This document shows, piece after piece, positions 1-38,334 of a DNA stretch of 38,334 bases (the stretch's first letter is position 1; each line of letters starts with the position of its first letter). Source of the DNA: Candidatus Uhrbacteria bacterium (GTDB taxonomy: Bacteria; Patescibacteriota; Patescibacteriia; UBA9934; GWF2-40-263); NCBI GenBank assembly GCA_016235605.1, contig JACRJW010000034.1:1-38334 (forward strand), written 5' to 3'. The translations under genes were made by a program, and so were the position numbers. Below the pieces are notes generated by a model that saw only the letters and a list, made by a program, of their open reading frames with translations, ran no database searches and was not told the DNA's origin.

Positions 1-1
1 A

Positions 2-133
2 TACAATTATCGAGGAGTTTCCAAATATCATTTTCCGATGTATCTTAAAGAAGTGGAGTATCGCTTCAACCATCGCAACGACAATTTATTCAAACTATTT
101 ATGAGTATCTATTTTGGTTACGTTTCGCCCTAA
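2..133 (+). CDS. IS1595/ISXO2-like transposase, C-terminal fragment (cut by window edge)
   Basis: Open from the window edge to a TAA, coding 43 residues. The reading contains GVSKYHFPMYLKEVEYRFNH followed by RNDNLFKLFMSIYFGY, which matches the usual end of the ISXO2-like transposase domain of IS1595-family elements (Tyr-Leu-x-Glu, then the Phe-Asn-His-Arg motif). Only the last part is visible, so it is not possible to say whether the element is intact. No terminal inverted repeat is evident between the stop and the 5S rRNA 20 bp downstream. The family call is by eye. Confidence 0.7.
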   Translation, partial: YNYRGVSKYHFPMYLKEVEYRFNHRNDNLFKLFMSIYFGYVSP

Positions 134-153
134 TTACCAAAAATTAAAGACCC

Positions 154-274
154 CTTTGTCTTGGTGCCACTTCCTTGAGAGGCCACACCCGTTCCCATCT
201 CGAACACGGCCGTTAAGCTCTCAGGGGCCAATGGTAGTGCGATTGCGCGAGAGTAGGTAGGCGCCAGGACAAAG
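154..274 (+). rRNA. rrf: 5S ribosomal RNA
   Basis: Contains the conserved loop A/helix III text CCCATCTCGAACACGG and the helix IV/V segment ending GAGAGTAGGTAGGCGCCAGG. The two ends pair as helix I: CTTTGTCTTGGTGCC with GGCGCCAGGACAAAG. The pairing extends outward as CCCC/GGGG and is followed directly by TTTTTT, so the closing helix of the 5S RNA may double as the intrinsic terminator. No 16S or 23S sequence is visible, so the gene is either at the end of an operon that lies left of the window or stands alone. The ends are estimated to within about 3 nt. Confidence 0.93.
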
Positions 275-381
275 GGGTTTTTTGATTTAAGATTTACCTA
301 CGTCTCGGTGGCTTTCCGACCTCCAGAGTTTCGTATCTCATTCAATTTTCAACAATCAATTAATTGCATTACAATGTTCGC

Positions 382-501
382 ATGGAACCTGAGGCAAAAA
401 AACCCTGTTACCTCTGCCAGATGTTCAAGACGGTTTTTGTTTTTACCTTTGGGGTGATGGTTGGCCTGGTGGCAGCGGTTATTTTTGGCGCCACGCGTTG
501 A
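382..501 (+). CDS. Small single-span membrane peptide (39 aa), unknown function
   Basis: ATG to TGA, 39 residues. A short polar head carries a Cys-Tyr-Leu-Cys motif, then one hydrophobic segment (about residues 15-36, VFVFTFGVMVGLVAAVIF) and a short basic end. A TACAAT box at 370-375 lies 6 nt before the ATG, so the mRNA would be leaderless. A strong terminator follows at 532-569, making this a self-contained transcription unit. I do not recognise the family. CxxC plus one membrane helix could bind metal or be an anchor, but that is a guess. Confidence 0.55.
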   Translation: MEPEAKKPCYLCQMFKTVFVFTFGVMVGLVAAVIFGATR

Positions 502-531
502 TCATGCTCGCCCAGGGCTGTCAATCTTGCC

Positions 532-569
532 AAAAAAACCGCAGAGTTTATGATGTCTGTGGTTTTTTC
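532..569 (+). terminator. Rho-independent terminator
   Basis: Inverted repeat AAAAAACCGCAGA ... TCTGTGGTTTTTT (one wobble) around an 8-12 nt loop, ending in six T. It lies 30 bp after the 39-aa peptide. The A-run on the other side makes it potentially bidirectional. Confidence 0.75.
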
Positions 570-613
570 TTCTCACGACTAACGACAAGCTACAACCTAC
601 CGACCTCCTCATT

Positions 614-1372
614 ATGACCTTTCGATTCATCATCCTGGCCGCTGGCAAGGGAACGCGCATGAAGTCTCCCATTCCCAAAACCTTGACGCCCATTGGCGGT
701 AAGCCTATTTTGCAACACTTGTACGAGTCTATGCAGGCCTCAGGCGTCGACGGTGTTCCTGTCATTGTCGTGGGGCATGAACGTGAACAGCTGTGCTCAC
801 AGTTTGGTGGAGTGTGTGAGTACGTCGTCCAAGAAGAACAGTTGGGGACCGCACACGCGGTGAAGGTTTGTCGCGAGGTTGTCAATGATGCGGACGCGAT
901 TATTGTGCTCTACGGCGATCATCCGTTTGTCTCCGCCCGGACGCTTCGTGATCTAGCGCTGCTTCATGAAAACAAAAAGAGCGTGCTCACCATGATGACG
1001 ACCACGGTCCCGTCGTTTGAAGGATGGTATAGCGCCTACTTGCATTGGGGGCGTATTTTGCGAGACGTCCATGGACATATGATCGGCTCTCGAGAATACA
1101 AAGACGCGATGGAATCTGAGCGAGAGATCCGAGAAGTGAACCCATGCTTTTTCTGTTTCGAAACGAAGTGGTTGTGGGAGAATATCGGTCAGGTGAAAAA
1201 TCTGAATGTGAAACGGGAATATTATTTAACCGACTTGGTTGAGCTCGCTGTAGCGCAGGGCCATGAGATCGCCAGCATGTCGATTCCGCCTGAGGAGGCC
1301 GTGGGCATAAACACACCAGAGGAGCGTGAAATCGCGGAGGCCGTCCTCGCCAAACGTCATGTCAGCGCCTAA
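614..1372 (+). CDS. GlmU-like sugar-1-phosphate nucleotidyltransferase (N-terminal domain only)
   Basis: 252 aa. Family role: transfer of a nucleotide (UDP in GlmU) to a sugar-1-phosphate such as GlcNAc-1-P for cell-wall precursors. Visible motifs are the Rossmann signature LAAGKGTRM (residues 8-16), PKTLTPIGGKP (22-32), QLGTAHAV (about 77-84), YGDHPF (about 99-104) and EYYLTDL (about 203-209), in the same order as GlmU. It stops where GlmU would begin its left-handed beta-helix acetyltransferase domain, so only pyrophosphorylase activity is expected. The next gene starts inside its 3' end (14-bp overlap). The substrate is inferred from similarity to GlmU rather than proven. Confidence 0.85.
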   Translation: MTFRFIILAAGKGTRMKSPIPKTLTPIGGKPILQHLYESMQASGVDGVPVIVVGHEREQLCSQFGGVCEYVVQEEQLGTAHAVKVCREVVNDADAIIVLYGDHPFVSARTLRDLALLHENKKSVLTMMTTTVPSFEGWYSAYLHWGRILRDVHGHMIGSREYKDAMESEREIREVNPCFFCFETKWLWENIGQVKNLNVKREYYLTDLVELAVAQGHEIASMSIPPEEAVGINTPEEREIAEAVLAKRHVSA

Positions 1373-1922
1373 ATTGATTATCATTGGCGGCGCGCCTGCA
1401 ACAGGAAAAAGTGTGTTGGCAGAGCGCGTGGTTGAAGCAACGGGATTTGTCCGCGTGTCAAAAGATCTCCTGAAGGAACATCTTTTTGATGTGATCGAGT
1501 ATCGAGATCGTGAGTGGTCGCGCGAGCTTGGCGCCTTGGCGTTCCCTCTATTCATGGGGATCGTGGAGATGTATTTGAAACGTGGAGAATCTGTCATCAT
1601 GGATAATCCATTCATCCACTGGGCGGACTTGGAATGGTTTCGCCGGTTTGAAAAAAAGTACGGCGTCGAGTTCATCCAAGTGCATCTGACGGCGGATCCT
1701 GCCGTGTTACGTCGGCGTTTTATCGAACGCGCGCACATGCATCGACATCCGGGCCACAACGATGCCCTCGAAGACGTGTTGGAAGAATTTGAAACCAAGT
1801 GGTTCAACAAATCGTTCCTTCCCCTGCCGCTTTCAGGCAAAACAAAAATCGTAGACACGACGGATTTCGGTTCCGTGGACTATGATGAAATTCTGAAGTG
1901 GGTTTTATCGGGTGTCGCCTGA
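1359..1922 (+). CDS. P-loop kinase-like ATPase (AAA_33/zeta-toxin-like fold)
   Basis: 187 aa from the ATG at 1359, chosen because it sits at the overlap with the upstream gene and directly precedes the nucleotide-binding strand. Walker A GGAPATGKS is at residues 9-17, followed by a Lys-Asp-Leu-Leu-Lys segment and DNPFIHW at about residues 79-85 where these kinases place the substrate or Walker B strand. The Arg-rich stretch LRRRFIERAHMHRHPGH resembles a lid. The family phosphorylates small molecules or polynucleotides; the substrate cannot be read from sequence. The 3' end overlaps the convergent mazG gene by 18 bp. Confidence 0.75.
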   Translation: MSAPKLIIIGGAPATGKSVLAERVVEATGFVRVSKDLLKEHLFDVIEYRDREWSRELGALAFPLFMGIVEMYLKRGESVIMDNPFIHWADLEWFRRFEKKYGVEFIQVHLTADPAVLRRRFIERAHMHRHPGHNDALEDVLEEFETKWFNKSFLPLPLSGKTKIVDTTDFGSVDYDEILKWVLSGVA

Positions 1923-2234
1923 GCCACCAATAACTCCGCGTTCTTTTCTTGATTGCAGCTTTTCCTTGTTGGCGAGCGCTATGCTATCGAGATCAAGATC
2001 AAGTTCGCTTGCGATGGCCGCCACGTACCACAGAACATCACCGAGTTCGGCCTTCAAGATTTCACGAAATTCTTCCGTGACCTCTCCCCCGTGATCTCGC
2101 ATGACTTTTTTGATCTTGTTGAGCACCTCGCCTGTTTCGCCTCCAAGTCCAAGCGCCGGATAGTACAAATTTTTTCCCGCGTCTGGATACAGAGCCGTCG
2201 TCTTGGCAAACGCTTGATAGTCAGAGAAATTCAT
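1905..2234 (-). CDS. MazG-like nucleoside triphosphate pyrophosphohydrolase
   Basis: 109 aa. MazG-type all-alpha NTP pyrophosphatases remove pyrophosphate from (often non-canonical) NTPs and protect DNA or lower ppGpp. The Mg-binding pattern is visible: GETGEVLNKIKK (Glu-x-x-Glu, about residues 32-43) and ELGDVLWYVAAIA (Glu-x-x-Asp, about residues 64-76). A TGATAAAAT extended -10 box (TAAAAT at 2243-2248) lies 8 nt before the ATG, implying a leaderless message. The gene stands alone and converges on the kinase gene. Confidence 0.88.
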   Translation of the reverse strand: MNFSDYQAFAKTTALYPDAGKNLYYPALGLGGETGEVLNKIKKVMRDHGGEVTEEFREILKAELGDVLWYVAAIASELDLDLDSIALANKEKLQSRKERGVIGGSGDTR

Positions 2235-2266
2235 AGATCACTATTTTATCATATCTACCCTTGTCG

Positions 2267-2295
2267 TTGACCACGGATAAGTCATTCGGTACCAT
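2267..2295 (+). promoter_or_regulatory. Promoter of toxin-antitoxin module
   Basis: TTGACC (2267-2272), 17-bp spacer, TACCAT (2290-2295). Predicted start is near 2302, about 23 nt before the antitoxin ATG. A short CATA-CTA-TATG palindrome at the -10 could be part of an operator. Confidence 0.5.
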
Positions 2296-2324
2296 ACTAT
2301 ATGTAACTTTTAACGTAAACTCTT

Positions 2325-2603
2325 ATGTCTCACAAATATGATCTGCTTGCTCGTGAAGAGGTTGTCTCCATTCGCGGAATTCAAAGAAACCCTTTGCAAG
2401 CTCTGAAAGGATTTACCCGCGTGATCCGTGGTTCAAAGACAATTGGATTTTTTTTGTCGAATGAAGAGATGGACAATTTGTTTGAGGATCTTGAGGCTGC
2501 AGCCAGCCATGAATTGTGTTCGCGCGTGAAGGAAGCACGCAGATCTCTGAAAAAATCTGACCTCGTTAGCCTAGAGAATGTCGCAGCCATGTATGGGGTT
2601 TGA
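2325..2603 (+). CDS. Phd/YefM-like antitoxin
   Basis: 92 aa. Probable DNA-binding antitoxin that represses the module and neutralises the toxin encoded next. The N-terminal half has the Phd/YefM-like pattern: a short strand, a helix, then a strand with FFLSNEEMDNLFEDLE. The second half is charged and probably the toxin-binding tail. The toxin ATG at 2593 overlaps its end by 11 bp, typical of these operons. Similarity is weak by eye; the call rests mainly on pairing with a recognisable RelE-type toxin. Confidence 0.6.
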   Translation: MSHKYDLLAREEVVSIRGIQRNPLQALKGFTRVIRGSKTIGFFLSNEEMDNLFEDLEAAASHELCSRVKEARRSLKKSDLVSLENVAAMYGV

Positions 2604-2858
2604 ATTGGTTTTGCATAAAAAAGCTTTAAGAGATCTCAGTCATCTGTCGCCTGATATTGCTGGAAGGATCATCGAAAAGCTTCGTTGGTTTGCTCAACAA
2701 GATTCAATACTCCCCTATGCTGTCAGGATGAAGAATTCGGCGTCTGGAGACGTTCGTTTTCGTATGGTGAGTATCGAGCGATCGCCTTAGTTGAAGTTCA
2801 CATTGAAAGGATTGTGATCCTGTCAATTGGTCACCGACGCGAAATTTATCAAAGGTGA
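2593..2858 (+). pseudogene. RelE/ParE-family toxin, frameshifted
   Basis: From ATG 2593 the frame reads LVLHKKALRDLSHLSPDIAG, KLRWFAQQD and MKNSASGDVRFR, then derails and stops at 2790. Reading the next frame from 2766 gives GEYRAIALVEVHIERIVIL and SIGHRREIYQR up to the TGA at 2858. Together these make a complete RelE-like toxin of about 88 aa, including the terminal GHRREIY motif. One base appears missing near 2764-2766. The catalytic C-terminal strand is lost in the frame as given. This is either a genuine inactivation or a one-base sequence error. Confidence 0.8.
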
Positions 2859-2859
2859 T

Positions 2860-4131
2860 ATGCGCTTCATCGTCGACTGGCATGTGCATTCAAAATATTC
2901 TCGAGCATGCTCGAAGGAATTGGTGTTGCCGACGATTGCGAGTTGGTGTGAACGGAAAGGAATCGATATTGTGGCAACCGGTGACTGGACGCATCCGGAG
3001 TGGTTCAAACATTTGCAAGAGAATCTTGTGGAAGTGCGACAAGGAATTTATTCCCTTCGTCCAGCAACCAGCTACCAACGAGCTGCTATCCATTTCATGC
3101 TCGTGACCGAGCTTAGTCAGATTTACAAAAAAGGCGACAAGACACGACGCATTCATAACCTTGTCTTTTCTCCCTCTTTGGAAACGTGTGAGAACGTGAA
3201 TGCAGAACTTGCGCGGCGAGGATTCAATCTGAAAGCCGATGGCCGGCCAATTCTTGGAATCGACTCGGAGGATCTCTACAAACTTTTGAAAGACATCGAC
3301 GAGCGAATTATCGTGGTTCCAGCGCACGCGTGGACGCCGTGGTATGCGATTTTTGGGAGCAAATCCGGTTTCAACGCGATTGAAGAATGTTTTGGCGAGA
3401 TGAGCAAGGAGATCTACGCCATTGAAACAGGACTTTCGTCAGATCCAAGAATGAACTGGCAGTTGTCGCAACTCGATTCTGTCGTGATGGTTTCCAATTC
3501 CGATGCGCACTCACCACGCAATCTTGGACGCGAGGCAAATGTGTTTGAGTTTGATACACCACCGACCTACGATGAGTTTGTGCGCGTCCTGAAAGAACAA
3601 GACGCTACGCGATTCAAGTACACGATCGAATTTTTTCCCGAAGAAGGCAAGTATCACTTCGATGGCTGTGCGGCGTGTGGGTTCTCGTGTGATCCAAAAG
3701 AATCGAGACGTCAGGGTGGGCGCTGTCCGTCTTGCAAGCGTCCGCTCACGCTTGGAGTGCATCATCGTGTTGAGGAGCTTGCTGATCGTGATGCCCAATC
3801 GGTTGCCTCCCGAAAGATTCCTTTCAAATCCATTGTCCCGCTCGCGGAGATTCTTGCGGAGTGCTATGGCGTGAGCTCTGTCTCTTCCAAAAAAGTTGAA
3901 GAGGAGTATCTGCACCTCACGAAGGATCTTGCCAATGAGTTCACGCTTTTGCTCGATACGCCGATAGCGGACATTGAACGATTTGCCCATGCGCCGTGTT
4001 TGGCACAGGCCATCGGTCGTGTCCGAGCTGGACAGGTCGAAATCAAACCAGGGTACGATGGCATCTATGGGACCGTCCGCGTTTTTGGGGGAGATGGACC
4101 TCCACAGCCAAAACAATCAAACTTGTTGTAA
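2860..4131 (+). CDS. Endonuclease Q-like PHP-domain protein (deaminated-DNA repair)
   Basis: 423 aa from ATG 2860, preceded by AAAGGTG and 1 nt after the toxin stop. The N-terminal PHP domain shows the metal-binding series: DWHVHSKYSRACS (about 5-17), ATGDWTHPEW (about 40-49), PAHAWTPWY (about 151-159), ETGLSSDP and SNSDAHSP (about 213-220). A zinc-ribbon follows (Cys-Ala-Ala-Cys ... Cys-Pro-Ser-Cys-Lys, about 268-295), then helical sequence rich in DNA-contact residues. This PHP plus Zn-finger layout is that of EndoQ, which cuts 5' of hypoxanthine, uracil or xanthine in archaea and some bacteria. Such proteins are often mislabelled UvrD helicase; there is no Walker motif here. A terminator follows immediately. 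Confidence 0.8.
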   Translation: MRFIVDWHVHSKYSRACSKELVLPTIASWCERKGIDIVATGDWTHPEWFKHLQENLVEVRQGIYSLRPATSYQRAAIHFMLVTELSQIYKKGDKTRRIHNLVFSPSLETCENVNAELARRGFNLKADGRPILGIDSEDLYKLLKDIDERIIVVPAHAWTPWYAIFGSKSGFNAIEECFGEMSKEIYAIETGLSSDPRMNWQLSQLDSVVMVSNSDAHSPRNLGREANVFEFDTPPTYDEFVRVLKEQDATRFKYTIEFFPEEGKYHFDGCAACGFSCDPKESRRQGGRCPSCKRPLTLGVHHRVEELADRDAQSVASRKIPFKSIVPLAEILAECYGVSSVSSKKVEEEYLHLTKDLANEFTLLLDTPIADIERFAHAPCLAQAIGRVRAGQVEIKPGYDGIYGTVRVFGGDGPPQPKQSNLL

Positions 4132-4134
4132 AAC

Positions 4135-4170
4135 AAAATACTCCCCGTCGCGTCAGGGAGAGTATTTTTT
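4135..4170. terminator. Bidirectional intrinsic terminator
   Basis: AAATACTC ... GAGTATTTTTT stem with CCC/GGG extension. It lies between the convergent EndoQ gene (+) and the tiny basic peptide gene (-). A-run on one side and T-run on the other allow use in both directions. Confidence 0.75.
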
Positions 4171-4176
4171 GAAAAC

Positions 4177-4248
4177 TTACGAGCGCTTCTTGGACTTCTT
4201 TGCGGCCTTGCGCTTTGGTGCGCGTCTCTTAGCCTTCTTTTTTGCCAT
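4177..4248 (-). CDS. Tiny Lys/Arg-rich basic peptide (23 aa)
   Basis: ATG-to-TAA frame of 23 residues made almost only of Lys, Arg and Ala, with one Pro and two Ser; it starts MAKKKAKRRAPKRK. The upstream minus strand carries GGGAGGTGA (core complementary to 4262-4269) 13 nt before the ATG, and a hairpin terminator follows the stop. It is therefore framed like a real gene with promoter (-10 at 4418-4423), long leader, ribosome site and terminator. Its composition resembles histone-H1-like tails or nucleoid/ribosome-associated basic peptides. No family is assigned. Confidence 0.6.
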   Translation of the reverse strand: MAKKKAKRRAPKRKAAKKSKKRS

Positions 4249-4261
4249 AGTGAGTTCTGAA

Positions 4262-4447
4262 TCACCTCCCTCACCTCGCTTGCGCGAGACAAGTCAGAAC
4301 CTTGTTGGTTCCTCCTGAGGTGGAATGTTAACGTGCTCGATCGAGCACTGCACACAAATTAAAGTCGTGCAGTAGATGTCGTCGACGAAAGGACGCGCTT
4401 GCGGCGAGCGATGGATGTATTGTAAAGCAAATATTTTTTTGCAACAA
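4262..4447 (-). promoter_or_regulatory. Promoter and hairpin-rich leader of the basic-peptide gene
   Basis: Minus-strand -35 TTGTTG (4442-4447), 18-bp spacer and -10 TACAAT (4418-4423) predict a start near 4411, giving a leader of about 160 nt. It can form ACTGCAC/GTGCAGT (4347-4373), the perfect palindrome GTGCTCGATCGAGCAC (4333-4348, sharing 2 nt with the previous stem), GAACC/GGTTC (4297-4311) and CTCGC/GCGAG (4275-4288). A Shine-Dalgarno core sits at 4262-4269. The rest of the gap up to 4547 is AT-rich with nothing else recognisable. Confidence 0.45.
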
Positions 4448-4547
4448 GAGGAGAAGAGAATTTTTTTTGTCGTGTAATCATGATGTGGGGTCGTGAGGAA
4501 TTTTTTTCGACATGCGTCATTTTGATTCGTTCAAACGCCTAGTGACT

Positions 4548-5861
4548 TCATGATTCCAAAACGTTTACCGGTGCGCCGACCTGCGCCCACTCATAGATCC
4601 ACTTCATGTCTTCCAAGGACACGTTCACACAACCATGGCTCATCGGGTGACCGAAATTGTTGTGCCACGGCGCATAGTGAATGTAGATGTGCGGATAGAA
4701 CCGCAAGTTATACGGAACCCATCCCAAATCGTAGTTGTACGGACTCCCATCTCCGTAAAACCAGGCGTAGTGGACGAGCGGAAGTTTGGCTAAAATACGG
4801 TGATTTCCAAGCGGAGTGGTGTTATTTTTTCCACTGGAGATGAGAAAACTATTTTGCAAAATGCCTTCCTCCCAGGCGTACAAACGTTGCTGGGAAATAT
4901 CGACGACAATGCTCTGTGGATCTGTTGAAGATGCAAATAATTTTCGCCCTTGGCTGTAGATGACCTGTGTTCCATCTGTAGCGAGTATGAGACTTCCGTG
5001 TGCGACATCGAGTGACTGCAAGGTATCTTGCGTGAGGTCATACAGGAGTCCGCCGTCCGTTGTTGAGAGGACGACCTGATCGTTGAAGACGACCAGAGAC
5101 ATCACGCCAAGCGCATTGAGAGGAAAAATTTTTTCCTCTGTCACCGTGGGTGAGCTGTGGATAACTAGATGCTTCACGGTCGGTGTTTGTGTGTGCTGTT
5201 GCGCGACGATGAGTTCACCATCATACACGGTGCCCACAAGACCTGATCGGTCACTTTCATGAAACGCAAAAAAATTTTCTGTCATCTGCATATCCCCAGC
5301 GTCCCAACTCCACACACGGACGTGAGGACCACCACCGGGGCCAGGAAGCGTCACGAGTTCAGCCGTGCCGTCTCCCGTCAGATCGCCACAGGCGAGATTC
5401 ACTCCCGCCCGAAACGATTCTTCGTACGCAAAAAATCCTCCTCGATCGATCGCCTCTCCCATCGCGTTCCAGACACGAACGTGCGGACCGCCTCCGCGTT
5501 GCGGCGCGGTGACGATTTCATTGACGCCGTCGCCGGTGAGATCGCAGGCAATGACATTCACGCCCACTCCCAAGGTCGATGCGTAGGCGAGGAAACTTCC
5601 AACCTGCGAACCGTCTTGTCGCAAGACCATCACGCGCGGCTCAGACCCAAGTCCTGCTCCCACGATGATTTCTGGGATGCCGTCTGTCCCAAGATCTGCA
5701 AGTGCCAGACTCACCCCACCCACGTCATCGCCCACAGGGAATGCAAATAAAGTCTTTCCGTCAAAAGATTTGATGGTGACCGATTGAGGATGGGAGGCAA
5801 GAGCGATTCGCCCAGGTGAGACCAGAAGAGCGACAACAGTGATCAGAACCAGGAAGCGCAT
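4548..5861 (-). CDS. L,D-transpeptidase (YkuD) with FG-GAP/VCBS-like repeats, secreted
   Basis: 437 aa from ATG 5861; the frame is open further upstream, but that part is tRNA-Ala read as protein. A signal peptide is clear (MRFLVLITVVALLVSPGRIALA). Residues about 35-200 carry repeated D-L-x-x-D-G-x-x-E-I-V units (ALADLGTDGIPEIIVG, ACDLTGDGVNEIVTAP, ACGDLTGDGTAELVTL) as in FG-GAP beta-propellers. The C-terminus is a YkuD catalytic domain: HIYIHYAPWHNN, then SHGCVN with the nucleophile Cys at about 411 and His 409. It should act outside the membrane, cross-linking peptidoglycan or anchoring proteins. Propeller plus YkuD in one chain is uncommon. It starts 33 bp after tRNA-Ala. Confidence 0.9.
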   Translation of the reverse strand: MRFLVLITVVALLVSPGRIALASHPQSVTIKSFDGKTLFAFPVGDDVGGVSLALADLGTDGIPEIIVGAGLGSEPRVMVLRQDGSQVGSFLAYASTLGVGVNVIACDLTGDGVNEIVTAPQRGGGPHVRVWNAMGEAIDRGGFFAYEESFRAGVNLACGDLTGDGTAELVTLPGPGGGPHVRVWSWDAGDMQMTENFFAFHESDRSGLVGTVYDGELIVAQQHTQTPTVKHLVIHSSPTVTEEKIFPLNALGVMSLVVFNDQVVLSTTDGGLLYDLTQDTLQSLDVAHGSLILATDGTQVIYSQGRKLFASSTDPQSIVVDISQQRLYAWEEGILQNSFLISSGKNNTTPLGNHRILAKLPLVHYAWFYGDGSPYNYDLGWVPYNLRFYPHIYIHYAPWHNNFGHPMSHGCVNVSLEDMKWIYEWAQVGAPVNVLES

Positions 5862-5893
5862 ACCCACGTATGATAACAAAAAACCGCACAGGA

Positions 5894-5969
5894 TGGTGGA
5901 CCAATGGGGATTCGAACCCCAGACCCCCGCCTTGCAAAGGCGATGCTCTACCAACTGAGCTATTGGCCC
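5894..5969 (-). tRNA. tRNA-Ala (UGC)
   Basis: Cloverleaf read on the minus strand: acceptor GGGCCAA/TTGGTCC, D arm AGCTCAGTTGGTAGAGC, anticodon loop TTTGCAA with anticodon TGC, T arm GGGGTTCGAATCCCC, and an encoded CCA end. A consensus promoter lies upstream at 6000-6028. Confidence 0.95.
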
Positions 5970-5999
5970 ATCAACCTGTGTGGCTTTTTGGACGGCGCA

Positions 6000-6028
6000 A
6001 TCGTATCAATGTTGAAGGCCCATGTCAA
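6000..6028 (-). promoter_or_regulatory. Promoter of tRNA-Ala
   Basis: On the minus strand TTGACA (6023-6028), 17-bp spacer, TACGAT (6000-6005). Predicted start is near 5993, about 24 nt before the tRNA. It may also feed the transpeptidase gene, as no hairpin terminator separates the two. Confidence 0.75.
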
Positions 6029-6037
6029 CCGCATCGT

Positions 6038-6066
6038 TTGACAAAACCGCCGGTTTCCTGTATCTT
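6038..6066 (+). promoter_or_regulatory. Promoter of the lytic-transglycosylase-like gene
   Basis: TTGACA (6038-6043), 17-bp spacer, TATCTT (6061-6066). It faces away from the tRNA-Ala promoter, with the two -35 boxes only 9 bp apart. The predicted leader of about 33 nt includes the ribosome site GGAGG. Confidence 0.75.
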
Positions 6067-6105
6067 TTTTCAGTTCTGAGGAATGTTCCTCGGACAGGAG
6101 GCTGA

Positions 6106-7509
6106 ATGTTTACGCACTACCACCCCCTCAAAGGGGTTTTGCTGCTGTTCACCTCGATGCTCGTGCTGATCCTCTGGGTGCGCGCGTGCGACACGACGGA
6201 GAAATCCGCCAACAAGATCGATCCCTTCGCCTCACCGCTTCCTGTGATTGCAGTGGCGATCGACGGCCACACCGCATTCGTTCCGCCTGGCCCACCGCGC
6301 CTGAGGGACGTCCCTGTCCATCTGCAGGACGCCATCCGCATGGGAGTGGCGCGTGTCACTGCGGCGCGACTCGACAAGGAACAATGCGTGCCTTCCCACA
6401 TCCTCCAGCTGGGCTGGAGACGGTGCTTGGGTGACTACCTTGTCGCGGCCGTGGACGAGGACAACTCCTTGGAGGTGATCGAGGTCTACGGCGGCAAGCC
6501 TTCGCGTCCAGGCTTTACCGTCGCGTGCGAGCGTGAGGGGGCGTGCGATGGCGGCGTGAATCCTCCGTTCATCATCTCGACGCCGCCAGGCTGGACAGTG
6601 GTCGCGATCCGCACAGCCGTGCTGGACAAGGACGGGACGGACGGCATCGGAGCGGCTGTCTACATCCCGTACTCCACGCGCCTCAACGACCAGGAGCTTC
6701 GCACCGCCGGAGTGGAATACTTGCGCGACGCGGTCTTGGCCGCGTTCTACGAGTTGCGTGCCAAGGACGTGCGGAGCCAGTTTATTCCAGGCAAGTACGT
6801 CACCGACTTCGGCACGCCGGACCACGTGATCGCGCTCATCTTGACCGAGCAGATGTACTCGGACAAGTGGTTTGCCGATGGCGGCGATGTGGAAAGGCTC
6901 GAGATGCTCGATCGCGCGCTGGTCACCTTGGGGCTCAATCGCTGGCGGAGCTACCAGTACACGGCTTCCTGGGCTGGAGCCCGTGGGATCGGACAGATCG
7001 TTGGCGATCCCTACAAGGCGATCCGCAGCCAATATCCGCGTGCGGAACTCCCTGCGGATTCGATCAAGGGCCGCACAGACCATCACACCAGCATCAAGGC
7101 GATGATTGCGCATACGGACGCGGAGCTTTGGACATTCAAAGGTGATGAGGAAGCCGGCCATCGCGCGTTCCTCCTTGGCAACGACTGGGAGCGTCAACTG
7201 GTCTTCGCCGCCGGTTACAACGCGAATGTCGCCACCGTGCATCACGTGATCCACGAGTGCAAGCAGCGTTGGCGTGAAAATGGCTGTGGGGCAACCTGCG
7301 CCACGGATGCCAAGACGTGCGTCGAGCTTCCTGAGGAGACGCGTCTGTACCTCACGAAGTACGAATGGATCTACAAGGTCCTTTTCGACGCTGACTTCCG
7401 TGGCAAGGTGGAGGCTCAGGTTTGGCCAACACTCGCCGATCAGGCGCGTGCACGAGAAGTCGAATACGAACAACGCCACCCGAAGGTGGCGAGCTCGGCG
7501 GCGAACTAA
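6106..7509 (+). CDS. Membrane-anchored lytic-transglycosylase-like protein
   Basis: 467 aa with strong ribosome site ACAGGAGG before ATG 6106. An N-terminal hydrophobic helix (about residues 10-26) is followed by Cys 28; VRAC could be a poor lipobox. Residues about 35-230 are unassigned and hold two Cys pairs. Residues about 240-380 resemble an SLT/lysozyme fold: LILTEQMYS with candidate catalytic Glu 248, WAGARGIGQ (289-297) and AAGYNANVATV (368-378), in the order seen in lytic transglycosylases (Glu; Gly-x-x-Gly-x-x-Gln; Tyr-Asn-Ala). It would cleave glycan strands outside the membrane. Third codon positions are very GC-rich compared with flanking genes, suggesting separate ancestry. Start and frame are secure; activity is inferred. 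Confidence 0.7.
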   Translation: MFTHYHPLKGVLLLFTSMLVLILWVRACDTTEKSANKIDPFASPLPVIAVAIDGHTAFVPPGPPRLRDVPVHLQDAIRMGVARVTAARLDKEQCVPSHILQLGWRRCLGDYLVAAVDEDNSLEVIEVYGGKPSRPGFTVACEREGACDGGVNPPFIISTPPGWTVVAIRTAVLDKDGTDGIGAAVYIPYSTRLNDQELRTAGVEYLRDAVLAAFYELRAKDVRSQFIPGKYVTDFGTPDHVIALILTEQMYSDKWFADGGDVERLEMLDRALVTLGLNRWRSYQYTASWAGARGIGQIVGDPYKAIRSQYPRAELPADSIKGRTDHHTSIKAMIAHTDAELWTFKGDEEAGHRAFLLGNDWERQLVFAAGYNANVATVHHVIHECKQRWRENGCGATCATDAKTCVELPEETRLYLTKYEWIYKVLFDADFRGKVEAQVWPTLADQARAREVEYEQRHPKVASSAAN

Positions 7510-7521
7510 GATTCGTCGCTT

Positions 7522-8508
7522 TTAAATTTGATTTGGCGGTCGTTTGCCGTTCAAGAAAGCAAGGATATTTTGTGCAGCCGTACGGCTCATGGCTTGGCGT
7601 GTCTCAACGGTGGCAGAGGCGGTGTGCGGAGTAAGAATGACGTTCCAGGCGTGTTGCAAATATTGTGCGTCGTTTTTGCGTCTAGCGAATGCTGGCTCTC
7701 CTTCAAAGACATCGAGCGCGGCGCCGGCAATGTGTTTTGATCTGAGAGCTCGCACGAGCGCGGCGGAGTCGACAATGGGACCGCGAGCCGTGTTGATCAG
7801 GAAGGCTGTGGGTTTCATGAGAGCGAACGCGGCGTCGTTCATGAGATGGTGTGTTGTTGGTAGCAGAGGGACGTGAAGGGAGACAAAATCAGATTCGCGC
7901 AGGAGCTGTTCTTTTGATCTGAATTTTGCGCCAAAGGATTTTTCAAAATCAGCGTTTCGTTTCACGTCTGTGTACAGGATCTTCATGCCGAATCCACTTG
8001 CAAGTCGGCGCGCAACCATCGTCCCGATGTTGCCAGTACCGATGAGGCCGAGCGTTTTTCCCATGAGGTCTGTGCCCAACAAGAGCTCTGGCTCCCAGCC
8101 TTTGTATTGTCCAGAACGCGTGAAATGATCTGACTCGACAACGCGATGAGCGAGGGCGAACATGAGAGCGATCGTATGCTCTGCAACTGTTTCGGAGATT
8201 TGAGGGCAGGCTGCATTGGTCACCGTAATGCCACGCTTCTTCGCTTCAGCAAGGTCGATATTGTCGAACCCAACCGCGTAGTTGGCGATCATCTTGAGCG
8301 ACGGCCCGGAGTATTCCATGACCGCCTTGTCGATTTTTTCCGTGAGGATCGAGAGGATGATGTTTGCTCCTTTCACACCGCGCAAAAGTTCTTTTCGCGT
8401 GATGACGCGATTCTTTGGAAAGACGGTGAGCCTTACGTGCTTGCTGGCTTTGAGGAGCCTGATTCCCTCATCAGGAATCTTTCTAGTCACGAAAACGTTG
8501 TACATCAT
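7522..8508 (-). CDS. D-isomer-specific 2-hydroxyacid dehydrogenase (glyoxylate/hydroxypyruvate reductase-like)
   Basis: 328 aa. NAD(P)-dependent reduction of a 2-ketoacid to a D-2-hydroxyacid. The NAD-binding motif GLIGTGNIGTMVARR is at about 153-167, the substrate/NAD segment NTARGPIVD at about 240-248, a catalytic Glu in DVFEGEP at about 265-271, and the catalytic His in LTPHTASAT at about 293-301. Upstream it carries NYAVGFDNID, typical of glyoxylate/glycerate reductases. It starts at ATGATG overlapping the stop of the PfkB gene (ATGA), so it is translationally coupled. The exact substrate (glyoxylate, hydroxypyruvate or 3-phosphoglycerate) is not decided by sequence. Confidence 0.88.
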   Translation of the reverse strand: MMYNVFVTRKIPDEGIRLLKASKHVRLTVFPKNRVITRKELLRGVKGANIILSILTEKIDKAVMEYSGPSLKMIANYAVGFDNIDLAEAKKRGITVTNAACPQISETVAEHTIALMFALAHRVVESDHFTRSGQYKGWEPELLLGTDLMGKTLGLIGTGNIGTMVARRLASGFGMKILYTDVKRNADFEKSFGAKFRSKEQLLRESDFVSLHVPLLPTTHHLMNDAAFALMKPTAFLINTARGPIVDSAALVRALRSKHIAGAALDVFEGEPAFARRKNDAQYLQHAWNVILTPHTASATVETRQAMSRTAAQNILAFLNGKRPPNQI

Positions 8509-9476
8509 AAAACGGTGATCTTGATTCGTTGTTTTTTGAGCGCGTTGGGCCAGGTTTTCAAAATGCCTTTCTTGGCGCCGAAGTGTTGGATGACGGACTC
8601 GGCGTTGAGCGTGCCGATTCGCAGGGCGTCTTTGAGGTCTTCTGTCTTCATGAGGCCTGCCACAAATCCTGATCCAAACGCGTCGCCCGCTCCCGTTCTT
8701 GAGATTCCCTTTACGCCGCTTGTCCCTGCATGCGCCATCCAGCCATCGCGATAGACGGTTGAACCGTTCGTGCCGTCTGTCACGAGGCGCACCGTGCCGT
8801 CTGCGTGCAAGAGTTCAAAGATTTTTGCAGGGTTTTTTTTGCCTGTGAGGAGCTTGGCTTCTTCCATGTTCATAATGAGTACTGCGATGAGTGGCAAGAG
8901 TTGCTTCACGCTCGTGAGTCCCCCCTTGAGTTCAGCCTCTCCAGGGTTCCACGCGATTTTTACACCTGCTTTCTGTGCGTCCACGAGGATGCGTTTTACA
9001 AGAGGGAGATTACCGCCCAAGGACGTGAGATAGATCCAGCGTGTTGCCTCAAAGATTGATGCGGGGATATCAGACGGCGTGAACGCGGAGCTGGTTCCGC
9101 GGTGTACCAGAGCCGTCCGTTCGCCGTCCTTCATGGTGAGAAGTGTTGAGTACGCAGTTTCCCCACCTTTGATTCGGCGAACCAAGTGCGTACTGACGCC
9201 TGAGCGTGTGAGATCTTCGATGACGTCTTTTCCGGGAGAGTCGTCGCCGATGCGACAGATGGTCGCCACGCGAAACCCAAGCGAGGCAAACGTCGCGGCG
9301 GCATTGGTTGCCCCTCCACCTGTGGTCAGCACCAACTCTTCAACTTCAATTTTTGATCCAAGCGCCACACACTCTCCGGCGCCGGTTCCAAACTTGCGGG
9401 ACTTGAGCGCGATAAATTTATCTGAGACGAGAAACACATCTCGTGTGGCCGCGCCGATGGTGATGAGGTCGTACAT
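8505..9476 (-). CDS. PfkB/ribokinase-family sugar kinase (1)
   Basis: 323 aa. ATP-dependent phosphorylation of a sugar or sugar phosphate. It begins MYDLITIGAATRD as in the family, has the GGGATNAA motif (about 53-60) that contacts the sugar, and the anion-hole/catalytic signature GISRTGAGDAFGSGF (about 259-273, base Asp in GAGD). It is paralogous to the kinase at 11076-12047 (same length, same layout), with the aldolase and a TA pair between them. It ends in the ATGA overlap with the dehydrogenase. Substrate unknown; the aldolase neighbour suggests a phosphosugar. Confidence 0.88.
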   Translation of the reverse strand: MYDLITIGAATRDVFLVSDKFIALKSRKFGTGAGECVALGSKIEVEELVLTTGGGATNAAATFASLGFRVATICRIGDDSPGKDVIEDLTRSGVSTHLVRRIKGGETAYSTLLTMKDGERTALVHRGTSSAFTPSDIPASIFEATRWIYLTSLGGNLPLVKRILVDAQKAGVKIAWNPGEAELKGGLTSVKQLLPLIAVLIMNMEEAKLLTGKKNPAKIFELLHADGTVRLVTDGTNGSTVYRDGWMAHAGTSGVKGISRTGAGDAFGSGFVAGLMKTEDLKDALRIGTLNAESVIQHFGAKKGILKTWPNALKKQRIKITVL

Positions 9477-9478
9477 AG

Positions 9479-10402
9479 TTATGCTTTTCCTACGCAGCCC
9501 AGCATTTTTATCTTCTGTCTCACGACTTTCATCATCAACTCCTTGGCAGGTTTCAAAATCTCACGTGGATCGATGACCTCTGGCCGCTCTTTGAGGAACT
9601 TGCGGATGCCGGCGTCAAACGCCAGGCGCAAGTCTGTGTCTACGTTTACCTTGCGGACACCAAGCATGACGGCTTTGCGTACCGCAGAATCCGAGACGCC
9701 TTTGGCGCTTGAAATTTCGCAACCGTACTTGGTACAGATTTTTTTGATGTTTGCTGGCACGCCTGAGGCACCGTGCAGGACCAGAGGAACACTCACGCGC
9801 TCCGCGATTTCTTTCAGCCGTCCAAAGTCGAGTCGTGATTCGCCTTTGAATTTGTACGCGCCGTGCTTGGTTCCCACAGCCACGGCAAGCGCGTCGCAAT
9901 GCGTTTGTCGCACAAACTGTGCCGCTTGTTTTGGATCGGTGAGCTGTGCGTCGCGTTCTTCCACAGAAACAAAATCTTCAATGCCAGCGATCGCCCCGAG
10001 TTCTGCCTCGACACTGATACGACGCTTGTGGGCGACGGCGACGATTTTTTTTGTTTGCCTGACGTTCTCCTTGAACGGCAAAGAAGATCCGTCAAACATC
10101 ACACTCGTGTACCAACCATTCTGGATGGCCTCCATGACCAGATCAAAATTCTTTCCGTGGTCGAGATGGAAGACGACAGGCCGTTTTGTTTTCTTGGCCG
10201 CGATGTGAGCGAGAGCGGCGAGTTCTTCCATCCCGGCGTACTCGATCGCCCCTTCGCTTGTCTGAACAATCACCGGCGCGCGTTCACTCTCAGATGCATC
10301 CATGATCGCTTGCAGCGTCTCAAGGTTGTTCACATTAAACGCGCCCACGGCATAGCGACCCCGATCAGCTTTTGCAAGGACATGGGTAAGAGTGACGAGC
10401 AT
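9479..10402 (-). CDS. Class II fructose-bisphosphate aldolase family protein
   Basis: 307 aa. Zn-dependent aldolase that splits fructose-1,6-bisphosphate (or a related ketose bisphosphate) to DHAP and an aldehyde. Seen: YAVGAFNVNNLE at about 17-28, the zinc/catalytic motif VVFHLDHGKNF at about 75-85 (Asp, His), VEAELGAIAG at about 131-140, the zinc-His segment VGTKHGAYK at about 176-184, and LVLHGASGV at about 207-215. Only 2 bp from the next kinase gene, in the same operon. GatY/KbaY-type tagatose-bisphosphate aldolases look the same by eye, so substrate specificity is open. Confidence 0.9.
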   Translation of the reverse strand: MLVTLTHVLAKADRGRYAVGAFNVNNLETLQAIMDASESERAPVIVQTSEGAIEYAGMEELAALAHIAAKKTKRPVVFHLDHGKNFDLVMEAIQNGWYTSVMFDGSSLPFKENVRQTKKIVAVAHKRRISVEAELGAIAGIEDFVSVEERDAQLTDPKQAAQFVRQTHCDALAVAVGTKHGAYKFKGESRLDFGRLKEIAERVSVPLVLHGASGVPANIKKICTKYGCEISSAKGVSDSAVRKAVMLGVRKVNVDTDLRLAFDAGIRKFLKERPEVIDPREILKPAKELMMKVVRQKIKMLGCVGKA

Positions 10403-10408
10403 AGATGA

Positions 10409-10759
10409 TCAAGAGAGAGACAAAGATAATGCGTGGCAAAGAGCGCGATTCAACTGTTCGATGAGTTTTTTTGAAAGGCTGCCTACTTCTCCTAGGACGA
10501 TAGTCTTGTCGAGAGTCGCGAGTTTGTCGCAACGGATGGTCGACGGTGTTTTGAGGCCTGTTTTTTTGAAGTCTGCATGTGTCTTTGGGAGGATGACGTG
10601 GGAGGGTGATGCCCGAAAAGGAATGGATGAGATGAAGGCCACGATCGTGTCAGAACCGTTTTTGGACACACGCGAGACAATGACAGCCGGGCGAATTTTC
10701 TGAGAGGAAAGATCCGTAAACGGAAAGGGAACGAGAATGATTTTTCCACGCTCAAACAT
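10409..10759 (-). CDS. MazF/PemK-family endoribonuclease toxin
   Basis: 116 aa. Begins with the family signature FERGKIILVPFPFTDLSSQK, then RPAVIVSR (about 23-30), a Ser-rich loop and SPSHVILP. The family cleaves mRNA. It follows its antitoxin by 5 bp and precedes the aldolase by 6 bp, so the pair sits inside the sugar-phosphate operon. The C-terminal repeat LSLSLS is unusual, but the frame is otherwise intact. Confidence 0.88.
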   Translation of the reverse strand: MFERGKIILVPFPFTDLSSQKIRPAVIVSRVSKNGSDTIVAFISSIPFRASPSHVILPKTHADFKKTGLKTPSTIRCDKLATLDKTIVLGEVGSLSKKLIEQLNRALCHALSLSLS

Positions 10760-10764
10760 AAACG

Positions 10765-11013
10765 TCAGTATGTTTTTATGAGGTCCCTGCGTGTGTAGAT
10801 ATCCGGTTCGTCTTCAAGAAAATCGAATCCACCACCGTATTGGTTCATGTTTGTCATCTCGTCCAGCATGAGGTTTGTTGAGTCGGGAAACCGAATGAGA
10901 AGAACTTCTGCCTTGTTTCGTTTTCCAATAGCGATAGAGCGTCGTGTACGGTGAACGGCTCCGATAAGTTGAGAAAGGTGTTGTCTCGCTGACGTGGTGG
11001 TGATGACATTCAT
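10765..11013 (-). CDS. Phd/YefM-type antitoxin of the MazF pair
   Basis: 82 aa. N-terminal TTSARQHLSQLIGAVH (about 5-20) is the usual Phd/YefM DNA-binding start, followed by RRSIAIGKRNKAEVLLIRFPD. The tail (about 48-82) is acidic and would wrap the toxin. Its own consensus promoter with an overlapping palindrome lies directly upstream, fitting auto-repression by the antitoxin or complex. Confidence 0.82.
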   Translation of the reverse strand: MNVITTTSARQHLSQLIGAVHRTRRSIAIGKRNKAEVLLIRFPDSTNLMLDEMTNMNQYGGGFDFLEDEPDIYTRRDLIKTY

Positions 11014-11029
11014 AGGTATGATGCTATTA

Positions 11030-11065
11030 TGTACAAATTGTACAAGTAAGAGGCAGTGATGTCAA
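11030..11065 (-). promoter_or_regulatory. Promoter and operator of the MazF-type module
   Basis: Minus strand: TTGACA (11060-11065), 17-bp spacer, TACAAT (11037-11042). A perfect 15-bp palindrome TGTACAA-A-TTGTACA (11030-11044) covers the -10 box and the start site, where a bound repressor would block RNA polymerase. The start is predicted near 11030, about 16 nt before the antitoxin ATG. Confidence 0.82.
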
Positions 11066-11075
11066 CCACGCGTCT

Positions 11076-12047
11076 CTAAACGGTTGTTACGTTAAAGGCT
11101 GGTTTGGCTTTCAGGCGTTTGCGAATTTCCGTGGCTGAGAGAAGACCCTTCGTGGGGCCAACGTATCCAACAACCGACGCGGCATTCACCGATCCCCAGC
11201 GCAGTCCTTCCGAGCACGACTCTAGAGACATGACGGCACCCAAGTAGCCTGAGGCAAAGGCGTCACCGGCGCCGGTGGCTTCGATGAGCTTGCCGGGGAA
11301 CACAGAGCAATAGTTGAGATCACGTCCGCCGTATTCGTAGGATCCATGCGGGCCGTCGGTAATAATGACGTGTTTGGGACCAAATTTGTACAAGGCGCCG
11401 GCAAGCTTGTGCACCTCCAGAGATTTTGAGCCTGTGAGGATCTGCGCCTCTTCTCGATTTACGAACAAGACCTCGAGATGCTTTAAGAGTGCATAGAGGG
11501 TCGACGTGTGTTCCTCCACTTGGATGCTCCCTGGATTCATCGCAATGTGAACGCCGTCTTTTTTTGCGTAGGCGATGAGTTGTTTGTAGATCTTCTCGTA
11601 TCCCTCACCCATCTCTCCTACATACAGCCATCCAGGTTTGGGGAACGCCTTTGGGAGGTGATATTCATGTTTGATATGTCCCGTGAGGATCGTCTTTTCG
11701 CCCTTGTAGTTGAGCACAACCGAGAAGGTACTCTTTTCTCCTTTTGCTATTTCGATCAAAGATGTGTCGACGTTTTCCCGTGCGAGCACTTCCATGGCCA
11801 GTGGTCGTGTGGTGTCCTCGCCCATCACCGAGAGCACCGCCGTCTTTTTTTTCATGCGCGCGAGACCGACCGCCACGTTGGGCGCCGAACCGGCGATTTG
11901 GGAATCAACAACCTGTACGTCGATCTTCGCGCCGTAATCTAAACAGAGCTTGGCTTCAGGCATTTTCAGGCAACACTGTGCCCCATTGCCGTCCAAGACG
12001 ACGAAGGTGTCGAGTTTGATGTCACCGATGGTGATGAGGTTGTACAT
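11076..12047 (-). CDS. PfkB/ribokinase-family sugar kinase (2)
   Basis: 323 aa, paralogue of the kinase at 8505-9476. Starts MYNLITIGDIKLD; the sugar-contact motif is SAPNVAVGLARM (about 54-65) and the signature is LIEATGAGDAFASGY (about 256-270). It begins 3 bp after the transketolase C-terminal gene, so both are almost certainly in one operon. Between the two kinases the regions around residues 20-50 and 115-160 differ most, suggesting different substrates. Confidence 0.88.
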   Translation of the reverse strand: MYNLITIGDIKLDTFVVLDGNGAQCCLKMPEAKLCLDYGAKIDVQVVDSQIAGSAPNVAVGLARMKKKTAVLSVMGEDTTRPLAMEVLARENVDTSLIEIAKGEKSTFSVVLNYKGEKTILTGHIKHEYHLPKAFPKPGWLYVGEMGEGYEKIYKQLIAYAKKDGVHIAMNPGSIQVEEHTSTLYALLKHLEVLFVNREEAQILTGSKSLEVHKLAGALYKFGPKHVIITDGPHGSYEYGGRDLNYCSVFPGKLIEATGAGDAFASGYLGAVMSLESCSEGLRWGSVNAASVVGYVGPTKGLLSATEIRKRLKAKPAFNVTTV

Positions 12048-12050
12048 AGG

Positions 12051-13202
12051 TTAGTTCTTTCTTTTCCACTTTGCTGGTGCATGTGAGAGGGCTTTTTCCA
12101 TGATCGTCTTCTGCATCTTCACAAGTTTTTCTTGTGCCGCCAGGACATGCGCTGGAATTTCTGGAACTTTCTCACCATGTTTGCGGCGCACAACGCGATC
12201 AACAGCCAGGGCAATAAACTCGGCGGTGAGTCCCAGACCTTCTTGGATTTCGCGCGGAGTCCCAGACTCACCGAATCGATCTTGGACGCCGATCCGCTCC
12301 AGGGGAACAGGAGTTGTGAGTGCGAGAGTCTCGGCAACGGCGCCTGCCAGCCCGCCCGCCGCTTGAGCTTCCTCGACCGTGACGATCGCTCCTGTTTCTT
12401 TTGCCGCGCGGATGATCATCTTCACGTCCAAGGGTTTCACGGTGTGCATGTTTATGACGCGACACTCGATGCCGAACTCTTTTGAGAGACGCTCGGCTGC
12501 CAGTAAGGCTTCATACAACAGGGGACCTGCGCCGATGATCGTCACGTCAGTTCCCAACCGATATGTTTCTGCACGTCCCATTTTGAACGGCGTCTTTACG
12601 GTGGTGAAGATAGGCGACTTCTCGCGAGCGAATCGGAGATAGCATGGGCCACTCAGTTTGGCTACGGCCACCGTAGCCTTGCGTGTCTCAATCGCGTCAC
12701 AAGGGACGAACACGCACATGTTTGGCATGACTCGCATGATCGCGATGTCTTCGATCATCTGGTGTGTGGCGCCGTCAGGGCCCACCGAGACTCCAGCATG
12801 CGCGCCAGCGATTTTGACATTCGTGTTATTGAGCGCGACGGTCGTGCGGATTTGTTCCCAGTTGCGGCCTGGAGAAAAACAGGCATAGCTTGCGATAAAC
12901 GGCACCTTGCCCGCCATCGCCATCCCGGCCGCGATAGATGCCATGGATTGCTCGCTTACACCCATCTGCACAAACCGATCCGGGAAGGCTTCTTTGAACG
13001 GGAGGACGCGGGTAGACTCTGTGAGGTCAGCGCACAGGACGACGACGTTTTTGTCCTGTCGTCCAGCTTCAATCAAACCCTCGCCGAAGCCGTTGCGTGT
13101 CGGAACCTGTTTCAATTTTTTCTCATCAAACAAATCGCGGACAAGCCACGCCTCGCGGTTGATGCCTGTTTTTTGCTGCTTAGAAGGATTTGACGGATAC
13201 AT
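12051..13202 (-). CDS. Transketolase, C-terminal subunit (pyrimidine-binding and C-terminal domains)
   Basis: 383 aa from ATG 13202; a GTG 30 nt upstream is possible but adds no conserved sequence. With the N-terminal half it moves two-carbon units between ketose and aldose phosphates. Seen: RFVQMGVSEQSMASIAAGMA (invariant Glu activating TPP), FIASYACF, AGAHAGVSVGPDGATHQMIE, then the C-terminal domain INMHTVKPLD and VTVEEAQAAGG. Its partner lies at 17133-18032; DUF4349 and the DGR occupy the 3.9 kb between. A weak TACCAT box (13209-13214) 6 nt before the ATG may drive it separately. The Lys/Pro-rich tail after about residue 335 is probably a linker. Confidence 0.9.
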   Translation of the reverse strand: MYPSNPSKQQKTGINREAWLVRDLFDEKKLKQVPTRNGFGEGLIEAGRQDKNVVVLCADLTESTRVLPFKEAFPDRFVQMGVSEQSMASIAAGMAMAGKVPFIASYACFSPGRNWEQIRTTVALNNTNVKIAGAHAGVSVGPDGATHQMIEDIAIMRVMPNMCVFVPCDAIETRKATVAVAKLSGPCYLRFAREKSPIFTTVKTPFKMGRAETYRLGTDVTIIGAGPLLYEALLAAERLSKEFGIECRVINMHTVKPLDVKMIIRAAKETGAIVTVEEAQAAGGLAGAVAETLALTTPVPLERIGVQDRFGESGTPREIQEGLGLTAEFIALAVDRVVRRKHGEKVPEIPAHVLAAQEKLVKMQKTIMEKALSHAPAKWKRKN

Positions 13203-13240
13203 AGAGATATGGTAGCTTATTTGTATCACCACGAAGAAGA

Positions 13241-13280
13241 CCCCTGTGCGGTTCCGTCCGCATCGGGGGCTTTTTCTTTT
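13241..13280 (+). terminator. Orphan plus-strand terminator upstream of the DGR
   Basis: Stem CCCC-t-GTGCGG / CCGCAT-c-GGGG with a 6-nt loop (13241-13269), then CTTTTTCTTTT. It points in the plus direction although the genes to its left are all on the minus strand. It may insulate the DGR from antisense readthrough, or be folded in the leader of the transketolase C-terminal gene. The remaining gap to 13440 shows no gene. Confidence 0.55.
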
Positions 13281-13440
13281 CGAAGCTCTAAGAGTGGACG
13301 CATTCGTGATTGTCCGAGGTAAGTGCTATTTTGTTGCTCCTTTTTCACATCTGTATTTTCTTCTCAGTCTCTTTGTTCCTTATTATCCAAGCCAGATGAT
13401 CAGGACAAGTGGCATACTGGTGACAATCATAGCAAATCGC

Positions 13441-13469
13441 TTGACAAAAACCCAATTTTTCTGTATTGT
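13441..13469 (+). promoter_or_regulatory. Promoter of the DGR target gene
   Basis: TTGACA (13441-13446), 17-bp spacer, TATTGT (13464-13469). Predicted start is near 13476, giving a leader of about 84 nt ending in the ribosome site ACAGGAGAAG before ATG 13560. Confidence 0.78.
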
Positions 13470-13559
13470 TGGTTCGTTCCAATCTAAGCATCCGGCTTGG
13501 AATTTGGGGCAAGACGTGCCTCTGCGCTCCGGCGCGACATAGGCACAACAGGAGAAGTC

Positions 13560-14297
13560 ATGGAAGCCATGATCGAGTTGGCGCTCCGGCGCCAGGCTGA
13601 AGAAGCACTGGCCCACGCTCTCGCGAACCCGGCGAAGTCCGAGATCGCGCGCGTCGCGTACCAGATGGTGATCAACGGCCAGACCGAGGCCGAGGTGCGC
13701 GCGTCGAAGGTGCACACGCCCAAGGTCGACCTCGCCGAGGAACGCCGCGTCGCTCTGGAGGCGAATTTCCGCAAGCGCGGGTTTGAGATCTCGGTTCCCA
13801 AGCCGAGCGTCTCCAACACCACGCTCAAGCGGTGGCGTCGCGAGGGACGAGAGTTGTTCTACCGTCCTGCGACCGCCCTCATGAGCTACGCCGCGTGGAT
13901 GTCCGCCCACGGCCAGGCCAAGCACTGGACTGTGGTCAACGAGAGCGACCGCGCGAAGGTCGGTTGGGAAGACGGAAAGGCGGGCTACTGGTTCACGACG
14001 CAGATCGTCCCTGCCTGCCCCCAGCTCAACACGAGCTGGAACGACCTCACCGCCTCGACGAAGCTCCTCTGCCTCGAGGAGTATGTGATCGTCTACTGGA
14101 CACACCACGACCTCACGGGTATCTGCATCGACGTCAGTACCTGGTGCTGGCTCCGTACGCGCTTCGGTCGGTGCGCCCTCAATGCCATCGTCACTGACGG
14201 TGAGGTGGGGGTCTCTAGGGACGATCCCGACAGCCTCTCGGTCCCGTATGCTTACGAAGGTGGCCGCGCCGTGGAAGTGGTCAAGAATGCTGCTTGA
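13560..14297 (+). CDS. DGR target (variable) protein
   Basis: 245 aa from ATG 13560 (ribosome site AGGAG 6 nt upstream; the frame is open to 13497 but without a ribosome site). Residues 1-95 are helical and basic. From about 97 the text ELFYRPATALMSYA, HWTVVNESDRAKVGW, KAGYWF, TSWNDLTASTKLLCLEEYVI, DVSTWCWLRTRFG looks like a ligand-binding scaffold of the kind found ahead of VRs in CPR DGR targets, probably C-type-lectin-like. Residues 200-242 are encoded by the VR, and the protein ends 3 residues later. No signal peptide or membrane span, so it is probably cytoplasmic. GC-rich codons differ from the flanking transketolase genes. Confidence 0.85.
   Translation: MEAMIELALRRQAEEALAHALANPAKSEIARVAYQMVINGQTEAEVRASKVHTPKVDLAEERRVALEANFRKRGFEISVPKPSVSNTTLKRWRREGRELFYRPATALMSYAAWMSAHGQAKHWTVVNESDRAKVGWEDGKAGYWFTTQIVPACPQLNTSWNDLTASTKLLCLEEYVIVYWTHHDLTGICIDVSTWCWLRTRFGRCALNAIVTDGEVGVSRDDPDSLSVPYAYEGGRAVEVVKNAA
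14157..14284 (+). repeat. DGR variable repeat (VR)
   Basis: 128 bp at the 3' end of the target gene, aligned without gaps to the TR 469 bp downstream. There are 17 mismatches, 12 at TR adenines (32 adenines in the TR). Changed residues include Arg204, Cys205, Ile210, Val211, Thr212, Gly217, Ser219, Asp221, Ser225, Ala231 and Tyr232. The 3' part, GGTGGCCGCGCCGTGGAAG, is GC-rich and identical, as expected for the initiation-of-mutagenic-homology region, followed by a TG/CC difference. Confidence 0.92.
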
Positions 14298-14349
14298 ACC
14301 TTGACCCCCTGCCCTGCTCTTGCTACCAACCGGTACTAGAGTAGGGCTA

Positions 14350-14377
14350 TTAATTTTGCTTTGAATTTTGCTACAAT
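14350..14377 (+). promoter_or_regulatory. Promoter of the template-repeat RNA
   Basis: TTAATT (14350-14355), 16-bp spacer, and extended -10 TGCTACAAT (TACAAT at 14372-14377). It lies between the target stop and the TR, so the TR RNA would start near 14384. The stretch from the target stop to here has only a weak TACC/GGTA hairpin (about 14322-14333). Confidence 0.6.
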
Positions 14378-14625
14378 CATTTTGGTGAAGGTTCGTAGAC
14401 TGACAAGCAGAAACTTGTCGGTTACCAACATCCTACTGTCACCCACGAGCATCCGGTTCAAAATGACCGGAGAAGTCGGTTACGGTGAGTAAACAGTTGA
14501 ACCACTTCGTGCCGTTTCTAAGATGGATCGCCACTGGGTCTGTCCGTCCGAATACATTTCCGGATCCCGGAATTCAGGAGGTGACCCACGGGTTCCCTCT
14601 GGTGAGTAAGGAAGGAAGCGGCGCA

Positions 14626-14753
14626 ACGCGCTTCGGTCAGAGCGCCCTCAATGCCAACGACAACGACGGTGAGGTGAGGGTCAACAGGAACGATCCCGAC
14701 AACCTCTCGGTCCCGTATGACAACGAAGGTGGCCGCGCCGTGGAAGCCGTCAA
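14626..14753 (+). repeat. DGR template repeat (TR)
   Basis: 128 bp matching the VR. AAC and GAC codons sit at the positions that vary (read in the VR frame: NANDND, VNRNDPDN, YDNEGG), the classical adenine-rich design that lets adenine mutagenesis reach many amino acids without stop codons. Flanks do not match the VR flanks. Confidence 0.92.
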
Positions 14754-14756
14754 CTG

Positions 14757-15131
14757 TTAAGACACGAGACCCAACCGGCCTCGTGTCTTCTTTCGCCAGC
14801 CTCCAAGCATACGTCCAATTTCCATGAGCTGGTTTTCCCGGTAGATGTAACCCTCACGTTTATAAATTCCTAGGTCATACGTGAGACGTACGAGGATTTT
14901 CACAAGGTCGAGTGTTCGTTGCAGTCGGTCGAGTAGGACGAGACGTTCAGGGATCGGTAGAGAATTTGCTTCCCAGATTCCTTCGATGAGTTGAAGTGTA
15001 CGCATTTTTAATGTTTCACCAACGGCGTGCCGTTCTGTTTTTGGAAACCTGATGACGTCAGTGTGCAGAAGCTTGTACCATTCATACAATTTATGAACCA
15101 ATCCGAATTCTTCACCGGGAAACCCAGTCAA
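14757..15131 (-). CDS. avd: Accessory variability determinant (Avd) of the DGR, inverted
   Basis: 124 aa as read from TTG 15131. Four-helix-bundle family: FGLVHKLYEWYKLLHTDVIRF then PKTERHAVGETL (helix 1-2), LLDRLQRTLDLVKILVRLTYD (helix 3) and the hallmark end LMEIGRMLGGWRK. Avd binds the RT and TR RNA and is essential for cDNA synthesis in studied DGRs. It lies on the opposite strand to target, TR and RT, unlike most DGRs. The start is doubtful: the frame stays open to 15185 through the G-run, the only ATG nearby (15133-15135) is one base out of frame, and TTG is the fallback. Confidence 0.82.
   Translation of the reverse strand: MTGFPGEEFGLVHKLYEWYKLLHTDVIRFPKTERHAVGETLKMRTLQLIEGIWEANSLPIPERLVLLDRLQRTLDLVKILVRLTYDLGIYKREGYIYRENQLMEIGRMLGGWRKKTRGRLGLVS
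14759..14789. terminator. Hairpin between TR and avd
   Basis: AAGACACGAG ... CTCGTGTCTT, a 10-bp perfect stem around an 11-nt loop. It begins at the stop codons shared by the TR frame (+) and avd (-), and overlaps the last avd codons. It probably stops the convergent TR and avd transcripts; the T-run is short (TTCTTT). Confidence 0.6.
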
Positions 15132-15150
15132 CCATCGATCGAATTCGGTC

Positions 15151-15161
15151 GGGGGGGGGGG
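15151..15161 (+). repeat. Run of 11 G at the avd/RT junction
   Basis: Eleven consecutive G in the very short space between the 5' ends of avd (-) and the RT gene (+), next to ATCGATCGAATTC. It is either a phase-variable tract or an assembly/sequencing artefact (two-colour poly-G). Both genes lose a normal start here. Confidence 0.9.
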
Positions 15162-15208
15162 TACTTCAAAGGCATACCTTATTTAAGGATGTCATTGCGC
15201 TAGAAAAT

Positions 15209-16210
15209 TTGTTTGAAGCTTGGGAGGTATTCCATCGTGGGAAAATGGCCAAACAAGATGTCCTGGATTTCTCCATGAGGCTTGAGGACGAATTATTTGA
15301 CCTAGCGCACGACCTTGGAAACGGATCGTACCATCATGGCTGGTATGAGCGATTTTACATTCACGACCCCAAGCGCAGGTATATAAGCAAAGCAAGTGTG
15401 CGGGATCGAGTCTTACACCAAGCGCTTGTTGGCGTGGTGGAACCGATGTTTGATCCAACCTTCATTTTCGATTCGTTTTCTTCTCGTAAAGGGAAGGGGA
15501 CACATGCGGCGATTGACCGTCTTGAAGATTTTTTAAGACGCGGATCTCGCAATGGCTCGAACACGATTTATGCGCTCAAATGCGATGTATCGAAATTTTT
15601 CGATTCGATACAGCATGATGTGCTTATGGGGATGCTCAGACGGCGTATCATCGACGAACCGTTGCTAGGACTTGTAGGGCAGGTCGTTACAAGTCACACG
15701 TCTCATCAAGGAACGTCGTGCGGGCTTCCACTTGGGAATGTCACAAGCCAACTTTTTGCGAACATCTATCTCAATGGATTCGACCATTGGGTGAAGGAGC
15801 ACCTGAGGGTACGATGGTACATTCGGTTTTGTGATGATTTCATTTTGCTTCACGAGAGTCGTCAGTTCTTGGAATCAGCCATTGTGCAAATTGACTCGTA
15901 TCTATCGCAACATCTCCATCTACAGCTTCATCCGTATAAAGTTTCTCTTCGGACATATCAGCAAGGCATCGATTTTCTTGGTTGGGTGTTGAGGCCAAGT
16001 GTACGTACGATGCGAACGAAAACGTGCAGGCGCCTATCTCACCGTGTGGATGGTCTGGTGTCACAGTATAGAGAAACAGGAACCCTACAAGAGCGTTTCA
16101 GTGAGACCGTCCAGTCTTGTTTAGCGGCCTTTGATCACGGTCAGGGATTTAGGAATCAGGAGCGACTCATTCATTCAGTAAGACAGATGAAGTTTAAGAA
16201 TCTTCAATAG
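15209..16210 (+). CDS. DGR reverse transcriptase
   Basis: 333 aa from TTG 15209. Matches DGR RTs: IHDPKRRYISKASVRDRVLH (51-70), FIFDSFSSRKGKGTHAA (85-101), KCDVSKFFDSIQHD with catalytic Asp126, the DGR hallmark GLPLGNVTSQ (172-181; SQ replaces SP of other RTs), YIRFCDDF with catalytic Asp209/Asp210, and GIDFLGW (253-259). It copies TR RNA into mutagenised cDNA. Conserved N-terminal sequence continues upstream in frame (QRHTLFKDVIALENLFEAW, from about 15167) up to the G-run, with no ATG or GTG. The true start is probably just at or beyond the G-run and is lost or altered. The stop is 1 bp from the convergent DUF4349 gene. Confidence 0.93.
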   Translation: MFEAWEVFHRGKMAKQDVLDFSMRLEDELFDLAHDLGNGSYHHGWYERFYIHDPKRRYISKASVRDRVLHQALVGVVEPMFDPTFIFDSFSSRKGKGTHAAIDRLEDFLRRGSRNGSNTIYALKCDVSKFFDSIQHDVLMGMLRRRIIDEPLLGLVGQVVTSHTSHQGTSCGLPLGNVTSQLFANIYLNGFDHWVKEHLRVRWYIRFCDDFILLHESRQFLESAIVQIDSYLSQHLHLQLHPYKVSLRTYQQGIDFLGWVLRPSVRTMRTKTCRRLSHRVDGLVSQYRETGTLQERFSETVQSCLAAFDHGQGFRNQERLIHSVRQMKFKNLQ

Positions 16211-16211
16211 G

Positions 16212-17129
16212 TTACTTTTTTCGTAATCGAGCCACGCCTTTCCAGATAATCCAGACAATAAATGCAAGTGGCACACCAATCCCTACACCCACGATCACGA
16301 TCCAGATGATTGCTTCTACCAACCACTGCGCCAAGCTCACCACCGCCTGCGCGGCTTGCTTTACGGTCGTTCCAGGGCGGAAGACTTTGCCGCCGACTTT
16401 GATGACTGGCTCCTCATCGAGGTTCACGGTGATCGTCGAGAAGTCAGTTTGCGAATCGAGGTACTGGATCTGGCCGGTGAGCGATTCGATGTTGCCGCGG
16501 ACGGTCGTGAGCGCATTTTCGATCTGGAGGATTTCCTCTACGGTTGTGGCAGAACCCAAGATTTCTCTATAGCGCACTTCTTGCGCTTGGGCATTTTTGA
16601 GTCGAGCGGACAGATCAATGTACTGTTCAGTGACGTCTTGCGTTCCGACAAACTCTTCTTCCACGACGAGCGCTTCAGATTTCAAGGCTTCAACACTGCT
16701 ATCAAACTGATCGGCTGGGACGCGGATAATCACGTATCCTGACAGCGTGCCGTCTTCATGTTCAGACACGGATGAGGACTGGACGTAGCCGCCTTTTTCC
16801 TCAGCGAGCGATTTCACAGCGGCGGAACTCTCCTCGACATCCAAGACGATGAGCGAGAGGTCGCCGGTCTTGATGATCTTCTGGTCTATTTCGGCGGCGA
16901 GAGCGTCGTCACGTAAGAGCTCACCTCCTGGCATGATAGCTTTTTCACCGTAGTCGCCTACAAAAGACGTCGATGAGTCTGTCACGGCCTGTTCGTAGAA
17001 TTCAGGAGACGAAGTTGTATAGATCGGACGCACTCCCGTGAAGTATTGCGCCACCGACCAGACCAAAGCGACGACGCCGACGATGGCCAGGACACGTGTG
17101 ATCCATGGCAGAGATTTTTGGATGGACAT
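16212..17129 (-). CDS. DUF4349 domain membrane protein
   Basis: 305 aa. N-terminal membrane helix (about 12-30, VLAIVGVVALVWSVAQYF), extracytoplasmic region with the DUF4349 pattern: IIKTGDLSLIVLDVEESSAAV, GGYVQSSS, VIIRVPADQF, then a coiled-coil-like stretch (about 170-240) with YIDLSARLKNAQAQEVRYRE, and a C-terminal membrane helix (about 268-296) ending in a basic tail. Function unknown; the fold suggests envelope assembly or sensing. It starts 3 bp after the transketolase N-terminal gene, so they share a transcript although the functions look unrelated. Confidence 0.87.
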   Translation of the reverse strand: MSIQKSLPWITRVLAIVGVVALVWSVAQYFTGVRPIYTTSSPEFYEQAVTDSSTSFVGDYGEKAIMPGGELLRDDALAAEIDQKIIKTGDLSLIVLDVEESSAAVKSLAEEKGGYVQSSSVSEHEDGTLSGYVIIRVPADQFDSSVEALKSEALVVEEEFVGTQDVTEQYIDLSARLKNAQAQEVRYREILGSATTVEEILQIENALTTVRGNIESLTGQIQYLDSQTDFSTITVNLDEEPVIKVGGKVFRPGTTVKQAAQAVVSLAQWLVEAIIWIVIVGVGIGVPLAFIVWIIWKGVARLRKK

Positions 17130-17132
17130 AGA

Positions 17133-18032
17133 TTACTCATGTTCGCTTATGATTTTTCCTGAGAGCGTACGAAGCTGGTTGATGGCCAAATGGGCCTCTT
17201 GTCCAGGGCTTGGAGGTTTGCCGTGCCAGAGAAAGTCGTGCTCCATGAACTGCACGCCATAACCCGGAATGGTATCAGCGATGATGATGGTTGGTTTTTC
17301 ACTCACGCCATGAGCGCGTTCAACGGCTGTCACAAAATCACGAATCGAGTTGCCGGCACAGTGCTCCACGTTCAAGTTGAAGGCTTCAAATTTTGCCGCG
17401 AGCGGTTCAAGCGGCATGATTTCCTCGGTCGTGCCGTCGATCTGGATGTTGTTACGGTCGATCACGAACGTGCAGTTGTAGAGTTTGTTGCGCGAAGCAA
17501 ACAACATCGCCTCCCACGTTTGTCCAGCCGCGAGTTCGCCATCACTCATGAGGCAGTACACGCGCCAAGGTTTGCGATCCAGTAGAGCCGCGTACGCGAG
17601 CCCAACCGCTTGTGACGATCCTGACCCAAGCGGTCCCGACGTCGTCTCGACGCCCGGAAGTTTTTCTCGCTCAGGATGTCCTTGCAAAGGTGAACCCAAC
17701 TTACGCAGGGTCATCAAAAGTTTTTTGGGAAAGTAGCCGGCATGCGCCATCGCGGCATAGCGGATGGGACAGATGTGGCCGTTACTGAGGATCAATCGGT
17801 CACGGTCTTTCCATTCAGGATGTTTTGGATCGTGGACGAGGACATGAAGATAGAGCGCGGTGAAGATATCCGCCATGCCAAGCGGTCCAGCCGAGTGGCC
17901 GGAGCCTGCTTCCACAAGCATATCAATGAGGTCCTCGCGGATGAGTTGCGCCCTCTCCTCGAGCGCCTTGAGTTTTTTGTCGTGCAGATGCAAAGGCTTG
18001 CGAACCTTGGGACCTTGCGTGAGGTTGGGCAT
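17133..18032 (-). CDS. Transketolase, N-terminal subunit (TPP-binding)
   Basis: 299 aa. GSGHSAGPLGMADIFTALY (about 43-61), SNGHICPIRYAAMA, ETTSGPLGSGSSQAVGLAYA (about 129-148), and the TPP/Mg motif MSDGELAAGQTWEAMLFA ... RNNIQ (Gly-Asp-Gly ... Asn-Asn type; here SDGE, about 162-199). It forms the active enzyme with the C-terminal subunit 3.9 kb downstream; split transketolases are known in archaea and CPR. An extended -10 TGCTAAACT (TAAACT at 18043-18048) 10 nt before the ATG suggests its own leaderless promoter after the cupredoxin terminator. Confidence 0.92.
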   Translation of the reverse strand: MPNLTQGPKVRKPLHLHDKKLKALEERAQLIREDLIDMLVEAGSGHSAGPLGMADIFTALYLHVLVHDPKHPEWKDRDRLILSNGHICPIRYAAMAHAGYFPKKLLMTLRKLGSPLQGHPEREKLPGVETTSGPLGSGSSQAVGLAYAALLDRKPWRVYCLMSDGELAAGQTWEAMLFASRNKLYNCTFVIDRNNIQIDGTTEEIMPLEPLAAKFEAFNLNVEHCAGNSIRDFVTAVERAHGVSEKPTIIIADTIPGYGVQFMEHDFLWHGKPPSPGQEAHLAINQLRTLSGKIISEHE

Positions 18033-18058
18033 AGATAGGGACAGTTTAGCACAAATTA

Positions 18059-18084
18059 AAAACCAGAGCCGAGGCTCTGGTTTT
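18059..18084 (-). terminator. Intrinsic terminator after the cupredoxin gene
   Basis: Perfect 12-bp stem AAAACCAGAGCC / GGCTCTGGTTTT with a 2-nt loop (GA), T-rich in the minus direction, immediately after the cupredoxin stop. Confidence 0.85.
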
Positions 18085-18088
18085 ACCG

Positions 18089-18904
18089 TTATTCGACGGT
18101 GATCGTCGCGGTCATGCTTGAATGATATTTACAGTAGTAGTCATAATCGCCAGCCTCATCAAAGTAACGGGTGAAGTGTTTACCAGAGGCGAGCGTTCCG
18201 GTTCCCCAAGAACCATCTTCTGCGCTTGCGGTGTGCTTGTTATTCCCTTCGTTCACGAAGCGGACGGCCGTACCAGCGTCGATGGTGAGGCTTTCATCAC
18301 TGTAGGCATTGTCGGAGATCGTGATGGTGACGTACGCCTTGAGGTCCTTATCGGTATCGATGGAGTCGGCTTCGGCTTGTTCAGCGTCTGGATCAAATTG
18401 CGAGGCCATCTCAAGGGCCGAACCCATGGTGTAGTTGCTAAAGAACCCATCTGGGACGTCATCGATCTGTTTGTTCCAGGTTGACCCGTAGAGATCTTCA
18501 GCGACTCCCTCTGATGGAATGCTCATGATCTCCCCGCCCGCGCCAACGACATAGACGGTTGGATCAGAGTTGATCTTGATCATTTTCACACCCGGCTTGT
18601 AGGTGACGTTGCCGCCGATCTGGATGGTAGCCATGTCAGCGTCCGAGAGCCAGACCACATCATCAAAATTTCCGTACCACGTAAAGAACGTTTTATCGTT
18701 GGGGAACACGTAGCGGAATCCATCCAAGCCGTAGTAGTACACGGCGGAAAATGACTCTCCACGGATCAGGTCCCCAGGTTGTAAGTCTTCTGGGCTCGTG
18801 AGCGAGGTGGCTTGGGCTGACGGGACAAGGCTCGAGAGGGCGAAACTCGTCGCAAGAGCGACGATGGTGAACGTGACTGACAAAAAAGTAAGTCGTTTTG
18901 TCAT
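18089..18904 (-). CDS. Secreted cupredoxin (plastocyanin-like) with N-terminal PGDLIRG module
   Basis: 271 aa from ATG 18904; the longer frame to 19093 lacks a ribosome site and overlaps the upstream gene. Signal peptide MTKRLTFLSVTFTIVALATS. Residues about 35-160 form a module frequent in CPR surface proteins (LQPGDLIRGESFSAVYYYGL, YVFPNDKTFFTWY, IGGNVTYKPG, IDDVPDGFF). Residues about 185-271 are a cupredoxin: His224, then YYCKYHSSM with Cys258, His261 and Met264, a complete type-1 copper site. It could carry electrons or store copper outside the cell. The next upstream gene is its paralogue without the site. Confidence 0.85.
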   Translation of the reverse strand: MTKRLTFLSVTFTIVALATSFALSSLVPSAQATSLTSPEDLQPGDLIRGESFSAVYYYGLDGFRYVFPNDKTFFTWYGNFDDVVWLSDADMATIQIGGNVTYKPGVKMIKINSDPTVYVVGAGGEIMSIPSEGVAEDLYGSTWNKQIDDVPDGFFSNYTMGSALEMASQFDPDAEQAEADSIDTDKDLKAYVTITISDNAYSDESLTIDAGTAVRFVNEGNNKHTASAEDGSWGTGTLASGKHFTRYFDEAGDYDYYCKYHSSMTATITVE

Positions 18905-18951
18905 AAAGCCATGAATAAAAATGAATGAATGGTTTAATGATAGCATTTTTC

Positions 18952-19794
18952 CTATTCCTCGACAATAACCGCGCCTTCGAAGATATTGCGATCGTCGTCT
19001 TTTGAGTAGTAGTTCCAGGTTCCGTTTTCGCGGAAGTAATGCGTGTAATGACGCCCAGGCTTGAGTGTTCCCGATCCCCACACACGATCCCATTCGGTTA
19101 CCGTGTGGTTCTCGGAATCGTTATTGGTCCAACGGATCGCTGTGCCTGCGTCGATCGTGACGGTTCTTTCACTGTATCCTTCCTCATCGATGTCGATCTC
19201 CAGAGACGGTTTGATGTCGCGGTCATCATCGATATCTTGGGCGTCTTGTTCCTCGACGTCTGGATCGTACTGGGATGAGAGCTCGATGTCCTCACCAATT
19301 TCGTAGTTTCCAAAAAAGCCATCAGGGATGTCGTCGATGTTTTGGTTCCAATCGTCTCCATAAAGTTCACTCGCGACTTCTTCAGATTCAATGCCGCGCA
19401 AAATTCCTCCAGCGCCAACCGCATACACTTGCGGACTGGAATTGATTTTCACCATTTTGATTCCCGGCTTGTAGGTGACGTTGCCGCCGATTTCGATGGT
19501 GGCGAGATCTTCATCTGTGAGCCAGACGACATCGTCAAAATTTTCGTACCAAGTGAAGTAAACTTTGGAGTTGGGGAACACATAGCGCAGGCCGTCCTCG
19601 GCATAGTAGTAGACCGCGGAGAAACTCTCGCCACGAATGAGATCGCCTGGGGAAAGGTTGTCAGGGGCGACCGTGGCGGCGTGAACAGGAAGGGCAAAGA
19701 GAACCAAGATGAGGACGATGGCGGCTCCCCTTCTTTTGAAGAGCCTGTCCCGAGCTTGTCGAGGGAAGGGGTTGGGGGTGGTTATGTGGCTCAT
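18952..19794 (-). CDS. Secreted cupredoxin-like paralogue lacking the copper ligands
   Basis: 280 aa; ATGA overlap with rpe. The N-terminus reads NPFPRQARDRLFKRRG before a hydrophobic signal segment (AAIVLILVLFALPVHA). The Arg-rich part is encoded by a CCTGTCCCGAGCTTGTCGAGGG-like repeat. The PGDLIRG...YYY module is nearly the same as in 18089-18904. The C-terminal fold is kept (VTIDAGTAIRWTNND, NHTVTEW, GRHYTHYF), but where the paralogue has Cys-Lys-Tyr-His-Ser-Ser-Met this one has SKDDDRNIF, so Cys, second His and Met are gone; only the first His remains. Copper binding is unlikely. Confidence 0.82.
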   Translation of the reverse strand: MSHITTPNPFPRQARDRLFKRRGAAIVLILVLFALPVHAATVAPDNLSPGDLIRGESFSAVYYYAEDGLRYVFPNSKVYFTWYENFDDVVWLTDEDLATIEIGGNVTYKPGIKMVKINSSPQVYAVGAGGILRGIESEEVASELYGDDWNQNIDDIPDGFFGNYEIGEDIELSSQYDPDVEEQDAQDIDDDRDIKPSLEIDIDEEGYSERTVTIDAGTAIRWTNNDSENHTVTEWDRVWGSGTLKPGRHYTHYFRENGTWNYYSKDDDRNIFEGAVIVEE

Positions 19795-20465
19795 AGATGT
19801 GTGATGGCTTCGTTGAATGACTTGAGTGTACCAGTTGGATCGCTAGATTTGAAGATCGCTCCGCCCACACACAACCGATTTGCGCCAGCTTTTACAAGCA
19901 TCGGAATCAACTCTGCTGTGACGCCGCCGTCTACTTCGATCATGAGATCAGGTCGATGCGCGCGAGCTTGAGCGATTTTTTCCAGGATGAATTCGAGACT
20001 CCCGCCGTGTTCAGGATCGCCAAATGGCTGACCTTGGCGCCCCGGGTGGACGCTCATAATCGTGAGCTGATCTATTTGATGGAGCACTTCCTCTATTTCC
20101 TTCAGTGGTGACTCAGGATTCAGCGCCACGCCGACCTGGAGTTTCAACTCGTCACGGATGAAGCCTGTGACCGCACCAGCTGGGCGGTGCATCTCAGCTG
20201 AGATGATCGCTCGCTTGAAGGTCGGAACATATTTTTTCCATGCCTCAATGATGGGGATTGGATTCTCGACCATCAGATGTAACTCTATCTCAACATCTGT
20301 TTTGATCGCGCCAATACGTTCACCATCAAACCAGGATGTGTTGGGAAACAGTGAGCCATCCAGCACATCAACTTGAATCAACCGGCAGTCGTTTTCGACC
20401 AGCCGAAGGTTTCTTTCAAACTCACGTTCAGATTCTACTAAAAAGGCAGGGACGATTTCGATCAT
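19791..20465 (-). CDS. rpe: Ribulose-phosphate 3-epimerase
   Basis: 224 aa. Interconverts ribulose-5-P and xylulose-5-P. TIM-barrel signatures: PAFLVESEREF (about 6-16), QVDVLDGSLFPN (catalytic Asp, about 31-42), ELHLMVENP (about 62-70), MSVHPGRQGQPFG (about 136-148), MIEVDGGVTAE (second catalytic Asp, about 174-184) and GANRLCVGGAIF (about 193-204). The PGRQGQPF variant of the usual PGFGGQ.F loop is a little divergent. Overlaps rpiB by 4 bp, so translationally coupled. Confidence 0.93.
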   Translation of the reverse strand: MIEIVPAFLVESEREFERNLRLVENDCRLIQVDVLDGSLFPNTSWFDGERIGAIKTDVEIELHLMVENPIPIIEAWKKYVPTFKRAIISAEMHRPAGAVTGFIRDELKLQVGVALNPESPLKEIEEVLHQIDQLTIMSVHPGRQGQPFGDPEHGGSLEFILEKIAQARAHRPDLMIEVDGGVTAELIPMLVKAGANRLCVGGAIFKSSDPTGTLKSFNEAITHL

Positions 20466-20926
20466 AGACCAAACTCAGCGTTTTCGATTTCCTCCACCTT
20501 TTTCAGCCTTCGCACGTGGCGATCTTGGGAACTGAAGTCCGTGGAAAGCCAGGTGTCGACGATGGCCTTGGCTTCTTTTTTATTGACGTGGCGTCCTGGC
20601 AGGCACAGGACATTACTGTTATCGTCGGTACGTGACGTTTGTGCAACCTCTTTGTTGAAGCCGGTTGCCGCGCGCACGCCTTTTACTTTGTTGGCAACGA
20701 TGCAAATGCCTTGGGCGTTCCCGCAGATGACAATTCCATGTGCATTCCCATCGGTCGCTACGCGCTTAGCCACCGCATAACCGAAGTCTGGGTAGTCGTC
20801 GTCGTGCACCAGATCCGCATTTCCCATGTCTACAACTTTGTGGCCTTTTTCTTTGAGGTGCGCTTCAAGCGCTTCCTTAAGTTCCCAGCCGGCATGGTCA
20901 GCACCGATGTAGATGGTTGGTTTCAT
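20462..20926 (-). CDS. rpiB: Ribose-5-phosphate isomerase B
   Basis: 154 aa. Interconverts ribose-5-P and ribulose-5-P. IGADHAGWELKE (about 7-18), DYPDFGYAVAK (about 44-54), GIVICGNAQGICIVANKVKGVRAA (phosphate loop and the Cys of the CG motif, about 65-88), TDDNSNVLCLPGRHV. In most RpiB the loop reads CGTGIG; here it is CGNAQG, a modest variation also seen in RpiB/LacAB relatives. First gene of the minus-strand pentose-phosphate run, with an extended -10 TGCTAGAAT 9 nt before the ATG. Confidence 0.92.
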   Translation of the reverse strand: MKPTIYIGADHAGWELKEALEAHLKEKGHKVVDMGNADLVHDDDYPDFGYAVAKRVATDGNAHGIVICGNAQGICIVANKVKGVRAATGFNKEVAQTSRTDDNSNVLCLPGRHVNKKEAKAIVDTWLSTDFSSQDRHVRRLKKVEEIENAEFGL

Positions 20927-20935
20927 ACGAGGTTG

Positions 20936-20941
20936 ATTCTA
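20936..20941 (-). promoter_or_regulatory. Extended -10 promoter of rpiB-rpe
   Basis: Minus strand TGCTAGAAT (TAGAAT at 20936-20941), predicted start about 3 nt before the rpiB ATG, so the mRNA is probably leaderless. The -35 region is poor. Confidence 0.6.
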
Positions 20942-20951
20942 GCACAAACGA

Positions 20952-20980
20952 TTGATTTTTCCTTGCACTCTTGGCATACT
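20952..20980 (+). promoter_or_regulatory. Promoter of ileS
   Basis: TTGATT (20952-20957), 17-bp spacer, extended -10 TGGCATACT (CATACT at 20975-20980). Predicted start is at or within 2 nt of the ATG at 20989. Back-to-back with the rpiB promoter. Confidence 0.6.
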
Positions 20981-20988
20981 CATCACGT

Positions 20989-23841
20989 ATGAATTTTCCT
21001 GAACGCGAGCTCGAGGTGTTAAAACGCTGGGAGCGAGACGAGATTTTTAAGAAGACGCTTGAGAAGCCTGCGCCTAAGGGTCCTTTTGTTTTTTATGATG
21101 GCCCACCGTTTGCCACAGGTCTGCCGCATTACGGTCACATCGTGGCAAGTGTGATGAAAGATGTCGTTCCTCGGTTTTGGACGATGCGTGGATATCACGT
21201 GGATCGAAAATGGGGATGGGACTGTCATGGTCTTCCTATTGAGAACATCGTTGAGAAAAAGTTTGATTTGGGATCCAAAAAAGCGATTGAGGATTTTGGC
21301 GTGGCAAAATTTAATGATTCCTGCCATGCGGAAGTGATGACATATGCGAAGGAATGGAAGACTGTGATTCATCGTCTTGGACGTTGGGTCGACATGGAGA
21401 ACGATTACAAGACCATGGACCTTTCGTTTATGGAGTCGATCTGGTGGGTGTTTAAGACTCTGTGGGATAAGGGCAACATTTATCAAGGACACAAACCGAT
21501 CCACATCTGTCCTCGGTGTGAAACGGTTCTTTCAAAGTTTGAAGTGAATCAAGGGTATCAGGACGTGAAAGACATATCGGTTGTTGTAACCTTCCCGATC
21601 ACAAGCGGAGTCTATGAAGGAGTAAAGATTCTTGCCTGGACGACGACTCCGTGGACCTTGCCAGGAAACGTATTGCTCGCCGTGCACCCAAAGATGGTCT
21701 ACACGCTCGTTACTTCTGAGGGTGTGCGTTACTTCGTTGCAAAAGAATTGATTGAGAAGGTTTTTGCTGGAAAGGAATATCAAGTAAATGAAGAGATGAA
21801 TGGTTCAGATCTCATCGGCGCCACGTATGAGCCGTTGTTTCCATTCTTTAAGGATCACGAAGGTGCATTTCGTGTAGTGGCGGGAGATTTTGTAACAGCA
21901 GAGGAAGGAACAGGCATCGTCCACATCGCCCCTGGTTTTGGGTCAGACGATTATGATCTTGGGAAGAAAGAAGAGGTGAAACCGATTTTTCATGTCCTCA
22001 TGAACGGGCATTTTGTGTCCGAAGTCGCTGAGCCGCTCGCAGAAGCCGGTTATGCGGTTAAAGATGTTCCGGTGAAAAAAAAGGGCGACACGATGTCCGT
22101 GGATATTGAACTCGTTAAAGCTCTCGCACATGCAGGACGATTATTTGCGAAGCAAAAATTTGAGCACAGTTATCCGAACTGCTGGCGATGTGACACACCG
22201 CTCTTGAATTACGCGACGTCTTCTTGGTTTGTACGAGTTGAATCTAAGGTGCCGGAACTCATGAGAAGCGCGCAGATGATTCGTTGGGTTCCAGAGCATA
22301 TCAAGGACGGTCGATTCGGAAAGGGACTTGAGGGTTCTCCAGATTGGTCCGTATCTCGCTCCCGTTTTTGGGGCACACCGCTCCCAATTTGGAAAAGTGA
22401 GGATGGAGAGTTCCATGTCGTAGGCTCCGTTGCTGAACTTCAATCGTTGACCGGCAAGACCATTACGAATCTTCATAAGCAGTACGTTGATGCTCTGACG
22501 TTTGAGAAAAATGGCAAGACGTTTACCCGTATTCCAGAGGTGTTGGACTGCTGGTTTGAGTCTGGGTCCATGCCCTATGCGCAGCTGCACTATCCGTTTG
22601 AAAATAAAGAACGGTTTGAAAAAGGATTCCCCGCGGAGTTTATTGCCGAGGGGGTCGATCAAACGAGTTTGTGGTTTCATAAACTGCACGTGATCGCAAA
22701 TTTGTTGTTTCACAAGCCCGCCTTCAAGAACGTGATCGTGAACGGGATTGTTTTGGCTGAAGACGGAAAAAAGATGAGCAAGCGTCTGCGCAATTATCCT
22801 GACCCCATGGAAGTGATGGAGAAATATGGTTCAGATTCCGTGCGCTACTACTTGATGTCGAGTCCTGTCGTGCAGGCAGAGAATTTACGGTTTAGCGAAA
22901 AGGACGTGACAGAAGTATCTCGCCGGTTTGTGAATATTTTTCTGAATGTTGTTTCTTTTTACCAGCTGTACAAGCATGAGAAACACGGCGAAGGACGTTC
23001 GTCTCATGTGTTAGATCGCTGGATCCTGGCGCGTCTTCATGAAAGTTTGAAGCAAGAAACTCAAGCGATGGAAGCCTATGATCTCCAAGCAGCCGCGCGT
23101 GTCTTGCAAGTTTTCGTCACGGATCTTTCCACGTGGTATGTCCGTCGATCGCGGGAGAGGATGAAGACGGAAGGACACGATCGTGAGCAAGCTCTCGCGA
23201 CACTCCGTATGGTCTTGGAAACGTTTGCCAAGATGTGCGCCCCCTTCACGCCGTTTTTGGCCGAGATGGTGTTTGGGGATGTGGGACACGAGACGTCCGT
23301 TCACATGGAAGACTGGCCTGCGCATGACGACACACTCATCGACGAAGCCGTCCTAGAAGAAATGGATCGCACGCGTTCGATTGTTTCCAAAGCCCTCGAG
23401 CGTCGCTCAGAAGCGGGCATCAATGTCCGTCAGGTTTTGGGTGGCATGACCGTGATGGTTCCCTCGGGGGAGATGGCAGAAGAGTATCAAGATCTTGTCC
23501 GCGATGAGGTAAACGTCAAATCGATCGAGGTGAAGAAAGGGGAGAACGGCGTGGAGCTTGATCTCACGATGACGCCAGAGCTTGTTCGTGAAGGAACCGT
23601 GCGCGAGATCATCCGGCGTGTGAACGATTTGCGCAAAACTTCTGGGCTCACCATCGAGGATCGGATTGCGCTGTACGTGTCGGGTGAACCGGAGATCCTG
23701 AAAGCCGTTCAGGAGCATCAAGATCTGCTCTTGCGGGGGACCCTCTCGACTTCTGTGCACACACAGGGAGCTGTGCCTGAAATTTCCACTGCCTTTCGTG
23801 TGAATGAGTTCGACATCACCGTTGGATTTGCTATCATGTAA
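20989..23841 (+). CDS. ileS: Isoleucyl-tRNA synthetase
   Basis: 950 aa from ATG 20989 (a TTG 18 nt upstream lies at the -10 box and is unlikely). Class I synthetase charging tRNA-Ile. HIGH motif PPFATGLPHYGHI (about 40-52), DRKWGWDCHGLPIE (about 70-83), editing domain with TTPWTLPGN (about 220-228), KMSKS loop GKKMSKRLRNYPDP (about 593-606; KMSKR variant), anticodon-binding domain LDRWILARLH (about 665-674). The long form without a C-terminal Zn-ribbon matches the archaeal/eukaryote-like IleRS2 type, often mupirocin-resistant; that last point is inference from the type. No T-box upstream. Confidence 0.96.
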   Translation: MNFPERELEVLKRWERDEIFKKTLEKPAPKGPFVFYDGPPFATGLPHYGHIVASVMKDVVPRFWTMRGYHVDRKWGWDCHGLPIENIVEKKFDLGSKKAIEDFGVAKFNDSCHAEVMTYAKEWKTVIHRLGRWVDMENDYKTMDLSFMESIWWVFKTLWDKGNIYQGHKPIHICPRCETVLSKFEVNQGYQDVKDISVVVTFPITSGVYEGVKILAWTTTPWTLPGNVLLAVHPKMVYTLVTSEGVRYFVAKELIEKVFAGKEYQVNEEMNGSDLIGATYEPLFPFFKDHEGAFRVVAGDFVTAEEGTGIVHIAPGFGSDDYDLGKKEEVKPIFHVLMNGHFVSEVAEPLAEAGYAVKDVPVKKKGDTMSVDIELVKALAHAGRLFAKQKFEHSYPNCWRCDTPLLNYATSSWFVRVESKVPELMRSAQMIRWVPEHIKDGRFGKGLEGSPDWSVSRSRFWGTPLPIWKSEDGEFHVVGSVAELQSLTGKTITNLHKQYVDALTFEKNGKTFTRIPEVLDCWFESGSMPYAQLHYPFENKERFEKGFPAEFIAEGVDQTSLWFHKLHVIANLLFHKPAFKNVIVNGIVLAEDGKKMSKRLRNYPDPMEVMEKYGSDSVRYYLMSSPVVQAENLRFSEKDVTEVSRRFVNIFLNVVSFYQLYKHEKHGEGRSSHVLDRWILARLHESLKQETQAMEAYDLQAAARVLQVFVTDLSTWYVRRSRERMKTEGHDREQALATLRMVLETFAKMCAPFTPFLAEMVFGDVGHETSVHMEDWPAHDDTLIDEAVLEEMDRTRSIVSKALERRSEAGINVRQVLGGMTVMVPSGEMAEEYQDLVRDEVNVKSIEVKKGENGVELDLTMTPELVREGTVREIIRRVNDLRKTSGLTIEDRIALYVSGEPEILKAVQEHQDLLLRGTLSTSVHTQGAVPEISTAFRVNEFDITVGFAIM

Positions 23842-23845
23842 ACAT

Positions 23846-23908
23846 TCCGTGGACAAATCGTTTAGCCAAAGCTAAACAGAGCCTTATTTTTTGTCCTGAT
23901 TCCACGGA
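23846..23908 (+). promoter_or_regulatory. Inverted repeats between ileS and the TrmB-type gene
   Basis: Outer arms TCCGTGGA (23846-23853) and TCCACGGA (23901-23908), perfect over 8 bp. Nested inside is GTTTAGC-CAAA-GCTAAAC (23860-23877). The right outer arm includes most of the ribosome site GGAG just before ATG 23913. As RNA it would sequester that site; as DNA it could be an operator for the regulator itself. A T-rich run follows the inner hairpin, so partial termination of ileS is another reading. Confidence 0.5.
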
Positions 23909-23912
23909 GCGT

Positions 23913-24683
23913 ATGCCTGTGGATTTCGTAAAGCTCCTCACAGACCTTGGTCTCACGCCAACGGAGACGCGTGTGTATCTGGCCTCGCTCAAACTTGGTC
24001 CCACGTCGGTCCAAGAGATTGCCAAAGTGGCGAGACTTTCTCGTACCGCAACCTACGACGTGATCGCGGCCTTGCAAGAGCGCGGCCTCATGTCGACGTT
24101 TGAACGCGGGAAGAAAAAATATTTTTCTGCCGAGGAACCTGAGCGAGCCGCCGCGTATTTTAAGAGTCGTACTCTGGAGCTGAGGGAGAAAGTTGAGATG
24201 TTTACCCGCTCACTTTCGGAAATGAAAATGCTCTCAGGTGGAGAGCGACCGACCGTACGGTTTTTTGATGGAAGGGAGGCTCTCCATGCACTATTTGCCG
24301 ACCTTGTTTCTGTGCATCCAAAAGAGCTTCTTGAGCTTTCGAATGTTGATTCCGTATATGAGCATCTTGATCCAAAAGTATTTCTGGAGGCACGCAAGGC
24401 ATTAGACGAATCGAAGGTGAAGATTCGCATGTTGTTCAAGGGAGTGCAGAGGAATCCTCGTCCTGGCGCCGAGTATTGTCGTTTGCTTCCAGAGTTTGGG
24501 GATTTTAGTGGAGAGATCTGGATCTATGAGAATCGTGTGGCGTTTGTTGAATTCGTAGGAAAGATGATAACGGTTATCATCGAGAGTAAAGGGTTTGCCG
24601 ATATGGCGCGGACGCTGTTTCGAGCCGCGTGGTCGATTTGTTCTGCACAGCCATTTCACCAACAGGATAGATCATCAATTTGA
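23913..24683 (+). CDS. TrmB-family transcriptional regulator
   Basis: 256 aa. N-terminal winged helix-turn-helix: LLTDLGLTPTETRVYLASLKL (about 8-28), VQEIAKVARLSRTATYDVIA (recognition helix, about 33-52), LQERGLMSTFERGKKKYFSAE. A coiled-coil linker (about 82-108) and a C-terminal domain (about 113-240) like the TrmB sensor/PLD-like fold follow. TrmB proteins respond to sugars in archaea; members are common in CPR with unknown ligands. An 8-bp inverted repeat overlaps its ribosome site. A 12-bp hairpin follows the stop. Confidence 0.82.
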   Translation: MPVDFVKLLTDLGLTPTETRVYLASLKLGPTSVQEIAKVARLSRTATYDVIAALQERGLMSTFERGKKKYFSAEEPERAAAYFKSRTLELREKVEMFTRSLSEMKMLSGGERPTVRFFDGREALHALFADLVSVHPKELLELSNVDSVYEHLDPKVFLEARKALDESKVKIRMLFKGVQRNPRPGAEYCRLLPEFGDFSGEIWIYENRVAFVEFVGKMITVIIESKGFADMARTLFRAAWSICSAQPFHQQDRSSI

Positions 24684-24687
24684 AAAT

Positions 24688-24714
24688 CCACCGTTGCTCT
24701 ACGAGCAACGGTGG
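24688..24714. terminator. Strong hairpin after the TrmB-type gene
   Basis: Perfect 12-bp stem CCACCGTTGCTC/GAGCAACGGTGG with a 3-nt loop, 4 nt after the stop. In the minus direction it is followed by ATTTTC, so it could also end the minus-strand transcript predicted from 25223-25251. No T-run on the plus side. Confidence 0.55.
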
Positions 24715-25222
24715 GCAGGTCGACCCTGCATGAGTCGGCTTGCGTTGAAGCCTCTCAGGGGGGGGACGATTTGCGTTTGGGCGAGCTGAGCCAGCTCAGC
24801 TGGGCGTTGCGCTCCCCCGGATCCGGCTCTGCCGTGCTGGCCAGAGCCGGACACAGGGATCATCACGTTCGTTCATCCGCCCATGGGTGCCTCCAAGCTA
24901 GATCTAGACGATCCTCACCGCGCCATCGGCAACGGGAGCGTCGTCGAGGGGAAAAAGGTCGGTGTCCGTCTGGAGAGCCGTCTTCTTGTTGATGCCGGCT
25001 CGCTCGGTGACGTTTTTCAAGATCTACCCCATCGGGTTTGGCTCATGTTCGAGCCAGGTAGTTCTCTGACTGCGGACATTGTCCACTTCTTGTTCTTTCC
25101 AGCTCTGCTTCTTGTTCTTTCCAGCTCTGGGCGGGTATGGCGATCACGTGTTCATCTCAGTCCGCTCCTGAAGTTGCGGATCACTACAATGTAGCAGCCT
25201 GCAGAAACCGTCAGAACCACAC
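24715..25222. other. GC-rich stretch without a supported gene
   Basis: About 500 bp with no convincing CDS. Hairpins: AGCTGAG-CCAG-CTCAGCT (about 24784-24801) and TCCGGCTCTG/CAGAGCCGGA (10 bp, about 24823-24852). A run of 8 G is at 24758-24765. On the minus strand short frames look protein-like with GC-rich third positions (for example VTERAGINKKTALQTDTD, ending at a TAG near 24900), but they are interrupted by stops and by the 22-bp duplication at 25086-25129. It may be a decayed GC-rich gene or a structured RNA read from the minus strand. Confidence 0.4.
25086..25129 (+). repeat. Perfect 22-bp tandem duplication
   Basis: Two identical 22-bp copies side by side (25086-25107 and 25108-25129). 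22 is not a multiple of 3; removing one copy joins two minus-strand frames into one that runs on to a TAG. Confidence 0.9.
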
Positions 25223-25251
25223 AATCTATCAGAGATTGGATTCTTTGTCAA
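25223..25251 (-). promoter_or_regulatory. Consensus promoter on the minus strand, no known gene
   Basis: TTGACA (25246-25251), 17-bp spacer, TAGATT (25223-25228), reading leftward into 25216-24688. The AT-rich part 25252-25449 shows nothing else except the palindrome AGCTAAATTTAGCT near 25328-25341. Confidence 0.65.
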
Positions 25252-25449
25252 GCCTTGACGGACGACTTTTCTAAGTAGAGATTTATTGCCTACTGAATTT
25301 GTGAACTTAAATATAACAGAATAAAGAGCTAAATTTAGCTATAGATTAGACTCAAGATCGTATACTCTTGACAGAAAAATCATCCCATGATAGCCTTGTC
25401 AGTTCGATGATGTCAGCAGTCACGGACAAGAATTTCCATTGGAGGATTC

Positions 25450-25652
25450 AAAAGATTTGGCCCATCTGGATGATTCGTCCCCCAGCGAGTCGCTCATCAT
25501 GGGTCAAATCTTTTGGTTTAGAAAACCGGCTCGCAAGGAGCCGGTACGTAGCGATGCCCAGAAGATGGGCGATGTCACTTGCCGGCGCTAGGCCGACCGC
25601 TGGCGGGTAGCGTTAGCTACCCATTCTCTCTCCCGTGCGGGAGTGCCTTTTT
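25450..25652. other. Cluster of five or more stable hairpins (candidate structured RNA)
   Basis: Long stem 25450-25465 with 25499-25514 (15 of 16 bp, inner GATGA/TCATC); ACCGGCTC/GAGCCGGT (25525-25545), followed by TTTTC on the minus strand; GCCCA/TGGGC (about 25556-25569); a GCCGGCG-type stem (about 25581-25604); GGGTAGC-GTTA-GCTACCC (25605-25622); CTCCCG-TG-CGGGAG then TGCCTTTTTTC (25630-25652), a plus-strand terminator. No coding sequence fits. It is not recognisable as RNase P, tmRNA, SRP or 6S RNA. Confidence 0.5.
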
Positions 25653-25774
25653 CAGTTGCGGGATCAGATCCCCAAGCATCACACAAGCGAATTCTTGCAT
25701 GTTGCGTTACCCATTCATGGCACCCTCCTCACCACTATCCTACGAAAAATTTCTTTCCTGTACAATACGATCGT

Positions 25775-26641
25775 ATGACGTTGAAGAAAACAGTGTTGAT
25801 CATTCCACCCAACGATGCCGAGGCCGTGATGATCCAGAAGATTGCTGAAAAGCTTCAGCTCCCCATAATCGTGTCAAAGCAAAGCCACGGAGCATCGCTG
25901 GATAAAGGCCATGACTATGTTGCCGATGTGAAGGCCGGTGGCTACACGCAGGTCATTGTGGTTGAGATGCCAGGGGTCAAGGCAGAGGCGAAGCTGTGCA
26001 AGCTCGGTGTGAAGGTGTCGATCATTGACCATCACCACTACACAGGATTGAGTCGCGCGCATGATGCTCGTGGGAAACTCCTCCCATCATCGCTCGAACA
26101 ATTTTTAAAAATGTTCAAGGTGACGGATGCACGGCTCAAAGGGTGGGGCTTTGTTCCTCGACTCGTGCGCGGCATCGGCATCCAGGACCGTGGGTATGTG
26201 TGGTCCTTGCAAGATGAAGGCTACTCGACTTCAGAGATTAAAAAGGTCATGGAATTCCATGACCGGCTTATCGCGCATTTGCGCAATCCTGCGTCCGATG
26301 CGCGCAAAGATCGTCTTGCCATGGATGCCTGGAAGCGAAAAAAGAAGTGGAGAGAATTTTGGATTATTTCAACGCGTGCGGACGTCCAGTTGCGGCCAAA
26401 GCTCTCACGAATCGTCGTGGAAGAAATCGGTCAACCTACATCAATGATTATTGTCGAACATGGACGCGGACTCATCTACGTCCAAGAATCTCCCTATGCT
26501 CTGCATCTGTTTGAACGATTCGGTGGCTTTACCTTTGGGCTTGACCGCAACTGGGGCTACCGCAATGACGGGAAAAATAAAGTCACTCTTCAGGACGTGA
26601 AACGGGCGATCGAGACCGTTCATCACAAACGAGGGAGCTGA
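25775..26641 (+). CDS. DHH-motif phosphoesterase-like protein
   Basis: 288 aa from ATG 25775; the longer frame to 25643 enters the hairpin cluster. TACAAT (25761-25766) 8 nt upstream implies a leaderless mRNA. Starts TLKKTVLIIPPNDAEAVMIQ and carries SIIDHHHYTGL (about 88-98), the DHH signature of RecJ/nanoRNase-type phosphoesterases. The full series of metal-binding motifs (for example DxD early on) is not obvious, so it may be a distant or inactive relative. The C-terminal half has WREFWIISTRADVQLRPKLS, then a beta-rich end with GGFTFGLDRNWGYRN. Start of the plus-strand run to ruvA. Confidence 0.55.
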   Translation: MTLKKTVLIIPPNDAEAVMIQKIAEKLQLPIIVSKQSHGASLDKGHDYVADVKAGGYTQVIVVEMPGVKAEAKLCKLGVKVSIIDHHHYTGLSRAHDARGKLLPSSLEQFLKMFKVTDARLKGWGFVPRLVRGIGIQDRGYVWSLQDEGYSTSEIKKVMEFHDRLIAHLRNPASDARKDRLAMDAWKRKKKWREFWIISTRADVQLRPKLSRIVVEEIGQPTSMIIVEHGRGLIYVQESPYALHLFERFGGFTFGLDRNWGYRNDGKNKVTLQDVKRAIETVHHKRGS

Positions 26642-26643
26642 CT

Positions 26644-27228
26644 ATGAAACCTTTTTTGATCGGGCTTGCAGGGCTTTCAGGAGCAGGGAAATCGACCCTT
26701 GCAGAACATTTGGAGGCGCAAGGCGGTGTGAAGCGTTTCCGATTTGATGCGTACTACAAAACAAAAGCCGATTGTCCAAAACTTGATGACGGACGCCTGC
26801 ATTGGGACCTTCCGGAGAGTTTGTATCTGGATGAGGTCTATGAGGTGTTGTGTGACCTGTGTGATGGCAACGACATTTTTCTTCCTATCTACAACCGGCG
26901 TTTGTGTGAGCGAACGGGGAAGATGCTCTACAAATCCGCGCCGGTGATTTTTGCCGAGGGTCTCCAATTATTTTCTGACGCGCGCATCCGTGACTTGTTT
27001 GACTTACGTTTGTGGCTTGAGATCGATGAGGAGACCGCGCTCGCCCGGCGACTTCAACGTCAGCCGGACTACGATGTGAGCTACCATCGAGCCGTTGCGC
27101 TTCCCGCTCAAAGGGAGCTTGTTTTGCCCCTGCGCGCGCATGCCCACGGCATCATCGACGGTTCTCAGTCCATAAAAACGGTTACGGAAACGGCGGACGA
27201 GATTATTCGACGCTTTCTTGGGGTTTGA
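26644..27228 (+). CDS. Uridine kinase-like P-loop protein
   Basis: 194 aa, 2 bp after the DHH-type gene with GGGAG upstream. Walker A GLAGLSGAGKSTLAEHL (about 7-23), FRFDAYYKTKADCPKLDDG (about 33-51; the Asp-x-Tyr-Tyr pattern of uridine kinases), LHWDLPESLYLDEVYEVL, then VIFAEGLQLF (about 101-110) and the lid LARRLQRQPDYDVSYHR. It fits the uridine/phosphoribulokinase superfamily that phosphorylates nucleosides or sugars with ATP or GTP. The specific substrate is not certain. Confidence 0.8.
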   Translation: MKPFLIGLAGLSGAGKSTLAEHLEAQGGVKRFRFDAYYKTKADCPKLDDGRLHWDLPESLYLDEVYEVLCDLCDGNDIFLPIYNRRLCERTGKMLYKSAPVIFAEGLQLFSDARIRDLFDLRLWLEIDEETALARRLQRQPDYDVSYHRAVALPAQRELVLPLRAHAHGIIDGSQSIKTVTETADEIIRRFLGV

Positions 27229-27255
27229 GACAAAGTCGCGTAAAATAGAAAAGCT

Positions 27256-28446
27256 ATGTGGCGGTTTGAATCAACGCACACACAACAAAAAGAAACGGAA
27301 TATCTCGATGCCGTGATCGAGAGGATTGAGGCTGACGAACATGTGCGCAGCCATGCCAAGGCGATCCTTGACGGGGTGAGCGCACAGGAACCGCTTGTAT
27401 CGCAGAGTCTTCTTACGCCGCAAGACGTGCGTTACCACGCCGAGGGTCCCAACATGCGCGATCACCTCACGCTTATGCTCATGGTCCTCACTTGTGTGGA
27501 AGAAGAGAAGCTCCATCTCATCGACATCGAAGAGTTTCGGCGGCTCAAGGGTTATGAGGGGGAGATCCAAGAACTTGAAGACACGCTCAAAGAGCAGGCT
27601 GCGTTCTTTCAGGTCTTTATTCTTGCCCACGACGTGTGCAAGTGGGTGAGCCTCAGTTTCACCTCGACAAAAGAACCCGAGACGTTTTTTGAGTCGCCCA
27701 GCCTTGAAGAAAAATTGAAACAGCGCATGGCGTATCTTGAATCTTACGAAGCGTTTGCTCACAGCCACGTGGGGAAATCTCCACGAGAGATTCAAGCGCA
27801 GTTTTATCTTGCGCATAAAATCGACGTGCACTATCACAACCATGCCCGGCACATCCATGCGCGTGTCTATCAAGAGTTGCTTGACCGTTTGTGCCAGGCA
27901 CATGGACTCACGGAACGCGATCGAGCGCTCTTGGAAGACCTCGTGAGCCATCACATGGAGTTTGGGAGTGATTTTGACGTAGTGCGTCCAAAGCGCATTG
28001 AGCGCTATGTGCATCTGGCCACCAAGCGCGGGTTTGATGCAGACGACTTCATTGATCTCATGCAAGGCTGCCAGTTTTTGGACGGCGTGTGTGGATCCAA
28101 GCGGCTGGGGCCTCGTGGATATTTCCATGATCCACTTCTTCTCATCAACTGTTTGAAGAGTGAACAGGAGTATGCTCCGTGGCGGCGCGCACAAAAAGAA
28201 CGGGAGCGAGTGGAAGAGGAAGGTCGTGCACGCAATCGGCTCCTCAAAGAGGTCGGGTTGGACGGCGTGGCGCTCATGGATGTTTTACACATGGAACCAG
28301 GGCGCGCGTTTGGTTTGGCTCTGCGCAGGATCCAGGCGGGCATGCTGGGAAAAGCTGAGATGCCGACGTTCGGGGCAAAGATCGATCAGGAAATCGAAAA
28401 GCGTGTCGCACAGTTTTATCAGAAGGCGTTTAAGAAAGGAGAGTAA
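27256..28446 (+). CDS. HD-domain-like protein, unknown substrate
   Basis: 396 aa. An HD-type metal site is suggested by FILAHDVCKW (His-Asp, about 122-131), HYHNHARHIHARVYQ (about 192-206) and LVSHHMEFGSDFD (about 229-241), so a phosphohydrolase fold is likely. Charged helices fill the rest; residues about 310-335 are a Glu/Arg-rich coil. TAAAAT at 27241-27246 lies 9 nt before the ATG. It sits between a uridine-kinase-like gene and ruvA, with ruvA 2 bp downstream. I know no named family; the last 60 residues (MDVLHMEPGRAFGLALRRIQ) resemble the C-terminal helices of tRNA nucleotidyltransferases, which also carry HD domains. Confidence 0.55.
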   Translation: MWRFESTHTQQKETEYLDAVIERIEADEHVRSHAKAILDGVSAQEPLVSQSLLTPQDVRYHAEGPNMRDHLTLMLMVLTCVEEEKLHLIDIEEFRRLKGYEGEIQELEDTLKEQAAFFQVFILAHDVCKWVSLSFTSTKEPETFFESPSLEEKLKQRMAYLESYEAFAHSHVGKSPREIQAQFYLAHKIDVHYHNHARHIHARVYQELLDRLCQAHGLTERDRALLEDLVSHHMEFGSDFDVVRPKRIERYVHLATKRGFDADDFIDLMQGCQFLDGVCGSKRLGPRGYFHDPLLLINCLKSEQEYAPWRRAQKERERVEEEGRARNRLLKEVGLDGVALMDVLHMEPGRAFGLALRRIQAGMLGKAEMPTFGAKIDQEIEKRVAQFYQKAFKKGE

Positions 28447-28448
28447 GT

Positions 28449-28994
28449 ATGATGAGTTTCATCCGTGGGAGCGTGTTGCATCATGGCGTCGGCTATCTTT
28501 TGGTTGAGTGCCAAGGTTTGGGATACAAGATTACGATGCCAGAGTCTGTGGCGCACGAGTTTGGCGGCAATGTCCAGATGTATCTTCACGAGGTCGCGCG
28601 CGATGACGGTCGTGAACTGTTTGGGTTTCGATCGGTTCTCGAGCTCGAATTTTTTTGGAAGTTAATCAGCGTCTCAGGAGTCGGTCCCAAGAGTGCGCAG
28701 AAGATTGTCTTCTCCGATTCCGTTGAGCGCGTGAAAGGAAAAATTATGGCAGGGGATCTTTCAAGCCTCACGGACGTGCCTGGCATCGGCAAGAAGACCG
28801 CGCAGAAAATTATCTTGGAACTCAAAGGCGCGCTCGTTGACGAGCCTGGTGTGGCGTCGATGGATGCAGACGCGATTGAGGCGCTGGTTGGTCTTGGTTA
28901 TTCGCGTCGCGACGCACAGGCCGCGCTCTCTGGCATCCAAGAGCAGACAACAGATGATCGCATCCGTGCGGCGCTGAGGAGACTGAGTCGGTAG
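28449..28994 (+). CDS. ruvA: Holliday junction DNA helicase subunit RuvA
   Basis: 181 aa; ribosome site AAAGGAG before ATG 28449. OB-fold start MSFIRGSVLHHGVGYLLVEC, YKITMPESV, LHEVARDDGRELFGF (about 46-60), then two helix-hairpin-helix motifs VSGVGPKSAQKIV (about 76-88) and VPGIGKKTAQKIILELKG (about 111-128), and domain III IEALVGLGYSRRDAQAAL (about 145-162) that contacts RuvB. The tetramer binds four-way junctions and directs RuvB branch migration. Normal length for a short bacterial RuvA; ruvB and ruvC are not in the window. Confidence 0.95.
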   Translation: MMSFIRGSVLHHGVGYLLVECQGLGYKITMPESVAHEFGGNVQMYLHEVARDDGRELFGFRSVLELEFFWKLISVSGVGPKSAQKIVFSDSVERVKGKIMAGDLSSLTDVPGIGKKTAQKIILELKGALVDEPGVASMDADAIEALVGLGYSRRDAQAALSGIQEQTTDDRIRAALRRLSR

Positions 28995-29017
28995 GTCGCA
29001 AGACGTGAGCCTCGTTT

Positions 29018-29953
29018 ATGTTGGAAAAAAATGCGTGGAACCGATTTGTTCTTGAGCACGGCCCGCGGTCGGGTCGGTTTTTGCAATCGTGGGAGTGGGG
29101 GGAGTGCCAACAGGCAATGGGAGAGACGGTCCGTCGGGAGGTTTACGAGGAACAAGGAAAAGTTGCGGGCGTTGGTCAATGGATTGATCGCAAGGTTCCA
29201 CTGTTTGGTGGGTATCGTTTTTGTCCTAAGGGTCCGATAGGTCCTATGCGACTCACATCCGATCAAATGTTTTTGCGCGTTGAACCACAGACAGACGAAT
29301 TTCTCTCTCATGCAAAAAAATCGATCGACGTGAATCCAGCGCACACGCTCATCACCGATCTGCGGCAGAGTGAAGACGAGCTGCTCGCTCACATGCACGA
29401 GAAGACACGCTACAATATTCGTGTGGCGACGCGGCATGAACTCGTGATCGATTTGCACCACGGGTCGTTGGACGATGTCTGGCCGCTGTTTCGTGAGACG
29501 TCACAGCGCGGTTCCTTCAGGCTCCACATCAAACAGTATTACGAATCCATGCTCCAGAATCTTCAAGGATCCAGCTGTTCCGTCTTTTGCGCGGTTGCTC
29601 AAACATCGGGCGCGCCTCTTGCTGCCACCATCATGGTAGACTTCGGTGACACGCGGACGTATCTCCACGGCGCGTCCTCAAATGGACATCGCAATTTTAT
29701 GGCGCCGTATCTTCTCCATTGGGAGCTGATGCGTGACGCCAAGTCATGCGGTCAGCGTTTCTATGACTGGTGGGGCGTGGCCCCCCAGAGTGCTCCACCA
29801 AATCACCCTTGGACTGGCATCAGCCGTTTCAAGCGTGGCTTCGGTGGCGAGGAAGTCGCTTCGCCAGGAACCTACGATATCGTCCATCAGCCATTTCGCT
29901 ATCAACTCTATTCTTTGAGCCGTGCATTCGCCAGGACGATTCGTCACCTATGA
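29018..29953 (+). CDS. FemAB/FmhB-like aminoacyl-tRNA-dependent transferase
   Basis: 311 aa. GNAT-like Fem family: adds amino acids from aminoacyl-tRNA to lipid II or peptidoglycan stem peptides. FLQSWEWGECQQAMGE (about 21-36), YRFCPKGPIGPM (about 66-77), HEKTRYNIRVATRHEL (about 127-142), the second domain with AATIMVDFGDTRTYLHGASS (about 201-220), and the family ending YDWWGV ... GISRFKRGFGGEEV (about 246-274). Likely builds cross-bridges, in line with the L,D-transpeptidase elsewhere in the window. Stop overlaps the next start (ATGA), so coupled to DUF475. Confidence 0.88.
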   Translation: MLEKNAWNRFVLEHGPRSGRFLQSWEWGECQQAMGETVRREVYEEQGKVAGVGQWIDRKVPLFGGYRFCPKGPIGPMRLTSDQMFLRVEPQTDEFLSHAKKSIDVNPAHTLITDLRQSEDELLAHMHEKTRYNIRVATRHELVIDLHHGSLDDVWPLFRETSQRGSFRLHIKQYYESMLQNLQGSSCSVFCAVAQTSGAPLAATIMVDFGDTRTYLHGASSNGHRNFMAPYLLHWELMRDAKSCGQRFYDWWGVAPQSAPPNHPWTGISRFKRGFGGEEVASPGTYDIVHQPFRYQLYSLSRAFARTIRHL

Positions 29954-30873
29954 TCCAATCCCTTGTCGTTATCATTGGCTTGATCGTGTTTGAAGTCGTG
30001 AGTTCCATCGATAACGCCATCGTAAACGCACATGTCCTCAAGACCGTGCCGGAGAAATTCCGGAAGTTCTTTTTGCTCTGGGGACTCTTGCTCGCCGTAT
30101 TCGTCATGCGCGGCCTTTTGCCTTTTGTGATTGTATGGCTTGCGAACGCTGATCTTTCCTTTGCCCAGATTTTGGATCTCGTCCTTTCGGACCCACAAAA
30201 AATGGAAGTCGCCCTTGTGCACTCTAAACCATTTTTGCTTCTAGGCGGCGGTGTGTACCTCTTCTTTGTTTTTTTGGCCTGGCTGTTCCTGGAAGAAAAA
30301 AAGTACGCCTTTTTTGTCGAGCATTTTATTCATCGACAGGGCGTCTGGTTCTACGCGATCTCTTCGTTGTTTATCACCCTCATCATTTATTTTTCTTCCA
30401 CTTCCAGTCCCGCGATGGCCCTTGCCGCGTCGATCGGTGCGACGGCCTTTTTTCTCACCGATGGCTTTCGTAAGAATGCTGAGGAGAAAGAAAAACAACT
30501 GGAGAGCCATCACATGAGCGCATGGAGTAAGCTCCTCTATCTGGAGGTCCTCGATGCGTCGTTTTCGATCGATGGCGTGATCGGCGCGTTTGCGTTTACC
30601 ATGGCGGTTCCCCTCATCTTGATCGGCAACGGGATCGGCGCGTTTGTCGTGCGTGAGTTCACGGTGAAGGGGATGAACGTGATTTCAAGATTTGCGTATT
30701 TGAAAAATGGCGCGATGTATTCCATTGGGATGCTTGGGGGACTGATGGTGCTTGAAAGTTTTGGACGCGAGGTTGCTTTTTGGGTGGCTCCGCTCAACAC
30801 GGTTGCACTGCTCATCGTCTTTCTGTACCTTTCTGTACGTGAGATGAAGATGGCTGAAAAATCCAACGTATGA
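29950..30873 (+). CDS. DUF475/TerC-like integral membrane protein
   Basis: 307 aa from ATG 29950 (ATGA overlap with the FemAB stop). About seven membrane helices. The two half-repeats each keep an acidic signature: VFEVVSSIDNAIVNA (about 11-25) and YLEVLDASFSIDGVIGAFA (about 196-214), the Glu...Ser-Ile-Asp pattern of TerC proteins. TerC family members export Mn or are tied to tellurite resistance and metal loading of secreted proteins. No measured function for DUF475 is known to me. The following SDR gene overlaps its stop by 4 bp. Confidence 0.85.
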   Translation: MIQSLVVIIGLIVFEVVSSIDNAIVNAHVLKTVPEKFRKFFLLWGLLLAVFVMRGLLPFVIVWLANADLSFAQILDLVLSDPQKMEVALVHSKPFLLLGGGVYLFFVFLAWLFLEEKKYAFFVEHFIHRQGVWFYAISSLFITLIIYFSSTSSPAMALAASIGATAFFLTDGFRKNAEEKEKQLESHHMSAWSKLLYLEVLDASFSIDGVIGAFAFTMAVPLILIGNGIGAFVVREFTVKGMNVISRFAYLKNGAMYSIGMLGGLMVLESFGREVAFWVAPLNTVALLIVFLYLSVREMKMAEKSNV

Positions 30874-31538
30874 AAACTGTCTTGATCACTGGTGTGGGCA
30901 AAGGCATTGGCAAAGCGCTCAAGGAGAAATTTTTGGACGAAGGCTATTTTGTCATCGGGACATTTTTTACTGGAAGACCGGATCCACAGGAGCATCTCAA
31001 AGATTTCTCTCTCGATCTGAGTAACCCTGCTTCGATCGCGTCGTGTGCTACAGCGATCACGAATTTTGGTCGGAACATCGACATTTTGATCAACTGCGCT
31101 GGCGTGCTGAAAGACGAAGATGAAACCAGCGTCGTCGCTGACAAACTGCGGGAGACTCTGGAAGTGAATCTCATTGGCACGATTGATTTTACACAGAGAC
31201 TTCTTCCGATCATGCAAGACAAAGGACATATCGTGAACATTTCCTCGACCGCTGGATCACTCATGCTCACGGGGAAACACGCCAGCCACCTTGAAGGCCG
31301 TTATCCCGCTTACAAAATTTCCAAAGCCGCACTCAACATGTACACCGTGACGTTGGCGAAGCAGTTGGATGGACAGGTCACGGTTTCCTCTGTGCATCCT
31401 GGATGGGTGAAGACGGACATGGGCGGCGAGGATGCCGATCTTACGCCTGAGCAGTCCGCAGAGGGGATCTACAACGTGGCCGTCTCACGTCCGCCAACCG
31501 GAGGCTTTTGGTTTGCCGGGGAGAGCGTTCCTTGGTAG
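30870..31538 (+). CDS. Short-chain dehydrogenase/reductase
   Basis: 222 aa. NAD(P)-dependent Rossmann oxidoreductase. Cofactor motif TGVGKGIGKAL (about 7-17), NCAG (about 74-77), catalytic Ser in VNISSTAGS (about 121-129), YPAYKISKAALNMYT (Tyr-x-x-x-Lys, about 145-159), VHPGWVKTDMGG (about 175-186). Classical-type order, slightly shorter than the usual 250 aa. ATGA overlap puts it in the FemAB-DUF475 operon. Substrate unknown. Confidence 0.9.
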   Translation: MKTVLITGVGKGIGKALKEKFLDEGYFVIGTFFTGRPDPQEHLKDFSLDLSNPASIASCATAITNFGRNIDILINCAGVLKDEDETSVVADKLRETLEVNLIGTIDFTQRLLPIMQDKGHIVNISSTAGSLMLTGKHASHLEGRYPAYKISKAALNMYTVTLAKQLDGQVTVSSVHPGWVKTDMGGEDADLTPEQSAEGIYNVAVSRPPTGGFWFAGESVPW

Positions 31539-31550
31539 GGTTTTCATCCT

Positions 31551-31627
31551 GCACCCGTAGCTTAGCTGGATAAAGCGTTTCCCTCCGAAGGAAGAGACCA
31601 GAGGTTCGAATCCTCTCGGGTGCACCA
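31551..31627 (+). tRNA. tRNA-Arg (CCG)
   Basis: 77-nt cloverleaf: acceptor GCACCCG/CGGGTGC, D arm GCTT...AAGC, anticodon loop CTCCGAA (anticodon CCG, codon CGG), T arm AGAGGTTCGAATCCTCT, discriminator A and encoded CCA. It follows the SDR stop by 12 bp, so it may be transcribed with that operon. Confidence 0.95.
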
Positions 31628-31636
31628 GAGAAAATT

Positions 31637-31664
31637 AAAAGCGATTTCGTTCGAGGTCGCTTTT
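31637..31664 (+). terminator. Terminator after tRNA-Arg
   Basis: AAAAGCGA / TCGCTTTT, 8-bp stem with a 12-nt loop, 9 nt after the tRNA. T-run of four. Confidence 0.65.
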
Positions 31665-31670
31665 GGTATG

Positions 31671-31694
31671 GAAAAGCGCATCCAGTGGATGCGC
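31671..31694 (-). terminator. Terminator of the GC-rich membrane-protein gene
   Basis: GCGCATCC-ACT-GGATGCGC read on the minus strand, followed by TTTTC. Confidence 0.7.
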
Positions 31695-31704
31695 GGCGTT
31701 GGGG

Positions 31705-32100
31705 CTAGATCGTCCCGGTCGGGGACACGAGGAACTTCGCTGCCTGGATGATCCAGGCCGACGAGGAGGCGAAGAAGAAACCCATGACGATCTTGTGGCC
31801 GAGCGGCCATTGCACGAAGTCGAGCAGCGGGGTGTTTGTCCCCTGCGGCCACCAGTTGTGTTTGGTCGTGATGATGAGGGCGGCTACCATCCAGACCGCG
31901 CTGTTCGCGATCTGTGCGTCCACCAGCCCGAGATAGGCGTAGAAGTCGGAGCCGTCGAGGATGCCGTGCGTGGTGAGGAAGGTGAACATCCCGATCGACG
32001 GGAGTCCCATCATGATGGCCATGATCAGACCTGCCACGGTCAGGATGAGGAGCTCTGGAAGCTGCGAGCGCTGGGAAGGGAGGGTGAGAGTTGAGGTCAA
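31705..32100 (-). CDS. Small polytopic membrane protein (131 aa), orphan
   Basis: TTG start at 32100, chosen because AAAGGAAG lies 7 nt upstream and no ATG fits better. Three likely membrane helices: about 15-43 (LILTVAGLIMAIMMGLPSIG), about 53-79 (with VDAQIANSAVWMVAALIITT) and about 100-125 (IVMGFFFASSSAWIIQAAKF). The loop KHNWWPQGTNTPLLDFVQW is probably external or interfacial. A terminator follows at 31671-31694. No family recognised. Strong GC bias at third positions, unlike the SDR/FemAB genes beside it. Confidence 0.65.
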   Translation of the reverse strand: MTSTLTLPSQRSQLPELLILTVAGLIMAIMMGLPSIGMFTFLTTHGILDGSDFYAYLGLVDAQIANSAVWMVAALIITTKHNWWPQGTNTPLLDFVQWPLGHKIVMGFFFASSSAWIIQAAKFLVSPTGTI

Positions 32101-32221
32101 GATACTTCCTTTGACGTGTCATGGAATGAGTCCGGCTGATCCTGCCGTAGGAGTCTGTAACGACGATTCAAGCTACATCAGAATGAGAAATCTGTCCAGG
32201 GGCACGTTTGCTACCACAATT

Positions 32222-32572
32222 CTAAAACAAAATTGATTTTCTATTGATATTGATTGACTGAACCGTTCGTTCTTTCTTTTTGGCGTTTTCCGTGTAGGAA
32301 ATGATCACCAGACGGTCGCCAAGATAAAAATGGCACTCGCTGAGTTTCACAGAGTGACTTCTTCCAAGAACTTTCGACGGGCGCAAAAGTTGTTTGATCG
32401 ATAGAAATAAAGAATCGAACAGAGATTGAGCAGAGAGCTCGTACTGTTCGAGAATAATTTTTTCGAACCAAATACCCGTGTCGGAGAATAGTTCGCGATA
32501 ACCTCTGCGGTAAGCATCTACGTAGATCAACATTTCCGTTACGGCCGCTTCACTAAACCGAACGAGAAACAT
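32222..32572 (-). CDS. Unknown small protein, candidate toxin of a two-gene module
   Basis: 116 aa; overlaps the preceding 51-aa gene by 20 bp. FSEAAVTEMLIYVDAYRRGY, ELSAQSLFDSLFLSIKQLLR, then a beta-rich end CHFYLGDRLVIISYTENAKK. Helix-helix-strand order and the overlap with a small basic partner resemble toxin-antitoxin operons, but there is no specific RelE/ParE signature I can name. The 100 bp left of it, up to the membrane-protein gene, contain nothing recognisable. Confidence 0.5.
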   Translation of the reverse strand: MFLVRFSEAAVTEMLIYVDAYRRGYRELFSDTGIWFEKIILEQYELSAQSLFDSLFLSIKQLLRPSKVLGRSHSVKLSECHFYLGDRLVIISYTENAKKKERTVQSININRKSILF

Positions 32573-32708
32573 ATGCTTTTGACGTTTTGGCTTTCAGCGA
32601 AAAAGCCGTTTTTTTGACCGTGCGTAATTCGCGTTGAAGCGTCGCAACAGACTCTTTGATTTTTTTGTTCACGACGGTCTGTGCTTCGTCGAAAGAATAA
32701 GTCTTCAT
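32553..32708 (-). CDS. Small 51-aa protein, candidate antitoxin
   Basis: ATG 32708 to TAG 32553, with MKTYSFDEAQTVVNKKIKES and then a Lys/Thr-rich basic half (TLQRELRTVKKTAF). It has its own promoter (32717-32745) and its end overlaps the next start, so the two genes are coupled. The N-terminal helix could be a dimer or partner-binding region. No family assigned. Confidence 0.5.
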   Translation of the reverse strand: MKTYSFDEAQTVVNKKIKESVATLQRELRTVKKTAFSLKAKTSKAYVSRSV

Positions 32709-32716
32709 ACCATCAT

Positions 32717-32745
32717 AACGTAGCATGTGGTTTGTCTGGGGTCAA
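32717..32745 (-). promoter_or_regulatory. Promoter of the small two-gene module
   Basis: Minus strand TTGACC (32740-32745), 17-bp spacer, TACGTT (32717-32722), start expected very close to the ATG at 32708 (leaderless or nearly so). Confidence 0.5.
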
Positions 32746-32770
32746 TCGACCTCAAAGTCGCTTTTGGATT

Positions 32771-32812
32771 AGAAAAGCCGTACAGGATCCGAGAAGGATG
32801 CGACTGTACGGC
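32771..32812 (-). terminator. Terminator of the 143-aa GC-rich gene
   Basis: GCCGTACAG ... CTGTACGGC, 9-bp perfect stem with an 18-nt loop, followed on the minus strand by TTTTCTAAT. Confidence 0.75.
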
Positions 32813-32822
32813 AGCGGGGGAG

Positions 32823-33254
32823 CTAGTCGACGAAGCGCAGGCGAATTCCGTAGTCGGTTCCGATCAGCTCGACGGCTTGGAATACGTCGTCGGCACCGCC
32901 ACGGACAGCCTGGACGATGCCCACCAGGTAGTCTGGCACGGCCTGGACCTGGATCATCTGCGCGATCTCGTTCATGAAACCATGACCGAAGTGGATGACT
33001 CCGCGAAATCTGTCGGGATGCGCGGTCAGGTAGGCCCTCACAGCAGGACGAGCGGCCATGATCGGAAACCCGACTTCTGGGTCAGCCCATGCTTCGTTCC
33101 ACAGGTGTCCCTGTGAGAAGGCGAGCGACGAGAGGACGAAACTCTCGATCTCTGGCAGTACCAGGATCCTGGGCTCCGGCATGGAGGAGCGCCTCCAGCC
33201 CTTTGGCGCATGGCGGTCGATTGCGGTGATCAGCTGTTCACTAGTGTGTCTCAC
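32823..33254 (-). CDS. Hypothetical protein (143 aa), GC-rich orphan
   Basis: GTG start at 33254 with a strong ribosome site (CTGGAGG, 6 nt spacing). Soluble, mixed alpha/beta: PEPRILVLPEIESFVLSSLA, WADPEVGFPIMAARPAVRAY, FRGVIHFGHGFMNEIAQMIQ, DDVFQAVELIGTDYGIRLRF. No signal peptide or membrane span. I do not recognise the family. Flanked by its own terminator, it forms a single-gene cassette similar in style to the gene at 31705-32100. Confidence 0.65.
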   Translation of the reverse strand: MRHTSEQLITAIDRHAPKGWRRSSMPEPRILVLPEIESFVLSSLAFSQGHLWNEAWADPEVGFPIMAARPAVRAYLTAHPDRFRGVIHFGHGFMNEIAQMIQVQAVPDYLVGIVQAVRGGADDVFQAVELIGTDYGIRLRFVD

Positions 33255-33289
33255 GAAACCTCCAGGGGAGGAGACTACAACACAAGTGG

Positions 33290-35122
33290 CTAATTGTCAA
33301 CCACCACGCCTTCTCCCTTTGCAAAGTCGTCCTCAGGAAGTTCACTTGTGAGTTCGCTCAAGGACTCACTGAGCGATTCGTTGGTCACGGTATCTTTTGC
33401 TTCAAAGCTCGTCGTGTTGGCTAATTTCACAAATCGTCCAACGTCTCCCGCGTCTGGATGAATCAATACATCAAACCACGCTCCCGCATGGCCGACGGTG
33501 ACAGGCATCTTGCTGATCGACCAGGTGACAAGCCGTGTCGTTGCATTGTAGCTCACGGTTCCAATGTCCGTGTCTGTGTTATCCAGCCATGTGACATCCT
33601 GGGGAATGGTCGTAGACATCTTCACTCCCGAGAGCGTGTGCAGAGAGTTAGTGACATTCAAGTAGACACGGTAACTGGTCGTCTCACCGACCTTAGGTGG
33701 CAGGGGACCGCTCCCAATCGCGCTTCCACTTTCAGAGTAGTAACGCGCTTGTGCATTCACTCTGACGTCTGAGTTCAAAGAGACCGTGATCGGTGTGGCG
33801 TCCAGGATCCGTGTGCTCGTCACGTTACCGACTTTTCCAAGCGTGAGCGTCACGGTGATGGTAAAGGCATCGGCATCTCCTAGATTCAGCTCAGAGGACA
33901 CAGGAAGCAAAAGGTCGATGACGCTGGAATCGTCAGGATCGAGTTTTTTGAGAGATGAGATCGCGCTTTGGTCCCAGGAAATGGTGTTGCCACTGCGCGA
34001 TCCGTCCCCGAGGTCGGCGCGGCTCCAATCAATCGGCACCGCCCCGTTTTGTCCTGTCAGGTTCATGTCAAACGAAAGATCCTCAACCGTTTCTTCACTC
34101 GCGTTTTCGTAATCGATGGAGATGCGAAGCGAATCTCCCACTTGTGCGTTTTGGTTTTCATTTGAACCGTTTACGATGACCGAGAACGCGACCGATCCGC
34201 CCAAGACGTCGGTCACCACTTCTTGTGTGGCTTGTGGGAGCGTGAGCTCGTCATCCACGAATCCGACACTCACAGAAACTTTTTGTTCGCCAGAAGCCGT
34301 GGAAGTAAATGAACCTTTCAAGGTGATAGCCTTGAGTTCTCCCGGGGCAAGCGTGAGGATGTTCCAGGACGTTTCGTTTTCTCCCAGAGCCGGATCGGAC
34401 TGCGAAAGCGAAAAATCTTGCGGCAGGTTTGGTGTGACACGTAAGTTGTACACGGGTTCACTTCCGGTGTTCTGCACGTTCACCACATACTCAGACGTGT
34501 CGCCAGCCAGGGCTTTTTCAGGACCCGTGAGCGAGAGGGCAACAACCGAATCAACAATCTCGACTTTGTGCGTGGCGATGTCTTGGAAATCGGAATTGAA
34601 GTTTGCGGGTTTATAGGTATAGAGCGCCTGCAGCCGCTGTGAGCTCGGGACTTCGGAAAGGAAGACGCCACTCACCGTGATCTTGCCGTCTGATCCTGCG
34701 CTCACGGATCCGATCGTCCATTCGCCGCTTTCGTCAGGTTCAGGGACGCTTGAGAGCACGTGGAACGAGTCGGGGACGTTTAGTTTCATTTTGAGGCTGG
34801 CGATCGGAACGGAGCCGGTGTTTTCGTATATGAAGGTGAACGAGCTCGGTTCGCCAGATTTTACTTCGTCAGGGCCTTCCACCGTGAGCACCAGCGTTTC
34901 GTTATCGTGGAAAAATCCTTGCGAGAAAAGAAAAAAGCCGCCCCACGCGATGGCCGACAGGAATCCAAACAGGAGGATCAATTTTATGAGGAGTCTCGTG
35001 AATCCAGATCGCCCTGCGCGATCGAGTTTGGTGAGGTTGGGGATGTGCCCATCTCGCGTGTAGATCGATCGCAACTCTTGTTTGATTTCGCGCGAGCTGT
35101 GGCGTTTGCGGCGTACCATCAT
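33290..35122 (-). CDS. Single-pass surface protein with DUF11/Ig-like repeats
   Basis: 610 aa. A short basic cytoplasmic head (about 1-40), one membrane helix (about 44-66, LLIKLILLFGFLSAIAWGGF), then a large extracytoplasmic part of repeated beta-sandwich units of 110-140 residues. Each opens like LVLTVEGPDEVKSGEPSSFT or LSLTGPEKALAGDTSEYVV and contains Y-x-N-T-G-S (YENTGSVPI, VQNTGSEPV, YENASEETV). These are CARDB/DUF11-like repeats seen in adhesins. The acidic tail ends in EGVVVDN. ATGATG overlap with the DUF4012 stop, so one operon. Likely envelope structure or attachment. Confidence 0.82.
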   Translation of the reverse strand: MMVRRKRHSSREIKQELRSIYTRDGHIPNLTKLDRAGRSGFTRLLIKLILLFGFLSAIAWGGFFLFSQGFFHDNETLVLTVEGPDEVKSGEPSSFTFIYENTGSVPIASLKMKLNVPDSFHVLSSVPEPDESGEWTIGSVSAGSDGKITVSGVFLSEVPSSQRLQALYTYKPANFNSDFQDIATHKVEIVDSVVALSLTGPEKALAGDTSEYVVNVQNTGSEPVYNLRVTPNLPQDFSLSQSDPALGENETSWNILTLAPGELKAITLKGSFTSTASGEQKVSVSVGFVDDELTLPQATQEVVTDVLGGSVAFSVIVNGSNENQNAQVGDSLRISIDYENASEETVEDLSFDMNLTGQNGAVPIDWSRADLGDGSRSGNTISWDQSAISSLKKLDPDDSSVIDLLLPVSSELNLGDADAFTITVTLTLGKVGNVTSTRILDATPITVSLNSDVRVNAQARYYSESGSAIGSGPLPPKVGETTSYRVYLNVTNSLHTLSGVKMSTTIPQDVTWLDNTDTDIGTVSYNATTRLVTWSISKMPVTVGHAGAWFDVLIHPDAGDVGRFVKLANTTSFEAKDTVTNESLSESLSELTSELPEDDFAKGEGVVVDN

Positions 35123-37779
35123 AGCGTTTCAAGAAGGGCGGCAAAAAGTTGGTCGGTGTCGTTATCGATGTCTGTGCCTTCAGAACTCCACAAGACATTC
35201 ATGTCCTCTGGTGTGGTCACGTGGACGGTAGTCGTGCGATCGATCACGCCAGATTGTTTTTGCACAGTGAGGGTGTACTCGTGTGTTTGTGGCAACCCGA
35301 CAAGGGATTTCACGGAGGCGATCAGTCCAGCACTCTGCGCCAGTGCTTGAATCGTGAACGGGAGTTTGTAGCTGAAGGTAACCTTTGACGTAGAACCAGG
35401 GCTCGTCTGGACCCAGTTTCCAAAAACGGTTTTGCCTTGTTCCTCCATGACCGTAGTGCCAGAATCGGGGTCGACACTTTGGGTGAGGACAGAGTACGTC
35501 AGGTCATCATCCAGAGTCCAATCTTCCAGAGGTGGATTAAATAGGGAAATGTCTGGCGGACTGAAGCCTTCTGCGTTCAACAACTCTGAACCCTTGGGAA
35601 CATAGACGCGAAGATAGTCGACGTTATTTACACCGGTAAACAGAAGTCCCTGCAAGCCAAAATGGGTGCGTGAGATCGTCGCGGTATTCACGATAGAACC
35701 GTCCTTTTGCACATTGACCGCGAGATCCACCTGTTCCTGGATCACTCCGTCGGTTTTTCCACCACCCAAGTTTGTATCCACGACCATGAGGTAATCCCCA
35801 TCGGTTTGTTTCACTTCACCACCCCAACCACGAGTGAGAACCTCACGTTGTAAATCTTCACTTTCCAGGTAGAGCTGGAGATCTTTTTGTGCGAGTCCCG
35901 CTTTGAGAAAATCAAGCGAGGCCAGGAAATCTTCGGATGTTTTTTCGATCGCGCGGTCAACGAGTTTTGGGGCGAGATCTCCAATGAAGGCCTTGGGGGT
36001 ATTTTCAACGCGGTCGTATTCCATCTCCACGATGCGCTGGGCTTCAAAGATAAAATTTTCTTGGGTGATCGTGCGTCCGTATTCCGGCATCTCGATGGGG
36101 CCCAAGAGGCCGATAAGATCCGCCACGAACGTCGCGTTCACAGCGAGCACGCCATCCACGCTTCCCCCGCCCGCATCCTGATAAAATTGGATAAGCTGTC
36201 TGGCGCTTGTAGGAAAATCTGGAAACCAGTTAGCGTCTTGGAATTCCCATCGGGCGGAGAGGAGTTGCAGGGGTTGTGGAGCCATCAGATTTTCTTGGAG
36301 CGCCCCTTGTAACGCATAGGAGCCACCGCCGGGGACATCCATGTGTTCAATCACGCCGTCGTGGACTTTCACGTCCGCAAAACTGCCGATGAAACCGCCT
36401 GTGGGACGGATCTCGGTGTTGTTTTGAAAGACGATCAGATAGCGTTTACTGCCTTGTGCGCCCAGCAATTGTTGAGCCAGGGAAAAGAAGGATTGAAATT
36501 CGTCGATACCGGAGAGGAGTTTTGGGAGGGTCGTGGTGAGGAGTGTGACGTCGGATTGGTACGGTGTCGGGATCGCCGAGAGGTCAATTTGTTCAAGGGC
36601 TTTTTGCGCGCTCACGAGGTGTGGAGTGGCAGAGCTCACGTAGGCTTCCAGGAGATTCAGTCGTGAGATCGGCGTCGGGTTTACTTCTTGTTCGATCGCG
36701 GAGTAGCCTTCCGAGAGCCGCCCTCCAGCGATCGCGAGTTCGCTTCCAGCCGCGATGAGCGCCTCTCCGGTTTTGTAACTTTTTTGCGTGAGGGGAAGGA
36801 CGGTGAGCAGCAAACGTGTTCCGGCGCCCAACTCTTGGAGCGTTTGTGCCGCTGAATCAAACCGTTCACTCGAGAGGCTGAAGTTCGATTGGGCGTTTTC
36901 ACTTTCCCGTTTGAGCGCGGCGTGTGCGGCGTCCGAGAGCAGGTTCACCGCCTCGGCCCCTTGTTGCTCAAGGGCCGTTTTTGTCTCGCGCAGGTTCTGG
37001 ACGACGTTCATGGCATGCAAGGGGAGCACAAATAAAAACGACACAGCGACAAACGAGGCAACCGCGCGATGCCAAGAGGAAAGGGAGTAGGTTGTAGAGA
37101 GTAGGTTGTAGAGAGAAGAGGGAAGTTTAAATTTCCAAAAGGGTCTGGGAGCGTCTGCTGATTCAGCTTCGGTTTGTAGTTCCTCAAGATCCACGAGATC
37201 GGCTTCCGCAGCAGCCTCGTCTTCTGGAAAATCAAACAGCGCAAAAATATCTTCTGGGACTTGCGCAGGAAGAAACGTCTCGTGTGAGAATGGAGTGATT
37301 CGCGAAGGGTCAAACGCAAGAGCGTGCTCTTGTGGTTTGTGGTCACTCGTCCACTGGACGTGGATGTTTGTCGGGCTCACCTTGGGCAAGGGAAGGGAAA
37401 ATCGGGACCAGCCATGTGAGCTCATCACTTCCTCCGTGAGTTGGTCCATGAGTTCGTTTGGTGAAAGAGACAGATCTTTTGACAAATCTGGCGTCGTTAC
37501 TGGCGTCATCATCAGGTTCACGTGGACGCGCTGCGTTGATTCCTCGATGTGTGCGTCTTCGTGGATGGGTTTGAGTGAGAGGACGAAGGGCGACGTTGTG
37601 TGTTTTGCACTCTGTTCAATGTGTGGTCGCGTTGGGAGGTGATACGGGTTCACGAGCTGCTCACTCTTGGTGATTTTTCGAGTGCGTGAAACAGGCGTCT
37701 TTTTTTTAGAGACGGGAGTCTGTTTTCTTGCCGAGCTTTTTTTAAGAGGTTTCTTTTTGGTCACATGAGTCGTAGACAT
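35119..37779 (-). CDS. DUF4012 domain membrane protein
   Basis: 886 aa from ATG 37779, within the 3' end of the glycosyltransferase gene (38-bp overlap); longer frames read into that gene. Lys-rich N-terminus (KKKPLKKSSARKQ...), a low-complexity acidic region (about 190-215), one membrane helix (about 240-260, AVASFVAVSFLFVLPLHA), then the DUF4012 domain with YLIVFQNNTEIRPTGGFIGS (about 449-468) and GSVDGVLAVNATFVADLIGL. DUF4012 proteins are typical of CPR and actinobacterial envelopes, often beside glycosyltransferases as here. A 14-bp tandem repeat (37087-37114) encodes YNLLSTTYSL. Confidence 0.9.
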   Translation of the reverse strand: MSTTHVTKKKPLKKSSARKQTPVSKKKTPVSRTRKITKSEQLVNPYHLPTRPHIEQSAKHTTSPFVLSLKPIHEDAHIEESTQRVHVNLMMTPVTTPDLSKDLSLSPNELMDQLTEEVMSSHGWSRFSLPLPKVSPTNIHVQWTSDHKPQEHALAFDPSRITPFSHETFLPAQVPEDIFALFDFPEDEAAAEADLVDLEELQTEAESADAPRPFWKFKLPSSLYNLLSTTYSLSSWHRAVASFVAVSFLFVLPLHAMNVVQNLRETKTALEQQGAEAVNLLSDAAHAALKRESENAQSNFSLSSERFDSAAQTLQELGAGTRLLLTVLPLTQKSYKTGEALIAAGSELAIAGGRLSEGYSAIEQEVNPTPISRLNLLEAYVSSATPHLVSAQKALEQIDLSAIPTPYQSDVTLLTTTLPKLLSGIDEFQSFFSLAQQLLGAQGSKRYLIVFQNNTEIRPTGGFIGSFADVKVHDGVIEHMDVPGGGSYALQGALQENLMAPQPLQLLSARWEFQDANWFPDFPTSARQLIQFYQDAGGGSVDGVLAVNATFVADLIGLLGPIEMPEYGRTITQENFIFEAQRIVEMEYDRVENTPKAFIGDLAPKLVDRAIEKTSEDFLASLDFLKAGLAQKDLQLYLESEDLQREVLTRGWGGEVKQTDGDYLMVVDTNLGGGKTDGVIQEQVDLAVNVQKDGSIVNTATISRTHFGLQGLLFTGVNNVDYLRVYVPKGSELLNAEGFSPPDISLFNPPLEDWTLDDDLTYSVLTQSVDPDSGTTVMEEQGKTVFGNWVQTSPGSTSKVTFSYKLPFTIQALAQSAGLIASVKSLVGLPQTHEYTLTVQKQSGVIDRTTTVHVTTPEDMNVLWSSEGTDIDNDTDQLFAALLETL

Positions 37780-38334
37780 GCAGGATTTGCTCGGCCATTT
37801 TTTTCCAAGAGTAGCGTTTGATTTGTTCGAAGGCTTTTTTTCTGAGGGTCTCTTGAAGTGAAGGATCTTCAAAGACTTTTCTGATTGCCTGCGTGATCTT
37901 TTCAGGATCTTTTGGATCGAAGTACACAGCAGCCTCACCAAGAATTTCTGGTAGAGAGCTTGTGTTGGATGCCGCAACTGGAACCCCGAAGCTCATTGCC
38001 TCCAAAGGCGGAAGGCCAAAGCCTTCGCACTTGGAAGGGAACACGTAGACAGATGCTTGACGGTAGAGCGCTGCGAGATCTTGATCGGTTGGATTTAGGA
38101 CGAACCGGACGTGATTCTCGAGGTTAAGACGGCCGACTTCTTTTTGGAGTCGCTCGTAGAAGACATCGCCACGGCCAGAGAGGACAAGATGAACGTTTGG
38201 ATGTGACTTATGGAAGAGAGAGAAGGCACTGAGGAGCGTCTCGAGGTTCTTGTGCGGATAGGCATTACCGACGTAGAGGAGAAAGGGGCTCCCAGCCAGG
38301 ATTCTCGCCAAAAACACGGGGTCGTCTTGCGTTG
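37742..38334 (-). CDS. Group-1 (GT4-like) glycosyltransferase, C-terminal part (cut by window edge)
   Basis: About 197 residues visible, open to the right edge. FLLYVGNAYPHKNLETLLSA opens the second Rossmann domain; VHLVLSGRGDVFYERL, DQDLAALYRQASVYVFPS, then the donor-binding EX7E motif KCEGFGLPPLEAMSFGVPVA, and SSLPEILGEAAVYFDPKDPE are characteristic. Transfers a sugar from a nucleotide-sugar donor, probably in surface glycan assembly. The 3' end overlaps DUF4012 in another frame, so they are co-transcribed. Confidence 0.92.
   Translation of the reverse strand, partial: TQDDPVFLARILAGSPFLLYVGNAYPHKNLETLLSAFSLFHKSHPNVHLVLSGRGDVFYERLQKEVGRLNLENHVRFVLNPTDQDLAALYRQASVYVFPSKCEGFGLPPLEAMSFGVPVAASNTSSLPEILGEAAVYFDPKDPEKITQAIRKVFEDPSLQETLRKKAFEQIKRYSWKKMAEQILHVYDSCDQKETS

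Follow-up and report, generated by a model that had tools for sequence, protein, structure and literature searches.

Antisense avd, a structured leader RNA and a candidate phase-variation tract in the DGRs of Patescibacteria

The DGR in the window, by which we mean the whole 38,334-nucleotide stretch of Candidatus Uhrbacteria DNA analysed here, raises the question of why such an element should carry its avd gene on the strand opposite to that of TR and RT. The earlier note, in which this arrangement was pointed out, read it as a sign either that Avd and the TR RNA are controlled separately or that there has been a local inversion, possibly one created by misassembly. Open reading frames and profile matches confirmed the arrangement itself, with avd on the minus strand between a TR and an RT that both lie on the plus strand.

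The window is contig C8 of a draft assembly of 1.2 Mb in 111 contigs with 8% contamination. Its DGR target gene (13560..14297, plus strand) is an open frame of 245 codons from the ATG at 13560, for which a Pfam search returned no confident family, and it holds the VR (14157..14284, plus strand) in its last third. The VR is 87% identical to the TR with which it is paired (14626-14753, plus strand), and 12 of the 15 differences in the TR/VR core fall on TR adenines, the adenine bias of a DGR with its VR inside a coding gene. A hairpin 3' of the VR, read from the sequence (14311..14348, plus strand; GCCCT..AGGGC, loop AACC), is a candidate target-site hairpin, a candidate terminator of the target transcript, or both. 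The avd gene (14757..15175, minus strand) has its body frame at 14757-15164 and its start codon at 15175-15173; near 15185, where the start had been placed before, there is no in-frame start codon. Its product scored 42.4 bits against Pfam bAvd (cut-off 40), above the threshold for an Avd accessory protein, and 58 bits against NCBIfam DivGenRetAVD, under the cut-off of 80 for that family. The RT (15093..16210, plus strand) has its body at 15164-16210 and its ATG at 15093; the body matched RVT_1 with an E-value of 1.4e-23 and keeps the motifs GLPLGNVTSQ and FCDDF intact, as in a DGR-type RT. In both genes start and body are parted by a poly-G tract of 11 bases (G11; 15151..15161, plus strand) that lies within the head-to-head overlap of avd and RT. 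Viral contigs scanned with the RT contained no relatives. In the light of the comparisons below we consider it probable that the locus is a complete DGR with the standard layout of Patescibacteria, comprising a VR target, a free-standing TR RNA gene and a head-to-head avd/RT pair that would be phase-variable.

The orientation of avd proved to be general. Two further DGRs of the source genome, on contigs C36 and C30, have avd immediately upstream of RT and on the other strand, and when 144 relatives in the class were searched for RT and Avd all 91 RT-avd pairs found were on opposite strands. The same was true of 40 of 40 loci in other classes of the phylum and of 79 of 79 named GTDB loci (Uhrbacteria, Moranbacteria, Peribacteria, Saccharibacteria, Daviesbacteria and others). 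After removal of duplicates, and with the three loci of the source genome included, there were 206 distinct DGR loci of Patescibacteria, and avd was opposite RT in every one; the placement of avd on the strand of TR and RT seen in Bordetella phage BPP-1 occurred in none. Three loci seemed to depart from the rule that avd lies upstream of RT, two through hits that overlap by 6-9 nt and one through a distant pair (in genome G117), and all three are still opposite-strand. Outside the phylum avd was on the RT strand in the phage DGRs checked (6 annotated and 2 found by HMM) and in 7 annotated plasmid DGRs from cyanobacteria, Chlorobi and Proteobacteria. Since avd is opposite RT throughout the phylum and on the same strand outside it, this comparison of gene orders makes the antisense avd a phylum-wide trait and no accident. 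Misassembly or a recent local inversion of avd, to which the fragmented and contaminated state of the draft assembly might have lent some credit, is ruled out for all practical purposes by the identical arrangement in the other two DGRs of the genome and in all the distinct loci, which come from independent assemblies. The comparison of gene order in related genomes, which the earlier note had put forward as a check, thus found avd antisense everywhere, and the proposal of an inversion local to this locus did not hold.

Several observations on the spread of these elements were made in the same survey. The DGR cassettes of loci L040 and L047 are 88.9% identical although their genomes belong to two different families, within one taxonomic order, which suggests horizontal transfer of the element. 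On a contig labelled Chlamydiae (L214) there is a DGR of the usual Patescibacteria type, together with the leader RNA described below, probably through mis-binning or transfer.

Given that the orientation is conserved, it was of interest to see what else is conserved around it. Neither the structured RNA 5' of TR nor the poly-G tract in the avd/RT overlap had been remarked on in the earlier note, and together they suggest a reason for the orientation of avd.

The RNA was recognized in the spacer between VR and TR, for which statistics were drawn from the 71 loci where a TR/VR pair could be detected automatically. The two repeats are 188-556 nt apart (median 344), and the spacer presents, in order, a hairpin with a T-rich stretch, an extended -10 box, and a structured leader that ends at TR. 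In the window the predicted extended -10 promoter of the TR RNA is at 14369..14377 (plus strand; TGC TACAAT), and fits the consensus TTTTG.TATAaT of the aligned spacers. The strict motif TGnTAnnnT was present in 37 of the 71 loci, as against 7% in shuffles. A generic sigma-70 scan did not pick the box at 14369..14377, and a generic promoter and terminator scan of this region of the window performed at chance level and was uninformative.

The leader itself (14384..14625, plus strand) is about 240 nt long, with an outer stem formed by 14509-14519 and 14614-14624. In its general architecture a 12-bp stem that directly follows the motif ACTnS encloses two inner helices adjoining TR. An alignment of 29 leaders showed strong covariation, with changes on both sides in 20 of 21 pairs, paired cells at 86.6% (58.7% when shuffled, 36-48% in slid controls), and a covariation score of 0.806 (0.28 shuffled, 0.14-0.23 for slid versions). 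The stems in this alignment were chosen as the best for each sequence, and a covariance model is therefore the fairer test. Our model, R1, matched 35 of 40 and 59 of 74 loci (94 of 114 in all), nearly all of them outside model building, with one match per locus at the expected position, and it matched 0 of 12 phage DGRs. When R1 was run against the whole window, whose own leader is divergent, there was no match at E<=1; in an unfiltered search restricted to the region the top hit was at 14501-14629 with 17.2 bits. On folding, the leader of the window formed the same closing stem, with a z of -2.9 for the whole leader. Rfam returned nothing at or above gathering score over 13400-16300, which places the leader outside the listed Rfam families.

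At the other end of TR, the 10-bp hairpin that had been reported where TR and avd meet tail-to-tail was indeed present (14759..14789, plus strand; AAGACACGAG / CTCGTGTCTT), at the avd stop and shared by the 3' ends of the TR RNA and avd. Across the 71 loci the distance from the end of TR to the avd stop was -5 to 74 nt (median 19), and a strong hairpin lay 3' of TR in 59, as against 4% of shuffles, with a T-rich tail in 42. In many loci this hairpin reads CTCTCC...GGAGAG-TTTTGTTTT and is encoded in the last avd codons. It probably terminates the TR RNA and, where it is symmetric, avd as well.

These observations suggest that a conserved RNA gene occupies the VR-TR spacer and that the TR RNA is a transcription unit of its own, with promoter, leader, TR and terminator. 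With avd read from the other side, the proposal that Avd and the TR RNA are under separate control is supported. In BPP-1, avd precedes TR on the same strand and an RNA scaffold occupies the spacer after TR (PMC12875486); both the Avd- and RT-binding RNA and the adenosine used for priming are downstream of TR (PMC12875486). Given how little room there is downstream of TR in the present loci, where BPP-1 has its scaffold and priming adenosine, the leader upstream of TR is the likely RNA scaffold for the Avd-RT complex. It could be argued instead that a scaffold like that of BPP-1 persists downstream, encoded antisense to avd. In place of a structured spacer after TR, however, there is a terminator-like hairpin, which in most loci would come before any such scaffold, and the covarying structure was found upstream; we consider a downstream scaffold highly improbable.

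We now turn to the tract. As assembled, neither avd nor RT of the window can be read from an ATG: an 11-base C run on the minus strand separates the ATG of avd from a body that is one base out of register with it, and on the plus strand the same G11 separates the ATG of RT from a body likewise one base out. Adding one base (G12) or removing two (G9) puts both genes in frame, with a head-to-head overlap of 83 bp. The source genome contains only five sites with G>=9, and three of these are its three DGR avd/RT junctions; of the other two, one lies in a ComM-like frame at the end of contig C38 and one on a GC-rich contig with the look of contamination. Contig C38 starts in poly-C, poly-G on the other strand (positions 1-13; L130:1-264), and continues as the C-terminal frame of a ComM/YifB-like protein; this run is possibly a further slippage tract, in a gene related to DNA uptake, as well as an assembly break. 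In the third DGR of the genome (L116, on contig C30) avd is in frame with G9, and RT is split by a frameshift near its NLTSQ motif at a point where no repeat tract was seen, so that either a degraded copy or an assembly error may be involved.

Poly-G of 7 to 13 bases was present at the junction in 114 of the 206 distinct loci, the G11 of the window included; it was found inside RT in 11 more loci and near the 3' end of avd in three, and within the cassette the G was always on the RT strand. The background was 19 G/C runs in about 900 kb outside the cassettes. The RT-internal tracts coincide, in several genomes, with a split of RT into two frames; six loci (L110, L111, L113, L115, L117 and L127) have G9 to G12 inside RT some 540-750 nt past the 5' end of avd, and in these RT falls into two frames close to the tract. 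The three loci with poly-G near the avd 3' end are L119, L173 (labelled Peribacteraceae) and L202 (labelled Peregrinibacteria). Where poly-G is absent, loci often carry arrays of (GA), (CT) or (GT) of up to 23 units, or of longer units of four bases, such as (ATTG)7 and (GGAT)11, or five, such as (CCTGT)10, located at the junction, in mid-RT or at the RT 3' end. Four loci (L197, L206, L219 and L243) have 4-base arrays of 8-11 units near the RT 3' end, and arrays in that place would alter or truncate the C-terminus of RT rather than switch RT off.

Phase variation classically works through poly-G and through arrays of 2-, 4- and 5-base units. In a tree built from 200 RT sequences, 155 loci had a tract, with units of 1, 2, 4 or 5 bases, and 45 had no detected tract; no tract had units of 3 or 6 bases, and the kind or place of the tract changed at least 18 times. 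Judged by these positions, tract placement varies between DGR lineages. The 155 loci have what is expected of a contingency locus, a repeat whose unit is not a multiple of three in or next to the 5' coding region.

A contingency locus should also yield a full frame from a start codon in one register. For the 114 loci with junction poly-G we asked whether tract lengths of n-1, n or n+1 open the avd frame back to an ATG within 60 nt. At least one register gave an avd ATG in 112 of the 114 (41.9 expected with the upstream bases shuffled), and exactly one did so in 92 (36.6 expected). In 64 loci the RT start also lies before the tract, and in 62 of these a single register restores both genes; since the sequences are related, this counts as a conserved design, in part inherited, and not as 62 independent events. 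In the other 50 of the 114 RT can start at an ATG of its own beyond the tract, and only avd would switch. As assembled, 33 of the 114 loci are ON, with the proviso that assembled tract lengths, the G11 of the window included, could be off by a base. Among the loci with a single working register 20 of 92 are ON as assembled, which is rarer than one in three, as if the DGRs were mostly off in nature. The junction tract thus looks like a signature of phase variation, for which a general background exists (PMC2831843), and we treat it as a candidate phase-variation tract.

Homopolymers are prone to error and a few contigs end at such a tract, and one might suppose that the N-terminus of Avd is in reality fixed, in frame and proline-rich, and that the tract lengths are errors of assembly. 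At other loci, though, di-, tetra- and pentanucleotide arrays stand in for poly-G, and the long arrays of 2-, 4- and 5-base units cannot be put down to assembly error. Moreover, frame-preserving 3-mers never occur, and the point at which internal tracts split RT is the same in several genomes. Assembly error is on these grounds a very unlikely explanation. Most pairs of cassettes with high identity turned out to be the same contig in two collections, which left one informative pair for the comparison of tract lengths: L138 and L223, of which L223 is from a Saccharibacterium, are 92.7% identical over 1375 bp, and their sole indel is in a CT array of 23.5 units in one and 14.5 in the other.

The boldest reading, to which we give a probability of roughly 0.6, is that throughout the phylum a single tract stochastically switches avd and RT together, and that the RNA scaffold of the TR RNA has moved to a position before TR, with priming unlike that of BPP-1. 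In the explanation of the locus that we regard as probable, the leader would take over from the downstream scaffold of BPP-1 in holding the Avd-RT complex; nothing beyond a terminator would then be needed after TR, and avd would for that reason be free to abut TR tail-to-tail. The length of the poly-G tract would shift by slippage, one register in three would allow both avd and RT to be translated from their ATGs, the other two would turn both off, and hypermutation would come in stochastic bouts in few cells. The assembled G11 of the window would be an OFF register for both genes, and G12 or G9 would be ON. On the boldest reading, with the scaffold before TR, the synthesis of cDNA would have to be primed otherwise than in BPP-1, perhaps by the 3' terminal hairpin of the TR RNA folding back onto TR.

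The closeness of the 3' ends of TR and avd, within a median of 19 nt, also allows the proposal that the avd transcript, whose sequence is complementary to the region flanking the TR RNA on the 3' side, regulates the TR RNA or primes its reverse transcription. The terminator-like hairpin, however, should halt both transcripts before they overlap by much, and the TR RNA's own 3' hairpin could equally well be the primer; we regard a role for the avd transcript as unlikely. A further alternative, also improbable, dispenses with a genetic switch, and holds that transcriptional or ribosomal slippage keeps a steady share of Avd and RT in frame at any tract length. Two thirds of the loci are out of frame as assembled, and this would be tolerable under such slippage. 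On the other hand, arrays of 2-, 4- and 5-base units of up to about 49 nt occupy the same places as poly-G, and such arrays are typical of DNA slippage and less so of transcriptional slippage; tract length also differs in the one informative pair of close relatives.

Patescibacteria are rich in DGRs, and almost none of these bacteria can be cultivated. If the switch is real, hypermutation in them is a heritable state, random and reversible; this would account for a cell's ability to explore protein space and afterwards hold on to a successful variant, and both the timing of DGR activity and the fraction of active cells become testable in existing metagenome reads. The model of the 5' leader offers a sequence-based handle for finding these elements, and the leader predicts an RNA-protein architecture and a priming site different from those of BPP-1, the only DGR studied in depth. 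In a literature search on phase variation or homopolymers in connection with DGRs or with Patescibacteria we found no paper that makes the link. The inverted avd by itself has possibly been noted already; what we rate as new is the leader RNA together with the slippage tract.

Among known DGRs, the closest relatives are presumably those of clade 2 of Roux et al. 2021 (PMC8144416), a Patescibacteria-only clade of cellular DGRs to whose lineage this locus would belong; the main text of that paper makes no mention of avd, its orientation, phase variation or homopolymers. The 'inverted' DGRs of the 2012 DiGReF survey, in which RT is opposite to TR and VR (PMC3521204), resemble the present ones in having components spread over two strands and in tolerating separate transcription, but here only avd is opposite. 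With the DGR of BPP-1 (mtd-avd-TR-brt) the locus shares an adenine-biased VR/TR pair, an Avd of the bAvd family, a DGR-type RT and an upstream target; it differs in having avd antisense after TR, structured RNA before TR, and a slippage tract across the starts of avd and RT. In that last respect it is like the contingency loci of Neisseria, Campylobacter and Helicobacter, with poly-G/C or arrays of 2-, 4- or 5-base units near the 5' end of the coding region and the frame set by tract length. The genes switched in known contingency loci are mostly surface or modification genes, whereas the candidates for switching here are an enzyme of targeted hypermutation and its partner, encoded in a head-to-head overlap.
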